Assembly: GCA_027051905.1 (NCBI GenBank)
Contig: JALUGO010000030.1
Span: forward strand, 1-64,000
From: Desulfurobacteriaceae bacterium
Lineage (GTDB): Bacteria > Aquificota > Aquificia > Desulfurobacteriales > Desulfurobacteriaceae
Direction: 5' to 3'
DNA: 64,000 nucleotides
Of the stretch, positions 1 through 64,000 are shown piece by piece. The notes below the pieces were generated by a model. The model was not told the origin of the DNA. It was given only the letters and a program-made list of their open reading frames with translations, and ran no database searches. How positions within the stretch are numbered: position 1 is the stretch's first letter; every line of letters starts with the position of its first letter. The translations under genes and the position numbers were made by a program.

Positions 1-701
1 GGAGAGCAAGCTGCTACTCTTTTTTCAGCATCCTGATAGCCAATTTCTTCTTTTAGGGTTGCTACTGCACTTTCCTTAATCTTTTCAACTTCATTTTTAG
101 GTTTAGTATCGGCTTTTGTTAATGCGAATATAAATTTATCTTTTAGTTCCTCTGGTAAGTTCTCTTTAAGAAATTTAATTACTGAACCTGTAAAACCTCC
201 AAAGTTTATATCCTGGCATATTACTGCTCCGTCTATAAAGGGTAAGTAACCAAATGTTATATCTGTATCTGTTTTATCAAGAGATGAGATTCCAGGAGTA
301 TCTATGAAAATAAAGCCTTCTGGTAGAAGCTCGGAAGCAGGAACTTCTATTACTGTGTTTCCTTTTTTCTCTCCAAGAGCGTATTCACGGAATTCAACAG
401 GTTCAATTTCTTGGATACCGTCTTCTGTTTCAACGTAGAACTTAAGAGTATCTATATCCTTTTTAGGAATTACTTTTATGATGTTCTTTGTTGTAGGTTT
501 TGCCATTGCTGGAAGAAGTTTTCTTCCCAATAGTGCGTTTATAAGCGTAGATTTACCTGAGCTAAATTCTCCTAAAAAAGCAACGCTAACGTTTATATCT
601 TTGCTGTTTGCTAACTTATTAAGCTCTTCAGATATTTGATTTATCTCATATTTGCCACTAAAAGATTTTATCTTTTCTATGTAATTGGCTAAGTTAGCCA
701 T
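1..701 (-). CDS. Dynamin-like GTPase, C-terminus cut off by the window edge
   Basis: This gene runs off the left edge, leaving 233 N-terminal residues. The G domain is clear: P-loop GEFSSGKST at residues 44-52, a G3 motif DTPG near residue 135 and a G4 motif TKAD near residue 195. The spacing and the FLGEFSSGKSTLINALLG context are those of bacterial dynamin-like proteins, large GTPases that bind and reshape membranes. The start at 701 is supported by an AAGGAGG ribosome site just upstream. It lies two bases after the stop of a small membrane protein, which is preceded by a second, different dynamin-like gene. The DNA is visibly A+T-rich compared with most of the window, which suggests transfer. 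The helical stalk and membrane-binding part cannot be seen. Confidence 0.85.
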   Translation of the reverse strand, partial: MANLANYIEKIKSFSGKYEINQISEELNKLANSKDINVSVAFLGEFSSGKSTLINALLGRKLLPAMAKPTTKNIIKVIPKKDIDTLKFYVETEDGIQEIEPVEFREYALGEKKGNTVIEVPASELLPEGFIFIDTPGISSLDKTDTDITFGYLPFIDGAVICQDINFGGFTGSVIKFLKENLPEELKDKFIFALTKADTKPKNEVEKIKESAVATLKEEIGYQDAEKRVAACS

Positions 702-703
702 TA

Positions 704-1228
704 TTATGCCTCCTTATTGTTTGATATCATTTCATCAATAATTCTTCTTGCTTCAAGTTCAGCTTTTTTATTTAGAAAGGAATGAAAATCAACTAATACA
801 CTTCCTGTATTTTGAATAAGATCGTCTATCTCCGGTTCTTGTTCTATTCTTTTCTTGAGCAAATTTCTAAATATAGTATTATACTTTAGATCTCCAAACT
901 CTATGATCGGCTCATCCGGTCTAAGTTGATATTTCTGTTTGAGTTTGGAAACTATTTCTTCTGGAAGTTGGCGAATTTTGGATTCAAGATATAGGTTGTA
1001 TGATAAAAATTTAGGATATTCACGCTGTTCAATTTCCTCAATTCTTTTCCTATAAAAAGAATCATCTTTTTCTTTTCTATTTTGATTTGTTCCCTCTTTT
1101 TTTATGTAATCCTCGTATAGTTTGTATGCTCCATAGCAAAGAATGGTTATTACAATAGCTTCAAATAACATTTTTCTTCTCCTTTTAGGTTTTAGACTCT
1201 TTTTATCTTTACTATCAGATTTCATCAA
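704..1228 (-). CDS. Small membrane-anchored helical protein between two dynamins
   Basis: A 174-residue protein I do not recognise. It starts with a very basic stretch (residues 3-19, rich in Lys and Arg) followed by one hydrophobic segment at about residues 20-38, so it is probably anchored in the inner membrane with a short cytoplasmic tail. The rest is charged, mostly helical and rich in Glu and Lys, possibly coiled-coil. Its start overlaps the end of the upstream dynamin-like gene by 14 bases, and its stop lies two bases before the next dynamin-like gene, so the three genes are almost certainly one transcript. Inference: it may tether or scaffold the two GTPases at the membrane. Nothing in it suggests an enzyme. 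Confidence 0.75.
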   Translation of the reverse strand: MMKSDSKDKKSLKPKRRRKMLFEAIVITILCYGAYKLYEDYIKKEGTNQNRKEKDDSFYRKRIEEIEQREYPKFLSYNLYLESKIRQLPEEIVSKLKQKYQLRPDEPIIEFGDLKYNTIFRNLLKKRIEQEPEIDDLIQNTGSVLVDFHSFLNKKAELEARRIIDEMISNNKEA

Positions 1229-3257
1229 CTTCTACTCCTATTAATTGAGATATTTCTTTTGCAAATTCTGTGTATTTTTGCAATACTGATTCTAATGATT
1301 TGATTTGATCATGGATTTCCTTAGCTTTGATTGCATTGTTTTCTACAGACTTTTGGATTTCTCTTAAATTGTCAAGTATAATAGCAATTTCATTGCTTAT
1401 AGCTGCGGTTATTGTGTTTTTTATTTGTGTAGCCTGCTCATTAGCTATATTAAATATAGATTCAGTTATATTTTGAAAGTAAGGTTTAATTGCAAGTTGT
1501 TCAATTCTGCTGATTAAACTTTTTTTCCTGTTTTCAAGTTCATTATTTTTATCCACAACTTTTATCAAAGAACCTAAAGTTTTAAAAAAGCCAAGTTTTG
1601 AAAGCTCCTCAGCGTTTTGCCTTATTAAATCTCTAGTTGACTCAGTAAGTTTTGCTATTTCATCTGTAAGTTTTTCATAAATTCTTGATTTTATGCCTGC
1701 AGTGATGATGGAATTTCCTTGGAATTCTTTTTCAAAATTCTTTAATTTCTCTGAAAGTTCAGTAGTTAAGTGATTTATAGGACTTGAACTTTGATGACTT
1801 TCTCCTATTAATTTGGAGAATAATAAATTATTATATTTATGTAGTGTATTGCTTACAATATGAGCTGCGTTAACTCTAATATCATCGAAACTGGTTAGTT
1901 CTCCAATTTTTATTCTAATTTCTGTAAGGAGATTTCCTTCTATATTTAATATAGACTCTTGTAATTCACCTTGAAATTCTGCAAGAATTGTTTTAATTGC
2001 ATCATCAAGAGCTTTTGTTTTTATAGCTAATTCCTGCTCTTTAGCCTTATATTTCTTTATTTCTACCTCTAATTCCTCTTTTTTAAGGCTGTAGAATTCT
2101 AGTTTCTTTGATAATAGGCGAATCTCTTCCTTTATTTCGGTGATTTTATCTATGATAATTCCTTTAATTTTTGCCTTATGAGAAGCTAATAACTTTTTAC
2201 CTTTTGATTTTATTATTTTCTTTTCTATTACTCTTTCCAGATCTTCCAGACCGGGATTTTCTATATAACCAGATTCGTCCAGTATTTCTATGAACTCCTC
2301 ATCTTCTCCATATTTTGAGTCCTCAAGTTTACCGGCATCGTAGAGCTTTCTTATTAATCCTCCAAGTCCGCTTACGTAGACTACTGAGTCTTTATCCTGC
2401 ATTATTCTTCTGGCTTTGAGTTTTTCGTCTTCTCTGACTTTATTTATCCACACTTCAAGTTCAGATTTATCTACCATGTCCATTTTATTGACAGCAAATA
2501 CCAGAAGATCAGGATCTATACCTAATAGGTATTTATCAATGAATTCAATATCAGCTGTAGAGAAGGCCTGACCTGCATAAACAACATAGACAACGGCGTT
2601 GGATTTATGTATCCAATCTTCGGTTATTTTTGATCTGAAAGGATTGGGATCGTTTGTTCCGGGAGTGTCTACAATAGTTATCTGTTTTAAGATTTCATTT
2701 GGCCAGTATAGATGTATTTCCTTAACAAATGGCATGTATTTTCCTTTAGCTCCAACGTAATCGTCAAGTTTTGACAGGTCTTTGACAGTTTCTTTTGATT
2801 TTCCTATTACGTCATCTTCGTAAATACCATGGCTTATAGAGTTGTTTAATTGAGGTTTGAGGTATTTGTCAAAATAGGTTGTTGTTACTCCGTCTTCTTC
2901 AATTTTTTCTTTTTTGAGTGTTTCTTTAAGTTCTTTCCATTCTTCTTCTGTATAGTAAACAACTTCAAAGTAGGGTTCTTCTGCGTACTTGATTATAGTT
3001 ATTTTTGCTGTATGAGGTGTGGAAGCTGCTGGGAGTATTTCATCTCCGAAGAGTAGTGCGTTGAGGAGAGTTGATTTACCAGCCTTTATCTGCCCGCAGA
3101 AGCTAACGATGAATCTTGCTTCTTGAAGTTCTTTTATGCTTTCTTCAATGTCCTTTTCTGTAATTTTTCTTCTTTTAAGAGGAACAAACTTATACTCAAT
3201 CAGCTTTTTATAAGCCTGGGTTATCTTTTCTTGTTCTTTTTTGAAGTTTGTAAGCAT
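1215..3257 (-). CDS. Bacterial dynamin-like GTPase
   Basis: A 680-residue GTPase of the bacterial dynamin type. G1 is GQIKAGKST (residues 55-63), G3 is DTPG (197-200) and G4 is NKMD (257-260). Residues from about 360 on are long charged helices with heptad-like spacing, the expected stalk, and a short hydrophobic stretch near residues 610-640 could be the membrane paddle. Family members assemble on lipid and fuse, divide or protect membranes; some protect against phage. The gene is followed with overlap by a small membrane protein and then a second dynamin-like gene. Paired dynamins are typical of this family, as in the LeoA/LeoBC (Eleos) defence system, but membership of that system is not shown here. 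An AGGAGG site precedes the ATG. The DNA is A+T-rich. Confidence 0.88.
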   Translation of the reverse strand: MLTNFKKEQEKITQAYKKLIEYKFVPLKRRKITEKDIEESIKELQEARFIVSFCGQIKAGKSTLLNALLFGDEILPAASTPHTAKITIIKYAEEPYFEVVYYTEEEWKELKETLKKEKIEEDGVTTTYFDKYLKPQLNNSISHGIYEDDVIGKSKETVKDLSKLDDYVGAKGKYMPFVKEIHLYWPNEILKQITIVDTPGTNDPNPFRSKITEDWIHKSNAVVYVVYAGQAFSTADIEFIDKYLLGIDPDLLVFAVNKMDMVDKSELEVWINKVREDEKLKARRIMQDKDSVVYVSGLGGLIRKLYDAGKLEDSKYGEDEEFIEILDESGYIENPGLEDLERVIEKKIIKSKGKKLLASHKAKIKGIIIDKITEIKEEIRLLSKKLEFYSLKKEELEVEIKKYKAKEQELAIKTKALDDAIKTILAEFQGELQESILNIEGNLLTEIRIKIGELTSFDDIRVNAAHIVSNTLHKYNNLLFSKLIGESHQSSSPINHLTTELSEKLKNFEKEFQGNSIITAGIKSRIYEKLTDEIAKLTESTRDLIRQNAEELSKLGFFKTLGSLIKVVDKNNELENRKKSLISRIEQLAIKPYFQNITESIFNIANEQATQIKNTITAAISNEIAIILDNLREIQKSVENNAIKAKEIHDQIKSLESVLQKYTEFAKEISQLIGVEVDEI

Positions 3258-3334
3258 TATTTTCCCAACCTCCTTCCTGAAATTCTGTTACACCATGATA
3301 AGTTTCTTTTGGGACAGAAAATGGGACATATAGG

Positions 3335-4108
3335 CTACTTTTTTGGGCAGAGGGTGGAGAGCTCCCGTATTCTCTCCTCAAGCGTCGGGTGGTCTGCCGT
3401 AAAGAAGTCAATGATCTTTGAGAGGATGCTGTCGCTGGCTTTTTCCTCAAATTTTTTGAATTTCTCAAATAAAGTTATTCCGCCGTGGCAGGGAAGTTTG
3501 GCTTTTTTCAGGAATTCTGCGGCGAGCCTGTCGGCCTCTTTCTCCTGTCTTCTTGATATAACGGCGGTGATTGCTATTACGGCGGTTGAGAGGAGAGAGA
3601 AGATGAAGAGAGGATAGAGGAGAATTTGAGCCAGTGAGACCTGAGAGAGGGCGTAGGAGATTGCCGCAACGATTATGTGGTTTTTGTAATGGTGGGCAAA
3701 CTCGTGGGCTAAAACGAAGTTGAGCTCGTCTTTGTTTGACATTTTCACAATTTCTGTTGTTACCGCTATGTATTTTTTGTGTTTTCCGAAAATCCCGAAA
3801 GTTCCCTCGCTTCTAAAGGCGAAGGCGTTGGGAATGGGAGCGTCTAAAACGATTACTCTTATTTTCTCTTTGTAGTTTGCCGCTTTTTTCAGTTTTCTTA
3901 TAAGGTTTGTGCAGTAGAGCTTTATTGAGAGTTTGTATCCCTGTTTAAAGAGGAATCTGCCGAAGAAGTAGAAAACGATGAGTTTGAGGAGCTCCCAGAA
4001 AGAAAGGTAGACGTAAGTTGAGGCCAGAGCGCAGAGGAGTGTAAAGGCGTAGTAGGTGTAGATGACGGAGCTCCCTACACTTCCCGGCAGAGGAAAGCTC
4101 AGCCTCAT
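3335..4108 (-). CDS. M48-family membrane zinc metalloprotease
   Basis: A 257-residue protein with the gluzincin motif HEFAHH at residues 135-140 and a downstream QEKEAD (188-193) whose Glu is the usual third zinc ligand, as in M48 (HtpX/Ste24-type) peptidases. Hydrophobic segments lie at about residues 14-55 (probably two passes), and two more at about 145-185 between the two zinc motifs. The active site should face the cytoplasm. The likely job is quality control or processing of membrane proteins. It is encoded 77 bases upstream of the dynamin-like GTPase on the same strand and may share its transcript, although its base composition is G+C-richer than that cluster, like the core genes. The substrate is unknown. 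Confidence 0.82.
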   Translation of the reverse strand: MRLSFPLPGSVGSSVIYTYYAFTLLCALASTYVYLSFWELLKLIVFYFFGRFLFKQGYKLSIKLYCTNLIRKLKKAANYKEKIRVIVLDAPIPNAFAFRSEGTFGIFGKHKKYIAVTTEIVKMSNKDELNFVLAHEFAHHYKNHIIVAAISYALSQVSLAQILLYPLFIFSLLSTAVIAITAVISRRQEKEADRLAAEFLKKAKLPCHGGITLFEKFKKFEEKASDSILSKIIDFFTADHPTLEERIRELSTLCPKK

Positions 4109-4176
4109 AGTCTCTCCTTGAAAAGGTGCAGTTTTAGGTAAATTATTAAACTCTAAAGAGACAGAAAAAGGGATTT

Positions 4177-4473
4177 ATGGTGTTTGAATGGGATGAGAAG
4201 AAGAATGAAAAACTGAAAAGGGAGAGGAACGTTTCCTTTGAGGAAGTTGTAAGAGCCTTAGCTTCAGGTGGTTTAATAGATATTCTTTACCATCCTAACA
4301 GAGAAAAGTATCCGAAGCAGAGGTTGTTGATAGTGAAACTTAAAGGTTATGTGTGGGTTGTTCCCTTTGAGAAACGAGGTGATAAATTAAGATTGATAAC
4401 AGCTTATCCGAGCCGGAAGTATACTAAACGCTATTTAAGAGGAAAAGATGGGTTGGGAGAAAATAAGGCTTGA
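4177..4473 (+). CDS. BrnT-family (DUF497) toxin
   Basis: A 98-residue protein starting VFEWDEKKNEKLKRERNVSF, the typical opening of BrnT/DUF497 ribonuclease toxins, and ending with the family's Arg-rich strand (RLITAYPSRKYTKRYL). BrnT toxins have a RelE-like fold and block translation by cutting RNA. The partner gene overlaps its 3' end by 26 bases, the usual toxin-first layout of brnT-brnA loci. It stands between the dynamin/M48 genes and the DUF6884-DpdA unit, a setting consistent with an accessory region. The middle (residues 40-55) departs from classical BrnT, so a divergent DUF497 subgroup is likely. Confidence 0.75.
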   Translation: MVFEWDEKKNEKLKRERNVSFEEVVRALASGGLIDILYHPNREKYPKQRLLIVKLKGYVWVVPFEKRGDKLRLITAYPSRKYTKRYLRGKDGLGENKA

Positions 4474-4699
4474 CCAGTATGAGAAGGAGATAGAAGATAA
4501 CATTGAGAATGCTAAAAGAGTTGAGGATTTTAATAAGTGGAAAATCTTGGTTGAAGAAACGGCGAAAAATTCTATTAAAAAGTTAGGAACTGAAAGGAGA
4601 TTCCAAATTACTGTTGAGTTTACGTCTCCGGAACTAAAAGAAGAAGCTATAAAGTTATTGAAAAAGCATTTTGGTGAACAGTTTAAAGTAGTGAAGTAA
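4448..4699 (+). CDS. Putative antitoxin partner of the BrnT-like toxin
   Basis: An 83-residue acidic protein whose start overlaps the end of the BrnT-like gene by 26 bases in another frame. The opening, WEKIRLDQYEKEIEDNIE, is the Leu-Asp/Glu-rich helix seen at the start of many antitoxins paired with DUF497 toxins. The usual C-terminal DNA-binding motif is not obvious; instead the tail is a short alternating strand-helix segment. Calling it the antitoxin depends mainly on gene order, size and overlap. If it binds DNA it would be expected to repress the pair. Confidence 0.6.
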   Translation: MGWEKIRLDQYEKEIEDNIENAKRVEDFNKWKILVEETAKNSIKKLGTERRFQITVEFTSPELKEEAIKLLKKHFGEQFKVVK

Positions 4700-4748
4700 G
4701 TGTGTTTCTATTCTTAAAAATAAGAAACTGTGATTTCTGAGGAGAAAA

Positions 4749-5162
4749 TTGAAGAAGATTGCACTTGTTACGGCCTGTGGAGGGAAGAAGGAAGACAGGA
4801 GACTTCCGGCTGGTAAGCTCTACAAGTCTGCAAGGATAAGGCACCTTTATAGAAGGTCTAAAGAGCTTGGAGTTCCCTTTTTTATTCTGAGTGCCGGTTA
4901 TGGCCTTATCTCCGGCGATGAGGAGATTGAGCCGTATGAGGCGGTAATGACAGAAGAAAAGTGCGGAGAGCTCCTCCCAACCCTCCTTTCCCGTCTGAAA
5001 GAGTTTGACGTTATCGTTTACTATAGGGGGGGAGCCCGTAAGGAGTATCTAAACTGCATAGAGAAGGCGGCGGAGCTCCTTGGCAAAGAGCTTGTCGTTT
5101 TCGGCTATGGGAACATGGGAGACATTGGGAAATTGAGTGATGTTCTGGAAAAAATTGAATAA
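4749..5162 (+). CDS. DUF6884-like protein (nucleobase/DNA-modification associated fold)
   Basis: A 137-residue protein with an N-terminal ALVTACGGKK, then LYKSARIRHLYRRSKE and FFILSAGYGLI followed by IEPYEAVM. This order (CGxKK, LY-S, LSAxYGL, PY) is that of the DUF6884 family. The family's fold is unproven to me, but the CxxKK and LSxxYG pattern recalls the N-glycosidase-like domain of archaeosine synthase and YaaA-like proteins; that is a loose resemblance only. It starts with TTG four bases after GAGGAG. It is the first gene of a plus-strand set with a helicase-nuclease and a DpdA transglycosylase, which points to handling of a modified guanine or of DNA that contains it. The function is unknown. 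Confidence 0.7.
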   Translation: MKKIALVTACGGKKEDRRLPAGKLYKSARIRHLYRRSKELGVPFFILSAGYGLISGDEEIEPYEAVMTEEKCGELLPTLLSRLKEFDVIVYYRGGARKEYLNCIEKAAELLGKELVVFGYGNMGDIGKLSDVLEKIE

Positions 5163-5263
5163 ACGGGAGTAGCCCTTAAGACGAGGAGAGGTTTTGGTAA
5201 GGCTTAGAAACGGTCTTTCTGAAAAGGGAAAAAATCTTCTGAAACCTTTAAGGAGACTGTGGA

Positions 5264-8119
5264 ATGGTGCTTAACCCGGGGCAAAAGGAAATAGTTGAGT
5301 TTAAAAGAGGAGTTCTTCAGGTTGTAGCAGGGCCGGGAACGGGGAAAACGGAAGCCCTGGTAAGAAGAGTTGTTAATCTCCTTGAAAATGGATTTCCCCC
5401 CGACTCTATAGTCATGGTCACGTTTACCAGAAAGGCTGCTGAAGAGTTTTCTACCAGGCTCCTTGAAAAGGCTAAAGAGAGTGGAGTGGATCCTCTTGGA
5501 GTTTACTGCGGAACCCTCCACTCTCTCTGTTTCCAGATTATGGACGAGTTTGGCTTTGACGAAATAGCGGAAAAGAAACTTATAGATGATTTCAGCAGGA
5601 AGGTTTTCATTTATGATGTTTTCAAAGACAATTTGGATAGGTTCCCTGAGTTTTTCGGAAGGTTTCTGTGGGAAGAATCTACATCACCTATGAAGTTTGT
5701 TGACCTGGTAGAAGCTCTTGTTGACAGGATTGCCTACTACGACGTAGACCTTGAAAGAATGGAGGCAGAAGGTAATGCGTATAGAGAAGCCGTTGAGATA
5801 TACAGAACCTACCAGAAAGCTTTGAACGATAGGGGTTTTATTGACTTTAATGCTGTTGAAAAGCTCTTTTTGAAGTTCCTTGACAGCCATCACGGTAAGG
5901 AGTTCCTTGAAAAGGTTAAACACCTTCTTGTTGATGAGTATCAGGATACCAACCCTCTCGACGAGAAGATCTACTTTAAGATAGCTTCCAGCGTAGAAAG
6001 CTTTGTAGTTGTTGGAGATGAGGATCAGTCCCTCTACAGCTTCAGGGGGGCAACAGTTAGAAGTTTTATAGAGTTTGAGAGCAGGGTAAAGAACGCCCTG
6101 AAGGAAAGGTTTGATAAAGAGTTTCCCTTCAAAAAGGTATTCCTAGTTGAGAATTACCGTTCTGATAAAGATATCATCAACTTTCTGAACTACTTCATAG
6201 ACAGCTTTCACAATTTGGGCCTTGAAAGGGTAGAGGGGAAAGATAGCTGGAAACTTCAACCATCGGATGATAGAGAGGAAGACAGAGGGAGAAGGGTTTC
6301 TTACCCCTGTTCGGAAAAGGTAAGGGAGGTTTTAAGTAAGCCAGAGTGGAAGTTTGTTGACTTTGACAGGCGTATGGAACTTACTAAACTCTTGAGAAGA
6401 GAACTTGCCCGGAACGTTGCCGGGCTGATAGAGGAACTCCTTAATAACGGATCCATCTCCAGGGTGTCTGACTGTGTTCTCCTTGTGCCTTCTGCAAGGG
6501 AGAAAAAGAATTCCTTTATCTCATTCCTCAGGAGGGAGCTTGAGAGTAGGGGAATTAAGATCTACAACCCCCGTTCAAAGAGCTTCGGTGAGAAGGAGAA
6601 TGTAAAGAGGGTTGTTGAGGTTCTGCAGTTTGTTGTAGAGGAAAACAAAGAGCCTCCAGAATTTTTAGACGAAAGGGTTGAGGAGCTAAAGGAGAAGTTT
6701 AAGAATGGAGATATGAGCCTTTTAGAGACCTTCTACGCTCTTCTTCCCCTTATGGGTTACCTTACAGATGAGAGTTTCCGTAACCCAGAAGTTCTCTTTG
6801 ACCTTTCCCAGCTTTCTAACTTTATAAGGCAGTTTGAAGCTGTTTATCCTAAGGAGGAGCTTTCGGAGAAATTCAGCTCTGTGTTCGTTGAATTAATCAA
6901 GGAGGCTGATGAGCCGGAGCTCCCTCCCGACCACCTCCCTGACCAGTACCTTCCCGTTATGACGATACATCAGGCTAAAGGGCTGGAGTTTCCCGTTGTC
7001 TTTGTTGCCGTTGACTGGCTCTACGAAGACGATTCAGACAAAATACTGAACTTCCTCAGGAAGTTTGTTTCTCCAGATCTTGAGGAACTCCTCCCCCCTA
7101 AAGAGGATATCTGGAGCTCTGTAAGGAAGTTCTTTGTAGCGTTTTCAAGGGCAAAGGAACTTCTCGTTATCCTTGATACCAGAATGGATGCCTACCAGGA
7201 AGGTTCTATCTACCCTTCGAAGAACTGGGAAGATAGATACGGTTACAGAAGGGGAAATGTTTCGAAGTTATGCAGAAGGTGGAGTTCAGATGGGCAGGGT
7301 AAGGGAGAGGTGGAGGATCCAAGGTTCTACTCCTACACCGGTGATATAGTCTCCTTCAGTATATGTCCGAGGCTTTACGGCTTGAGGAAGTTTTTCCGGT
7401 TTGCTCCCTCTTCAGCAGTTCAGGAGTGGTTTGGAACTGTTATCCACAGAACCCTCAGGCGGGTTTATCTTTTCTGGAAGTTGGAGGGCAAGCTGCCCGA
7501 CAGAGATAAGCTGTTGGAGATATTTGAACACGCCAACAGATCCCTTGAAATAGGAGGAGTTCCCCGCCCATCGGAAGAGGACAGGAGAGCAGCCCTCTCT
7601 GTAATTGAGGCTTTTCTCCAGAATGAAGGGGAGGACTTTTACAAGAGAGTTGTCTCTATGGAGTTTCCCGTTAAGGTAAAGAAGGAGAATTATTACTTGA
7701 AGGGGGTGATAGACGCTTTGGTAGAGGGTGAATCCGGTCTTGAGATATGGGACTTTAAGTCCATGAGAAACCCAAGGAGGAAGGGAAGAGAAGAGCTCTT
7801 AGAGCTTTACAGAAAACAGCTTCAGTTCTACTGGATGATACTGAAGGAGAGGGGAACTGATCCGAAGGTTGAGAGGCTGGTTCTCTACTTCCTCAACGAG
7901 CTGTTTGAGAAGGAGCCTGTCTGTAAGGAGGTGTTTAGCCCGAACTGTTATGGAGAAGATGAGTTCTGGCAGTGGGTAATTAAGGAAATAGAGAAGATAG
8001 AAAAGTGTAGAAGGGAGAACAGTTGGCCTGTTTCACAAAACCCCGACGAGAACACTTGCAGGAGCTGTGACTTCAGGTTTGGCTGTCCGGTAGGGAGAGA
8101 TATAATTCAGGCCACTTAA
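5264..8119 (+). CDS. UvrD-type SF1 helicase fused to Fe-S RecB-like nuclease
   Basis: A 951-residue fusion. The SF1 helicase motifs are in order: GPGTGKTE (residues 23-30), VDEYQDTN (near 222), GDEDQSLYSFRG (near 250), TIHQAKGLEFPVVF (near 568) and FVAFSRAKELL (near 625). From about residue 695 a PD-(D/E)XK nuclease follows: CPRLYGL, GTVIHRTLR, GVIDAL, WDFKSM and QFYWMIL. One Cys near 700 and three at the end (C932, C935, C941) form the Fe-S clamp known from AddB and Cas4-type nucleases. The expected activity is ATP-driven unwinding with cutting of DNA. It sits between the DUF6884-like gene and dpdA with 15 bases to dpdA, so it may act on modified or unmodified DNA. AAGGAG precedes the ATG. 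It is not a standard RecB or AddA. Confidence 0.85.
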   Translation: MVLNPGQKEIVEFKRGVLQVVAGPGTGKTEALVRRVVNLLENGFPPDSIVMVTFTRKAAEEFSTRLLEKAKESGVDPLGVYCGTLHSLCFQIMDEFGFDEIAEKKLIDDFSRKVFIYDVFKDNLDRFPEFFGRFLWEESTSPMKFVDLVEALVDRIAYYDVDLERMEAEGNAYREAVEIYRTYQKALNDRGFIDFNAVEKLFLKFLDSHHGKEFLEKVKHLLVDEYQDTNPLDEKIYFKIASSVESFVVVGDEDQSLYSFRGATVRSFIEFESRVKNALKERFDKEFPFKKVFLVENYRSDKDIINFLNYFIDSFHNLGLERVEGKDSWKLQPSDDREEDRGRRVSYPCSEKVREVLSKPEWKFVDFDRRMELTKLLRRELARNVAGLIEELLNNGSISRVSDCVLLVPSAREKKNSFISFLRRELESRGIKIYNPRSKSFGEKENVKRVVEVLQFVVEENKEPPEFLDERVEELKEKFKNGDMSLLETFYALLPLMGYLTDESFRNPEVLFDLSQLSNFIRQFEAVYPKEELSEKFSSVFVELIKEADEPELPPDHLPDQYLPVMTIHQAKGLEFPVVFVAVDWLYEDDSDKILNFLRKFVSPDLEELLPPKEDIWSSVRKFFVAFSRAKELLVILDTRMDAYQEGSIYPSKNWEDRYGYRRGNVSKLCRRWSSDGQGKGEVEDPRFYSYTGDIVSFSICPRLYGLRKFFRFAPSSAVQEWFGTVIHRTLRRVYLFWKLEGKLPDRDKLLEIFEHANRSLEIGGVPRPSEEDRRAALSVIEAFLQNEGEDFYKRVVSMEFPVKVKKENYYLKGVIDALVEGESGLEIWDFKSMRNPRRKGREELLELYRKQLQFYWMILKERGTDPKVERLVLYFLNELFEKEPVCKEVFSPNCYGEDEFWQWVIKEIEKIEKCRRENSWPVSQNPDENTCRSCDFRFGCPVGRDIIQAT

Positions 8120-8134
8120 AAACTGGAGTGGCCT

Positions 8135-9430
8135 ATGAAGTTTTTTCTTCCCTACTGGGAGGATTGGGTTCACAGAGACTTTGATCCTGTTGCCGATACC
8201 TACTCTGGAGGCTATGAGAGCTCCCTCTTTGCCCACGAGATATTTAACCCTCCTCCATACGATGGAATCCTTTTAAGCCTAGGAATGTTTGAGTTTAAGC
8301 TAAAACTCCTGAAGGTAAACGGCAGGCCAACAATAAGAGGGTATGAGAACGTTAAGGAGTATCTGAGAGTTGGCTCTCTTAACATTCCCATTATGGGAGA
8401 CTGCGGGGCTTTTACCTACGTTAATGAAAAAGAGCCACTTTTGACTGTTGATGAGGCCGTTAAAACCTATTCACTTCTGGGTTTTGACTATGGAATTTCT
8501 GTTGACCATATCTGTTCAGATGTGATTCTGGTTGAAGATGGGAAGGAGGGGGTTTTCTCCTATAAGAATAAAACCAGGAGCAGGGGAAAGCAGAAGATAG
8601 AGCTTTCTGAAGAGGAACTTGAGTTTAGAAGGCGGATAAGTCTTGAAAACGCAGAGGAGTTTCTGAAAAAGGCGGAAGGGTTTCACCCCGTTGGGGCGGC
8701 TCAGGGGTATTCTGTTGAAACTTACTTAGACAGCATTGGAAGTCTGATAGAGATGGGCTACGACTTTATAGCCCTTGGGGGGCTTGTTCCCAGAGAGACC
8801 CGTTTTATCTCTGAACTTCTTCTGGCTCTTAAAGGTAAGGGATTTCTGAAGAAGGCAAAGTTCCATCTGCTTGGGGTTTTGAGGAGGGAGCTCCTCCCTC
8901 TCATGAGGGATTTATCAATCTACAGTTTCGACAGCGCCTCTTACCTCAGAAAGGCCTGGCTCAAGGCAACCAAGAACTACCTTGGAGTTGACGGCAGGTG
9001 GTATACCTCCATCAGGGTTCCCGACTGCCACAACTCCAGGTTGAAGAAGAGGAGCGGGGAGATCCCTGCAAACCTTGAGGATATGGAGAGGAGAATTTTA
9101 AAAGGTTTGAGGGAATACGACAGGGGGGAGCTAAAAAGTTATGGGGAGCTCCTTGAGGAGATAATCGCCTACGACAGGCTCTTTTTAAGAAACGAGTTCA
9201 GAGAGGAGAAGTATAGGGAGCTTTACAGGGAGTTGCTGGAGAGCAAAATCTGGAAAAAGTGCAGCTGCCCCGTGTGCAGGGAGCTTGGAATAGACGTTGT
9301 AATTTTCCGGGGATCAAACAGAAACAGGAGGAGGGGATTCCACAATGTTCACGTTTTCTACAAGGAGCTTCAGGGCTTAAAGGCCGATGCCGGTAAAAGA
9401 CTGGAGCAGTTTTCCGAAGAGGAACGATAG
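8135..9430 (+). CDS. dpdA: DpdA-type DNA guanine transglycosylase (7-deazaguanine insertion)
   Basis: A 431-residue relative of tRNA-guanine transglycosylase with the DpdA (TgtA5) hallmarks: start FLPYWEDWV, GDCGAF (88-93, the counterpart of Tgt DSGGF), GAAQG (187-191), ALGGLVPR (213-220), SFDSAS (264-269, carrying the likely nucleophile Asp266) and a zinc site C376-x-C378-x2-C381 with H403 in RRRGFHN. DpdA enzymes swap guanine for a 7-deazaguanine (preQ0 type) in DNA, not tRNA. Known bacterial dpd clusters carry many more genes (dpdB-K plus preQ0 synthesis); here the only partners are a DUF6884-like protein and a helicase-nuclease, and no preQ0 genes lie in this window. The last 54 bases overlap the opposing VIT gene. 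Confidence 0.88.
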   Translation: MKFFLPYWEDWVHRDFDPVADTYSGGYESSLFAHEIFNPPPYDGILLSLGMFEFKLKLLKVNGRPTIRGYENVKEYLRVGSLNIPIMGDCGAFTYVNEKEPLLTVDEAVKTYSLLGFDYGISVDHICSDVILVEDGKEGVFSYKNKTRSRGKQKIELSEEELEFRRRISLENAEEFLKKAEGFHPVGAAQGYSVETYLDSIGSLIEMGYDFIALGGLVPRETRFISELLLALKGKGFLKKAKFHLLGVLRRELLPLMRDLSIYSFDSASYLRKAWLKATKNYLGVDGRWYTSIRVPDCHNSRLKKRSGEIPANLEDMERRILKGLREYDRGELKSYGELLEEIIAYDRLFLRNEFREEKYRELYRELLESKIWKKCSCPVCRELGIDVVIFRGSNRNRRRGFHNVHVFYKELQGLKADAGKRLEQFSEEER

Positions 9431-10447
9431 CCCCGCGGCTGAGAGACCGGCTCCCAGCATCTCTCCGGCCTTTTTCTTTGTGTCTATTCCGGAAAAGAGA
9501 GCTATCAGCCCTCCAACTCCTGAGAGAACGCCCCCTGCAAGCAGCAGACTTACCGGGAGTGCCACAAGGGACGATGGAAAGATGAAGAACGGCAAAACGG
9601 GGAAGAGAACTCCCAGGATGTAGGCACTTCCTGTAAAGAGTGCGGAGCGGAGCTCGCTCTCCTCCCCGCCGGCAGTGATAATCTGAATAAGGTTTTTAAT
9701 ATCCTCTTCCTTAATGAGCCTTTCTGCTACCTCTTCCGGAAGTCCTCTCTCAATCAGCTCCTCTTTCAGCTTCACTTTTGCTTTTTCTGGAGCAACTTCG
9801 GAGAGTATTTTGAGCTTTTCTCTGAGAGCCTGGTTGACCTGCTTCTGAGACCTTACGGAAACGAATGCCCCTATTCCCATTGAGAGAGCTCCGGCAACCC
9901 CCACAACAGACCCGGATACGGCAACTAAAAAGGGCTTGTCGGGGTAAACTGCCGAAAGCCCCGTTACAGTTCCTAGTATCTCAACCAGTCCGTCGTTCAT
10001 TCCCAGAACGAAGTCCCTTACGTTTGAAAGACCTAGGTTTTTAGCCTCTTCAGAGAAAAAGGTTTCGTGCTCGATTTCGTCGAGGATTATTCTCCTGAGG
10101 TGTGTTCTCTCCTCTGCTGGCAGGCTCCCCTCATTGAGGAAAGAGAAGTATTCCTTTACTGTTCCAGACTCCCCTGTCTCAAGGAGAGAGATTAAGAGAG
10201 CCGGATTTATGACTTTCGATAGAAGAACAATCAGCTTCTTTCCGGCGCTAAGTTCCTTTACCTCAGGAGGGTTTACCCCTGCCCTCGTCAGAACCTTTTT
10301 CCAGAAGAGGGCGTGTTCCCTCTCCATTTCGGCTATCTCTCTGAGCTTCTGGCAGAGTTCCCCCTTTGCCCTCTCAGAGAGCTCCCGGTAGAGCAGGTAG
10401 TCCTCCATCTCTCCTATGTAAAAGGAAACGACTTTTTCGACTTCCAC
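9377..10447 (-). CDS. Ferritin-like/VIT1 metal transporter (MbfA type)
   Basis: A 356-residue fusion. Residues 1-125 form a rubrerythrin-like four-helix domain with repeated metal ligands (EMEREH near 39-44, EIEHETFF near 122-129). From about 140 on, VRDFVLGMNDGLVEILGTV and later Gly-rich helices mark a VIT1/CCC1 transporter with about five membrane spans. Proteins of this make-up (MbfA, Er-VIT) bind iron or manganese in the ferritin-like domain and export it across the inner membrane. It starts at the last base of the tlyA stop and so is probably cotranscribed with tlyA and rseP. Its 3' end runs 54 bases into dpdA on the other strand. Confidence 0.87.
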   Translation of the reverse strand: MEVEKVVSFYIGEMEDYLLYRELSERAKGELCQKLREIAEMEREHALFWKKVLTRAGVNPPEVKELSAGKKLIVLLSKVINPALLISLLETGESGTVKEYFSFLNEGSLPAEERTHLRRIILDEIEHETFFSEEAKNLGLSNVRDFVLGMNDGLVEILGTVTGLSAVYPDKPFLVAVSGSVVGVAGALSMGIGAFVSVRSQKQVNQALREKLKILSEVAPEKAKVKLKEELIERGLPEEVAERLIKEEDIKNLIQIITAGGEESELRSALFTGSAYILGVLFPVLPFFIFPSSLVALPVSLLLAGGVLSGVGGLIALFSGIDTKKKAGEMLGAGLSAAGLSFLFGKLLQSFTGIGL

Positions 10448-11244
10448 TACTTTTCCCTCCCAACTACCTCTTCGACCTCTTTTTCTGTAATTCTGTCATC
10501 CTCGGCCTTCTGGGAAAGGAGGACTAAGAACTCTTTGTTTCCCTTTGGGCCTCTTGGTTTTGAGAGGGTAAGTTTTTCAGGGTAGAGACCTATTGAGCGG
10601 GCAAAGTTTAAGACTTTAAGAATGGCTTTTCTATGGAGCTCCGGGTCTTTCACAACCCCCTTTCCCCTGTCAACCTCCCTCTTTGTGAGCTCAAACTGTG
10701 GCTTTATCAGGGCAACGATTTTTGCTTCCGGCTTTAAGAACTGCTTTACAACGGGAAGAATCTTCTCTAAAGAGATAAAAGAGACGTCTATAACAATCAG
10801 GTCAACCTTTTCGGGAACCTCTTTCTCGGTTAAATACCTTGCGTTGAACCCCTCTATTGAGATGACCCTTTCGTCGTTCCTCAGCTTCCAGTCAAGCTGC
10901 CCTCTTCCAACGTCAACTGCGTAAACCTTTTTGGCTCCGTGCTGGAGCAAGCAGTCTGTGAATCCTCCGGTAGATGCCCCAACGTCCAGGCAGGTAAACC
11001 ATTCAACGTTAAGGCCAAACTCATCTATTGCCGTCTTTAACTTTAGCCCCCCACGGGAGACGTAGGGGATGTCCTCTCCCTTTATCTCGATTTTTGATTC
11101 GGGGGGGACGGGAGCTCCCGCCTTATCGACAACCTTCCCGTCAACCACTACCTTTCCTGCCATTATGAGAGCTTTTGCCCTCTCCCTGCTCTTTACGAGC
11201 CCTCTCTCTACAAGGAGTTTGTCGAGCCTCTCCTTTTTTCCCAT
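10447..11244 (-). CDS. tlyA: TlyA-family rRNA 2'-O-methyltransferase
   Basis: A 265-residue protein. An N-terminal S4 RNA-binding domain (ERLDKLLVERGLVKSRERAK, then GKVVVDGKVV) is followed by an FtsJ-like SAM-dependent methyltransferase domain with CLDVGASTGGFTDCLL around residues 84-99 and VDLIVIDVSFISL near 150. TlyA enzymes methylate riboses in 16S and/or 23S rRNA and are often misnamed hemolysins. It sits tightly between rseP upstream (one-base overlap) and the VIT transporter downstream (one-base overlap). Confidence 0.92.
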   Translation of the reverse strand: MGKKERLDKLLVERGLVKSRERAKALIMAGKVVVDGKVVDKAGAPVPPESKIEIKGEDIPYVSRGGLKLKTAIDEFGLNVEWFTCLDVGASTGGFTDCLLQHGAKKVYAVDVGRGQLDWKLRNDERVISIEGFNARYLTEKEVPEKVDLIVIDVSFISLEKILPVVKQFLKPEAKIVALIKPQFELTKREVDRGKGVVKDPELHRKAILKVLNFARSIGLYPEKLTLSKPRGPKGNKEFLVLLSQKAEDDRITEKEVEEVVGREK

Positions 11245-12527
11245 CAGTGGAGCAACCTCATTATGTCGTTGTAGAAGACAACAGCCATTAGAAGACCTAT
11301 CAGTGCAAGCCCTACCTGCTGGAACCGCTCCCTGAACTGCGGGGAGACCGGCCTTCTCCTAAGCAGCTCTATCAGGAAGAGGAGAATCAGCCCTCCGTCT
11401 AAAACGGGCAGTGGCAGGAGGTTAAAGTAGCCAAGCTGGAGGCTGATAAACCCTAAGAAGTAGATGAAGTTGGAGATGCCGGCTTCTGCTGCCTTACCTG
11501 CAACTTCAGCTATGAGGATGGGGCCTCCCAGGCTCTTTACCGATGCCTGGCCGGATATGAGTTTGTAGAGGAACGTGAAAAAGAGGGAGGTCTGGCTCTT
11601 AAACTCCTCAACCCCTTTCTTCAGAGCCTCAGGCAGAGGATACTTAACAAAAACCAGGTTAACTTTTGGCATTATCCCTATTGTATATCTTCCCAGCTTT
11701 TTGTTAAGCTGAGGTTTAACCGTTATCTCTAACTTCTTTCCGTTTCTAAGAACCAGTAGCTTAACCGGTCTGCCGTTGCTCTTTCCAATCAGCTCAACAA
11801 CCTGTTCCCAGCGGGTTATCTCCTTTCCGTTTATTTTCAGGATAACGTCTCCCGGCTCCAGCCCTGCCTTCTCGGCAGGGGAGCCCTTAATGACCTTTCC
11901 TATTGCCGGCTTTATTGCAGGAACTACCGGAATGGTTCCTATGCCGCTTTTCTCATCTATTCCTGTGTGGATTTTCACGGTCTCTAACCGGCCGTCTCTC
12001 TTCACTTTCAGCTCAATTTCCCTGTCTGGGCTGAGGGCTATCTCCTGGTTGAGCTCCTTCCAATTCTTTACTCTTTTTCCGTTGACCTCAACGATTACGT
12101 CTCCAGGTTTAAGGGGAGTCTCTTCAGAGAGAACGAACCCGACCCTTGCCGCTTCAACCTGGTAGGAGGGGATGTATCTTCCCAGCGTGTAGGAGAGTGC
12201 AAAGAAAACCACCGCAAGCAGTAGGTTCATAAGGGGGCCAGCAAGGGCTATAACTATTCTCTGCCACGGGGGTTTTGCGTAGAACTCATCGGGGGACTTT
12301 GCCGGCCTGTCGGGGTCTTCTCCAGCCATTTTTACGTATCCCCCTAACGGAATGAGGCTTACGGCAAACTCCGTTTCGCAGCATTTGAACTTGAAGAGCT
12401 TGGGGCCAAAGCCTATGGAAAACGTTTCAACCCGAACTCCGAAGAACCGGGCAGCTAAGAAATGGCCAAGCTCGTGGACGAAGATGAGGATACCTAACGC
12501 TACAACGAAGTAGAGAAGTGTGTGCAT
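11244..12527 (-). CDS. rseP: Site-2 intramembrane zinc protease RseP
   Basis: A 427-residue membrane protease. HELGH at residues 18-22 in the first membrane helix and NLLPLPVLDGG in the last third are the zinc site of site-2 proteases. Two PDZ domains lie between (residues about 120-195 and 200-285, each with a GxxPGDVI motif). RseP cuts anti-sigma factors and leftover signal peptides within the membrane, controlling envelope stress. The gene is followed with one-base overlap by tlyA. Confidence 0.94.
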   Translation of the reverse strand: MHTLLYFVVALGILIFVHELGHFLAARFFGVRVETFSIGFGPKLFKFKCCETEFAVSLIPLGGYVKMAGEDPDRPAKSPDEFYAKPPWQRIVIALAGPLMNLLLAVVFFALSYTLGRYIPSYQVEAARVGFVLSEETPLKPGDVIVEVNGKRVKNWKELNQEIALSPDREIELKVKRDGRLETVKIHTGIDEKSGIGTIPVVPAIKPAIGKVIKGSPAEKAGLEPGDVILKINGKEITRWEQVVELIGKSNGRPVKLLVLRNGKKLEITVKPQLNKKLGRYTIGIMPKVNLVFVKYPLPEALKKGVEEFKSQTSLFFTFLYKLISGQASVKSLGGPILIAEVAGKAAEAGISNFIYFLGFISLQLGYFNLLPLPVLDGGLILLFLIELLRRRPVSPQFRERFQQVGLALIGLLMAVVFYNDIMRLLH

Positions 12528-12565
12528 TGAACCTCCTGCGGGGAGTTTGTAGGAAATTTATGGTT

Positions 12566-13507
12566 TCAGTCGTCCTCTTTAAAGGCCAGGGAAGTCAGCG
12601 CTTCTTCTCCGGTTGCCCTTCCGGTTTTTATGGAGAACTCGGCCTCGTTCAGAGTTTTGAGAAGTTTCAGGCATCTCTTCAGCCCAAGCTGTCTTCCGTA
12701 GAGCTGGAACTTCTTTGCGGAGCCTTGGGGGAGTTTTACCGGCTGCCCTGAGATGACCTTTATTAGTTGCCTTACCTGAGATTGAAGAAGTCCTAACAGC
12801 TGAAGTGGTTCCACTCCCTCAGAGAGGAGCTGAGAAACCTGCTTCAGGTAGTTCTTTCTGTCCCTGTTCAGGAGTGTGTAGATGAGCTCGAAGAGGTTGA
12901 CCCTTTGAGTGCTTGAGAGGAGCAGCTCAACGTTCTCTGGAGAGAGCTTTCCCGGATAGCAGAGGAGCTTATCCGTCTCATTTTTCAGCTCCCAGAGGTC
13001 TCCAGAGACCTTTTCTGCCACTAAGTTTACAACCTCCGGCGTTGCGTCCTTCCTCTGGGAGAGCTTCTTTTTTATGAGGTTGAGCCTCGCTTTTGGGGGA
13101 AGAGGTTCAGAGACGATTACTACTTCAGAGAGTTCGGAGATTTTAGAGAAGAGCTCCCCTTTGAGCTCTTTTTGGTCTAAGTTCTCAAACGCTGCAACGA
13201 CAAATGAGTTTAAACTCTGGAGTTTCTTTATAAAGCGTTCTCTCTCTGACTTCTTTTTCAGGGTTTTAGGGAGTTCCTCCCCGTGAACGATTACGGGAGT
13301 GGCTGAGCTATCAAAGAGTGAGCTCCCGGTAAAGTTGAAAAACTCCTCCAGGGAGTCGGGGTAGAACTTTTCAATAGGCTGATTCTCAGAGAGCTTTTTC
13401 AGGAACTGGTCTGTAAGATAGCTCTCCTCTCCGTAGATGAATATTCTGTTCCAGGGAGCTCCCCTTTTGAGCTCCTTGATGGCCTCCTGAACTTTAAGGG
13501 TTTTCAT
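12566..13507 (-). CDS. holA: DNA polymerase III delta subunit
   Basis: A 313-residue protein whose opening (NRIFIYGEESYLTDQFLKKL) and overall layout match HolA: an AAA+-like N-terminal region with FVVAAFENLDQKELKG, a small helical lid, and a C-terminal collar domain with LFELIYTLLNRD and LGLLQSQVRQLIKV. The delta subunit opens the beta clamp in the clamp loader. Sequence identity within this family is low, so the call relies on pattern and length, which fit well. It overlaps the end of the NapG-like ferredoxin gene by 14 bases. Confidence 0.88.
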   Translation of the reverse strand: MKTLKVQEAIKELKRGAPWNRIFIYGEESYLTDQFLKKLSENQPIEKFYPDSLEEFFNFTGSSLFDSSATPVIVHGEELPKTLKKKSERERFIKKLQSLNSFVVAAFENLDQKELKGELFSKISELSEVVIVSEPLPPKARLNLIKKKLSQRKDATPEVVNLVAEKVSGDLWELKNETDKLLCYPGKLSPENVELLLSSTQRVNLFELIYTLLNRDRKNYLKQVSQLLSEGVEPLQLLGLLQSQVRQLIKVISGQPVKLPQGSAKKFQLYGRQLGLKRCLKLLKTLNEAEFSIKTGRATGEEALTSLAFKEDD

Positions 13508-14048
13508 TTTCTACCTTAATCAGGGTTATCGACTTTGGAATTGTTGGGCAGGCGTGGATGCATCTTCCGCATCCCTTACAGTGTTCTGGGTGAAACTCCG
13601 GGTAGTTGAAGTCTATCAGCGTTATAGCTTTGTCCATCTGTGGGCAGCTCCAGTAGCAGCTCTGGCAGAAAACATCCTGAAAGGCAACGCATCTCTCTTT
13701 GTCCAGCCTGGCAACGTATCTGAAACGTTCAAGGTTTCTTTTAGAGAGAGCCCCACTTGAGCAGGCCTCTATGCAGGCGTAGCACTGCTCACAGTAGTTG
13801 TTCTCAAAGTTCATAAAGGGGGTATCTAAAACGATGGGGTTCATCTCCTTAACAATGTCGAGCACTCCTGTTGGGCAACTCTTTACACACTCTCCACACT
13901 TTTTACAGAGGGAGAGGAACGTCTCCTCATCTGCGCTTCCCGGCGGCCTTATGAATGTCTTGTTTGGTTTTGTTATCTCGTAGGTAAACTCTGCCGCCGC
14001 CTGGGCTATTGACTTTCCGAGTAGTTTAAAGAACCTTCTTCTCCTCAT
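13494..14048 (-). CDS. NapG/MauM-like four-cluster ferredoxin
   Basis: A 184-residue iron-sulfur protein with four Cys clusters: CKKCGECVKSCP, CEQCYACIEACS, CVAFQDVFCQSCYWSCP and CKGCGRCIHACP. The spacing, including the wide third cluster, is that of NapG/MauM-type ferredoxins. The start MRRRRFFKLLGKS looks like a short twin-arginine signal, so it may work at the periplasmic face of the membrane in quinol oxidation. In nitrate-reducing relatives such proteins sit in nap operons; here no nap gene is present and it stands between a DedA-type gene and holA, so the redox partner is unknown. Confidence 0.85.
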   Translation of the reverse strand: MRRRRFFKLLGKSIAQAAAEFTYEITKPNKTFIRPPGSADEETFLSLCKKCGECVKSCPTGVLDIVKEMNPIVLDTPFMNFENNYCEQCYACIEACSSGALSKRNLERFRYVARLDKERCVAFQDVFCQSCYWSCPQMDKAITLIDFNYPEFHPEHCKGCGRCIHACPTIPKSITLIKVENENP

Positions 14049-14626
14049 GGAAGAACCCCTTTTCTGTGTCTCCTGTAAACCAGGAACGCTACAAGGAGGA
14101 GAGCTCCCCCTACAAGGGAAAGTATATTAACGTTCTTTATGATAAAGTCCTGAACCTCTCTGCCGAAGAAGTAAACGGCTGCCGCCTCTGCAAAGAAACG
14201 GCTTCCCCTTCCGATGAGAGAGAAGATGAAAAGCTTTCTCAGAGAGGCGAATAAAACTCCTGAGGTAACGGTAAAGAGCTTGTAGGGGAGGGGAGTAAAA
14301 CCTGCAAGGAGAATTATCAGACTCTCGTAAGACTCATAGAGTCTGTGGACTCTGTTAACCTTATCTTTGCCGAAGAGCTTTTCTGCCAGCGGCTTTCCTC
14401 CAAAGTATCCCACGTAGTAGCCAGCAACTCCCCCAAGGGAAGAGAACAGGGTTGTAACGGCGGCGTAGAGGAATGCTTCCTTAGGGTTTGCCATTGCAAG
14501 GGTTAAGAGGAGAATGTCTGGAGGGATGGGAAAGAAGATGGCCTCAATAAAGGCGTTCAGAGCCAGAGCGTATGAACCGTATTTCAGCGCAAGGCTTTTC
14601 CAGAAAGCAACCGAAAGCAGTTCCAT
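14045..14626 (-). CDS. YqaA/DedA-type VTT-domain membrane protein
   Basis: A 193-residue membrane protein with the VTT (SNARE-associated) signature: FFPIPPDILLLTLAMA near residues 30-46 and GGVAGYYVGYFGG near 65-77, then a C-terminal pair of hydrophobic helices. It is shorter than classical DedA and fits the YqaA branch. VTT proteins are thought to scramble or flip lipids such as undecaprenyl phosphate; the cargo of this branch is not established. It overlaps the next gene by four bases and lies directly after surE. Confidence 0.85.
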   Translation of the reverse strand: MELLSVAFWKSLALKYGSYALALNAFIEAIFFPIPPDILLLTLAMANPKEAFLYAAVTTLFSSLGGVAGYYVGYFGGKPLAEKLFGKDKVNRVHRLYESYESLIILLAGFTPLPYKLFTVTSGVLFASLRKLFIFSLIGRGSRFFAEAAAVYFFGREVQDFIIKNVNILSLVGGALLLVAFLVYRRHRKGVLP

Positions 14627-15385
14627 CTACCACTCGTAATGTTTTAGTTTCTCAAGAGCTCTGTAGTCTGTAAGGTCTAAGTGGATGGGAGTGATGGATA
14701 CGTATCCGTTCTTAACAGCCCAGTAGTCGGTTCCCGGCTCTGCCTCCCAGTTTGGTTCCTCTCCCCCTATCCAGTAGTAAACCCTTCCCCAGGGATCTCT
14801 CCTCTCCTCCACCTTTTCAGAATAGGCTTTCTTTCCCTGTCTGGTTACCTTTACGCCTTTAATTTCGTCTTCCGGCAGATTTGGGATATTCACGTTCAGG
14901 CAGCACCCTTCTGGAATTCCCTGCTGGTAGGCCTTGAGGGTTATCCGCTTTGCCCAGCTGGCGGCGTCTTGCCACAGGAAGTCTTTAAACGTAGTTAGGG
15001 AAAAGGCGATTGACGGGATGCCGAGGAGAGCTCCCTCCATGGCGACCGAGACCGTCCCAGAGTAGGTTATGTCCTCTCCAAGGTTTGGTCCTCTGTTTAT
15101 TCCCCCTATTACCATGTCTGGCTTCTTTCCCTTCATAATGGCATGGATACCAATGTAAACGCAGCTCGTAGGAGTTCCATCTACGGCAAACCAGTTTTCG
15201 TCGACCTGCTCGCACCTCAAGGGTCTGTGGAGGGTCAGAGCTCTCCCTACGGCGCTCCGCTCTCTGTCGGGGGCAACAACCACAACGTCTGCAAACTCAG
15301 AGAGCGCCTCGTATAAGGCTTTCAGTCCTTCCGATCTGATTCCGTCGTCGTTTGAGAGAAGTATCCTGAGCCTTTTAGCTTCCAT
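14627..15385 (-). CDS. surE: 5'-nucleotidase SurE
   Basis: A 252-residue enzyme. It opens with RILLSNDDGIRSEGLKAL, whose Asp pair binds the metal, and continues with VVVAPDRERSAVGRALTL, VDGTPTSCVYIG and GGINRGPNLGEDITYSGTV, all SurE hallmarks. SurE removes 5' or 3' phosphate from nucleoside monophosphates and short polyphosphates. Its start overlaps the end of a small membrane protein gene by 11 bases. Confidence 0.95.
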   Translation of the reverse strand: MEAKRLRILLSNDDGIRSEGLKALYEALSEFADVVVVAPDRERSAVGRALTLHRPLRCEQVDENWFAVDGTPTSCVYIGIHAIMKGKKPDMVIGGINRGPNLGEDITYSGTVSVAMEGALLGIPSIAFSLTTFKDFLWQDAASWAKRITLKAYQQGIPEGCCLNVNIPNLPEDEIKGVKVTRQGKKAYSEKVEERRDPWGRVYYWIGGEEPNWEAEPGTDYWAVKNGYVSITPIHLDLTDYRALEKLKHYEW

Positions 15386-15626
15386 TGTTTACTCCCATGA
15401 AGACCCATCTGATTATACCTACAACCTCAACGGCAGCATAGATGAGGGAGCTGACCATTATTCCATACTGCTTTGTCAGGTAGCCGTAGGTTGCGTAGAG
15501 TGCCGAGGCAAAAAGGGCAACAACGAAACCTATCTGGGGGTAGCCGATGGCCGTTATGAAGAGGGCTGAAACCCCTATAACCGACGCGGTAATCTCTAAA
15601 AACTTCTGAAACTTCGTCCTCTCCAA
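15375..15626 (-). CDS. Small three-helix membrane protein
   Basis: An 83-residue protein with three hydrophobic stretches (about residues 11-28, 30-48 and 57-76). I do not recognise a certain family; the pattern of Gly/Tyr-rich helices recalls a fragment of a PnuC-like or SWEET-like transporter, which is weak. It overlaps surE by 11 bases and begins the small minus-strand group surE, YqaA-type, NapG-like, holA. A divergent regulator gene starts just upstream. Confidence 0.6.
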   Translation of the reverse strand: MERTKFQKFLEITASVIGVSALFITAIGYPQIGFVVALFASALYATYGYLTKQYGIMVSSLIYAAVEVVGIIRWVFMGVNNGS

Positions 15627-15679
15627 CTTTCCTCCTGAAAATGTGTGCTGGTTTAAAATAGTTCTGTTTGGAGGGGAAA

Positions 15680-16763
15680 TTGCGGAAAGTGTCCCTTGTT
15701 GTGGAAATTCTCAAGGTTCTCTCCGAAAGAGGGGGAAAATTTATAACAACTACTGAAATTTTCAACGAGCTGTGCAGGAGGGAAGTTTTAGAGGATAAGA
15801 GGGCGGAGAGGAAGAGACTTCAGAGGGCACTTTCAGACCTTCTGGAGGGGGGATACGTTGAAAGGCGGTTCTTCTGTCAGAGGGGGAAGAGACCTGAGGA
15901 GTGGAGGATAAACCTGAGGGCATTTCCCTACTTCGTTTCCTATTCCGACGAGGAGCTCATTTCACTCTTTACGCTTATCTCCTTCGTTCCCGGTAAATAC
16001 AGGGAACTCCCGGTTCTCAAGCCCGCCCTCAGGGCTATAGAGAGGCTGGGAAAGGGGGATAGAGACAGAGAAAAAAGAAGTCGCAAAAGAGTCCTTCAAC
16101 TACCTACCTATTCCAGTTGAGAGGTTTGCCTTTATATCAAACGAAACCCTTCAGCTGATATTTGAAGCCATAGTGGACAAAAAGGGGCTTCTGGTTAACT
16201 ACGCCGGCTATCAGAAGACTATTTTTCCCATAAAACTCTTTACCTACAACGGTGTTTTCTACCTATCCTGTATAGACATGAAAACAAAGCAGCACAGGGC
16301 TCTGCTGGTTCAGAAGATGAATGCGGTTGGCCTTACGGATGTGGAGCTCCCCGACTACTACCGGAAAAAGTTCAAAGACGTCTTTTTCCTCTTCGACAGG
16401 GATCCCTTCATCTTAAAAGTTCGCCTGCCAGCAGACTACTACCGGGATGTGAGGCCTGAACACGGAATACTCCTCTACCCTACCCAGTTCAACTACAAAC
16501 TTTTGGGAAGTGAGGTTGAAGTTCTCCTTGTTGCCTACCCCAGCTACCGTTTTGCCAGCTGGATCGTTCTTGATGAGTTAAGGGGGATTTTCCCTCCCTC
16601 TGAGGAGGACATTCAGATTGCCAGGGAAAAGGGGGTAAAGGAGAGTTTTCCAGACCTGAGTTTCAGCTTAAAGGTCAACAGAGAAAGGTTTAGGGCTTTT
16701 GTCAGAGAGATTGAGAGGTTTTTTAGGGTAAGGAGCTCCCTCCTGAAAAACCTGAACTTATGA
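15680..16763 (+). pseudogene. WYL-type transcriptional regulator split by a one-base frameshift
   Basis: Two reading frames together make one regulator of about 360 residues. The first part (to 16120) has a winged-helix DNA-binding domain (VVEILKVLSE, TTTEIFNELC, RLQRALSDLLEGGYVERRF). The second begins in frame with KEVAKESFNYLPIPVERFAF and holds a WYL ligand-binding domain (LLVNYAGYQ, LFTYNGVFYLSC) and a C-terminal WCX-like part. The frames meet at a run of six A (16071-16076): one A fewer would join them, so the genome has a +1 base, or the sequence has a homopolymer error. The start is uncertain: TTG at 15680 after GGAGGGG, or GTG at 15689. If it is truly broken, only the DNA-binding half would be made. 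Confidence 0.78.
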
Positions 16764-16817
16764 ACCAGATTTTGGGTTATTCCCTCCCTACAATACAGAG
16801 AAAAACGGGAGGGAGCT

Positions 16818-17060
16818 ATGGCGGTTTTCATCTGTTCAAGGTGTGGGGCTGTTGTAGAGAGCAATTCAACCCCCGCTTCTACAGGTTGCCCTTCGGGTTC
16901 CCACATCTGGCACAGGGTCTGCAGTAGCGGAGGAGTTGCCCCGAAGGCCGGAACCCGTCCATTTCAGTGTAAAAAGTGCGGGAAAATTGTTTACTGCTCT
17001 TCAACTCCGGCCGGTTCCGGATGTCCTTCAGGGGGTTCACACATCTGGGTCAGGCTCTAA
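16818..17060 (+). CDS. Tandem zinc-ribbon small protein
   Basis: An 80-residue protein made of two copies of a 30-residue zinc motif. Copy one (residues 4-33) has CSRCG, a Ser/Thr/Pro-rich link, GCPSGSHIWHRV; copy two (49-80) has CKKCG, then GCPSGGSHIWVRL. Each copy supplies CxxC, one further Cys and a His, a plausible single zinc site. Similar one-copy motifs occur in small bacterial and phage proteins of unknown role. A ribosome site, GGGAGG, precedes the ATG. It converges with another small zinc-ribbon gene, overlapping by four bases. Confidence 0.75.
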   Translation: MAVFICSRCGAVVESNSTPASTGCPSGSHIWHRVCSSGGVAPKAGTRPFQCKKCGKIVYCSSTPAGSGCPSGGSHIWVRL

Positions 17061-17239
17061 TCTGCCTGGCCGTTTACCCTTCTGAAGTAGCCGCACGTGG
17101 GGTTTGAGCAGACGATAAACTTTCCCAGAGGGGTTTCTGCCAGGAAAAGGGAGTGGCCGCACCGGGGGCACGGCCCAAATACGGGAACCTTCACAGTTCC
17201 CATGGTTTTTATTAATTCCTTAAGCAGGATGTTAAGCAT
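17057..17239 (-). CDS. Small topoisomerase-type zinc-ribbon protein
   Basis: A 60-residue protein with CPRCGHSLFLAETPLGKFIV followed by CSNPTCGYF, the spacing of the C-terminal zinc ribbons of topoisomerase I, here as a free-standing protein. The start at 17239 is supported by a GGGAG site and by the layout ATGCTTAA, in which its ATG overlaps the stop of the small reading frame upstream, suggesting translational coupling. A later ATG at 17203 is possible. It could bind nucleic acid; the function is unknown. Confidence 0.65.
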   Translation of the reverse strand: MLNILLKELIKTMGTVKVPVFGPCPRCGHSLFLAETPLGKFIVCSNPTCGYFRRVNGQAD

Positions 17240-17387
17240 TCTCCCTCTGTCTTTTCCATCTTTTGTAGTTTTCTAAGTCCGCCTCAACAAGGTAGAGGCA
17301 GATGCTGACAACTAGTTCCGTTATCTTTGATGCGTTTTCTCTGAGAACTTTTTCAGCCTCTTCTCTGGTAACTTTCTTCTCTTCCAC
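17232..17387 (-). CDS. Short helical protein coupled to the zinc-ribbon gene
   Basis: A small reading frame of 51 residues starting at GTG 17387 (CTG 17402 also possible). The translation is smooth and amphipathic (VEEKKVTREEAEKVL, then ITELVVSICLYLVEADLE and a basic end) with Lys/Glu use like real local genes. Its stop overlaps the ATG of the zinc-ribbon gene in ATGCTTAA. It follows the hemW stop by about 60 bases and is in the same frame as hemW with only the hemW TGA between. No strong start codon or homologue is evident to me, so this is tentative. Confidence 0.45.
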   Translation of the reverse strand: MEEKKVTREEAEKVLRENASKITELVVSICLYLVEADLENYKRWKRQRENA

Positions 17388-17447
17388 GATCTTTTCCAGA
17401 ACAGGTTGACAATTAAAGTTTAGAGTAACTTTGACCCAAAATCTGTC

Positions 17448-18581
17448 TCAAAAGAGCTCGTTTATCAGTCTGGCAATTACCGTGTTTGAGACAAAAAGCC
17501 CCTTTTCCCCTATTCTCAGCCGGCTGTTTTCGTAAGAGATAAAACCTTCTTCTAAAAGGGTTTTCAGGGATTCAGAAGATTTCAGCTTCTCTCTGAATAG
17601 CTCATCTATCTTCAGCTTCTTCAGGTTTACCCCTTCTGTAAGCCGCAGTCCCATCATCAGTTTAAGTCCAGTGAGTTCCTTCTCTCCGTAAACCTCCTCT
17701 TCGGCTGTGGGGAGCTCCCCCCTCTCAACCCTCCTCAGGTATTCTTCAATGTCGTTCACGTTTCTCCAGTAGCGGTTCTCCTGAAACGAAGCGGCAGATG
17801 GGCCAAGCCCTATGTAGTTTTCCAGTTTCCAGTAAGTAAGATTGTGTTTACACTCAAAGCCCGGCAGGGAGAAGTTGGAGATTTCGTAGTGGGCGAATCC
17901 TTTGCTCTTCAGCAGTGATACGGCCTCTGTGTATTGTCTTAAAACCTCTTCCTCTTCTGGCATTCTGAACCTGCCGGAAACCGCTTCCTTGAAAAGGGGA
18001 GTCTCTTCGTAAACGGTAAGGGCGTAGATGGAGACGTGCTTTACGGGAAAAGAGATTGCGGTTTCTATATCCTTTAGAAAGTCATCGACGCTCTGCCCCG
18101 GAACTCCGTAGATGAGGTCGACGGAGACGTTTGAGAATATGGCACAGGCAGTTTCGAGAGCTCTGAGGTTTTCTACCGGGAGCTGTCTCCTTCCAAGGGT
18201 TTTTAGAACTCTCTCTGAGAAGCTCTGGATGCCGAGACTTATTCTATTTACTCCTATGTGGAGGAGCTCCCTGAGTTTCTCCTCCTGTGCGTCTTCAGGG
18301 TTAAACTCAACAGTTATTTCCGAGAACTGCCCCACTTTTGAGAGAATGGACTCAAAGAACTCCACCGGCATCAGAGAGGGAGTCCCCCCTCCAAAGTAAA
18401 CCGTTGGGAACTGGGAGAACTCAGGTTCCCTGAGTGAGAGCTCCTTCAGAACGGCCTTCCTGAAGGGGGAGATGAACCGGGGAAAGTTCCCCGAGAAGAA
18501 GTCGCAGTATTTACACTTCTCCCGGCAGAAGGGAACGTGAACGTATAGAGATTTAAATGGATTTCCCTTCAAGTTCCTCAA
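17448..18581 (-). CDS. hemW: HemW radical SAM haem chaperone
   Basis: A 377-residue radical SAM protein. CREKCKYC at residues 19-26 binds the 4Fe-4S cluster, FGGGTPSL follows near residue 63, and HNLTYW near 243 is the motif that marks HemW apart from true coproporphyrinogen dehydrogenase HemN. HemW binds haem and is thought to deliver it to respiratory proteins, which would suit an organism with an octaheme cytochrome. Its start lies 29 bases inside the end of the upstream TPR gene. Confidence 0.88.
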   Translation of the reverse strand: MRNLKGNPFKSLYVHVPFCREKCKYCDFFSGNFPRFISPFRKAVLKELSLREPEFSQFPTVYFGGGTPSLMPVEFFESILSKVGQFSEITVEFNPEDAQEEKLRELLHIGVNRISLGIQSFSERVLKTLGRRQLPVENLRALETACAIFSNVSVDLIYGVPGQSVDDFLKDIETAISFPVKHVSIYALTVYEETPLFKEAVSGRFRMPEEEEVLRQYTEAVSLLKSKGFAHYEISNFSLPGFECKHNLTYWKLENYIGLGPSAASFQENRYWRNVNDIEEYLRRVERGELPTAEEEVYGEKELTGLKLMMGLRLTEGVNLKKLKIDELFREKLKSSESLKTLLEEGFISYENSRLRIGEKGLFVSNTVIARLINELF

Positions 18582-20049
18582 TCTTTTCCTTCAGGGTTTC
18601 GTCTTTGAGAACCTGCTGAGCTTCTCTAAACCAGTGGAGAGCGCGGTTTATTTCACCCATAGATTGGTAGATTTCTCCAAGTTTAATCTTTAGCCTTGCC
18701 TTTTCTTCTTCGGAGTAATCGTTTTTTCTAATTTCTTCTAAGAGGAAGGAAATGGCATCCCTTTCTCTGTTTTCCTGGGTTAGGATTTCTGCCAGCAGAA
18801 CTGCGGCTTTGGGTCTGCACTCTGAGTTAAGGGCTTCTCTGGCAGCTTCTTCTGCTTTAGCAAGATTTCCTATACCCATAAGGGCTTCTGCTGTGGATAG
18901 TAGCCTTTTACCGTCCCGATTCCTTTTAAGAGAAAGGACTTCTTCTTTAATTTTTCCATCTGGTTCTTCAATAGCCTCGCTTTTCAGGAAATCGTTGACA
19001 AGTTCATTCATGTCTAAAACTTGGTCTAAAACTTCAAGTATGTGTTCAGGTTCAGGAAGCGTTTCCTTCTCAGGAGACCCTACTGTAAGGCTCAACACGT
19101 CTTCAGGTTTAAAGGCTTTCAGGTGAGCAACAACTTTTTCAGATAGTGCTCTATCTATAAGCTGGAGTTTATTGAGGTATTCCCGTCCTTCTTCAACTTC
19201 GCCGAGTTCGTAATTAATAAGTGTTAGTAGAGTATATTTGAGGTTAGGAATGGGGATTTTTTCCGCTACAGATCGAAGAACTGCAAGCTTTCCAGTTTCT
19301 TTAAACTGCTGAACAGTAAACTTAAGGAAATCGAAATTGTCTTTGTGTTCCTGAAGTAACGTGAGAAGTAAGGAATTTACTTTGGGGTCTTCTGGTTCGA
19401 GGAAAGAAAGAGTTTCTATCAGGTGTCTGTCTATAACTTCTGTTGTTTTGATTTTCCTTGCCTTCAGGAATGCTCTCAGTGCAGACTTATAATTTTTGAG
19501 ATTTATATACATGTTGCCGGCGAGTATGAAATTGACCAGGGCGTTCTCAGTATCTCCTTTCTTGTATAAGACGTCTCCATATTTCTCGTAAAAAACCGGG
19601 TGAAAGGCGTCTTTTAAGAAATCTTCCAGGAGCTCTCGAAGTGTGGATACGTTAGTTCCAGACTCTTCAAGTTTCTTGAACGCTTCAAGAAGCACGTTAA
19701 ACGCTTCATAGAAAAGTTCTTTTTTCCTGTAAGCATTTACCAAAAGCCTTATAGCTTTAAGGTTTGTTGGGTCTATTTTTAATAATCTTCTCAGGATAGG
19801 TATTGCAACGTCGTAATATTCATCTTCTATTTTCCTTTCTGCAAATGAGATGAGAGTTGAGGCTGCTTCTTCTTTTTTTCCCAGTTTTACAAGGGCATCT
19901 ACGTATGGGGTGAGTATTGAGACCTGGTCGGGACTTTTTTCGAGGAGCTCTTTTCCCAGTTTTGCCACGGTCATGTAGTCCTGGTTTTTGACTGCTTCGG
20001 AGAAGAGCTCTTCTTCACTCATCTTTTTAAAAAAATCAAATAAGCCCAA
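18553..20049 (-). CDS. Tetratricopeptide-repeat protein
   Basis: A 498-residue helical protein with repeated 34-residue TPR units, for example around residues 80-110 (YYDVAIPILRRLLKIDPTN), 160-195 (YGDVLYKKGDTENALVNFI) and 460-495 (KLGEIYQSMGEINRALHWF). There is no signal peptide: the start MGLFDFFKKMSEEELF is a short amphipathic helix that could rest on the membrane. TPRs hold protein complexes together; the partner is unknown. It overlaps hemW by 29 bases. The gene opposite starts 66 bases away. Confidence 0.85.
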   Translation of the reverse strand: MGLFDFFKKMSEEELFSEAVKNQDYMTVAKLGKELLEKSPDQVSILTPYVDALVKLGKKEEAASTLISFAERKIEDEYYDVAIPILRRLLKIDPTNLKAIRLLVNAYRKKELFYEAFNVLLEAFKKLEESGTNVSTLRELLEDFLKDAFHPVFYEKYGDVLYKKGDTENALVNFILAGNMYINLKNYKSALRAFLKARKIKTTEVIDRHLIETLSFLEPEDPKVNSLLLTLLQEHKDNFDFLKFTVQQFKETGKLAVLRSVAEKIPIPNLKYTLLTLINYELGEVEEGREYLNKLQLIDRALSEKVVAHLKAFKPEDVLSLTVGSPEKETLPEPEHILEVLDQVLDMNELVNDFLKSEAIEEPDGKIKEEVLSLKRNRDGKRLLSTAEALMGIGNLAKAEEAAREALNSECRPKAAVLLAEILTQENRERDAISFLLEEIRKNDYSEEEKARLKIKLGEIYQSMGEINRALHWFREAQQVLKDETLKEKIEELEGKSI

Positions 20050-20115
20050 CGTCTCCCCCGGAGAGGTGATAAATGTGAGTGTATTATATTACAGTAACCT
20101 TCAGGAGGATTTGAG

Positions 20116-20994
20116 ATGGAAATACAACTACATTTAAACCCTGACAGGGCAAAACAGGTGGGAACAGTTCTCCTTGAGAAACTGGAAAATGAGGGGATTT
20201 TTGGACACAGGGAGCTTCCCGACGACGCCGTAAAAGAGGTAGCCAGTCGCCTCGACAGAGAAACGCTACTTCTGGTTGTTACTTATACGACTGCCCTCGA
20301 TTATATGAGGAACGCCAAGGAACTGTGGAGGAGTTCCCTCAACACCCTGAATGACGAGGAGGTTAAGTGGGTTTTCCATCCCGGCACAGTTGTTGAGAAA
20401 GGGAAAGAGGAACTCCTTAAAGCCCTTACAAAGCACGGCCTCGCAAAGAAGAAAAACAGAGATACAGAAATCTGGTTTACCCTCTCCCAGACTCTTTTCA
20501 GTAAATACGGGAACAGTTTAACTGCCCTTTTTGAAGAGTATGACTACGACGTTAGTTCAATGTTTGAGGATTTCTTAAAGAACAGAAAAGGAGAGTTTCC
20601 ATCCCTTTCCGGCGTAAAGCTCTTTCCCCACTGGATAAGGAGTTTAAAGGAGAAAATACCTCTGCCGCTGAAGAGGGTAGAGGAGCTCCCCATCCCCGTA
20701 GATGTTCACGTTGCAAGGGCAACCTTTACAACTGGCTGTATAACGGGCAGGTATTCCGCTAAGGGCATTACAGAAACGGTAAGAAAAAGGGTTATAGAGG
20801 TCTGGAAAGAGGGTTTAAAAGGAACGGGAATCGCTCCCGTGGAGATGTTCAGGCCTTTGTGGCTTCTTTCCAAACACGGCTGCCACTATAGAAAAGATGG
20901 GAATAGACCTAAATTTGAAGAATGCCCTGTTAATAGCTTCTGCGTTGATGGGAAAGTGGTTGTAACCTCAAAGAAAGTGGAGATAGATACGTGA
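20116..20994 (+). CDS. HhH-GPD-like DNA glycosylase with C-terminal Cys loop
   Basis: A 292-residue protein I recognise only in part. Residues about 185-225 (LPIPVDVHVARATFTTGCI) resemble the catalytic PVDxHVxR segment of endonuclease III and MutY relatives, with the Asp in place. The end has C-x13-C-x5-C (GCHYRKDG... ECPVNSFC), recalling the Fe-S loop of such glycosylases but with one Cys fewer than the usual C-x6-C-x2-C-x5-C. A helical N-terminal half with repeated Lys/Glu fits the all-helical fold. The role inferred is base excision repair of an unidentified lesion. It is followed with a GTGA overlap by a pseudopilin gene. Confidence 0.55.
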   Translation: MEIQLHLNPDRAKQVGTVLLEKLENEGIFGHRELPDDAVKEVASRLDRETLLLVVTYTTALDYMRNAKELWRSSLNTLNDEEVKWVFHPGTVVEKGKEELLKALTKHGLAKKKNRDTEIWFTLSQTLFSKYGNSLTALFEEYDYDVSSMFEDFLKNRKGEFPSLSGVKLFPHWIRSLKEKIPLPLKRVEELPIPVDVHVARATFTTGCITGRYSAKGITETVRKRVIEVWKEGLKGTGIAPVEMFRPLWLLSKHGCHYRKDGNRPKFEECPVNSFCVDGKVVVTSKKVEIDT

Positions 20995-21479
20995 AGAAAG
21001 GATTCACTCTTTTGGAACTTGTAGTCGTTCTTGTTTTAATCTCTATAGTCCTATCCCTTGCATTTCCAGTAATTCTAAAATCGGATCTTAGCTCACCTGA
21101 GAGTTTCAAAGTCCGACTTTTATCTCTCCTATCTTCTGCCTTTTCCCCCGGAGAAACTGTTGAGCTCTGTATTAACTTTAAAGAAAACTCATTTAAAATT
21201 GGGAACGACACAGTCGATTTTCCCTATGAAGTTCAGGAGTTGGTTTTACCTGGGAAGATTGTTTCTTCAGAGCTTGCTAGCCGTTACTGTTTAGACTTAA
21301 AGAAACTATCTTACGGTGCTGTTATAATGAAAAATGAAAACAGCTATCCATCAATTCTCTTCACTTTTCCTACAGGGGAGGTTCTTTTCTATAATCTTTC
21401 AAAGGCGGAAGCAGAAACACTGAAGGACAAGGTGGAAAAGGGGAGGATTGTTGAATGGTTCGGTTATTACTCTTACTGA
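20991..21479 (+). CDS. Type IV pilin-like pseudopilin
   Basis: A 162-residue protein with a class III signal: a basic start, then GFTLLELVVVLVLISIVLSL, cut by prepilin peptidase between Gly and Phe with Glu5 of the mature protein conserved. The body is short, and its lack of a long C-terminal domain suggests a GspH-type minor pseudopilin. It begins with GTG overlapping the stop of the gene before and overlaps the next small gene by 25 bases. Other pilus genes nearby are limited to pilT at 29134. Confidence 0.82.
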   Translation: MKKGFTLLELVVVLVLISIVLSLAFPVILKSDLSSPESFKVRLLSLLSSAFSPGETVELCINFKENSFKIGNDTVDFPYEVQELVLPGKIVSSELASRYCLDLKKLSYGAVIMKNENSYPSILFTFPTGEVLFYNLSKAEAETLKDKVEKGRIVEWFGYYSY

Positions 21480-21706
21480 ACCTGATTCTCATTTTTCTGG
21501 TTTTCCTGGCTGTTGGGATGTTGTTTAACTCTGTGAAAAGGTTCTCTGAGAGGCTTGAAGAGTTGGAGGCAGAGGTTTTGAAAATTTCCAGTAAAACTGC
21601 GGAGTTCAAGGTTACCGTTGAGAAACTTGAAAGCAAGTTTGAGTTCCTCCAAAATCAGGTTAAGATTCTCCTTACAGGTCTCAGGAAAAAAGGAGAAGGA
21701 GAATGA
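21455..21706 (+). CDS. Small membrane protein with coiled coil
   Basis: An 83-residue protein with one strongly hydrophobic helix (residues 3-24) and then about 45 residues of heptad-repeat helix (ERLEELEAEVLKISSK, VEKLESKFEFLQNQV) ending in Lys/Gly. This is the shape of a membrane-anchored coiled coil facing the cytoplasm. It overlaps the pseudopilin end and the argF start (ATGA), so is cotranscribed. I know of no family for it. Confidence 0.65.
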   Translation: MVRLLLLLNLILIFLVFLAVGMLFNSVKRFSERLEELEAEVLKISSKTAEFKVTVEKLESKFEFLQNQVKILLTGLRKKGEGE

Positions 21707-22632
21707 AAGACTTTATATCGATGCTTGATGCAGATAGGCTTTTCATAGAGAACATACTCTCACTTTCTGCCTTTCTGAAGGAAAAAGTTAAGAGGGGAGA
21801 GCTCTACCGTCCGTTAGACGGTTTCACAGCAGCCCTTATTTTTGAGAAACCGTCAACCAGAACGAGAGTTTCCTTTGAGGTTGGGGTTTATCAGCTTGGG
21901 GGGCACGGGGTTTATATGGATACAAGGAGCTCCCAGCTAGGCCGCGGTGAACCTATAAAGGACACAGCAAGGGTTCTCTCCCGCTACGTAGACCTCATTG
22001 TTATTAGAACTTTCGGTCAGGAAAGGGTTGAGGAACTTGCCCGCTACTCAGACGTTCCTGTCATAAACGCGTTAACCGACGAGGAGCATCCCTGTCAGGT
22101 TCTTGCAGACCTCTTTACCATCTGGGAGTATAAGAAGAGGTTAGAAGGTCTAAAGGTTGCCTATCTTGGAGATGGCAACAACATGTGCAACTCCTGGCTC
22201 GTAGGTGCTGCCCACATGGGAATGAAATTCTACGCTGCAACTCCTGAGGGTTTTGAACCTCTTCCTGAATACGTTGAGGCAGCCCGGAAGATAGCGGAAA
22301 AGACAGGAGCAGAGATAGTTATTACCCGCGACCCCGTAGAGGCCGTTAAAGATGCCGATGTTATCTACACAGACGTCTGGGCTTCAATGGGGCAGGAAGA
22401 AGAAGCAGAGGAGAGGAGAAAAATATTTATGCCCTACCAGGTCAACTCAGAAATTGTTAAACACGCGAAGTCCGACTTTCTTTTTATGCACTGCCTTCCT
22501 GCCCACAGAGGTGAAGAAGTTATAGACGAAATAATTGAGGGAGAGCGCTCCGTTGTCTGGGATCAGGCAGAGAACAGACTCCACACACAGAAAGCCCTTA
22601 TCCTTAAACTTGTTAGGAAAGTTAAGCCTTAA
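21703..22632 (+). CDS. argF: Ornithine carbamoyltransferase
   Basis: A 309-residue enzyme of arginine biosynthesis. It has the carbamoyl-phosphate loop KPSTRTRVSFEVG near residue 49, TDEEHPCQVLADL near 127, GDGNNMCNSW near 154 (ornithine side) and MHCLPAHRGEEV near 266; the HCLPAHRG motif with Cys is diagnostic for ornithine over aspartate transcarbamylase. Its start overlaps the preceding small gene, and its stop overlaps the stop of the opposing EAL gene by four bases. Confidence 0.96.
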   Translation: MKDFISMLDADRLFIENILSLSAFLKEKVKRGELYRPLDGFTAALIFEKPSTRTRVSFEVGVYQLGGHGVYMDTRSSQLGRGEPIKDTARVLSRYVDLIVIRTFGQERVEELARYSDVPVINALTDEEHPCQVLADLFTIWEYKKRLEGLKVAYLGDGNNMCNSWLVGAAHMGMKFYAATPEGFEPLPEYVEAARKIAEKTGAEIVITRDPVEAVKDADVIYTDVWASMGQEEEAEERRKIFMPYQVNSEIVKHAKSDFLFMHCLPAHRGEEVIDEIIEGERSVVWDQAENRLHTQKALILKLVRKVKP

Positions 22633-24677
22633 ATCAGTTTCTCAATAGGTTCCGGTTTACCCAGAAAGTAGCCCTGTCCTAGGGCTTTCCCTTCACCAAG
22701 TTTTTTTAGAATTGACAGGATTTCTCCATCTTCAACAAACTCGTAGATAACGATCTTGTCTAATTTTGAGGCGAGTAGGGTTATAGTTTCTACTATGGCT
22801 TTAAATACCTTATCTTTCTTTATTTTCCTGACAAGACCGCCATCTATCTTAATGAATTTGAGGTTCTCATGTTCTATCAGTTGAGCTATTCTTTCAAAGT
22901 TGGAATAGCCGGTTCCGAAGTCATCAATAGCTATTTTGAAGTTTAAAGAACTGAGGCTGGGAAGAACTTTCCCTATATCAACATCTTCAGTTTCTATGAT
23001 TTCCGCTACAACTTCTATATTTCTTTTAGTGGCGCTTTGTCTTACTTCGTTGAGTTTTTCCAGAACTTCATAGCTATAACAGGATGTTGGATAAAGGTTT
23101 ACGAATATTTTACATTTATCCTTTTTCTTACAGGTATTTAGAAATTCGTTGAGCTTATGGAGAACGGCTCTGTCAAATGTATTTGTAAACTTAAGTTTTT
23201 TAACAACTTTAAGAAACTTGAACGGTGGAATAAGTTTGCCGTTGGGCAGGATTATCCTTGATAAAATCTCTATTCCTTCTCTTTTTCCTGTTCTAAGGTT
23301 GATTATTGGTTGACCGTAGAGTTTTAGGTAGTTTTCACTATCTGTATTCTTCAGGAGTTTAATGGCATTTATGGTTTCTTGAAATTCATTTATGGTTTCT
23401 GAAAGGTCGGAGAGTTCAACTATTAATTTATCCGGGAATTTTTCCTTTATAGTTTCTTCTATGGTATCCATGAAAATGGGGAAATCTTCTCTTGAGATAG
23501 AGGAGAGCTTAACAACGTCTCCATGCATTATGGCAGCTTTAATGTATTTTCTTAGTTGATTTTCCTTTAAAGATAGAGTTTTGCACGTTAGTGTTTCTGC
23601 TTTTTTTAAAATTTTTTTGATGGAAGACTTTAGCCAGTCCTTTTTTTCTCTTTCTGTTACGTATAAAACGTAACATCTATAGATTTCTCTTTCAGTATCT
23701 TCATGTATGAACGCAGTTCCTAATCCGTAGCTACCTTCGTTTATCAGTTTGATTAAGTTCATTGAAAAGATTTTAAATATTTTAATGGCAAGTTTGTCCA
23801 CATCGGTTGGTATAAAAACCAGGCCAAAAAGTTTTTCTTCAAATAGAGGGTCTAGTAAGAAATCACTTAAAGATTTTTCTTTACTTACTTCCCATTTATA
23901 CTTCATGAAGATAGAGTAAAGAAGAAGAAGTTTAGACTTTTCAGACAGTCTTACCCACGTTCGATAAGCATATTTGTAGTTCCTATTCCTTACATACTTT
24001 GTTAAATGACAGACCAGATTGTAAAGTTCTTCGTTCAATTTCTGAAGTGCAAGGCTTACGTCCCTTGCGCTGTAGGATTTGAGGAGGAAATCGGCAGATG
24101 AGAAGTAGTGGTTAGCCTCAAAGCAGGAGATGTTTTTTATGAGAAATGCTATCAGTTCTTGAGCTGTCTGGCTTTTCTCCTCTCCCCTTATTAAACAGGC
24201 CTGTTCTAATGCCTCTAATAGTTTAATCTGGTCTGATGCTATCTCGGGAATGTAGGCTAAGAACTTTTCCCATGTTTTCCTTAGCTCTTTAAGGTCTTCC
24301 GTCAGGTATATCTCATGGCTGAGCTCTGTAAGTTCGTGGAATAGTGATTCAACTTTCTGAGGCGAGGCGGGAACTTTTCCCTTTTCTGACAGGTTCAGGA
24401 GCTGCCCTTTTATAAATTCCATTGAGTCTATAAAGTCTTCTTGTGGTAGTCCTATTTTGTGGTGTAGGAGAATTACGCTTTCGTAGTTTTTCAAGGAATT
24501 CTCTTTATCAAGGAGGAGGTTCACCATTAAGGCAGACTGTTTCTGAACAAGTCCTTTAAACATGTGTGGAGACGGAAAGAACGAAGAGAGGTGAGGAAGG
24601 TTTAACAGATTGTGGTAGAAAAGGTTAAATACTCTGTTGAGTATCCCCTGCAACTTTTTGGGATCGGTTTTTTCCAT
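22629..24677 (-). CDS. EAL-domain c-di-GMP phosphodiesterase with globin-like sensor
   Basis: A 682-residue protein. The C-terminal 250 residues are an EAL domain with key positions kept: EIL in place of EAL, FVNLYP, VVAEIIETE, DDFGTGYSN, FIKIDG, YEFVED and GQGYFLG, so hydrolysis of c-di-GMP is likely. The first 130 residues are helical and contain LLHHKIGLPQEDF, matching the proximal-haem pattern H-x2-I-x-L-P of globin-coupled sensors with His72 as ligand; this suggests oxygen or NO sensing. The middle (about 140-430) is helical and unrecognised. The gene is A+T-rich and has none of the GGAGCTCC octamers found in its neighbours, perhaps acquired. It converges with argF. Confidence 0.8.
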   Translation of the reverse strand: MEKTDPKKLQGILNRVFNLFYHNLLNLPHLSSFFPSPHMFKGLVQKQSALMVNLLLDKENSLKNYESVILLHHKIGLPQEDFIDSMEFIKGQLLNLSEKGKVPASPQKVESLFHELTELSHEIYLTEDLKELRKTWEKFLAYIPEIASDQIKLLEALEQACLIRGEEKSQTAQELIAFLIKNISCFEANHYFSSADFLLKSYSARDVSLALQKLNEELYNLVCHLTKYVRNRNYKYAYRTWVRLSEKSKLLLLYSIFMKYKWEVSKEKSLSDFLLDPLFEEKLFGLVFIPTDVDKLAIKIFKIFSMNLIKLINEGSYGLGTAFIHEDTEREIYRCYVLYVTEREKKDWLKSSIKKILKKAETLTCKTLSLKENQLRKYIKAAIMHGDVVKLSSISREDFPIFMDTIEETIKEKFPDKLIVELSDLSETINEFQETINAIKLLKNTDSENYLKLYGQPIINLRTGKREGIEILSRIILPNGKLIPPFKFLKVVKKLKFTNTFDRAVLHKLNEFLNTCKKKDKCKIFVNLYPTSCYSYEVLEKLNEVRQSATKRNIEVVAEIIETEDVDIGKVLPSLSSLNFKIAIDDFGTGYSNFERIAQLIEHENLKFIKIDGGLVRKIKKDKVFKAIVETITLLASKLDKIVIYEFVEDGEILSILKKLGEGKALGQGYFLGKPEPIEKLI

Positions 24678-24722
24678 AAAATTCCCCTATCCGGTTTTCC
24701 TTTTACTATTCTAATACTTGTA

Positions 24723-24744
24723 AAGGGGGAAGAAAATCCCCCTT
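24723..24744 (-). terminator. Hairpin overlapping the valS stop
   Basis: On the minus strand AAGGGGGA and TCCCCCTT form an eight-pair stem with a six-base loop, touching the valS stop codon. The U tract after it is weak (TACAAG), so it may be a poor terminator or a 3'-end stabilising hairpin. Confidence 0.5.
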
Positions 24745-27376
24745 ATTTCATGTTCTTCAACTGATGGAGTGTTTCTTCAAGTTTCTTTACAACTTCAGAT
24801 AGTTCTCTCAGCTCCTCTTTGTTTTTTTCAACAACCTCTTTGGGAGCTTTCTCTAAGAAATTCCTGTTTGAGAGTTTCTTCTCAAGCTTTGCAACCTCTT
24901 TCTGGAGCTTCTCTAACTTCTTCTTAATCCTCTCAATCTCTTTCTCAACGTCTATCAGTTCTCCAACCTTAACGTAGATTTCAACTCCTGGAAGGAAGAA
25001 AGAGACGCTTCCTGGCAAGGGCTCTTCCACTTTGTGGATTTTTCCAACCCTTGCCATCTGTTTTATGGAGGGAGCCATCTGCCTTATAACTCCTAAAAGT
25101 TTTTCATTTTCCGTTTTTATGCCAGCTTCAACCTCTGTAGACGGAGGTATGTTTAGCTCCGCCTTAACGTTCCTTATTCCTCTGATTATTTCCTTGACAG
25201 TTTCAACGAGTTCTGCAGTTTCCAGAAAACGGCAACATGTGTCGCTTGGCCACGAAGCTATAACGATGGACTCTGCATCTCTGTTTGGAAGTTTCTGGTA
25301 TATCTCCTCGGTTATGAAGGGCATTATGGGGTGTAGGAGCTTCATCGCATCCCTTAAAACCCTTAGTAGGGTATGGGCTGCAGCCCTTTTTTCTTTATCA
25401 CTTCCTCTGTAGAGTCTCTGTTTTGTGAACTCAACGTACCAGTCTGCAAGCTCGTTCCAGATGAACTGGTAAATGGCCTTAGCTGCGTCGTTGAACCTGT
25501 AGGCGGAGAGCTCTCTGTCAACGGCCTCTACAGTTTCAGAGAGCTTTGTGAGAATCCACTCATCTTCAGGGGCGTAGTCTACTGCACCGTTCTCTTTTAT
25601 TCCTTCTGTTGCAGTTAAAACAAACCTTGCAACGTTCCAGACCTTGTTGGCAAAATGTCTGTAGCCTTCAATTATCTTCTCCGAGAGCCTTATATCCCTC
25701 CCTTGAGCTGCCAGGGCTGTTAGGGTGAATCTTAGAGTGTCGGTTCCATACTTCTCTACCATCTCTAACGGGTCAATAACGTTCCCCTTTGTTTTACTCA
25801 TTTTCTGGCCTTTCTCGTCCCTTACAAGGGCGTGGACGTAAACATCTGCAAAAGGTCTTTTGCCTGTGAAGTGGTAACCCATCATCATCATACGGGCGAC
25901 CCAGAAAAAGATGATGTCGAAACCTGTAACTAAGAGGTCTGTTGGGTAGAATGCCTTCAGGTCTTCTGTTTCTTCAGGCCAGCCAAAAACTCCAAAAGGC
26001 CATAGGGATGAGCTGAACCAGGTATCTAAAACGTCTTCGTCCTGCTTCAAACTTTTACTTCCACAGGCTTCGCACTTTTCAGGTTCTTCTTCTGAAACGT
26101 TTATGTGTCCACACTCTAAGCAATACCAGGCCGGGATTCTGTGCCCCCACCAGATTTGCCTTGAGATACACCAGTCCTTTATGTTGAACATCCAGTCGAA
26201 GAATGTGTTTTCCCACTGTTTCGGGATGAACTTAATCTCTCCGGTTTTGACAGCTTCTATGGCCTTTTCAGCAAGGGGTTTTGTTTTTACAAACCACTGA
26301 TCTGAAAGGTAGGGCTCAACAACTGTTTTACACCTGTAGCAGTGGCCTACTGCGTGGTTGTGGGGTTCTTCCTTCTCAAGGAGTCCCTCCTCCTTTAAAA
26401 GGGAAACTATGGCTTCTCTTGCTTCAAACCTGTCCATTCCCTTGAAGGGCGGAACGGTTATCCTTCCCCAGTCATCCATTACCTGGATGGCTTCAAGGCC
26501 GTGCCTCTGGCCTACTTCAAAGTCGTTAAAGTCGTGGGCTGGGGTTATCTTAACGGCTCCCGTTCCAAACTCCGGGTCAACGTATTCGTCGGCAATTATC
26601 GGTATCTCCCTTCCTACTATGGGGAGCCGGACTTTTTTTCCGACCAGGTGTCTGTATCTTTCATCTTCCGGATTGACGGCAACTGCAACGTCTCCAAGTA
26701 GCGTTTCCGGCCTTGTTGTTGCAACAACGATGTAACCATCCTCATCAACGAGGGGATACCTTATATACCAGAGCATCCCCTGTTCTTCTTCGTGTTCAAC
26801 TTCAAGGTCTGAAAGGGCTGTGTGGCACCTCGGGCACCAGTTTATGAGTCTCTTTCCCCGGTATATCAGTCCCTCTTTGTATAGGGTTACGAAAGCCTTT
26901 CTTACAGCCTTTGAGAACCCTTCGTCCATTGTGAACCTTTCTCTGTCCCAGTCGCAGGAGGTTCCCAATTTTTTCAGCTGGTTGATAATTCTGCTGCCAT
27001 ACTGCTCCTTCCACTCCCAGACTCTTTTCAGGAACTCCTCTCTTCCAACGTCGTGCCTTGTCAGTCCCTCTTTTGCCAGCTCTTTCTCAACAACCCACTG
27101 GGTTGCAATTCCTGCATGATCTGTTCCGGGAACCCAGCAAACCTCGTAGCCTTTCATCCTTTTCCAGCGACAGATTACGTCCTGAAGGGTTGAGTTGAGG
27201 GCGTGGCCTACATGGAGAACTCCAGTAACGTTAGGAGGAGGAAGAACCACGCTGAACTTCTCTTTCTCCCCTGAGAGAACTTTCTTCTCGTTGGCGTGGA
27301 AGTATCCCTTTTCGAGCCACTCCTTATACCACTTATCTTCAAAGAGGTTGGGGTTGTATGTCGGTTCCATTTTCAT
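24743..27376 (-). CDS. valS: Valyl-tRNA synthetase
   Basis: An 877-residue class I synthetase. PPPNVTGVLHVGHALN near residue 45 carries the HIGH-type motif, the editing domain (residues about 190-330) contains TTRPETLLGDVAV, KMSKTKGNVIDP near 525 is the KMSKS loop, and the last 60 residues form the ValS tRNA-binding coiled coil. A Cys-x2-Cys pair (CLECGH, CEACGS) near 410-430 is a zinc knuckle. The start at 27376 follows GGAGG by seven bases. Confidence 0.97.
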   Translation of the reverse strand: MKMEPTYNPNLFEDKWYKEWLEKGYFHANEKKVLSGEKEKFSVVLPPPNVTGVLHVGHALNSTLQDVICRWKRMKGYEVCWVPGTDHAGIATQWVVEKELAKEGLTRHDVGREEFLKRVWEWKEQYGSRIINQLKKLGTSCDWDRERFTMDEGFSKAVRKAFVTLYKEGLIYRGKRLINWCPRCHTALSDLEVEHEEEQGMLWYIRYPLVDEDGYIVVATTRPETLLGDVAVAVNPEDERYRHLVGKKVRLPIVGREIPIIADEYVDPEFGTGAVKITPAHDFNDFEVGQRHGLEAIQVMDDWGRITVPPFKGMDRFEAREAIVSLLKEEGLLEKEEPHNHAVGHCYRCKTVVEPYLSDQWFVKTKPLAEKAIEAVKTGEIKFIPKQWENTFFDWMFNIKDWCISRQIWWGHRIPAWYCLECGHINVSEEEPEKCEACGSKSLKQDEDVLDTWFSSSLWPFGVFGWPEETEDLKAFYPTDLLVTGFDIIFFWVARMMMMGYHFTGKRPFADVYVHALVRDEKGQKMSKTKGNVIDPLEMVEKYGTDTLRFTLTALAAQGRDIRLSEKIIEGYRHFANKVWNVARFVLTATEGIKENGAVDYAPEDEWILTKLSETVEAVDRELSAYRFNDAAKAIYQFIWNELADWYVEFTKQRLYRGSDKEKRAAAHTLLRVLRDAMKLLHPIMPFITEEIYQKLPNRDAESIVIASWPSDTCCRFLETAELVETVKEIIRGIRNVKAELNIPPSTEVEAGIKTENEKLLGVIRQMAPSIKQMARVGKIHKVEEPLPGSVSFFLPGVEIYVKVGELIDVEKEIERIKKKLEKLQKEVAKLEKKLSNRNFLEKAPKEVVEKNKEELRELSEVVKKLEETLHQLKNMK

Positions 27377-27466
27377 TGTTTTCCTCCAGCGGTTTGGCAG
27401 TTTGGGAAATTTTACTTTTAATCTGTTGAAAACTTAAACTGTCGGGATAAATTTATACCCGGCTGG

Positions 27467-27543
27467 GCGCCCGTAGCTCAACTGGATAGAGCGTGGGACT
27501 ACGGATCCCAAGGTTGCAGGTTCGACTCCTGCCGGGCGCACCA
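27467..27543 (+). tRNA. tRNA-Arg(ACG)
   Basis: A 77-base cloverleaf including encoded CCA. The acceptor stem pairs GCGCCCG with CGGGCGC, the anticodon stem pairs TGGGA with TCCCA around loop CTACGGA (anticodon ACG), and the T loop is TTCGACT. The A at position 34 is the substrate of TadA, encoded 26 bases downstream. Confidence 0.97.
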
Positions 27544-27568
27544 CTTTTAAACTTTTCTTTGGAGCTCC

Positions 27569-28018
27569 ATGAAACGCGACCTCCACTTCCTAAATGAAGC
27601 CCTTTCAGAAGCTAAAAAAGCCTTTTCTTATGGAGAAGTTCCCATAGGAGCTCTCATAGTCAAAAACGATACGGTAATCTCAAGAGCCTTCAACAGAAAG
27701 GAGTTCCTTCAGGATCCAACTGCCCACGCAGAGCTCTTAGCTATAAGGGAAGCTGCCCGGAAACTCAACTCCTGGAGACTGAACGGCTGCACCCTTTACT
27801 CAACGGTTGAACCCTGTGTTATGTGTTGCGGTGCTATAATTCAGTCAAGGATAAGCAGGATCGTTTACGCCGTTCCAGACCCAAAGTTCGGAGGGGTTGA
27901 GAGCCTCTACTCCATGCTTTCAGACGAGAGAAGCAACCACAGGCCTGTTGTGGAAAGGGTGGAGCTCCCCGAGGCAGCGGAACTATTAAAAGAGTTTTTT
28001 AAAAAACTCAGATCTTGA
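27569..28018 (+). CDS. tadA: tRNA-specific adenosine deaminase
   Basis: A 149-residue deaminase with the zinc and catalytic motifs HAE (in TAHAELLAIREA) and PCVMC (in EPCVMCCGAIIQS), plus the TadA tail FGGVES. It converts A34 to inosine in tRNA-Arg(ACG), the tRNA encoded immediately upstream, so the enzyme and its substrate probably share a transcript. The ribosome site is the first half of a GGAGCTCC palindrome that abuts the ATG, so spacing is short. A tRNA-Ser gene begins six bases after the stop. Confidence 0.95.
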   Translation: MKRDLHFLNEALSEAKKAFSYGEVPIGALIVKNDTVISRAFNRKEFLQDPTAHAELLAIREAARKLNSWRLNGCTLYSTVEPCVMCCGAIIQSRISRIVYAVPDPKFGGVESLYSMLSDERSNHRPVVERVELPEAAELLKEFFKKLRS

Positions 28019-28024
28019 AGAAGT

Positions 28025-28119
28025 GGAGAGGTGCCGGAGCCTGGCTTAACGGGCCCGACTCGAAATCGGGTGTGCGGGTAGCTCCCGCACCGCGGGTTCA
28101 AATCCCGCCCTCTCCGCCA
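28025..28119 (+). tRNA. tRNA-Ser(CGA)
   Basis: A 95-base tRNA with encoded CCA. The acceptor stem pairs GGAGAGG with CCTCTCC, discriminator G, anticodon stem CCCGA/TCGGG around loop CTCGAAA (anticodon CGA), and a long variable arm (TGCGGGTAGCTCCCGCA) typical of serine tRNA. Confidence 0.96.
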
Positions 28120-28145
28120 TAACCATAATTAAGTAAGGAGTGTCT

Positions 28146-29165
28146 ATGCAGGAAGAGAAAAGGAAAGCTCTGGAAGATGCACTGAAACGTATAAGGAAGG
28201 CTTACGGTGAAGGCGCTGTTATGTTCCTCGGAGAAAAGCCTGTAGAGAAGGTGCCCACTATCTCTACGGGGTCAATTTCCATAGACAGGATAACAGGCAT
28301 TGGTGGAATTCCCAGGGGAAGGATAACGGAGATTTACGGCCCTGAATCTTCCGGAAAAACGACCCTTGCCCTCCACGTGATAGCTAATGCTCAGAAAAAC
28401 GGAGGCTTTGCAGCTTTTATAGATGCAGAACATGCCCTCGATCCGACTTATGCAAAAAAATTGGGAATAGACTATGAAAACCTCCTGGTTTCTCAGCCCG
28501 ACAGTGGAGAGCAGGCACTTGAAATAGCTGAAACGCTTGTTAGAAGTGGAGCGGTTGACGTTGTAGTGGTCGACTCAGTTGCTGCTCTTACTCCCCTTGC
28601 CGAAATAGAAGGGGATATGGGAGATTCCCACGTAGGCCTTCAGGCAAGGCTCATGTCTCAGGCTCTGAGAAAACTAACGGCTGTAGTCAGTAAGAGTAAC
28701 TGTGCCCTCGTTTTTATCAACCAGGTAAGGGAAAAGATAGGGACGATGGGTTACGGAGGGCCTCAGGAGACAACGACGGGAGGAAGAGCCCTCAAGTTTT
28801 ACTCATCTATGAGAATTGAAATAAGGAACGTTGGGCAGATCAAGGGTAAGGGGGACGAGAGGATAGGACATAAGGCGAAGGTCAAAATTGTTAAAAATAA
28901 GCTAGCTCCTCCCTTTAGAGAGACTATTGTGGAGGTCTACTACGGAGAGGGAATTTCACGGGAGGCGGAGCTCCTGAACCTTGGTGAAGAGCTGGACATA
29001 ATTAAGAAAAGCGGTTCTTGGTATTCGTTCGGAGACCTGAGGCTCGGTCAGGGTAAGGAGAACGCAAGGCAGTTCCTTAAGGAAAACCCTGAGGTTGCCC
29101 GTGAGATAGAAACGAAAATTCTGGAGGCTTTAGGTGTTAGCCCAGAAACCGAGAGTGGATCTTGA
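28146..29165 (+). CDS. recA: Recombinase RecA
   Basis: A protein of 339 residues if started at ATG 28146. An in-frame GTG at 28140 is part of the AAGGAG ribosome site itself, so ATG five bases later is the better start. The Walker A is GPESSGKT near residue 66, followed by [19 protein letters not shown], the loop-1 region and loop 2 [20 protein letters not shown]. RecA coats single-stranded DNA, pairs homologous DNA and triggers the SOS response. It overlaps pilT by 32 bases; recX lies after pilT. The C-terminal tail is short. Confidence 0.97.
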
Positions 29166-30223
29166 TGAGCTTCTCAAGAAGGCTTTTAACGTAGGAGCTT
29201 CAGACGTTCACCTGCGGGTGAAGGCTCCTCCGCTATTTAGAATCTCAGGAAGGCTTGTCAGGACAGATCTTCCTCCGCTTGAACAGTCTGACATCGTTGA
29301 GTATGTAAAGAAGATCCTTCCCTTAGAGAAAAAGAGGCTGCTTCCCTACATAAAGGACATAGACCTTGCCTACTCCCTTCCGGGGGTTTGCCGCTTCAGG
29401 GTTAATATCTTCCGTCAGAGAGGAACTTTTGCAATAGTTATGAGGTCTATTCCTGTGAAAATTCCGAAGATTGAGGAGCTTAACCTGCCGCCAATTCTGA
29501 AAGAGATTGCTCTATACCAGAGGGGGTTGGTTCTCGTTACCGGAACTACGGGTTCTGGTAAATCCACAACTCTTGCGGCAATGCTCGAGGAACTTAACGA
29601 AAGGGATTCGAGGGTAGTAATTACAATTGAGGATCCCATTGAGTATCTGCACAGAGATAAGAAGTGCTTTTTCTACCAGAGGGAGATAGGAGACGACGCT
29701 GAAAGTTTTCACTCTGCACTGAGGGCGGCACTCCGTGAAGACCCGGATGTGATTTTAGTAGGTGAAATGCGTGACGTTGAAACGGTAAGAACAGCCCTTG
29801 ATGCTGCTGAAACCGGACACATGGTTTACTCAACGCTTCACACCCTTGACGCAAAAGAGACTATAAACAGAATCATCTCTTTCTTCCCCCTTCACGAGCA
29901 GCAGGCTATAAGATTCCAGCTGGCTTCTGTTTTAAAAGCCACTATTTCACAGAGGCTGATTCCCCGGGCAGACGGTAAAGAAAGAGTTCCTGCTGTTGAG
30001 GTTATGATCGTTACAGAGGCCATAAAAGAGCGGATAATGAACCCTGAGCTTACAGAGGAAATTCCTGAGTTTATAGAGAAAGGAAAGGAGATTTACGGTT
30101 CTCAAACCTTTGACCAGTCTCTCTACGACCTCTGGAAAAGGGGGTTTATCACCAGAGAGGATGCCCTCAAGTATGCAACCCGCCCCGACGACCTGCGGCT
30201 GAAGATGGAGGGGATTGTATCAA

Positions 30224-30243
<20 letters not shown>
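29134..30243 (+). CDS. pilT: PilT-type pilus retraction ATPase
   Basis: A 369-residue secretion ATPase. The N-terminal domain ([20 protein letters not shown]) is PilT-like; Walker A is GTTGSGKST near residue 136, the Asp box is [10 protein letters not shown], Walker B is [15 protein letters not shown] and the His box is [11 protein letters not shown]. PilT hydrolyses ATP at the base of type IV pili to pull pilin subunits back. It starts at GTG 29134 after GGAGG, 32 bases inside recA, and overlaps recX at its end: pilT is wedged between two genes normally adjacent. The [12 protein letters not shown] motif for retraction is present. Confidence 0.94.
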
Positions 30244-33353
<3,110 letters not shown>

Positions 33354-33389
33354 TTGTAGTGATAAACTAATTAAGAAATTCCTAACATA

Positions 33390-33418
33390 TTCCCATTTTT
33401 ATCAAACTTTGGTAGAAT
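33390..33418 (+). promoter_or_regulatory. Candidate promoter of the cytochrome gene
   Basis: TTCCCA, 17 bases, then TAGAAT preceded by TGG gives a sigma-70-like promoter with an extended -10 element. It lies about 50 bases before the cytochrome start. The same extended -10 (TGGTAGAAT) occurs at 63365 upstream of the LuxR-type gene. Confidence 0.45.
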
Positions 33419-33468
33419 GGCAGGGAGCTAAATTGTAAACATTTTGTAAATTCCTTGGAGGGTTAACT

Positions 33469-36400
33469 ATGGGAAGGAAGTGGAAGAGGAGTAGCCTTTC
33501 CCTGACGACAGGCTTTATACTTTCAGCAGTTCTCTCTGCTCAGGGTCTGGCTCAACACCCGGCTATACCACTTATCGACATTTACGGTAACTCTATCAAA
33601 GACGTAGTTGATTCCAGTAAAACTGCATACGAAGCCAACGAAACGGAGACAGATTACTCAGAACTGTTTGATACAAACTCAACACCTCTTGCCCTTACTG
33701 TTAAAACGAGAGATGGTGACAATGAAACCATATATAAGGGAACTCCTGTCAGTTTTGAGAATACCTGCGTGACATGTCATGAAGATATAGTTATGGATGT
33801 AAGGGCATCCCACCACGGAGCTGTAGGTCTTCACGATATGGGATGGATGGATAACAGGGAGACTTACGGAGACGACACCGGAACGAAGGACTTTGTTACC
33901 AACCAGGTTCTCAAAATGCGCTACTTCCGCACAAAGTCCCACTATGGGGGGTGGTGACCACCTTCTTACCGCCAGTTGGCGGCAAAGAAGCCACTTCAAG
34001 ACCCTGCTGTTCCAGATGGAGCAGTTGATGGAATTAACCCTGCCGATGCTGATGCCTACAAGGGCTTTAACTTTGATATGGGAACTCCAACCCACAACAT
34101 TACCTGTAACTCCTGTCATGCAGGAGGTGGCGCTGCCCAGTTTGGAAGGGAGAACAAGCCCCTTGATGAAGTTCTGAAGGAGAAACTGGGAAAAGATACT
34201 TTTGAATCTCTAAAAGCAAGAAACGACTGGTTTATCAGAGATATTGACATCCCCGTAGATGGAGATCTCTTCGGTTACTCAGACTACGAAGTCGGTGCAG
34301 GTTATGTAGGAAAGCCCGGCCTCTTTAACTTTGCCCGTTCAGGCGTTAACGATACCGACTGTTTTATGTGCCACGCTAAGGCAGATGCTGATTCCAAGAT
34401 CTATACCGAAATAAACGGTCATGTCAAAAGGCCGATAATGCCTGCAAACCCAAGAGTTATGGTCTTCAAGGGAATGACGTCAGATAATGAGACCATAGTC
34501 ATATCTCTCGGTATTCCTCCAGCTGTTGGAGATAAAGTTGGAAGTGACAACAAAACAGTTGCAAAAATTGACTCTGCTTACTACAACTCTGTTCCGCTTT
34601 CAGTTCTTGGAGCCCTATACGGCCTTTCACCTAAGGATATAGACAATATCAGGACGAACAACGGAACCTGGTCAAAGTTCTTCGTCTACCCCAACAACGC
34701 CAACGGTGCTACAAGAGAGGTAACAAGGGTTGTCTACTTTGAACATCCAGAGAGCACTACAGCCTTAGATGGTGGAGATGTTTACGTAAACGGTGGAGCA
34801 GCTACGTTCCACGAAGGGGGGAACAGCACCGGAGAGGTTGTATACAGGTCGTTTGCGGGATACTTCTTCAAGTATATTTCAACTGCAAGCCTTATGGGTG
34901 TTGATACAGATGGAGACGGAGTTCCCCTTGCTTATGTAAGGTTTGTAAAAGAAGATGGTATATGGAAGCCCGAAGTTTACTACGATTTAGATGAGTTTAG
35001 CGAAGGAGATAATGGAACAAAAGTAGCCCTCCCCATTCTGGAGAACAAGGATAGGCTTAGTAAAAACTACAACTACTCTGTTCCCACCTCCCTTGGAGAC
35101 GCCTCGCATCCTTATCCAAACATGAGCACACCGGCTGAGGGTGCTAATGCGAACAGGAACTGGGGATACGTCTGTTCTTACTGCCATATGGCAATTGTCT
35201 ATGAGGATGGTAACTTCACCAGTGATAACACCACAGTTCCTACCTATGCATGGGTTACAAGGAAGGGAATCCTTGGCCTTGGAGCTGAAATCGTTAAGAG
35301 AGGAGATGTCTTCTCATACGATCTCCATATAGGTGGTAATGAAACCGGCAACCTTGAGCCGGATGCTTTTGTGGGTGTTGACTTTTCAAACGAAACTCAG
35401 AGGCAACAGGCTTTTGGGCAGATGGTGACTGCAAAATCCGTCATTTCCCTTACCTACAACGGAACGAAGATACCTATAGGTTACGATGTTCACTTTGACA
35501 GTGAAAAAGGTGGAATGACCTGTCTTTCCTGTCACGGTGAGGGAACGCTTTCAGATGAGGAGAAACAGTATCACCCCATTCACCACGACTTCCTAAAAGG
35601 AAACGACTGGGGTGGTCACTGGGATCAGTCTTTAGACTACAATCCGTCCCTAAAGAGCTGTGTCGATTGTCACTTTGGTGGTTCAAGGGAGCTTGCTGCG
35701 GAAGTTCACACGGGTAAGTTCGGTCCTGATAATAATCCACTTCTTCATATGGAAAAAGTTTCCTGTGAGGTTTGCCATATACCCTTTAAAACTCACTGGA
35801 CGTTTAGAGCCTTCTACGATGTGCTTGGATACTCCTATAACTTTGACAACAGGATACTTGGATACGACTTCAGCAGTAACTCAACGATTCCTCTTGATGA
35901 GGGGAACTTTACACCTGGTTTTGGACCGTTTATGCCCATTGCAGGGTATGGAGCTCCCCAGCCCTTCTGCATAGTAAGAACAGACAGCGGTAACGATACT
36001 GTTGTTCCCATCTACCAGGTTGACTTTGACCCAAGGCAGGCAGCTTTAAGGTATGAACAGGCAGCATTTGGAATATGGGCGGTTCCAAGCAACTCATTCC
36101 CATGGGCTTGGGCACCTGTAATTATCAACAACGGCTTCAGACCTGATACCCCTGGTGGTCAGAAGTTCATGTATAGGATTGCCGATCCCCTTACACTTGT
36201 TACCTGGTATGACAAGTCTACCGGTAAGGTTCTCTACACCCGTGAGATTGCCGCTGCTTTAGATGGAGCGATTGATTCCAACTATGTTGTCGACAAGAAG
36301 GTTCCTGCCTACTTTATGGAAGGTGACAGGATATGTGTGCACACAATACTTGGAGATTCCATCTGCGATGATAACGGAGACTACCTGCCTGAAATAAATA

Positions 36401-37686
36401 CGGATGACGAATATGAAGCTATGAAGGCGGCAATCGCTGACGTCTTAAGTAGAGAAGGGGTCAGAAATCCAGAGCCTGTTTTCTACATCTGGACTGCACC
36501 GTTTAGCATAGACCATGGCGTTCTTCCTAAAGAGTTTGCCCTTGGTGCAGGAACCGCTATTAACGGTAATAAAGTTGACTGTAATGCCTGCCACGATGCC
36601 CTTAACGGTAGGCTTCCTCAGGCCAACATGTCTAAGATAAACGCAAATGAAGAGCTTAGCGCACTTATAGAGAAGGACAGCAGAGGCATCAAGTTCTTCG
36701 GTCTTGGAAGGAAAATCGTGACGGTTCCTGTTCCTATTCCGCCGAAGGCTTACAGAGAGGCCGTAAGGGTCTTCTTCAACTCACCGGAAGATAATAATAA
36801 CGATCCTATTTACGGAACCATGACTATAAGAGTGGCTGAGTGGGATGGCAGCAGCTTCTCACTGGAGAATAAGACTACGCCGGTTATGTATACAACAGCC
36901 GGAGATATTCTGGTTAATGCCCTTACAAACGGTATAGACATAGACAGGCACCTTGTTCCTATTCCTGTTGAAAGTTCTGGTATAGAGGGAGCTGCCTTTG
37001 CTTACCCAAATGAAGAGAAAACCTGGAATATGAAGATAGAGGGAATTAAAACCAAGGTAGAAACGGAAGCTCTTGAGGATGATGAAGTTCCAAGGAGAGC
37101 TATAGTTGTAAGGCTTAAGAACGAACTGCCAGAGCTTCTTGGCTTTGAGCACCTTGCAGATGAGATAATGAGCGCTGGCGGCTCAGACCTCAAAGAGGTA
37201 TTTACTCCTATAATTCCTTCTGAGCTTATAGTAAAGATGGAGTTCAAGCTATCCGATCTTGGAGTAACAGAGCCGGATGATCTTTACATCAACTACGCCA
37301 AGATCCATAAGGAAAGGATCTCAAAAGCAGTTTCCACTGGAGAGAATGTTGAATATGAAGTTAAATACGAGGTTAAAGACTTTGAACCCCATTCAATTTC
37401 TGTAAAAGAAGCCATATCTAAGGGCTGGGCAGCGTTTGATCCTTCAAGAGGAACCCTTACCATCCACACACGTGCGATGGCTGAAGAGATTCCTGGAGAA
37501 GGAGAGCTTGCCTTCTCCATTATGAGGAAACTGAAGCCTGAAGCTGAAACAACCGTTACTGCCGGTGGTGGTGGAGGTGGTTGTTCGGTTGCTCCTCAAA
37601 CAGGTGCGGGAAGCGGTCTCCTCAATCTTGGAGTTCTCTTCTCAGGTCTTTTAGGTCTGTTTGGTTTCAGAAGAAAAAGACATTAA
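33469..37686 (+). CDS. Octaheme c-type cytochrome with a candidate selenocysteine (in-frame TGA)
   Basis: One open frame of 1405 residues apart from a single TGA at 33955-33957 (residue 163). Residues 1-28 are a signal peptide. Eight CXXCH haem sites start at residues 100, 213, 298, 569, 685, 731, 766 and 1038: one before the TGA, seven after. Immediately after the TGA the RNA can form a SECIS-like hairpin, so selenocysteine insertion is the favoured reading. A split gene is unlikely because the second part would have no signal peptide or ribosome site although it carries seven haems. The end is a sorting-type tail: a run of Gly then CSVAPQ, a hydrophobic helix and RRKRH. The protein is likely periplasmic or on the cell surface, a redox enzyme or electron conduit. 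The substrate is unknown. A SurA-like lipoprotein follows. Confidence 0.8.
33955..33990 (+). promoter_or_regulatory. SECIS-like hairpin directly after the in-frame TGA
   Basis: After TGA (33955-33957), CTTCTT (33962-33967) pairs with AAGAAG (33985-33990), an A/CA bulge follows, CCGCC (33969-33973) pairs with GGCGG (33978-33982), and the loop is AGTT. The loop G at 33975 is 17 bases after the TGA. These values fit the published bacterial SECIS rule (apical loop of 3-14 bases, a G among its first two bases, 16-37 bases from the UGA). All bases are coding, as in bacterial selenoproteins. The TGA itself is also centred in the palindrome GGTGG-TGA-CCACC. Confidence 0.72.
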
Positions 37687-37703
37687 CGTCTGAGTGTTCT
37701 CGT

Positions 37704-37739
37704 GCCCCGGCTCCCTCTTAACAGGAGCCGGGGCTTTTT
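37704..37739 (+). terminator. Rho-independent terminator after the cytochrome gene
   Basis: GCCCCGGCTCC pairs with GGAGCCGGGGC over eleven pairs with a nine-base loop, followed by TTTTT. It is positioned 18 bases after the cytochrome stop, so the downstream lipoprotein gene may depend on read-through or its own promoter. Confidence 0.92.
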
Positions 37740-37776
37740 CATATACTCTTGAAAAGTTAAGATACTGGAGGTTTTT

Positions 37777-39069
37777 ATGAAAAGAGGAATTCTTCTGTCG
37801 GTTCTTTTTCTTCTCTCTGCCTGTGGTTCTCCGGCTTCAAGCTCTAAAAGCGTTTCAAAAACACCTGAGCCAAGTAAAAGCGTAAGAGTGTGTTCTCCCG
37901 ATACGGTTCTTGCAGAGGGGAAAGGAATTAAGGTTACGCTTGCTGACTATAGGTATGTTGAGGGTCTTCTTAACGAAAAGTCAAAAAGGTTTTTCTCAAG
38001 CCATCCGGAATCTCTTCTCAGGAGAATGATTAACAGGAGGCTCGTTATTAAATACCTTGAGGATTCCGGTTTGGCTGAAAAGTATGGTTTAGATAAGAAA
38101 ATGGAAAACTTTAAAAAAAGTTACTTATCAAGACTTTACGTTTCAAAGGAGGCTGAAAAAAGGATAAAACCAGTTACTGAAAAGGAGATAGTTAAACGCT
38201 TCAAGGAACTGTTCCCCAAAAAGGATCCTTCCAAACTAAGCGAGGGGGATAAAAAGTTCCTTAGAAACGAGCTTGAGGTAAAACACTACGAATCTGCGGT
38301 GGCTTCTGTTTATAAAGATGTGGAGAAGAAGCTGAGATTTAAGGAGAAGAAGGGAACTTTAACTGTTAGCTGTTGTGGTATTGAGGTATCTGGTAAGTTT
38401 AGAAGCGAAAAGGATAAAAAACAGCTCAAAGAACGTTTAAAGGGGGAGTTTTTTAAAGAGTATTTCTACAGAAAAGCGATTGAAGCAGGACTTGATAAGA
38501 ATCCTGAATTTCAGAGGATGTTTACTGAGTATTTTGCCGGAAAGGCTATTGATGTTTTCAGAAAGGAGCTTGAGAAGGGTATAAGAGTTTCACCTGAGGA
38601 GGTTAGGGCTTTCTATGAGAATAATAGAAATAAGTTCTTTATGCCGGACAGAGCAAAAGCTGTGGTAATTCTTGTTGATAGTAAGAAAAAAGCCAAAGAG
38701 GCGGAGGAGCTTCTCAGGAAAGGTAGGCCCTGGCCGGAGGTGGCTAGGAGGTTTGCAAACTTCACAGCCAGGCCGAAGGTTTACTACAGAGATGTGAAAG
38801 ACCCTGTTGGAACTCTGATTTTTGCAGAGGGAAAACCTGAAAAGGGAAAGATTTTTGTAGCACAGTTTGGAGATAAAACCTATGCCGTTGTTTATGTCCT
38901 TGAGTATATTCCCGGAGGCGTTTTGCCCTTTAGTAAAGTGAAAAACTATGTAGAGCTTGTATTGAAGAAGAGAAAACTGAGGGAGCTTGAGAAGAAAAAG
39001 CTGGAAGAGCTCTGGAAGAAGTATGGGGTGAAGTTAGAGAACATTGACTGTTTAAAGGGGAGTTCCTAA
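37777..39069 (+). CDS. SurA-like peptidyl-prolyl isomerase lipoprotein
   Basis: A 430-residue protein with a lipoprotein signal, LLSAC, so Cys16 is the lipidated residue. A SurA-type helical N-terminal domain (ADYRYVEGLLNEKSKRFF, RRLVIKYLEDSGL) is followed by helices and a short parvulin-like domain near residues 275-380 (VSPEEVRAFYENN, RAKAVVILVD). Such proteins fold exported proteins in the periplasm. A CC pair (residues 199-200) in the middle is unusual. The position right after the octaheme cytochrome suggests it helps that protein mature, an inference from neighbourhood. Its stop overlaps the stop of the opposing kinase gene. Confidence 0.8.
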   Translation: MKRGILLSVLFLLSACGSPASSSKSVSKTPEPSKSVRVCSPDTVLAEGKGIKVTLADYRYVEGLLNEKSKRFFSSHPESLLRRMINRRLVIKYLEDSGLAEKYGLDKKMENFKKSYLSRLYVSKEAEKRIKPVTEKEIVKRFKELFPKKDPSKLSEGDKKFLRNELEVKHYESAVASVYKDVEKKLRFKEKKGTLTVSCCGIEVSGKFRSEKDKKQLKERLKGEFFKEYFYRKAIEAGLDKNPEFQRMFTEYFAGKAIDVFRKELEKGIRVSPEEVRAFYENNRNKFFMPDRAKAVVILVDSKKKAKEAEELLRKGRPWPEVARRFANFTARPKVYYRDVKDPVGTLIFAEGKPEKGKIFVAQFGDKTYAVVYVLEYIPGGVLPFSKVKNYVELVLKKRKLRELEKKKLEELWKKYGVKLENIDCLKGSS

Positions 39070-40037
39070 GAGAGGAGCTCCCCCTCTATCTCCTCCCAGC
39101 TTCTTTGAGGCTCTGGGAACTTCTCCTTGAAGAAGTGTTCGTATCTCCTGACAACTTTGTCCCACGTTGGAAGGCTTGTTTGAGCTCCTTCTGCCTCTAT
39201 TGTGAACGAAGCCACCGTTGAGGCTATTCTTCCTGCGGTTTCAACGTCGTAGCCTTTAAGAAGCGCCACTAAGAAGCCTGCTCTATGGGAGTCTCCTGCT
39301 CCCGTTGGGTCAATCAGTCTCGACGGTTTAACGGCCGGGATTCTGTAGGTTTTGCACTTGTAAACGACAATAGCCCCCTGAGCTCCTAAAGAGATACACA
39401 CTATTTTGGGACCTTTTATCTCTTTTATACTTTTTAACTTCAGTATCTCCTTCAGCCTTTTGGCCTCGTGGTTATTCATAAAGAGCATGTGGACGTAAGG
39501 CAAAAGCCTTATAACCCTGTATGGGTAGGAGAAAGTCTCCTGCCCGGGGTCAAAGCTCACAACGCTTTTAACGTTTTTCCTTTTTAAAAGGTGGTAGTAA
39601 AACTCAAAGTGCCCCGTTGAGAAGTGGCATATCCGGTAGTTCTTTGACAGGTCTTCTGCCTTCTCTGTGTTTTTGAAGAGGAGCTCCCTCACGCCCTTTT
39701 TGTTTTCGTAGTAGTAGAGAACCTGGTCGTCGCTGTTCTCCTTGCTGATTATGAAGCTCCTCGGCATGAGGAAGTTTGCAGGGATTACCCCTTCTGTTGA
39801 GACCTTTTCGTTCTGCAGATGTTTCCTGTAGTTTGTCTTTGCAAAATCGCTTCCTGAAACGGCGAAGAGGCCGCTTTTTGCTCCAAGCCTTGCTGCTGCA
39901 ACTGCTACGTTAGCTCCGGCTCCCCCGTATGTGTATCTGTATTTCTTTGCCTGAACGGTTTCGTTGATAGAGGGGAACCTTTTAACGACGAGAACGTTAT
40001 CTATGACTATGCTTCCAAACGCCAGAATATCTTTCAT
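39066..40037 (-). CDS. PfkB-family sugar or nucleoside kinase
   Basis: A 323-residue kinase with the PfkB signatures: GGAGANVAVAAARLGAK near residue 38 and DPTGAGDSHRAGFLVALL near 244, the second holding the catalytic Asp. The start is taken at ATG 40037, which follows GGGAGGAG; an upstream GTG overlaps that ribosome site. The substrate could be adenosine, ribose, fructose or similar; sequence alone does not say. It lies downstream of ylxR-nusA where infB might be expected. Confidence 0.88.
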   Translation of the reverse strand: MKDILAFGSIVIDNVLVVKRFPSINETVQAKKYRYTYGGAGANVAVAAARLGAKSGLFAVSGSDFAKTNYRKHLQNEKVSTEGVIPANFLMPRSFIISKENSDDQVLYYYENKKGVRELLFKNTEKAEDLSKNYRICHFSTGHFEFYYHLLKRKNVKSVVSFDPGQETFSYPYRVIRLLPYVHMLFMNNHEAKRLKEILKLKSIKEIKGPKIVCISLGAQGAIVVYKCKTYRIPAVKPSRLIDPTGAGDSHRAGFLVALLKGYDVETAGRIASTVASFTIEAEGAQTSLPTWDKVVRRYEHFFKEKFPEPQRSWEEIEGELLS

Positions 40038-40057
40038 TTCTCCTCCCACCTTTTATT

Positions 40058-40600
40058 TTAACCCGGCGGGGAGGAGAGGAGGGAGTGTAGTTTTTCTGCT
40101 ACCTGGTAGAGTTTCCTTCCAAGTCCAACCTTTTCGACAAATGCCGCCCCTGCCCGCGTCTCTTTTTTTAGAGCGTTTCCTATCTCTTCCGATTTAAAAA
40201 GGTTCTCAACGGTCAGAAAGTTTCCTCTCTTTTTAAGCCTCTCTTTTGTTTTGGGGCTTAGGTCTTCGGCAAGAATCAGGACTCCTTCTCTTTCGGGAGG
40301 GAGCTCCCTTATACCGTCCTGCCCCACAACGGTTATTCCCGTTTTGTGGGAAAGGGATAGCAGATGGAGGAAGTAACTCTTCAGGGCTTCAACGGTCTGG
40401 TTGTATACCTCAACGGGGTCAACCTTTCCCTTAAAGTTTCTCCTTACAAACCCCCTGATGCAGCTGAAAGAGGGGCAAACGTTAAACCCCCTTCCGGGGG
40501 CTTTCCTGGTGATGTCCGGAACAGGTTTTCCCTCAAAAACTACAAACCTTATAAACTTCTCCGTTTCGTCTCTCTTTCTGCATCCGGCGCAGGCCCTCAC
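40058..40600 (-). CDS. YlxR-YlxQ fusion RNA-binding protein
   Basis: A 180-residue protein. Residues 1-80 are YlxR (DUF448): RACAGCRKRDE, then GRGFNVCPSFSCIRG, a fold near NusA that binds RNA. Residues 90-175 resemble the L7Ae-like YlxQ protein (GVLILAEDLSPKTKERL, RAGAAFVEKVGLGRKL). In many bacteria ylxR and ylxQ are separate genes between nusA and infB; here they are one. The GTG start overlaps the nusA stop. Confidence 0.82.
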   Translation of the reverse strand: MRACAGCRKRDETEKFIRFVVFEGKPVPDITRKAPGRGFNVCPSFSCIRGFVRRNFKGKVDPVEVYNQTVEALKSYFLHLLSLSHKTGITVVGQDGIRELPPEREGVLILAEDLSPKTKERLKKRGNFLTVENLFKSEEIGNALKKETRAGAAFVEKVGLGRKLYQVAEKLHSLLSSPPG

Positions 40601-41733
40601 TCCTCTCCCATCTCCTCTTCAAGTTCTTCTAACTTCTTGAAGTCGCTCTCTTTGATAATGTCTATTCCAACCACCTGGCCGGCCTGGGCTGCTAACTTCG
40701 AAGCAAGTCTTGCGTTTACCCCGTGCTTACCGATGGCCAGTGAAAGCTGGTCGTCGGGAACAACAACCTCAACCCTCAGCTCTCCGTTCTCATCTTCGTA
40801 GCTCTCTGCATGAACCACTTTTGCCGGAGAGAGGGCTTCTGCAACGAGCTCTGCAATGTCGTCAGACCATCTGATTATTTCGATCTTCTCTCCAGAGAGC
40901 TCTTTTGATATGGGGAGTATCCTGCTTCCTTTAACCCCTATACAGGCTCCAACGGGGTCGATGTAGTCCACTTTTGCATCTACGGCCACTTTTGCTCTAA
41001 CTCCTGGTTCCCTTGCAACTGCCTTAATCTCAACGAGTCCTTCAGCAACTTCCGGTATCTCTATCTCCATAAGTCTTTTAAGGAATTTCGGGTGGGTTCT
41101 TGACAGAATAACGTAGGGAGGAGGGTAGTCCTCAATCCTGCTGGGCTTCTTCCTGTTGTATTTTTTGTAGTCGAAAACGACGTCGTAGATGTAAGCCCTG
41201 ACCCTGTCTCCTACTCTGTAACGCTCCTTCTGTATCTGTTCCTCCTTTGGAAGAATGCCAACTACTCTTCCCAGGTCAACGATTATGTCTCCGTTTCTCC
41301 TTATCTCCTTTACCGTTCCGGAGATGACGTCCCCTGTTTTCTCCTTGAAGTAGTCGTAGAGTGCCCGCCTCTCTGCTTCTGTTATCTTGTCGTGAATTAC
41401 CTGAGCGGCGGCCTTTGCGGCTATTCTTCCAAGCTCTTCTGTTTTGATCTCTATAAGGACTTTATCTCCAACTTTTATATCTTCTCCAAAGAGCTTCCTT
41501 GCCTCTTCAAGGGATATTTCATGGTCTGGGTCTTTGACCTCTTCAACAACAACTTTTTCCTGATATATTCCAAAGTCTTTACCGTCTTCATCTATCTTAA
41601 CTACCAAATTTCCCCTGTATCCTGCTTTCTTTGCAGCGTTGATTATCCCGACCTTAACGGCCTCAATTACGTCCTGCTTGGATATACCCTTCTCCTTACA
41701 GAGAAGCTCTATAGTTTTGCCAAGACTTTCCAT
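40597..41733 (-). CDS. nusA: Transcription factor NusA
   Basis: A 378-residue protein with the NusA order: N-terminal RNA polymerase-binding domain (residues 1-125), S1 domain (residues 130-205, GDVISGTVKEIRRNGDIIV), then two KH domains with RAKVAVDAKVDYIDPVGACIG and LSLAIGKHGVNARLASKL. It lacks the C-terminal acidic repeats of E. coli NusA, as in most bacteria. NusA governs pausing, termination and antitermination. It lies in the usual rimP-nusA-ylxR order. Confidence 0.96.
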   Translation of the reverse strand: MESLGKTIELLCKEKGISKQDVIEAVKVGIINAAKKAGYRGNLVVKIDEDGKDFGIYQEKVVVEEVKDPDHEISLEEARKLFGEDIKVGDKVLIEIKTEELGRIAAKAAAQVIHDKITEAERRALYDYFKEKTGDVISGTVKEIRRNGDIIVDLGRVVGILPKEEQIQKERYRVGDRVRAYIYDVVFDYKKYNRKKPSRIEDYPPPYVILSRTHPKFLKRLMEIEIPEVAEGLVEIKAVAREPGVRAKVAVDAKVDYIDPVGACIGVKGSRILPISKELSGEKIEIIRWSDDIAELVAEALSPAKVVHAESYEDENGELRVEVVVPDDQLSLAIGKHGVNARLASKLAAQAGQVVGIDIIKESDFKKLEELEEEMGEE

Positions 41734-41751
41734 TTACTTAGTCCTCCGTAT

Positions 41752-42240
41752 TTACTTGTTGAAGAGGGAGTCTACGTCAACCCTTGCGTTCTTTATGTTT
41801 TCGTAGGGTATTTCAACCTCTGCGTTTCTCGAAACGTCGTGTATCGTAACTCCCGTTTCAGATGTGGAGATAACTTCCCCCTTAAAGTTTCTCTGATTGT
41901 CCATGGGCTGATGGGTTTTAATCTTTACAACAACGCCCTTCTGCCTCTCAAAATCTTTTCTGTTTTTAAGTGGTCTATCAAGACCAGGAGAAGAGACTTC
42001 AAGGTTGTAGGGATGGTGTATAAGGTCTTCAACGTCTAAAAGGGTTCCAATTCTTTCGCTTATCCACTGACAGTCGGAAATTGTGATGCCCCCCTTTGGC
42101 CTGTCAGCGTATATCCTTAAAACCCAGCCAACGGGTTCCCTTACAAACTCAACGTCAACCAGCTCGAACCCCCCTTCTTCAAGAATGGGGAGGAGGAGCT
42201 CCTTTACCCTTTCCACAACTTCCTTAACTTTCTCTTCCAT
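41752..42240 (-). CDS. rimP: Ribosome maturation factor RimP
   Basis: A 162-residue protein with GFELVDVEFVREPVGWVLRI (alpha/beta N-domain), DCQWISERIGTLLDVEDLI and LEVSSPGLDRPL, the RimP signature, then an SH3-like C-terminal domain. It helps assemble the 30S subunit. It is the first gene of the rimP-nusA-ylxRQ group, 18 bases ahead of nusA. Confidence 0.95.
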   Translation of the reverse strand: MEEKVKEVVERVKELLLPILEEGGFELVDVEFVREPVGWVLRIYADRPKGGITISDCQWISERIGTLLDVEDLIHHPYNLEVSSPGLDRPLKNRKDFERQKGVVVKIKTHQPMDNQRNFKGEVISTSETGVTIHDVSRNAEVEIPYENIKNARVDVDSLFNK

Positions 42241-42263
42241 GGTGAACCTCTAACTGCGGTTAA

Positions 42264-42293
42264 ATAAAAAGGAGCGGTTCCGAAGAACCGCTC
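42264..42293 (-). terminator. Rho-independent terminator after smpB
   Basis: On the minus strand GAGCGGTTC, a TTCG tetraloop and GAACCGCTC form a nine-pair hairpin followed by CTTTTT. It lies about 90 bases after the smpB stop and ends the ispH-rpsA-smpB transcript before rimP. The stretch between shows no gene. Confidence 0.92.
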
Positions 42294-42384
42294 TAACCGA
42301 AAAGTATGAGTGCGATGAACACAGACAGCTTCTAACCGCCGCGTTTAAATTTAGTGCATACCGGAATGGGTCGCAAATGTGGAG

Positions 42385-42846
42385 TTATTTGTAGAACTTC
42401 ATGGCCTTCTGAGCTTCCCTTTCAAGCTCCCGTCTCTTTATGGCTTCCCTCTTGTCATACTTCTTCTTACCCTTAACGAGGGCTATCTCAACCTTAACCT
42501 TGCCCCGTTTGTTGAAATACATCCTGAGGGGAACGATGGTTAAGCCCTTCTCCTGAACTTTTCCCATGAGCCTCTTTATCTCCCTCTTGTGGAGCAGGAG
42601 TCTTCTCTTCCTCGTTGGTTCGTGATTGAAGAGGTTCCCGTGGGTGTATGGGGCTATGTAGGCATTAAACAGGAATGCTTCTCCATTCTCTATCCGGACA
42701 AAAGAGTCCCTCAGGTTCGCCTTTCCCTCTCTTAAAGACTTTACTTCTGTTCCTTTAAGCTCAATGCCGGCCTCATACTTTTCCAGTATCTCGTAGTCGT
42801 AGTAGGCCTTTTTGTTCTTTATTTCCGGGGTGTTTCCTCCTGCCAT
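42385..42846 (-). CDS. smpB: SsrA-binding protein SmpB
   Basis: A 153-residue protein with the full SmpB pattern: NKKAYYDYEILEKYEAGIEL, GTEVKSLREGKANLRDSF, and the basic tail KKYDKREAIKRRE that reaches into the decoding site. It escorts tmRNA to stalled ribosomes. The tmRNA gene itself is not seen in this window. The start overlaps the rpsA-like gene by 28 bases. Confidence 0.96.
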   Translation of the reverse strand: MAGGNTPEIKNKKAYYDYEILEKYEAGIELKGTEVKSLREGKANLRDSFVRIENGEAFLFNAYIAPYTHGNLFNHEPTRKRRLLLHKREIKRLMGKVQEKGLTIVPLRMYFNKRGKVKVEIALVKGKKKYDKREAIKRRELEREAQKAMKFYK

Positions 42847-43838
42847 TTCAGAACAACTCTCCTGTTTTCTCTGTCTATTCTGTCGACTATGAATTTATAC
42901 CTGTGTTTATACTTTAGCTTTACCCCTTTAGGCAGGGCTTCGGCAGGAAGAAAACCGGCAACGTCACCCGGCAGGTATACCCAGATTCCCTTTTTATCCT
43001 CTTTTACAACTTCCCCTTCAACTTCCATGCCGGGCTTGTAGAGCTCATCTATCTTCTCCCACGGATCTGGCGTTACGTGTTTAAGGGATAGAACGAGACG
43101 TTCTTTGTCTTTTTCTATCTTTTTGATTTTTACTTTTATTCTTTCTCCTATTTTTGCAACGTCAAAGGGAGTTTTAAGACCAGACCAGGAGATATCACTC
43201 TTATGAACAAGGCCGTCAACGCCATCGACGTCGACAAAAATTCCAAAATCGACGATGTTTTTAACTATTCCCTCTACAATATCTCCCTCTTTTAGTCTTT
43301 TCAGCGTCTCTTTTCTCTTCTTAGCCCTCTCCTCTTCAAGAAGTTTGCGTCTCGAAATAACTATACTTCTCCTCTTCCTATCGATAGACAGGACTCTTGC
43401 TTCTATTTCTCTGTCGAGCCAGTCATCTGGCTTTGTTACGGGCATTATGTCAACCTGAGACATAGGAAGGAAAACGGTAATTCCCTCTTCTAACTGAACC
43501 TTGTAGCCTCCCCTTACTCGCTGTTTTATTCTTCCCTTTACTATTCCCTTTTTCTCAATCTCATCGGCTATTCTTTTCCACTCTTTTATAGACCTTGCAC
43601 AGTTTACAGAAAGAAGTGCGTATCCTTCTTCCGTTTCCGGTTCAACTACACATACGTCTATTCTGTCTCCCTCTTTTGGTTTGTAGCCCAGCTCTTTGAG
43701 AGGAACCACCCCCTCCGATTTCCAGCCGAAGTCAACGAAAACCTCTCTGTCTGTTACCTTTACAACCGTTCCCGTTATAACTTCCTGTTTGAGCTTTTTA
43801 AAGCTCTCCTCTAACAGTTTCGCAAACTCCCCTTCCAC
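42819..43838 (-). CDS. rpsA: Ribosomal protein S1-like protein with four S1 domains
   Basis: A 339-residue protein with four S1 RNA-binding domains at about residues 15-85 (TGTVVKVTDREVFVDFGWKS), 98-170, 188-258 (VEGIVKNIVDFGIFVDVDGV, the best conserved) and 275-335. It is shorter than six-domain proteobacterial S1, as in many Gram-positives and deep-branching bacteria. It overlaps the end of ispH by 41 bases, resembling the ispH-S1 fusions known in other bacteria. Confidence 0.9.
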   Translation of the reverse strand: MEGEFAKLLEESFKKLKQEVITGTVVKVTDREVFVDFGWKSEGVVPLKELGYKPKEGDRIDVCVVEPETEEGYALLSVNCARSIKEWKRIADEIEKKGIVKGRIKQRVRGGYKVQLEEGITVFLPMSQVDIMPVTKPDDWLDREIEARVLSIDRKRRSIVISRRKLLEEERAKKRKETLKRLKEGDIVEGIVKNIVDFGIFVDVDGVDGLVHKSDISWSGLKTPFDVAKIGERIKVKIKKIEKDKERLVLSLKHVTPDPWEKIDELYKPGMEVEGEVVKEDKKGIWVYLPGDVAGFLPAEALPKGVKLKYKHRYKFIVDRIDRENRRVVLKWQEETPRK

Positions 43839-44688
43839 TCCGGTTTCCCCCTTCGCTGATCTCTCTAACCTTTTCCACTATCTCTTCTATAACCCACTGA
43901 GGTGTCGATGCCCCTGCTGTTATGCCTACGCTTTCTGCTCCTTTAAACCAGTTTTCGTCAATCTCCTCCTTGGACTCTATGTGGAAACTCCTTGGATTGA
44001 CGTTTTTAGCTATCTGGTAGAGTTTTGTTGTGTTTGAGCTGTTCTTCCCTCCAACTACTAACATGACGTCAACTTTCCCTGCCAGTTCCCTCGTTTCTCT
44101 CTGCCTTATTGAGGTTGCACTACATATAGTATTGTATACCTTGAGCTCTTTGACTTTAAGGGAAAGGAGAGCTATGGCCTCTCTGAAGAAGTTAAGGTTT
44201 AGTGTGGTCTGGCAGACAACGCCTAACTTTGCCATTTTGGGCAGTGTTTCAAGTTCGCTGAGGGAGTTTATTATCATCGGGTTTCTGACGTGGCCTGCTA
44301 TTCCTATAACTTCCGGGTGTTTCGGGTTCCCTAAGATCAGGACGGGGTAACCCTCTTTCTGGAGCTTTATGGCTTTTTCGTGAACGTCTTTTACAAAGGG
44401 ACACGTTGCGTCAACTATCTGCGTTCCTTTTCTCTTCAGGAAATCAACAATCTGGGGAGCTACTCCGTGGGAGCGGATGACGACGGTATCTCCCTCCTTC
44501 AGCTCTTCCATATCCTCAATGAATTTCATTCCTAACTTTTTGAGTCTGTCTATCTCCCTTCTATTGTGTATTAACTCTCCCAGACAGAGGGCTTTTCCCT
44601 TTCCTTTTTCTACGGCCTCAACGGCCATATTTACTGCTCTCTTTACTCCCCAGCAGAAACCAGCACTCTTGGCTACTTTAATTTCCAC
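43798..44688 (-). CDS. ispH: HMBPP reductase IspH (LytB)
   Basis: A 296-residue Fe-S enzyme, last step of the non-mevalonate isoprenoid pathway. The three cluster Cys are visible in AGFCWGVKRAV (Cys12), VDATCPFVKDVH and NTICSATSIRQ. GVVCQTTL and GGKNSSNT are further signatures. It overlaps plsC by 11 bases at its start and the S1 gene by 41 at its end. Confidence 0.96.
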   Translation of the reverse strand: MEIKVAKSAGFCWGVKRAVNMAVEAVEKGKGKALCLGELIHNRREIDRLKKLGMKFIEDMEELKEGDTVVIRSHGVAPQIVDFLKRKGTQIVDATCPFVKDVHEKAIKLQKEGYPVLILGNPKHPEVIGIAGHVRNPMIINSLSELETLPKMAKLGVVCQTTLNLNFFREAIALLSLKVKELKVYNTICSATSIRQRETRELAGKVDVMLVVGGKNSSNTTKLYQIAKNVNPRSFHIESKEEIDENWFKGAESVGITAGASTPQWVIEEIVEKVREISEGGNRSGRGVCETVRGEL

Positions 44689-45325
44689 TTTTCAGCTCCT
44701 TAATTCTCTCCATTATGAGGTCTGCAGCCTTCTGGTAGTTTTCCTTTCTATCTTCTAAATCTAATTGAAAAGGCTTGCCAAATGCAATTCTTACCCTGGG
44801 AACTCCCGTTATCAGCCCCTTTTTTCCTATCACGGCTTCACTTCCTTCGATGAGGCAGGGAACTATGGGAGCCTTTGACTTTAAAGCTACCATGCCCGCT
44901 CCCCACTTTGCCCTTACAAACTTTCCGGCGGGAGCTCTCTGCCCTTCCGGGAAGATGCAGACAAGCTCTCCTCGGTTCAGAATCTCAAGGGCTGTTTTTA
45001 GGGCTGTAAGGTCGACTTTTCCTCTCTTTACTGGGAAAGCGTTTCCCCAGTGTTTTATGAGACTACCTAGAACAGGTGTTGTAAAGAGCTCCGATTTTGC
45101 CATGAAAAAGACAGGCCTTTTGTAAACAGCGTAAGCAACCAGGGGAGGGTCTAAGTAGCTTCTGTGGTTTGCCATGAGGAGAACGGGGCCTTCGTCTGGA
45201 ATGTTTTCCCTACCTTTTACTTCAAGGCGGCAGAGCTTTGCTATGAGCCGGGCTACGGTTTTTAGCCATACCCAGTAGGCTGTTTTCCTCTTTACCCAGG
45301 GATATTTTGTTGTAAGACTTTCCAT
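44678..45325 (-). CDS. plsC: 1-acylglycerol-3-phosphate acyltransferase
   Basis: A 215-residue acyltransferase with the catalytic NHRSYLDPP (NHx4D) near residue 53 and FPEGQRAPAG near 125, both PlsC/LPLAT motifs, and a hydrophobic start that would lie on the membrane. It makes phosphatidic acid. It is the first gene of the plsC-ispH-rpsA-smpB group. Confidence 0.93.
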   Translation of the reverse strand: MESLTTKYPWVKRKTAYWVWLKTVARLIAKLCRLEVKGRENIPDEGPVLLMANHRSYLDPPLVAYAVYKRPVFFMAKSELFTTPVLGSLIKHWGNAFPVKRGKVDLTALKTALEILNRGELVCIFPEGQRAPAGKFVRAKWGAGMVALKSKAPIVPCLIEGSEAVIGKKGLITGVPRVRIAFGKPFQLDLEDRKENYQKAADLIMERIKELKSGN

Positions 45326-45387
45326 ATAAAAATTCTATCAAAATGCTGAACCTTATAAGCAAAACTGTTGAGAATGAGGGGGAGCTC

Positions 45388-45404
45388 CTGATTTTCTTAA
45401 TCAG
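45388..45404. promoter_or_regulatory. Palindrome upstream of the anaerobic RNR genes
   Basis: CTGATT and AATCAG form an inverted repeat around five bases, and AATCAG is repeated once more seven bases further. It lies about 55 bases before nrdG in the divergent gap with plsC. It is a possible operator; it does not match the NrdR box I know. Confidence 0.3.
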
Positions 45405-45458
45405 AAATCAGATTTATATTGTTTTATGTTAATGTAAACTTTTGCTGGTGGGGTTGAT

Positions 45459-46124
45459 ATGGAGCTTTCTCCCTTTCTCTCCGTTGATACTCCTATAACC
45501 TTTAGGGATCATCCCGGTGTAATGTCTGCCCTCCTTTATACCAACTTTCATCTGTGTAACCTTAACTGCTACCAATGTCACAACAGGCACCACTTTAAAG
45601 GAAAGCCTGAATACCAGAGTTACACTAAACTCTCAAAAAAGCTGGTTATGTTCAAAGCGTTAGGGGTTGAGCTCGTTATAGTTTCTGGAGGAGAACCAAC
45701 CTTGGAGGAAAGACTGGAGGAAGGACTCAGATTCATAAAAGAACAGGGATTTCCGATAAGGCTTGACACAAATGGAACTTGTCCTGAAAGGCTTGAAAAA
45801 CTGATAGATATTGGGTTAATAGACGGGATTGCCTTAGACGTCAAAATTCCCCTCCTTGATGAATATACCCCCGACCAGCTGAAGCGTTTTAAAAGAGTGC
45901 TCTTTTCAGGAGAGGATTTAGATGACTCTGCAGTTTATAACTATTCTAAACTGGTGAAATCAACAATAGATCTAATAAGGAGATATCAACTTCCATACAC
46001 AATCTTCCGAACGGTTAACTACCCTCTCCTTACCGAGGAGGATAAAAGAGCTATTCAGGAGGAGCTAAAATCACTTCCGCACCAGTTTAACCCCTTCTAC
46101 CCTGTGGAGGAAGACGATGGTTAA
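45459..46124 (+). CDS. nrdG: Anaerobic ribonucleotide reductase activase (NrdG-like)
   Basis: A 221-residue radical SAM protein with CNLNCYQC (Cys33-x3-Cys-x2-Cys) and SGGEPTLEE near residue 75. It would make the glycyl radical on the reductase encoded next. The stop overlaps the nrdD start by eight bases (an ATGG within the same stretch), so it is coupled. Length and the DVKIPLLDEY segment fit the longer NrdG type of strict anaerobes. Confidence 0.9.
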   Translation: MELSPFLSVDTPITFRDHPGVMSALLYTNFHLCNLNCYQCHNRHHFKGKPEYQSYTKLSKKLVMFKALGVELVIVSGGEPTLEERLEEGLRFIKEQGFPIRLDTNGTCPERLEKLIDIGLIDGIALDVKIPLLDEYTPDQLKRFKRVLFSGEDLDDSAVYNYSKLVKSTIDLIRRYQLPYTIFRTVNYPLLTEEDKRAIQEELKSLPHQFNPFYPVEEDDG

Positions 46125-47673
46125 CAAATACTTCAGGCTCATAGATCTCTTCATAGACAACGACGACGTTTCGAGAAACAACGCAAACTTTGTAAGGGGA
46201 ATTCCCGTCTTAGAGCACGTGGTTGTTGGCGAGGTAATGAAAGACTACCTGTTTGACGTAATCTACAGAGGCCTCCCCGTCAGAATTCACCACGAGGAGG
46301 GGTGGACATATCACCATCAAACTTACCGCCTCTCTGCCTATTGCGTAGGTCTATCGGCTAAAGACATTGCATACCATGGTCTTCAAAGCAACGCAAAGAA
46401 CGAAAGGAGAGCTGCTCCCCCCAAAAGGCTTGAGACACTCTTTATGCAGTGTGCGAACCTCATCTGTTTGATAGCTCAGGAGGTAAGCGGGGCAACCTCT
46501 CTCAACGATCTCTCAACAGTTGCAGCAGGCTACCTTTACTACTTGGAAACTCAGGGGAAGAAGAGCTACTCAGACTACGACCTTGAAAACCTCTGGCAGG
46601 AGTTTCTCTACAACATAAACCTTCCATTTAGAAGCGGAAACTCTCCCTTTTCAAACATCACGCTTGACTTTGGGAAACCAAACAGCAGGTTGAAACACGA
46701 GCCGGTAGTTTATGCAGGAAAACTCCTTAACTTCACTTACAGCCAGATCCCTGCCCACTACTTTGACCGAATAAACACAGCCTTTATAAGGGCGATGAGG
46801 CGGGGAGACGCAGACGGTAACCCCTTTACTTTTCCCCTCATAACCGTAAACATTACGGAAGATTTTGACAGGAATAACCCGGCCTGGAAGCTACTCCTTA
46901 AAGAGAGTGAATACTTCGGAGGATTCTACGTTCAGAACTACCTGAGGGAACCATTTGAAAAACCCAGTATTTACAAGGAGAAAAACCCATATATAAAACC
47001 CTTTGATGAGGGAATGATCTATTCGAACTGTTGCAGAATGCTTTTTAACATATCCCAGGTTGAGGCAGTTACAGGTTCAAACCCGTTCCACTCTGGAAGC
47101 GGTGTGGGGGGAATTGGCGTTTACGCCATAAACATGAACAGGCTTCTCTTTCTGGCGAAAGAAGACTTTGACCTCTTAAAGAGGATGATTGACTACACGA
47201 TGGACGTAGGGGCAAAGGCCCTTCAGAGGAAACGGGAGTGGCTTAAAAAACACTGGAACGACCTCTTTCCTTACCTTTCCTTCTATCAGAAGGACGACCG
47301 TTCTCTCTTTAACATCTTTTCTGTAGTGGGAGTTCACGAGGGAATGATAAACGCCGGTTTTAAAGACGGCCTGTTTAACGACGACGCAAAAGAATACGCC
47401 CACGCAATTGCCCAGTATCTATACGAAAAGCTTCACTTTTTCATGGAAAGGGATAAAGTCCTCTACTCTCTGGAGTATGCCCCCAGTGAAAATGCTGCCT
47501 GTAAATTAGCTCAGAAGGACCTCTCTTTTGCGAAAGCTCTGTCTGAAGCCATGGAAGGGAAAAGGAGTATGGAGATTTCAAGGGATCCTGTTCTCAATAA
47601 ATTTATTGAAGAAGCAGTTAAGAGGTTTGGAGAGAAGATATTTGAGATTGTGGAGGTGGGGAATGCCAGTTAA
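46117..47673 (+). CDS. nrdD: Class III ribonucleotide reductase, N-terminal and central part
   Basis: A 518-residue protein covering the barrel of anaerobic NrdD. There is no ATP-cone. HHEEGWTYHHQTYRLSAYCV, GLQSNAKNERRAAPPKRL, EVSGATSLNDLSTV and NSPFSNITLDFG match the first half, and SNCCRMLF followed by GSGVGGIGVYAINMNRL is the substrate and thiol region. The protein ends at 47673 without the zinc and glycyl-radical domain, which is encoded by the next gene, overlapping by 11 bases in another frame. Together they make a complete enzyme that reduces ribonucleotides without oxygen. Confidence 0.9.
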   Translation: MVNKYFRLIDLFIDNDDVSRNNANFVRGIPVLEHVVVGEVMKDYLFDVIYRGLPVRIHHEEGWTYHHQTYRLSAYCVGLSAKDIAYHGLQSNAKNERRAAPPKRLETLFMQCANLICLIAQEVSGATSLNDLSTVAAGYLYYLETQGKKSYSDYDLENLWQEFLYNINLPFRSGNSPFSNITLDFGKPNSRLKHEPVVYAGKLLNFTYSQIPAHYFDRINTAFIRAMRRGDADGNPFTFPLITVNITEDFDRNNPAWKLLLKESEYFGGFYVQNYLREPFEKPSIYKEKNPYIKPFDEGMIYSNCCRMLFNISQVEAVTGSNPFHSGSGVGGIGVYAINMNRLLFLAKEDFDLLKRMIDYTMDVGAKALQRKREWLKKHWNDLFPYLSFYQKDDRSLFNIFSVVGVHEGMINAGFKDGLFNDDAKEYAHAIAQYLYEKLHFFMERDKVLYSLEYAPSENAACKLAQKDLSFAKALSEAMEGKRSMEISRDPVLNKFIEEAVKRFGEKIFEIVEVGNAS

Positions 47674-48184
47674 ACCCCGTATTTTCGTTAACGGAGATCC
47701 TGAAACCGGAAGAGTGTTTCTGACTTCGGGATTTCAGGCTCCGTTTCAGGAAAGGGATCTTCTGAAACAGATAGATGTAAACTCCCACTTCCAGTCTTAC
47801 GCCACAGGTGGTAGCATTATGCACCTTTTCACTGCTGAAGAGATGGAACCGGAAGAGCAGGAACGATTAATTTTCAGTATCATCGAGAACTTCCCGATTC
47901 AATACCTTACAAAAACTCCCTTTCTGAGCACCTGTAACAGCTGCGGCCACAAAATGGTAGGCAGGAGAACCCGGTGTGAAAGCTGTGGCTCCGACGATGT
48001 TACTATCTGGTCTAGGCCGATAGGTTACTTCCGGCCGGTTATGAGGAAGGGAATTAGAAAGGATTTCAAAAGTGCTAAGTATCTGTTCTGGCTTTCTGGG
48101 AGAATTGAAGACTTCTCAACGAGGAAGGAGGTAAAAAGAGAGGATATTGAAGAGATAGTTAACGAGATCTCTTCAAGCATTTAA
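47663..48184 (+). CDS. Class III ribonucleotide reductase, separate glycyl-radical subunit
   Basis: A 173-residue protein starting at ATG 47663, seven bases after GGAGG, overlapping the nrdD end by 11 bases. It has CNSCGH and CESCGS (zinc site) and RPIGYFRPV near residue 125, the place of the glycyl radical Gly in NrdD. Normally this is the C-terminus of one polypeptide. A good ribosome site and clean overlap argue for a true split into two chains, not a sequencing error. The two chains must combine for activity. Confidence 0.82.
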   Translation: MPVKPRIFVNGDPETGRVFLTSGFQAPFQERDLLKQIDVNSHFQSYATGGSIMHLFTAEEMEPEEQERLIFSIIENFPIQYLTKTPFLSTCNSCGHKMVGRRTRCESCGSDDVTIWSRPIGYFRPVMRKGIRKDFKSAKYLFWLSGRIEDFSTRKEVKREDIEEIVNEISSSI

Positions 48185-48230
48185 ACCTCCTGATGTAAAA
48201 TTGCCCCATCAAGCAGGGGGTTAGGAGTTA

Positions 48231-49295
48231 ATGAGGAGGTTCTTTTTACTTGTTACATTCCTCCTTGGTTTGTTTTCAGCTTCGTTGGGTAAAACCCTTG
48301 AGGAAGTTATTTCCAACATAGGTTCCTATACTCCAGAGGAGCTCCAGAAGGCAATTGACTCTCTGCCTCAGGAAGAAAAACTGAAACTGCAACTTCTGCT
48401 TTTAACCTACGCTGGAGAGGATAAGAGGGTAGGGGAGCTCCTTCAGAAACTCTACTCGGAAAAACTCATTTCCAACGTTTTGGAACTCCCCCAGGACGTT
48501 CCTGCTATTGTTGTGGATAAAACAAACGAAGTGCTTTATGTAGTTAAAACTGATCACGGCGTTCCCTTTATTGTCAGAAGGTTTCCCTGTATAACGGGAA
48601 AGCGTCCGGGAGACAAACTGGAAGAGGGAGATCTGAGAACCCCGGAAGGAATTTACTTTCCTCTATACTGGAAAAGCTCGCTTCCTCCTATTTACGGGAT
48701 AGGAGCGTTTCCCCTGAACTATCCAAACCTTTTAGATAGGAAAATACTTAAAAGGAATGGCCACGGCATATGGATTCACGGAACTAACGATCCCAATCGT
48801 CCTCCTCACAGCACAAACGGATGCATAGTTTTGAAGAACAGTTACCTTGAAATTCTCAGGAATTTGATTATTCCCAGAAGAACACCTGTAATTGTTGTGT
48901 CTCGTTTGAGTTACGTAACGCGGAAAGAGTTTCTTTCAGAGCAGAAATCATTGATTGGCTTTATCCTTCGCTGGAAAAGTGCGTGGGAAAACAGCCCTGA
49001 GAATATAGAGCCGTATCTTAGCTGTTATTCGAAAAGCTTTGTCTGGGAAAAGGGGAATTATACTGATTGGGTTAACTATAAAAGGAGAATAACGAAGTCC
49101 AAGAAGTGGATTAAAATAAAAATATCAGACCTTACAGCTGTAAAAGACGGAAGAATCTTGAGCTTTGGAAACCTTTACGTTGTGAGAATGAAACTGCAAT
49201 ACAGGTCTAACAACTATAGATCAATCACAAACAAAGTCCTTTATATAATTAAAAAAGGAACGCAATGGGAAATATTGGGAGAAGAGAACTTATAA
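48231..49295 (+). CDS. YkuD-type peptidoglycan peptidase (Csd6/Pgp2-like)
   Basis: A 354-residue secreted protein. A signal peptide (residues 1-20) is followed by a helical stretch, then the YkuD domain with HGTNDPN (His183) and HSTNGC (Cys198 as nucleophile), and a C-terminal domain of about 110 residues, NTF2-like in outline (FILRWKSAWENS, WVNYKRRI, YVVRMKLQYRSN). This YkuD plus NTF2-like order is that of Csd6/Pgp2, an L,D-carboxypeptidase that trims tetrapeptides to tripeptides in curved and helical bacteria. The next gene looks like Csd4/Pgp1, supporting this. An ordinary L,D-transpeptidase remains possible. Confidence 0.8.
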   Translation: MRRFFLLVTFLLGLFSASLGKTLEEVISNIGSYTPEELQKAIDSLPQEEKLKLQLLLLTYAGEDKRVGELLQKLYSEKLISNVLELPQDVPAIVVDKTNEVLYVVKTDHGVPFIVRRFPCITGKRPGDKLEEGDLRTPEGIYFPLYWKSSLPPIYGIGAFPLNYPNLLDRKILKRNGHGIWIHGTNDPNRPPHSTNGCIVLKNSYLEILRNLIIPRRTPVIVVSRLSYVTRKEFLSEQKSLIGFILRWKSAWENSPENIEPYLSCYSKSFVWEKGNYTDWVNYKRRITKSKKWIKIKISDLTAVKDGRILSFGNLYVVRMKLQYRSNNYRSITNKVLYIIKKGTQWEILGEENL

Positions 49296-50356
49296 AATCA
49301 CTGTTTGCTGGAGTTTCCTTTACTACTCTTTTTCCAGGAAACGTATTTGCCGCTTGGAAGCGGCCAAGTGTTCAGATAGAGCTCCCTCCGTTTCCCATAC
49401 AGGAAACTTACCTAAAAGGAGAGAAAAAGGGAGGAAGAGTTTTTATAGTTGGTGGTATACACGGAAACGAGCCGGGAGCCTACAAGGCAGCAGAGATTTT
49501 AAGGCACGTTAAGGTTAAAAAGGGAGAACTCTTTATAGCTCCAAGGATGAACTTCGTCTCAATCCTTGCCAACAGGCGGGGCTACAACGGAGATATGAAC
49601 AGGAAGTTTGCCTCTATTTCTCCCAAAGACCCTGACTACGAAAGGGTAAAGTGGCTGAAAAACTACGTAAAAGAGGTAAAACCTGACCTACTCTTAACCC
49701 TTCACGACGGATTTGGTTTCCACTCCGTAAACCCGAAGGCCTGGGGGCAGTGCATAGTAATAGATGAAAAGAGATACAAAAACTTTCTGCTGGGAGCGGA
49801 GGCAAGAACTGTCTCAAAAAAGGTAAGCAGACTCTTTAAAAAGAAAGAGTGGAAGGTTCCCGTTTTTAACACCCACACCTTTTCTCCCAATACAAAACAT
49901 CCGGAACAGAGAAGATCTCTAACTTACTTCTGCCTCAAAGAGGCAAACGTTCCCGCAATTTGCCTTGAAACTTCCAAGCAGATGCCTAACCTTCAGCTAA
50001 AGGTAAAAACCCACCTTTTACTTATAAAGGAGTTCTTCTCTCTTTACGGTGTGGAGATTGAGCCAGACTTTGACTACATCATTTCAAACTTAGAGAGTTT
50101 CCTTGAGCCAGAAATCACTTACTCTGTAAACCTCAACATTAACGGAAGAAACGTTTTAGTAAGCTCGTCAAAAACGTTTAAAGTTCCAAAAGGAAGCCGC
50201 GTGGAGTTCATATCCTTCCACGGAACCTCAGGAACAAACGCCGTTTCACCTGATGTAAACATGAACCTGAGAAAAATAGGAATAAAGAGGAGAATCGCTT
50301 TTGATGTAAAAGACGACTTCAGAAAGATCTTTACGGTAAGGTTCGTCGTAGTCTGA
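49265..50356 (+). CDS. M14/M99-type peptidoglycan carboxypeptidase (Csd4/Pgp1-like)
   Basis: A 363-residue protein with a twin-arginine type signal (GRRELIKSLF, residues 5-14, cut near 29). HGNEPGAY (His66, Glu69) and LLLTLHDGFGFH supply a zinc site as in M14/M99 carboxypeptidases, and ICLETSKQ carries the catalytic Glu. Csd4 and Pgp1 trim tripeptides to dipeptides and so shape helical cells. It overlaps the Csd6-like gene by 31 bases, so the two act together. The C-terminal 80 residues look like a beta sandwich. Confidence 0.78.
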   Translation: MGNIGRRELIKSLFAGVSFTTLFPGNVFAAWKRPSVQIELPPFPIQETYLKGEKKGGRVFIVGGIHGNEPGAYKAAEILRHVKVKKGELFIAPRMNFVSILANRRGYNGDMNRKFASISPKDPDYERVKWLKNYVKEVKPDLLLTLHDGFGFHSVNPKAWGQCIVIDEKRYKNFLLGAEARTVSKKVSRLFKKKEWKVPVFNTHTFSPNTKHPEQRRSLTYFCLKEANVPAICLETSKQMPNLQLKVKTHLLLIKEFFSLYGVEIEPDFDYIISNLESFLEPEITYSVNLNINGRNVLVSSSKTFKVPKGSRVEFISFHGTSGTNAVSPDVNMNLRKIGIKRRIAFDVKDDFRKIFTVRFVVV

Positions 50357-50385
50357 GGTTTATTGAAGTCTGCAGGATGAAAAAC

Positions 50386-51609
50386 TCATAATTCCCTGAC
50401 CAGAATCAGGTCAACTGAATCTCCTCTCTTCAAGAATTTCACCCCCTTCGGAACCACCATGAGGGCTTTTCTTCCTAAAAGGGCAGAGAGGATCCCTGAA
50501 CCCTGTCTCTTCAAGGGAGAAACTGAAAACCTGCCCTCGTCGAAACTGTAAGAAAAGTTGCACCTTACAAACTCTGTTCTGTCAGCTTTTTTCCTCCTGA
50601 AATCCTCAGCTAAAATGCCTTTTACTTTTGGTCTGAAGAGCTCTGCTGCTCCCTGAATCTTTCTCAAAAGGGGATAGACAAAGAGATTAAAGCTAACAAA
50701 TACTGAAACGGGAAAACCGGGAAGTCCAAAAAAGAACTTGTTCTCCTTCCTTCCAAAAAGGACAGGTTTTCCGGGCTTAACCTGAACCTTATAGAAAAGG
50801 ACATCTACCCCAAGCTCTTTAACGACTTCTTTAACGAAGTCATAGTCTCCCATAGAAATTCCACCGGAGGTAACTAAAACGTCGCAATTTTCAAGGGCTT
50901 CAGAGAGAATTTTTAATGTCTTCTCTCTGCTATCTCTAACTATTCCAAAGTAAATAGGCTCTCCACCTGTCTCTTTTATTAGTGAATAAAGGGTGTAGCC
51001 GTTTGCGTTTCTTATCTGAACAGGAGAAGTAAAGCCCTCCCAGGGTTCCAGAAGCTCGCTTCCGGTAACAACTATTCCAACCTTTGGTTTTACAGAGACC
51101 TTCAGATAGGGCTTTCCAACAGATGCGGCTATGCCGATTTCGGGAGCTCCCAAAACAGTTCCTGCCTTAACAAGAACCTGTCCCCTTCTGTAGTTCTCTC
51201 GCGGAAGTCGTATATTTGCTCCCCTTGGGAAGCCCTTCTTAATTTCGACGTAGCCCTCATTCTCCTCACTCCACTCTACTGGAATAACAAGGTCAACAGA
51301 TTCGGGAACAACTGATCCTGTAAAGAGCTTAACGGCCTCACCTTTTTCTATTTCGATTAATTTATCGCTTCCAGCAGGGATAACTCCTTTGACCTTTAGC
51401 CTTAAAGGAACAGATTCAACGTCAGAAGACTTTACGCCGTAACCGTCCATTGCAGAGACAGGAACGGGAGGGTCATCCCTGTCTGCCTTTATGTCTTCCC
51501 TTAAAACTCTCCCGGAAGCGTCAAAGAGAGAAACGTTTTCAGCTGGAAGAACAGCATCCTGAGAAATAATAATCTCAAGAGCTCTATCAAAGGTTACGTA
51601 GTTTTCCAA
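50386..51609 (-). CDS. moeA: Molybdopterin molybdenumtransferase MoeA
   Basis: A 407-residue protein. PVSAMDGYGVKSSD near residue 46, FTGSVVPESVDLVIP near 95, VVTGSELLEPW near 185 and TSGGISMGDYDFVKEV near 246 are the MoeA signatures; GLPGFPVSVFVSF near 300 continues them. It puts molybdate (or tungstate) into molybdopterin. It is divergent from mobB by 70 bases, and the pair serves molybdoenzymes not encoded in this window. Confidence 0.95.
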   Translation of the reverse strand: MENYVTFDRALEIIISQDAVLPAENVSLFDASGRVLREDIKADRDDPPVPVSAMDGYGVKSSDVESVPLRLKVKGVIPAGSDKLIEIEKGEAVKLFTGSVVPESVDLVIPVEWSEENEGYVEIKKGFPRGANIRLPRENYRRGQVLVKAGTVLGAPEIGIAASVGKPYLKVSVKPKVGIVVTGSELLEPWEGFTSPVQIRNANGYTLYSLIKETGGEPIYFGIVRDSREKTLKILSEALENCDVLVTSGGISMGDYDFVKEVVKELGVDVLFYKVQVKPGKPVLFGRKENKFFFGLPGFPVSVFVSFNLFVYPLLRKIQGAAELFRPKVKGILAEDFRRKKADRTEFVRCNFSYSFDEGRFSVSPLKRQGSGILSALLGRKALMVVPKGVKFLKRGDSVDLILVREL

Positions 51610-51679
51610 ATTTCCCTCCTGGAATGTTCAGGGTTTAAGTTAAGTTATACAATCCAACTCTTACTTTCTGGAGGAGCTG

Positions 51680-52360
51680 ATGGTTCCAGTAGTTTCATTT
51701 ATCGGCTACCACAATTCAGGAAAGACAACTGTTGCAACAAAGGTGGTAGAAAATTTAACCAAAAAGGGATACAGAGTAGCAGTTCTGAAGTCAACAAAAC
51801 ACAGGAAGCTGATAGGGGATACACCGGGAAAGGACTCATACAGATACAGGGAGTCGGGGGCAGTAGCGGTTGGAATTGTCTCTCCTGACGAAATAGTTCT
51901 CTTTCAGGACATGGACAGAGACAGGTTAAACCTGGAGTTCTTCTCATTCCTCCTCTTTGACGACTATGACATAGTTATCTGCGAAGGCTTTAAACGCTCA
52001 GACGTTCCAAAGATAGAGGTAACGAGAAAAGAGCTTAATCAACCGCTACTTCTAAAAGAGGTTGAAGGCGTTATTGCAGTGGTTTCTGACTTTCCCGTTG
52101 AGGAAGTGAAGAACTTCTCCTTTGACGACACAGATAAGCTTACCTCTTTCATTGAGGAGACTTTCATAAAGAAGAGGAGAGACCTCTTCTCGGATGAAAT
52201 TGAGCTCTTTGTAAATGAGAAGTGGATTCCAATGGAATATCACGAAAAAGAGAAGTTAAGAGAAATACTCTTTGGGTTTGTAAAGTCCCTAAAGGAAATA
52301 GAGTATCCGATAGAGAGAATGGACATCAGGATCGTTATTAGCAGGGGGAAAAACTCCTGA
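51680..52360 (+). CDS. mobB: Molybdopterin-guanine dinucleotide adapter MobB
   Basis: A 226-residue P-loop protein. SFIGYHNSGKTTVATKVVEN holds the Walker A, VLKSTKHRKL and GKDSYRYRESGA are MobB-specific, and IVICEGFKRSDVPKIEV is Walker B-like. It works with MobA in making the guanine dinucleotide form of the cofactor. The C-terminal 60 residues, with FVNEKWIPMEYH, form a small domain found in longer MobB proteins. Confidence 0.92.
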   Translation: MVPVVSFIGYHNSGKTTVATKVVENLTKKGYRVAVLKSTKHRKLIGDTPGKDSYRYRESGAVAVGIVSPDEIVLFQDMDRDRLNLEFFSFLLFDDYDIVICEGFKRSDVPKIEVTRKELNQPLLLKEVEGVIAVVSDFPVEEVKNFSFDDTDKLTSFIEETFIKKRRDLFSDEIELFVNEKWIPMEYHEKEKLREILFGFVKSLKEIEYPIERMDIRIVISRGKNS

Positions 52361-52443
52361 TCCTCTCGGAGGGCTCCACGGCCTATAAAGGGTCGTGTGT
52401 AATATGAATAGCTGTTAGATTTTCCTTTTAAAAACTTCTTCAT

Positions 52444-52494
52444 AAAAATCTCCGGCGGGTTCTCTCTAGAAGTATGTTAATCAACCCGCCGGAG
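52444..52494 (-). terminator. Terminator of the phosphate-type porin gene
   Basis: CTCCGGCGGGTT and AACCCGCCGGAG pair over twelve bases around a 21-base loop; on the minus strand the hairpin is followed by ATTTTTAT. It begins eight bases after the porin stop. Confidence 0.88.
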
Positions 52495-52501
52495 GCTAAA
52501 G

Positions 52502-53695
52502 TTAAAAGAGAAGTTGGAACTCTGTTACGAACAGGTTATTGTCAATCTCCTTCCCGTGTCTCTCGTTTGCCCAGGTGTATGAAGACCTGACCGCCGCCTG
52601 CCAACCGTTTATGAGGTAGTAAAAACCAAAGGTTGTGTAGTCAACGTCGTATTTATCGTCAACATCGTCGTTTGGATCGACCCACGAGTAGCGACCTACA
52701 AGGTGAACTTTCGGGAAGAACGGAAGGCCGTAGTTGACCTGTGCATAGTAACCTTTTGCGTTTCCAAGTGAAACTTCTTTCCCGTTTTCGTCTTTTGCGT
52801 CTGTAGGATTGTCGTATAGGTATCCTGCCTCAAGTGAGAGGTTGTAAGGCTTAAACTGGAGAGCAGTTTCAACATCAATTAAGTGTCTCTTGACAGAAGC
52901 AGCTTTATACTTTGTGTAAATCATTTTGGAGGAATCATCCGTTCCAAGCTCTCCACCAATCCTGAAGCGCCAGGTTAAGTTGTCGTTATTAACAGGTGTT
53001 GCGTCTAAGGCCAGAGTGTAGAGGTATTTCTTATCCCTGTTGTAGTTCTTATCAGAACTCCATCCCTCTCCGTTAAAGAGGCCGGCAGTTAACTTGACTC
53101 CTTTAAAAAGCCTGTAAGTTGCCGCAACTCCAATCTCCCTCCAGACGGGAGCAATTTTGTTAACGGCAACAGGCCTTTCAGGAAGCCAGAGCTTCGTTCC
53201 GCTCTTTAAGTAAGACATAGAAACGGGAGTTTTAAACTGTCCCATCTTTATAGAAAGAGGAATAGAGTTAAAAGAGTATTTAACGTAAGCATCCCAGAGC
53301 TCTACCTGACTTCTTCTGTCTGCCCTTATCTGAATGCCGTAACCTATGTCATCGTTAAGCTTTCCTTTGACGTTAAGCCTTACTTTCCTTGCGGTAAAGC
53401 CGTTACCAGGATCTCCAAATATAGACTTTCCACCATTTTCATCTATATCCTGAGTTTGAGAAAATCTAAAGAGAACCCTTCCCCCAACTTTAACCTTTTC
53501 CGTTTTCTTCCTTAAAGGAACAACACTTCTTTTCTGCAGGAGTTTTTTTAGTTCTCTGTTTTCTCTCTCTAACTCCTGAACTTTTTTTTCCAGCTGTTGC
53601 AGTTTTAGAAGAATTTCTTCGTTAGAAATAGTTTGAGCTTGAGATGTTAGTGGAACTGCAAGAATAGTGCTAAGAGCGATTAGAGATTTTCGCAT
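52502..53695 (-). CDS. Outer-membrane porin, OprO/OprP type
   Basis: A porin of 397 residues if started at ATG 53695, which follows GGAGGG by six bases (a longer frame upstream lacks a ribosome site). The signal peptide (LIALSTILAVPLTSQAQ) is followed by a coiled coil (residues about 28-60, EEILLKLQQLEKKVQEL) and a beta barrel with FTARKVRLNVKGKL and MGQFKTPVSM, typical of phosphate-selective porins O and P. The last residue is Phe, as needed for barrel assembly. It probably forms a trimer. The actual substrate is not shown. Confidence 0.85.
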   Translation of the reverse strand: MRKSLIALSTILAVPLTSQAQTISNEEILLKLQQLEKKVQELERENRELKKLLQKRSVVPLRKKTEKVKVGGRVLFRFSQTQDIDENGGKSIFGDPGNGFTARKVRLNVKGKLNDDIGYGIQIRADRRSQVELWDAYVKYSFNSIPLSIKMGQFKTPVSMSYLKSGTKLWLPERPVAVNKIAPVWREIGVAATYRLFKGVKLTAGLFNGEGWSSDKNYNRDKKYLYTLALDATPVNNDNLTWRFRIGGELGTDDSSKMIYTKYKAASVKRHLIDVETALQFKPYNLSLEAGYLYDNPTDAKDENGKEVSLGNAKGYYAQVNYGLPFFPKVHLVGRYSWVDPNDDVDDKYDVDYTTFGFYYLINGWQAAVRSSYTWANERHGKEIDNNLFVTEFQLLF

Positions 53696-53809
53696 CGTTT
53701 CCCTCCGGGAGAGATTGTAACTCTTCAAACCGATGATGTTATTTTACTTATCAATATTAAAAATGGAAAATGTTTATGACTTAGAGATTGGCTGAGGTTA
53801 CCGGTAACC

Positions 53810-53896
53810 TGGTGCCCGGGGCGGGAATCGAACCCGCACGGCCTTACGGCCCCGGGATTTTAAGTCCCGTGCGTCTGCCAGTTCCGCCACCCGGGC
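53810..53896 (-). tRNA. tRNA-Leu(TAA)
   Basis: An 87-base tRNA including encoded CCA, read on the minus strand. The acceptor stem GCCCGGG/CCCGGGC, anticodon loop CTTAAAA (anticodon TAA) and a long variable arm with GGCCGTAAGGCC fit leucine. Confidence 0.96.
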
Positions 53897-53931
53897 TTTT
53901 GGGTTTTTTGTTTTTGGAGGGAAAATAAAAA

Positions 53932-54007
<76 letters not shown>

Positions 54008-54235
54008 TTTGCGATAGAAAAATATAGGGTATGACTACTGAAGTGTCAACTTGGTGCACGAGTTCAATACATGGTGGACACTTTTGAAGTTGTATAATTT
54101 GTTAGGAAATCGTAATTGGACAGCACTGTTTGTGGTATATTTGGTAAAATCCAAACATAATAGAAAACGGTGTTTTTACAGAAATAGTGTATTTGCAATC
54201 TTGCAAAGACTGGAAAATTATAGGGAAAAAGAACC
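54008..54235. other. A+T-rich gap before the major porin gene, no convincing gene
   Basis: This non-coding stretch separates the tRNA-Phe gene from the porin promoter. A 62-codon frame in it (54051-54239) has no ribosome site and no gene-like composition. The tRNA pair must be transcribed from within it on the minus strand, but I see no clear -35/-10 pair there. Confidence 0.5.
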
Positions 54236-54264
54236 TTGACACTCGATAATAGTTGATGTTAAAT
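54236..54264 (+). promoter_or_regulatory. Strong promoter of the major porin gene
   Basis: A perfect -35 box TTGACA, a 17-base spacer and TTAAAT as -10 (four of six consensus bases). Transcription would begin near 54271, giving a leader of about 55 bases. This rules out translation starts before 54271. Confidence 0.75.
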
Positions 54265-54324
54265 TTTCTGCTGAAGATGTTTGCAACAACCAACTTTAGA
54301 AAAACTTTTATGGGGAGGTCCCAG

Positions 54325-55716
54325 ATGAGGAAAGCACTGAAAGCAGTGACCCTGATGGGTCTTGCAGCGGCATTAGTTGCTCCTGCTGCTACAGTTAAAG
54401 CTGCCGATATGGAAATGGGCAGCACAAAGGTCACAATCGGCGGCCAGTTAAGAGAAAGACTTCACTGGTATGCCAACAGAATTGGTGATGAAAATGGTGA
54501 CAGGGTATTAGGTTCCTACAGAGCAAGGCTTAAAATCAAAGCTGAGCTCTCTGATGGCGTAACTGCTGTATTTACACCTCAGGCTGTAGGTTACTGGGGT
54601 GAAGGTTCACAAGGTGTTCTTCTTGGTGAAAGAACTCAAGTAAATGGTGCAAGTGGTGAAACCAACACTGTAAATATGCATGAGGCTTACATCCTGCTTG
54701 CTAACCCATTCGGTATCAACAATGTAATCGTTAAACTCGGTCGCCAGGAAATAAACCTTGGTAACCAGAGACTTGTGGGTTCTGTTGGCTGGTCTCAGGC
54801 TGGAAGGTCTCTTGATGGTATCTTAGTGGGATACGTAGCTGGAGACTATGGGCTTGCTGGTTTCTTCTATGGAAAACTTAACGACAATGTAGGAAGGTTT
54901 GACGCTTGGGTAATGCCACAAGCTGGTAACGAAGGCGATAGCTCTGATATTGATCTCTACGTTGCAACATGGCAGGGTAAGTTCAAGCCATTCGGAATCG
55001 GTGGAACTTACGAAATCACTGATATTTATGTAAACCCAAGGGCAGGAAGCACTAATATTAACACTCTTTATGGACGTGTAACTCCTTCCTTCGATACAGA
55101 TTTCGCAAAAATCAAACTTAACCTTGAAGCAGCAACACAAAACGGTGATGCTGGAGATGTAGACTTCTCTGGATACTTCTTCAGTGTTGGAGCAGGTGCT
55201 GACTTTGATCAAGTAACTTGGGAACCCAGCGTGTTCGTAGGATATGATTACTACTCCGGTGACAGTGACGACAGTGGTGATATTGACTCCTTCTGGTCTG
55301 TTCTTCCAACAGCTCACAAGTGGTTGGGTCACGCTGATATTATCTGGCTTGACAATCTCTACAAGTTCAACTCAGCTATAGCTACAAGGTCTCCAGGCGT
55401 TGAGGACCTTTACCTCAAACTCCATGTTAAGCCACTTGAAAAGGTTGCGTTAGGCCTTGACTTCCACTACTTCCAGGCTGCAGAAGACTATGCAGTAAAC
55501 TATGGAGTAAAGCCTAAAGGATACACTGGTCAAACTTCTGACGATGTAGGCTGGGAAACAGATCTTGAAATCAAGTATAAATACAGCAAGAACCTTTGTT
55601 TAACCCTTGGATGGGATCACTTTGATCCTGACAAAGACTTTGCAAGGACATACTTTATAACAAACAGCGATGACCCAGAAGACCACATCTGGGCTCAGGC
55701 TGACCTCAAGTTCTAA
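54325..55716 (+). CDS. Major outer-membrane porin, alginate-export-like barrel
   Basis: A porin of 463 residues. The start is ATG 54325, six bases after GGGGAGG and downstream of the expected transcription start. A signal peptide ending AATVKA-A is followed by a beta barrel: VTIGGQLRERLHWYA, LGSYRARLKIKAEL, VIVKLGRQEINLGNQRLVG and IDLYVATWQGKF resemble the alginate-export (AlgE) porin domain. It ends with Phe. The smooth codon use, strong promoter and clean terminator suggest high expression, so it may be a main outer-membrane protein. The substrate is unknown. Confidence 0.83.
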   Translation: MRKALKAVTLMGLAAALVAPAATVKAADMEMGSTKVTIGGQLRERLHWYANRIGDENGDRVLGSYRARLKIKAELSDGVTAVFTPQAVGYWGEGSQGVLLGERTQVNGASGETNTVNMHEAYILLANPFGINNVIVKLGRQEINLGNQRLVGSVGWSQAGRSLDGILVGYVAGDYGLAGFFYGKLNDNVGRFDAWVMPQAGNEGDSSDIDLYVATWQGKFKPFGIGGTYEITDIYVNPRAGSTNINTLYGRVTPSFDTDFAKIKLNLEAATQNGDAGDVDFSGYFFSVGAGADFDQVTWEPSVFVGYDYYSGDSDDSGDIDSFWSVLPTAHKWLGHADIIWLDNLYKFNSAIATRSPGVEDLYLKLHVKPLEKVALGLDFHYFQAAEDYAVNYGVKPKGYTGQTSDDVGWETDLEIKYKYSKNLCLTLGWDHFDPDKDFARTYFITNSDDPEDHIWAQADLKF

Positions 55717-55739
55717 GGTCGGCTAATCTGACAAGCGAT

Positions 55740-55767
55740 AAAGGGGGCTTCGGCCCCCTTTTTTATT
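55740..55767 (+). terminator. Terminator of the major porin gene
   Basis: AAAGGGGGC, loop TTCG and GCCCCCTTT form a nine-pair hairpin running into a T-rich tail, 24 bases after the porin stop. Confidence 0.93.
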
Positions 55768-55779
55768 TTGTAGGGAAGG

Positions 55780-56091
55780 ATGGAACAGGAAAAGGTGGAA
55801 GTTAGACTGAAGAAAAGTGAAATAAAAGCCATTAAGGATTCTGTCAGGAATTTTGACCCACAGGCTGAGATTTATATTTTCGGTTCAAGGGCAAAGCCTG
55901 AGAAGAAGGGCGGCGACATTGATATACTTGTTGTATCGGATGTTATAGGTTGGAAGGAGAGGAGAAAAATAAGAGTTGAGTTGATTAAGCTGTTAGGAGA
56001 CAGGAAAATTGACCTGTTAGTGGCCAGAAAAGAAGAGATAGATAAGAATCCTTTTTTTCAATTAGCTATTGAAGAAGGAGTTAGAGTTTGA
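55780..56091 (+). CDS. mntA: MNT-type nucleotidyltransferase (antitoxin)
   Basis: A 103-residue minimal nucleotidyltransferase: GSRAKPEKKGGDIDIL gives the GS (residues 35-36) and DxD (46, 48) motif. MntA enzymes add AMP to the HEPN partner toxin and silence it. Its stop overlaps the start of the HEPN gene in TTGA, so the two are translated together. It is intact. Confidence 0.86.
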   Translation: MEQEKVEVRLKKSEIKAIKDSVRNFDPQAEIYIFGSRAKPEKKGGDIDILVVSDVIGWKERRKIRVELIKLLGDRKIDLLVARKEEIDKNPFFQLAIEEGVRV

Positions 56092-56555
56092 AAAGAAAAC
56101 AGGAAGCAATATTCATTCAAAACCTTAATGATTTTAAAAAGAGCCTTTGCTGGCTTGAAAAATCTTTGGAAAAAGTCAGAAATACAGATATCAATGATTT
56201 TCAAGATTTAAGCGAAGAAGATTTAGAGAAAATAGAAGTTCTTTTCTCCAGGTTTTCGAGAGCCGTTGATATGTTAATCAATCGGATTTTAAGGGGAATA
56301 GATATACTTGAGTTAGAAGATGTGGGAACAAAACTTGACATTGTAATCAGGGCAGAGAAGAGAGGTTTTGTTGATAGTTACGAGACGCTGATAGCCATGA
56401 AAGATTTGAGAAATGAACTGTCTCATGAATATGTAGGAGAGAGACTTATTTCAAAGCTTGACGAAGTAAGGAAATTTTCAGAAAAACTGATAGAGGTAGG
56501 AAACAGGGTTATTGAGTATGGAGAAAGGGAGCTCCTTCCAAAGCTCAGAAGGTAA
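56088..56555 (+). CDS. hepT: HEPN-domain RNase toxin (HepT type)
   Basis: A 155-residue helical HEPN protein. RNELSH (Arg108 to His113) is the R-x4-H catalytic motif of HEPN RNases, followed by Tyr115 as in SHEY. Helices with Arg and Lys flank it. Start TTG 56088 lies seven bases after AAGGAG. HepT cuts RNA and stops growth; the MNT partner upstream keeps it AMPylated. The 3' end overlaps the remains of a second MNT gene. Confidence 0.84.
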   Translation: MKRKQEAIFIQNLNDFKKSLCWLEKSLEKVRNTDINDFQDLSEEDLEKIEVLFSRFSRAVDMLINRILRGIDILELEDVGTKLDIVIRAEKRGFVDSYETLIAMKDLRNELSHEYVGERLISKLDEVRKFSEKLIEVGNRVIEYGERELLPKLRR

Positions 56556-57202
56556 GCTTTTCCCGAAAGAGAAAGAAATTACTGAAGCACTCCTCAACTT
56601 CTGTGTTCCTGAGAAGATTATCCTTTTTGGCTCAAGGGCTAAAGGAACACATACAGAGAGATTTGATGACCTTTTCGTTGAGTGTGAAAATTTGGCTTTG
56701 AAGAAGCAGTTGATAGAGCAGCCGGAATATACTCAGTGGATTTAATTCTCAGCGATGAAACCAGCAAAGAGTTTAAAGAGAAAGTAAAAAAGGTAAGGAA
56801 TTATAGTTTGGAAAAAGCAGAGGTAGTTCTTCAGGTTGAAAGGCTAAAGAGCGCCTTTAACCGATTAAAAGAGGCAGTAGAAAGGGTTAAAAACGACTTA
56901 GACAGAGATGGAGCCATCCAGTGGAGCTTACTGTGGAGCTCTTCTGGAAAACTCTTAAACAAGTTCTAGCATACAACAAGGTTGAATGTTTCTCTCCGAG
57001 GGACTGCGTTAAAAAGGCATTCCGTTTTGGAATCGTAGACGATGACGAGATTGTTCTTGATATGTTATAGGGTAGAAACAGGAGTTCCCATATCTACAAC
57101 GAGGAAGAGGCAGTAAAAACATACGAAAGAATTTCAAAAGTCTATGTTCCAGCCATAAGAATGCTTTTAGAGAAAGCGGAAGAAAGTGTTCATAGCTATT
57201 GA
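56518..57202 (+). pseudogene. Decayed second MNT-HepT module
   Basis: A broken copy of a toxin-antitoxin pair distinct from the intact one. The MNT part (from 56518) has KIILFGSRAKGTH but its DxD is damaged (RFDDLF), then a frameshift near 56735 leads to VDLILSDETSKEFKEKV. A HepT part follows in that frame (VERLKSAFNRLKEAVERV ... DRDGAIQ), shifts frame again near 56918 to LTVELFWKTLKQVLAYNK, hits TAG near 57068, and still shows the RNRSSH motif just after. There are at least two frameshifts and one stop, so it should be inactive. It ends 41 bases before tRNA-Leu(GAG). Confidence 0.82.
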
Positions 57203-57243
57203 CACTGACGGACTGAGAGCCTATATTTTTCAGCGTCGATTAA

Positions 57244-57330
57244 GCGGGAGTGGCGGAATCGGCAGACGCGCCGTCTTGAGGGGGCGGTGCCCTTACGGGC
57301 GTGCGGGTTCAAATCCCGCCTCCCGCACCA
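57244..57330 (+). tRNA. tRNA-Leu(GAG)
   Basis: An 87-base tRNA with encoded CCA. The acceptor stem pairs GCGGGAG with CTCCCGC, the anticodon stem CCGTC/GGCGG closes loop TTGAGGG (anticodon GAG), and the long variable arm TGCCCTTACGGGCG fits leucine. It stops one base short of the opposing K+ channel gene's stop. Confidence 0.95.
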
Positions 57331-57331
57331 C

Positions 57332-58357
57332 TTAAAGTTCTTCCTCTCCAGAAACCAGCTTCTTCAGCTTCTCAGCCTGCTCTTTGGTTCCAATAATAAT
57401 TAAGGAATCTCCCTCTAATACCATAGTTGTTGAAGTTGGATTCAGTATAAAGGAGCCGTCTTCCCTCCTTATCCCAATCACTATAACGCCGGTCTTCTTT
57501 GGAATATCGAGGTCTTTCAGGAGCTTTCCGTGGAAAGGGGAATTTTTGGGAACTCTTACCTCTTCAAGCCTTAAGTCTATCTCGCCGTGATGGGTAACGA
57601 TATCGAGGAAACTGACGACGCTGGGGCGGATTGCAAGGGATGCCATCCTGAGGCCGCCGATAACGTTGGGAAGGATTACCTCCGTTGCCCCTGCCCTCTT
57701 CAGCTTTATTACGTTTTCTTCCCTGTTTGCCCTTGTAACTATTCGGATTCTTGGGTTAAGGTTTTTGGCAGACAGGGTTATGAAGAGGTTGTCAGCGTCG
57801 TCTGCCGTTGCAACTATGAGGTTTGAGGCGGACTTAACTCCGGCTTTAAGCAGTGTTTCATCCTGAGTTGCATCTCCATGGATGTAGATAAGGTTGGGGT
57901 AGTGTTCTTTTGCCTCTTCTATTTTTTCTTCGTCCTTTTCAATGACGACAAAGGGAATCTTTTCCTTGTAGAGCTCCTTAATGGCAGCCTGGCCGGTTCT
58001 GCCAAGGCCACAAACTATTGTGTGGTTCTTCAGCTTTGAAACCATCTTCTCCATCCTTTTAACGGTTAAGATTTTCTGGAGCTCTCCCTCAAAAATCATA
58101 GCAGCAACCGAAGAGGCTCCATAGGCAAATATTGCGAAGGCAATAACAATAACGAACATTGTAAAGAGCTTTCCTACTGGAGTGAGCGGATGGACAAGGC
58201 CGTAGCCTACTGTTGAGATGGTTATTATTGTATGCCAGAGGCTATCTATCCACGGCCATCCCTCTATGTAGTGAATGCCGGCCGTTGAGAAGATGACCAG
58301 CAGGATAAGAACGGTTAAAATTGTTATAAATTTCTTGAGTGGCTCTCTGTAATCCAT
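57332..58357 (-). CDS. Potassium channel with RCK (TrkA-N/TrkA-C) domains
   Basis: A 341-residue ion channel. The pore has helices at about residues 10-30 and 62-85 around the filter TISTVGYGLV (TVGYG). Then come the RCK N-domain (HTIVCGLGRTGQAAIKELY near 112, a Rossmann fold) and RCK C-domain (VPKNSPFHGKLLKDLDI, NPTSTTMVLEGDSLIIIG). It is MthK-like, so probably gated by Ca2+ or nucleotides. It is convergent to tRNA-Leu. Confidence 0.93.
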   Translation of the reverse strand: MDYREPLKKFITILTVLILLVIFSTAGIHYIEGWPWIDSLWHTIITISTVGYGLVHPLTPVGKLFTMFVIVIAFAIFAYGASSVAAMIFEGELQKILTVKRMEKMVSKLKNHTIVCGLGRTGQAAIKELYKEKIPFVVIEKDEEKIEEAKEHYPNLIYIHGDATQDETLLKAGVKSASNLIVATADDADNLFITLSAKNLNPRIRIVTRANREENVIKLKRAGATEVILPNVIGGLRMASLAIRPSVVSFLDIVTHHGEIDLRLEEVRVPKNSPFHGKLLKDLDIPKKTGVIVIGIRREDGSFILNPTSTTMVLEGDSLIIIGTKEQAEKLKKLVSGEEEL

Positions 58358-58398
58358 GATATTCCTTATTTCTTCAGAAAGTTTAGCAGGAGTTAAAG

Positions 58399-58905
58399 GT
58401 GAAGTTCAAGTTCTTTTTCGTGGGAAAAATCCCAAGTAAGGCCAATTACAAGAAAATTTCCCACAGGCGAGTAAACGGGGAAATGAAACCATTCATAATC
58501 AACAACCCGGAGGTTCTAAAATCCCAGAAGGAAGCTCTGTGGCAGCTCCACGTTCAGAAAATTTCCTATGGAATATCAAGATTCCCCATAGAAAACCCTG
58601 TAAAAGTTTCTCTTACTTTTTACCTTTCAGGTAGAGTTAAACAGAGGGATATAGACAACGCTGAAAAGTTTGTGGGAGATATTCTGGAAAAAGGAGGGGT
58701 TCTAAAGAGGGACTCTCTCATCTACCGGAAAGATAGAGTTGAGAAAAGAATAGGAGTCAAAGGTTTCCCGGAGGTTATCTGTATAGAAATTGAGGAGCTC
58801 TCTAGAGAGGAGAAACTTGACCACGAGAAGGGGAAGCCGAAATTTCCGGAGGAGTTTTACGAGTTTCTGAAAAAAATGAAGATGGAGCTCCCAGATGAGA
58901 GTTGA
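58399..58905 (+). CDS. rusA: RusA-family Holliday junction resolvase
   Basis: A 168-residue protein with the RusA plan: a basic start with KIPSKANYKK, then RDIDNAEKFVGDIL (catalytic Asp region, residues about 96-109) and LIYRKDRVEKRIG. RusA cuts Holliday junctions; many are phage-derived. In a genome lacking recognisable ruvC it could be the main resolvase, which cannot be judged here. GTG start after AGGAG. The last 11 bases overlap the next gene. Confidence 0.83.
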   Translation: MKFKFFFVGKIPSKANYKKISHRRVNGEMKPFIINNPEVLKSQKEALWQLHVQKISYGISRFPIENPVKVSLTFYLSGRVKQRDIDNAEKFVGDILEKGGVLKRDSLIYRKDRVEKRIGVKGFPEVICIEIEELSREEKLDHEKGKPKFPEEFYEFLKKMKMELPDES

Positions 58906-60448
58906 AATAGACGTAAGAGTTCCCTTAGAGTCCTCTTTGGAAGAGGAAGTTAAAAGGTTAGGAATTGAGACCTACGAGATTTTAAGGGAATCAATTGACG
59001 CAAGGAAGAAACCGGTATTTGTTTACAGGATTTTAGCGGAGCTCCCCAAAGAGAAGGCAAAAGATCTCATAGAGAAGGGTATTGCAAGGGAGCACAGGCC
59101 GGTTCCTGAAGTTCCGATACCGAAGATAAGCCAGAAAAAGAGGGTTCTGGTTGTTGGAACGGGACCTGCAGGTCTTTTTTCGGCATACGTTCTTGCAAAG
59201 GCGGGGCTTGAAGTTGTTGTCGTTGAGAGGGGAAAGCCTGTTGAGGAGAGGTTAAAGGATGTCTCCCGATTCTGGAAGGAGAGGAAGTTAAACGAGAACT
59301 CAAACGTCCAGTTCGGAGAGGGAGGAGCGGGAACCTTTTCAGACGGAAAGCTGACAACGAGGGTTAAGGATAAGAAGAAGTTCTTCGTTTTTAAGACACT
59401 CGTTGAGTGTGGAGCTCCCTCAGAAATCCTGTATAAGAGCAAGCCCCACGTTGGAACAGACCTACTGAGAGAGGTTGTGGCAAACTTCAGAGAAAAGCTG
59501 AAAAGAATGGGGGTAGAGTTCCGCTTTTCAACGCTCCTTGGGGAGCTCTGCAAGGAAGGAAACAGGATAACTTCTGCCAGATTCAGGGATTTAAAAGAAA
59601 ACAGGGAGTATAGAGAGGAGTTTGACTTTTACTTTTTAGCTCCCGGGAACAGTGCAAGGGATACCTTTGAGATGCTAAAAAAGGCAGGAGTAGAGCTCTC
59701 TGCAAAGCCCTTTGCAGTGGGCTTACGGGTAATCCACAGGCAGAAAACCATAAACAGGATTCAGTATGGGAGAAAGTGGTTTAAGAACCCAAAGCTACCG
59801 CCGGCAGAGTACCTCTTCACATACAGAGGAAGGAAAAGGAACGTCTATACGTTCTGTATGTGCCCTGGAGGATACGTAATCTGCTCCTCTTCTGAAAAGC
59901 ACACGGTTGTTACAAACGGAATGAGCAACCACGCCAGAGACAGCGGATACGCAAACAGCGCCGTTGTTGTTCAGCTCTTCCCTGAAGACTTTGAGAACGA
60001 CCCGTTTAAGGCAATAGAGTTCCAGAGAGCTTTAGAGAGGGCAGCCTTTGTTGTTGGAGGGAGCAACTACTCAATGCCGGCTCAAACGGTCTGGGACTTC
60101 ATAAACGGAGAAACCTCGTCAGACCTCATAGAGGGAGGCTACATTCCAGAAATAAGGAATGCCCGTTTAGACAGGCTCCTTCCCCCGGAAATTTCACAGC
60201 CCATAAAGGAGGCGTTCCTCCACTGGTATGAAAAGGTCTCATTCTTCGTTCCGTCAAACGCAACTCTTGTTGGAGTTGAGACGAGGACTTCTTCCCCCGT
60301 TAGAATTCTGAGGAAGGAGGACTACACTTCCGTTTCTGCCGAAAACCTCTACCCCGTCGGAGAGGGAGCTGGATACGCAGGGGGAATTACAAGCTCTGCT
60401 GTTGACGGGATAAACGGAGCTCTCTCGCTTATCGAGAAGCTCACTTAA
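58895..60448 (+). CDS. FAD-dependent dehydrogenase (COG2509 type)
   Basis: A 517-residue flavoprotein. After a distinct N-domain of about 80 residues, VLVVGTGPAGLFSAYVLAKA is the FAD-binding loop, followed by VERGKPVEERLKDVSRFWKE, NSNVQFGEGGAGTFSDGKL (the family's own hallmark) and, at the end, VGEGAGYAGGITSSAVDGI. The group is widespread with uncertain reaction. It overlaps the rusA gene. Confidence 0.87.
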   Translation: MRVEIDVRVPLESSLEEEVKRLGIETYEILRESIDARKKPVFVYRILAELPKEKAKDLIEKGIAREHRPVPEVPIPKISQKKRVLVVGTGPAGLFSAYVLAKAGLEVVVVERGKPVEERLKDVSRFWKERKLNENSNVQFGEGGAGTFSDGKLTTRVKDKKKFFVFKTLVECGAPSEILYKSKPHVGTDLLREVVANFREKLKRMGVEFRFSTLLGELCKEGNRITSARFRDLKENREYREEFDFYFLAPGNSARDTFEMLKKAGVELSAKPFAVGLRVIHRQKTINRIQYGRKWFKNPKLPPAEYLFTYRGRKRNVYTFCMCPGGYVICSSSEKHTVVTNGMSNHARDSGYANSAVVVQLFPEDFENDPFKAIEFQRALERAAFVVGGSNYSMPAQTVWDFINGETSSDLIEGGYIPEIRNARLDRLLPPEISQPIKEAFLHWYEKVSFFVPSNATLVGVETRTSSPVRILRKEDYTSVSAENLYPVGEGAGYAGGITSSAVDGINGALSLIEKLT

Positions 60449-61436
60449 CAAGGAGAGGCTTCGTTCTCTTAATTGAGGAATAGAGGGAAGAGAGAATAAA
60501 GATAAGGGCTAAAGAGCTTATAACTACTTCGGGAATATGGAAAAAGAGCTCTAAAAGCATCATTATTCCCAGAGCTCCAATTCCCCAGTGGGCGCCGTGC
60601 TCAAGGTAGGGGAGCTCGCTGAGCTTTCCGGACTCCACAAAGTAGAGGGTTAGCGACCTGAGGATAAAGGCTCCAACAGAGAGACCTACCGTAATAATTA
60701 TCAGGTTCTGGCTGATTGCAAAGGCTCCAACCGTTCCGTCTAAAGAACAGGAGGCATCTAAAAGCTCAAGGTAGATAAAGGCTCCTATTCCTCCGTCTAT
60801 ACCTCTCTTCTCCTTGAAATACTCTATGGAGCTCTTTACAAAGTGGACAATCTCAAAGAGTAGAACTCCTAAAATCATTGAGAGGAGGATTTCCGGCTCT
60901 CTCTTGAAGTAGCCAACAACGAGAACGACAGAGAGGGCGATTATCAGCTTAACTTCTCCGAGTTTGGCAATTTTTGAAGCAAAGTTTTCAAGGAGGCCTA
61001 TCCAGTGGAGCTCCCTCCCGGCGTCAAAGAGCCAGTTGACAAAAACCATAAGGAGGAATGAGCCGCCGAAAGCGAGAATTAAAGGCTCAGCAGACTCAAG
61101 GTAGCGGGCGTAAACTTCAGGTTCTTTGAATGCAAGGTCTAAAACCTTTTCAAACGAAAGGCCAGACGTGGCAACGACAATGAGAACGGGAAAGAGGAAC
61201 CTCATTCCAAAAACGGCTATTACCATTCCCCAGGTTAAGAAACGTCCCCTCCATACTCGAGAAAGGCCAGAGAGGACAACGGCGTTCATAACGGCGTTGT
61301 CAAAGGAGAGGGACATCTCAAGGAGAGAGAGGGTTGTTCCCTCAAATACCCCCTTTATCCCCATGTAGAGAAACTCGATAACCCAGCTGACGGCAAAGAT
61401 TACGGCAAACTCTAAGATCAGTCTTTTCAATTTCAT
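60441..61436 (-). CDS. DUF475 integral membrane protein (TerC-like)
   Basis: A 331-residue protein with about nine membrane helices. LEMSLSFDNAVMNAVVLSGL near residue 38 and LELLDASCSLDGTVGAFA near 223 carry the conserved acidic residues that recur in the two halves of DUF475/TerC-like proteins, and YLEHGAHWGIGALGI near 271 is a DUF475 hallmark. Metal ion transport or export is suspected for the superfamily. It follows a heptosyltransferase gene. Confidence 0.88.
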   Translation of the reverse strand: MKLKRLILEFAVIFAVSWVIEFLYMGIKGVFEGTTLSLLEMSLSFDNAVMNAVVLSGLSRVWRGRFLTWGMVIAVFGMRFLFPVLIVVATSGLSFEKVLDLAFKEPEVYARYLESAEPLILAFGGSFLLMVFVNWLFDAGRELHWIGLLENFASKIAKLGEVKLIIALSVVLVVGYFKREPEILLSMILGVLLFEIVHFVKSSIEYFKEKRGIDGGIGAFIYLELLDASCSLDGTVGAFAISQNLIIITVGLSVGAFILRSLTLYFVESGKLSELPYLEHGAHWGIGALGIMMLLELFFHIPEVVISSLALIFILSSLYSSIKRTKPLLVK

Positions 61437-61437
61437 C

Positions 61438-62406
61438 TCAACGGGATTCTATCAGAGAGGAAAACCTGTCAACAACTGTTTCCGGTTCGATTTCAAAACA
61501 CTTCTGGTCCCTGCACCTGGTTTTCCCGTGGAGTGAACAGGGAGAACAGGGAAGGTTTCTAGTTAGAGCAGCTCCCTCGTCCGGGTATGGGGCAAAGCCA
61601 AAGGCAGGATGGGTTGGGCCAAAAATCGCCACAACCGGCTTTTTCACAGCCCTTGCCATGTGAACAACAGCAGAGTCGTTTGAGATTACTCCTGATGAAA
61701 GAGAAATGGCAGCAACGCTCTCCATGATTGAGAGTTTACCGCACAGTGAGACGGCTCCTCTCCTCTCAAGGAGTTCCCCCATATCTTTTTCCTCCTTTCC
61801 CCCTACAACAACCGGGTTGAAACCTCTCTTTTTTAGGAGCTCCACAACCTCTGCAAACCTCTCAACGGGATAGCACTTTGTTTTCCAGCGGGCTCCGGGG
61901 GCAACGACAACGGCGTTTTCCGGAACAAGAGGGGAAACCTTTTCTTTTAACTCTTCTCCAACGAAGAGGTAGGGTCTTGGGTTTTTAACCTCAATACCAG
62001 CATTTTTCAAGGCTGATGCGTAAAGCTCTGGAACAAAAAGCCACTTTGCCTTAAACGGCTTAAAGAGAACCATTAAACGCCTCAAAAAGGCCTTTTTGGA
62101 GTATGTGTAAAAACGGAAGGGGAGAAATCGCCTCAGGAGTTTTGTCCTCAGAACATCATGGAGGTCGAAACCGACGTCGAAAGGGGGGAGCTCCCTCGCA
62201 AACTCCCTTATATCTGAAAAGGTTTTAAGCCTCTCTCTGTCAACCTCAATAACTCCGTCTATAAACGGCTGACCCTTTAAAACCTCTCCGAATGGCCTGA
62301 AAGTTAAGAAGTAAACCTCAAAGCCGGCCTCTTTTAAAGCCGGAAGAACGGCAGTTGTAAGGATAACGTCTCCAAGGGAGGAGAGGCGAACGACTAAAGC
62401 TCTCAT
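61438..62406 (-). CDS. Glycosyltransferase family 9, LPS heptosyltransferase
   Basis: A 322-residue transferase of GT-B fold. Its opening [20 protein letters not shown] is typical of WaaF/WaaC. Later, [55 protein letters not shown] and FGPTHP form the ADP-heptose binding half. It would add heptose to the lipopolysaccharide core, which implies an LPS-bearing outer membrane. It follows rubredoxin on the same strand. Confidence 0.9.
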
Positions 62407-62579
62407 TCATCCACAGGCTCAAACTTGTCCTTTGAAGCTCCGCAGATGGGGCAGACCCACTCGTCGGGCAGCGCCTCAAAGGGAGTTCCAGGAGGGATGT
62501 TGTTATCGGGATCTCCCTCATCAACGTTGTAGATGTAGCCGCAAACTGTGCAGCGCCAGAGTTTGTGCCTTATCTCCAC
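62403..62579 (-). CDS. Rubredoxin
   Basis: A 58-residue rubredoxin: [17 protein letters not shown] (first CxxC), then [20 protein letters not shown] with [14 protein letters not shown] (second CxxC). The iron is bound by the four Cys. The GTG start at 62579 is placed after GGAGG; a longer frame upstream is not gene-like. In anaerobes it donates electrons to oxygen or peroxide detoxifying enzymes. It overlaps the heptosyltransferase start by four bases. Confidence 0.92.
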
Positions 62580-62597
62580 GGCTTCCTCCGCTTTTAT

Positions 62598-62607
62598 AGG
62601 TATACCT
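62598..62607. promoter_or_regulatory. Palindrome in the rubredoxin divergent promoter region
   Basis: AGGTATACCT is a perfect ten-base palindrome in the 57-base gap between the rubredoxin gene and its divergent neighbour. It could be an operator or overlapping -10 elements. Confidence 0.3.
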
Positions 62608-62636
62608 TTAAGTATAGGAAAATTTCGGAGGGAGAG

Positions 62637-63071
62637 ATGGCTAAAAAGACAAAAGAGAAGACGCCGGAGCTGAAAGTTTTGAAACCCCAGGCCCCAATAA
62701 GGCGGTTTGATGTTTTTGCGGAGTGGAATAGACTGAAGGCTATAAAAGAGTTTGGATTTCCCGAAGACGAAGCAAAAGCCTACGGACTTGCTGTTGCAAA
62801 AGTTGTTGCAGCAAGGAAGTTCTATGGCCACAGACTGAAATACCGGGGAGCCACGAGGGCTTACCTTGAGGGAAAGACAGAAGAGAAATGGTGGAGGAAG
62901 CTGGCAACGCCGGAAGAGTTTGATGAGAAGATAGTTCAGAGAATGGGAGAGGAGTTCTACGAGAAGGTTTTCAGACCGACAATCGAGAAGGCATACGAAG
63001 AGGGAAAAGACTACATGGACATAAGAGACTCCATAAGGGAGGGGTGGAACAGACTCCTGAAGGAGGGTTAG
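62637..63071 (+). CDS. Unknown basic helical protein
   Basis: A 144-residue protein with a Lys-rich start and mainly helical body, notable for [39 protein letters not shown] and a Trp pair ([16 protein letters not shown]). I do not recognise a family. ATG 62637 follows GGAGGGA. It is directly followed by the DUF503 gene (ATG one base after its stop), so they form a unit. Confidence 0.7.
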
Positions 63072-63359
63072 ATGGCCTCTGTCATCGGCTACCTTGAGAT
63101 GGAGATTCAGATTCCCCACGCCCATTCACTGAAGGAGAAGAGGGCAGTTGTCAAGAGAATAATTGAAAGGTTAAAAGGGAAATTCAACGTTTCTGTAAGT
63201 GAAGTTGGGGAGCAGGACAAGTGGCAGAGAAGCGTAATCGCCGTTGTAACGGTTGGAACCAGCTCAAAAGTTGTTGACGCAACTCTCGAAAGGAGCGTTG
63301 AGTTCGTTGAGGAGCTCTTTCCCGGCTCTGTTTTAAGATATCAAAAGGAATTACTCTAA
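63072..63359 (+). CDS. DUF503 (YlxP-like) protein
   Basis: A 95-residue protein with the family's [40 protein letters not shown] and [20 protein letters not shown]503 proteins are small alpha/beta folds often encoded near infB and rbfA; the role is uncertain. Here it is not in the nusA group but next to an unrelated helical protein. Confidence 0.87.
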
Positions 63360-63399
63360 AACTCTGGTAGAATTGGCCAAATTGGGAGAGGTCTTGAAG

Positions 63400-63999
63400 G
63401 TGAAGGTAGGCGTTTACCTCTACAACAGGATCCTTTCGGAAGGCTTGAGTCAGCTCCTCAGCACAGTTGAGGAAGTTGAGGTTGTTTCCGTTGACGAATG
63501 TTCACTCCTCTTTGTTGACAAACCGGTTGTTGCAACCGACGATGTAGAGGAGGCCTTTAAAAGAGGGATAAAGGTTCTTCTGGTAGATACGGGACTTTCG
63601 GAGGAAGAAACAGTTTTCCTGGTTAAGAACTTCCCTATTTCCGGAATTGTTTACCCGGAGATGGAAGTAAGCCTGCTGAAAAAGTGTATTGAGAGGGTAA
63701 TTTTAGGAGAGAGCTGGTTTAAGAGGGAGTTTCTCTCCGTTATCTCAAGGAGAAGGGAAACCCTCCACATATCCCAGCTTACAGAGAAGGAGAAGCAGAT
63801 TATCGACCTTTTACTACAGGGTAAGACAAACAAGGAGATAGGAAAAGAGCTGGGGCTTGCCGAGCAGACCATTAAATACTACCTGAACCAGCTTTTTAAG
63901 AAGACGGGCTGTTCAAACAGAACTGCCCTTATAAGTTTCCTCTCGAAAGTCCATACCCTCATTAAAGGCCAAGAACAGAAATTAGAAACCACTCCATAA
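63400..63999 (+). CDS. LuxR/NarL-type transcription regulator with degenerate receiver
   Basis: A protein of 199 residues if started at GTG 63400, eight bases after GGGAGAGG (TTG 63373 and 63394 are also in frame). The C-terminal 65 residues form a LuxR-type helix-turn-helix: LTEKEKQIIDLLLQGKTNKE, IGKELGLAEQTIKYYLNQLF. The first 120 residues resemble a receiver in length and strand order (VKVGVYLYNRILSEGLSQLL) but the usual acidic pocket and phosphate-accepting Asp are not evident, so it may respond to something other than phosphorylation. TGGTAGAAT at 63365 may be its -10. Confidence 0.8.
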   Translation: MKVGVYLYNRILSEGLSQLLSTVEEVEVVSVDECSLLFVDKPVVATDDVEEAFKRGIKVLLVDTGLSEEETVFLVKNFPISGIVYPEMEVSLLKKCIERVILGESWFKREFLSVISRRRETLHISQLTEKEKQIIDLLLQGKTNKEIGKELGLAEQTIKYYLNQLFKKTGCSNRTALISFLSKVHTLIKGQEQKLETTP

Positions 64000-64000
64000 C

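Follow-up and report, generated by a model that had tools for sequence, protein, structure and literature searches.

A family of octahaem cytochromes in the Desulfurobacteriaceae with a predicted selenocysteine between haems 1 and 2

The window, which is the whole stretch of 64,000 nucleotides analysed, contains at 33469–37686 a single reading frame interrupted by one TGA. Read through, it encodes an octahaem cytochrome of 1405 residues in which U163 is the sole recoded codon, with no other stop. The eight CxxCH motifs lie at residues 100, 213, 298, 569, 685, 731, 766 and 1038, so that one is upstream of the TGA and seven are downstream; the read-through translation and the motif count both agree with the initial annotation on this. 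That annotation also expected gene finding to see two proteins here, and standard translation yields just that, two ORFs. The second half has no signal peptide, as had been stated; its sole start is a TTG (33976) lying inside the hairpin discussed below, and there is no leader. The gene upstream is alaS (named from sequence). The features of the locus are as follows.

33469–37686, + strand: octahaem selenoprotein coding sequence, 1405 amino acids plus stop by TGA read-through; 36 homologues read alike
33469–33552, + strand: putative signal peptide, about residues 1–28, MGRKWKRSSLSLTTGFILSAVLSAQGLA; cleavage site inferred from sequence
33766–33780, + strand: haem 1 motif CVTCH, preceding the selenocysteine
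33955–33957, + strand: TGA, predicted selenocysteine 163, within the motif [GA]W-U-PPSYRQLAAK
33962–33990, + strand: predicted SECIS hairpin, window copy; lower stem 33962–33967/33985–33990
33967–33981, + strand: invariant SECIS core TACCGCCAGTTGGCG, codons +4 to +8
33969–33973/33978–33982, + strand: upper stem of the SECIS hairpin; loop AGUU at 33974–33977
34105–34119, + strand: haem 2 motif CNSCH; in octahaem tetrathionate reductase (OTR), whose haems come in the same order, its counterpart is the catalytic haem
34360–34374, + strand: haem 3 motif CFMCH, by CxxCH count
35173–35187, + strand: haem 4 motif CSYCH, by CxxCH count
35287–35298, + strand: E607-I-V-K610, paired by global hhalign with OTR D150-A-V-K153 (active-haem lysine ligand)
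35521–35535, + strand: haem 5 motif CLSCH, in YDVHFDSEKGGMTCLSCH; OTR equivalent TDVHMDSDGNNFQCQNCH
35659–35673, + strand: haem 6 motif CVDCH, by CxxCH count
35764–35778, + strand: haem 7 motif CEVCH, by CxxCH count
36580–36594, + strand: haem 8 motif CNACH, preceded by IDHGVLPKEFAL; OTR equivalent INHMVSPKEQAL
37564–37683, + strand: surface-sorting-like tail, C-terminal GGGGGGC-S, hydrophobic stretch and RRKRH; found family-wide
37777–39069, + strand: PpiC-type peptidyl-prolyl isomerase lipoprotein, directly downstream (PF13145, E 2e-10); possible folding helper

How general is this arrangement? When 136 genomes of the phylum Aquificota were searched with a profile, 36 distinct members of the family were recovered from 17 Desulfurobacteriaceae genomes, falling into three paralogous subfamilies that are 27–42% identical. 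Members of subfamily 1, the type found in the window, share 61–76% identity with the window protein, and those of subfamily 2 about 38–42%. Subfamily 3 proteins are shorter, at about 820 amino acids, and are 27–29% identical to subfamilies 1 and 2. All three occur together in several genomes. In a protein search of 61 relatives, full-length relatives with exactly one TGA were confined to the Desulfurobacteriaceae and no homologue was found beyond that family. Peptide patterns drawn from subfamily 1 only, scanned against 84,980 species, returned nine loci, all labelled as Desulfurobacteriaceae, Thermovibrio or Desulfurobacterium. Plasmid and viral collections contained no relative of the cytochrome.

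The aligned codon is TGA in all 36 members, and the sequence around it is highly conserved. In subfamily 3 the context becomes GKL-U-[PA]PAYRQLAP, and UPPxYRQLA is kept throughout the 36 sequences, apart from UAP in one member. No homologue has tryptophan or any other residue at this position. Within subfamily 1 the values of pS/pN are 0.67/0.10 before the TGA and 0.65/0.09 after it; because pN/pS is about equal on the two sides, both halves are translated in one frame. Faulty assembly does not account for the TGA, which is shared by 17 genomes, and in two of these the whole chromosome is a single contig. Nor is TGA globally reassigned in these organisms, because two members of the family terminate in a genuine TGA stop.

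The nucleotides that follow the TGA are more constrained than the protein that they encode. The five codons TAC CGC CAG TTG GCG, at +4 to +8 after the TGA, are identical in all 36 sequences. There are 68 columns in which a degenerate amino acid is invariant, and five of these are also invariant in codon; the five are consecutive and correspond exactly to +4 to +8. Synonymous differences (pS) are 0.00 at these codons, compared with 0.65–0.82 in 70 columns on each side, and three of the codons (CGC, TTG and GCG) are rare, each making up 7–8% of the codons for its own amino acid in the family genes. The frozen bases fold as (C)CGCC-AGUU-GGCG(G), a stem of 4–5 bp closed by an AGUU loop. The motif TGANNNCCNNCNTACCGCCAGTTGGCG has exactly 36 matches in the 136 phylum genomes, all of them at family sites in the 17 genomes and one per member, and its reversed control has 0 matches in the same 136 genomes.

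An 11-pair hairpin meeting the SECIS rules had been claimed at this position. It is present in the window copy, with 6 + 5 pairs, a free energy of –14.4 kcal/mol and z = –3.6 (0/200 shuffles), but only the upper stem and loop are found family-wide: the upper stem of five pairs and the AGUU loop are kept in subfamilies 1 and 2, with four pairs in subfamily 3, while the lower stem of six pairs is not conserved across the family. In a context of 121 nt the minimum-free-energy fold pairs differently (z = –0.75), and an Rfam scan gave no SECIS family match at the site. It is comparison rather than folding that excludes chance, because the TGA is present in 36/36 sequences together with five frozen codons. 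The loop is similar to those of two known selenoproteins of these bacteria, SelD and formate dehydrogenase (FdhA), and lies at almost the same distance from the UGA. Its G is the 18th base after the UGA in the cytochromes, where an internal comparison places it at the 19th base in SelD (loop GGUC) and the 20th in FdhA (loop GGUCU or AGUUU). In the SelD of the window genome (L119, G000:C15:67704-68627), which served as the internal SECIS control, there is an in-frame TGA close to the N-terminus. Two formate dehydrogenase-like proteins (L099 in G007 and L117 in G008) likewise have an in-frame TGA, with SECIS loops GGUCU and AGUUU, respectively.

The machinery required for selenocysteine insertion is complete in the window genome, with tRNA-Sec (selC) scoring 81.7 bits against a cut-off of 47, SelB 449.6 bits against a cut-off of 242, and SelD (377 bits) and SelA (615 bits) both above their family cut-offs. 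Within the order, tRNA-Sec was found in 20 of the 24 genomes searched. It was not found in the cytochrome-bearing genomes G004 and G020, for which only part of the candidates were scored. Both T. ammonificans and D. thermolithotrophum have a published tRNA-Sec (PMC4227106). Together with the invariant TGA and the frozen SECIS codons, the sel genes support the proposal of the initial annotation that the TGA specifies selenocysteine; that UGA 163 is so decoded, through SelB and the downstream SECIS hairpin, is very strongly supported by the sequence comparisons.

The protein is probably exported. Its N-terminus is basic and hydrophobic in every subfamily, and this leader and the GGGGGGCS tail together suggest that it is carried out of the cell and anchored at the surface. 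Compared with CTERM models the C-terminal tail gives weak matches of the JDVT/MYXO type only, none above cut-off. A GGGGGGCS-hydrophobic-RRKR tail is also present on a 782-residue frame of the same genome (G000:C7:81252-81410), and resembles a Cys-based surface sorting signal. An AlphaFold2 model of residues 27–1107, made from ten sequences, gave no usable structure (pLDDT 30, pTM 0.23).

The gene for the PpiC-type isomerase is the next gene in the seven syntenic loci in which the flank is present, and it is not beside the subfamily 2 and 3 genes examined. A PpiC-type isomerase gene also adjoins that of MccA, the octahaem sulfite reductase. The flanks of the three subfamilies contain no sulfur-specific operon, the neighbours being housekeeping genes. 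In one genome a cytochrome of 1025 residues with 28 CxxCH motifs (L062:2972-6046) is encoded about 560 bp from a subfamily 2 gene. A cytochrome b561, a beta-propeller and small multihaem proteins adjoin it, and these could form an electron route from membrane to surface.

The closest known system is OTR, and several lines of evidence connect it to the family. Scans against family models give weak, general matches only; the best is TIGR04315, at 28.4 bits for the window protein and 49.5 for subfamily 3; the cut-off of 375 is not reached, and part of this score is generic multihaem similarity. The connection to the OTR structure 1SP3 runs through intermediate OTR-like proteins, found in three genomes of genus g7 in which the selenocysteine family was not found. 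Against the genus g7 protein the family profile reaches E 6e-5, the haem blocks running in the same order, and it matches no decoy; the g7 protein in turn matches 1SP3 with E 2.8e-30. Searched directly against the PDB, the family profile returned nothing relevant. The eight haems of the family and OTR align one to one in the same order, and short segments pair between them, as LGAEIVKRGD with GGGDAVKHGD, YDVHFDS with TDVHMDS, and DHGVLPKE with NHMVSPKE. The first of these includes the lysine motif D150-A-V-K153, which lies after haem 4 in 1SP3. At this stretch [ED]xVKR is found in 24 of the 24 full-length members of subfamilies 1 and 2, where E607 and K610 occupy it in the window protein; subfamily 3 has no clear [ED]xVKR motif.

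Between haems 1 and 2 OTR has the only non-haem cysteine of 1SP3, at position 64 (as read from the alignment output, from which residue 73 is absent). In those members of the selenocysteine family for which both haems are in hand this segment has no cysteine at all, only the selenocysteine, placed 60–63 residues past haem 1. Cys64 and K153 reportedly both belong to the active haem of OTR (Mowat et al. 2004). Global hhalign does not pair the selenocysteine with Cys64, so that the equivalence is one of position only, and no cysteine form of the family itself was found in the genomes searched. On this evidence the view that the family is a divergent branch of the OTR lineage, with selenocysteine in place of the lone non-haem cysteine, is supported, but not proven.

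What might such a protein do? A selenocysteine serving as a catalytic centre near haem, as suggested in the initial annotation, is plausible from homology. Haem 2, with a lysine ligand provided from beyond haem 4, would be the likely active haem, and the selenocysteine its partner. The selenolate could attack the S–S bond of an extracellular acceptor such as thiosulfate, tetrathionate, polysulfide or S0, forming a Se–S adduct beside the haem. Electrons delivered along the haem chain would then free the product, sulfide, and restore the selenolate. The idea of the adduct is borrowed from TsdA, an unrelated cytochrome in which thiosulfate sulfur becomes covalently bound to a cysteine that ligates the haem (PMC5146829). 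The function would be the extracellular reduction of S–S compounds. Taken as a whole, we think it reasonably probable that this is an exported, probably surface-anchored, OTR-like selenocysteine octahaem cytochrome that cleaves S–S bonds at a site formed by the selenocysteine and haem 2. We know of no description of a haem–selenol active site that cleaves S–S bonds. Such a mechanism would suit these deep-branching, thermophilic vent bacteria, which respire S0 or thiosulfate by routes that the literature calls unclear or unknown (PMC5441870, PMC12724263). As a tentative extension, the selenocysteine cytochromes might supply the terminal reductases still missing from sulfur respiration in the Desulfurobacteriaceae, cleaving the S–S bonds of thiosulfate, polysulfide or solid sulfur at the cell surface by means of a haem and a selenol.

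Other explanations have to be weighed against this. If the TGA were a real stop, the locus would comprise two genes, or result from a recent nonsense mutation or a sequencing error, or else TGA would be read as tryptophan; standard translation does give two ORFs. We regard this as extremely improbable, and it is refuted on sequence grounds by the conservation of the TGA in 36/36 members from 17 genomes and three subfamilies, by the equal coding constraint on its two sides and by the frozen SECIS codons. Moreover, terminal TGA stops are used within the same family, and the second half lacks a leader and any start other than the TTG within the hairpin. A more limited role for the selenocysteine, purely structural or in electron transfer, as a haem ligand or in redox tuning, would make the protein an outward electron conduit rather than a terminal enzyme. 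The large extra domains and the surface-type tail would suit a conduit, as would the position of the one subfamily 2 gene that adjoins those of the 28-haem cytochrome and cytochrome b561. Yet a costly selenocysteine and its UPPxYRQLA context are absolutely conserved in 36 sequences (bar the single UAP), and a lysine motif of the OTR type is present, so we consider this role unlikely.

Closer to the reading that we prefer is a selenocysteine relative of OTR acting on a substrate other than sulfur. Nitrite, hydroxylamine, selenite or tellurite, peroxide and metals are all candidates, as is protection of the surface from oxidants, and the C-terminal tail points to the cell surface. Nitrite and hydroxylamine are also substrates of Shewanella OTR, according to the title of ref. 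134 in PMC8840924, and reduction of selenite and tellurite has been tied to ExtKL, a multihaem selenoprotein of Geobacter (PMC5877670). There are, however, no genes for nitrogen or selenium-oxyanion metabolism beside the cytochrome gene, and we see a non-sulfur substrate as possible but doubtful. S–S bond cleavage at the selenocysteine and haem 2 remains our preferred interpretation.

Multihaem selenoproteins were known before, in ExtKL and one TIGR04315 entry, and the Desulfurobacteriaceae family fits neither model. The proposal of ExtKL dates from 2007 and its name from later work (PMC1914089, PMC5877670). In a review of 2026 it appears among the selenoproteins, as does a single TIGR04315 octahaem cytochrome (PMC13188914). 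A literature search found no paper joining a selenoprotein with Desulfurobacterium, and two papers on Thermovibrio mention selenocysteine for the tRNA only (PMC5441870, PMC4227106). We thus have a selenoprotein family of three paralogous branches that no NCBIfam or Pfam model spans as a whole, and whose members standard annotation would split or drop. The change from the lone cysteine of OTR to selenium would allow the role of Se or S at a multihaem active centre to be tested directly, cultured relatives included.

Comparison with the known systems shows where the family stands. Like the window protein, Geobacter ExtKL (NF040886) is a multihaem c-type cytochrome that is exported and contains a single in-frame UGA, and it was mis-annotated as two genes (PMC5877670, PMC1914089). 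It has five haems, however, all N-terminal of the UGA, and even with E allowed up to 1 its model NF040886 gives no match to the selenocysteine cytochromes. One haem of MccA is of the CX15CH type (PMC7096707), whereas all eight here have a plain CxxCH motif. The tabulated TIGR04315 protein, WP_331457571.1, is listed as a selenocysteine octahaem cytochrome of the OTR family, 'GenBank annotated' (PMC13188914); it lies within TIGR04315 proper, which our family does not reach. The OTR-like proteins of genus g7 (L126, L128) also come from the Desulfurobacteriaceae and are octahaem proteins colinear with both OTR and the selenocysteine family, but are of Cys type (NDYC) without selenocysteine, with about 540 amino acids and a C-terminal membrane helix. 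The g7 genomes keep tRNA-Sec while having these proteins instead of the selenocysteine cytochromes, possibly as a replacement. Finally, Shewanella oneidensis OTR (PDB 1SP3; TIGR04315) shares with the family its eight CxxCH haems, their order, and the DVH-haem 5 and H-x(4)-P-haem 8 motifs. OTR has about 440 amino acids compared with 820–1540 in the family, and 42 residues separate haem 1 from its cysteine where 60–63 precede the selenocysteine; where OTR has cysteine, the family has selenocysteine, together with a surface-sorting-like tail.
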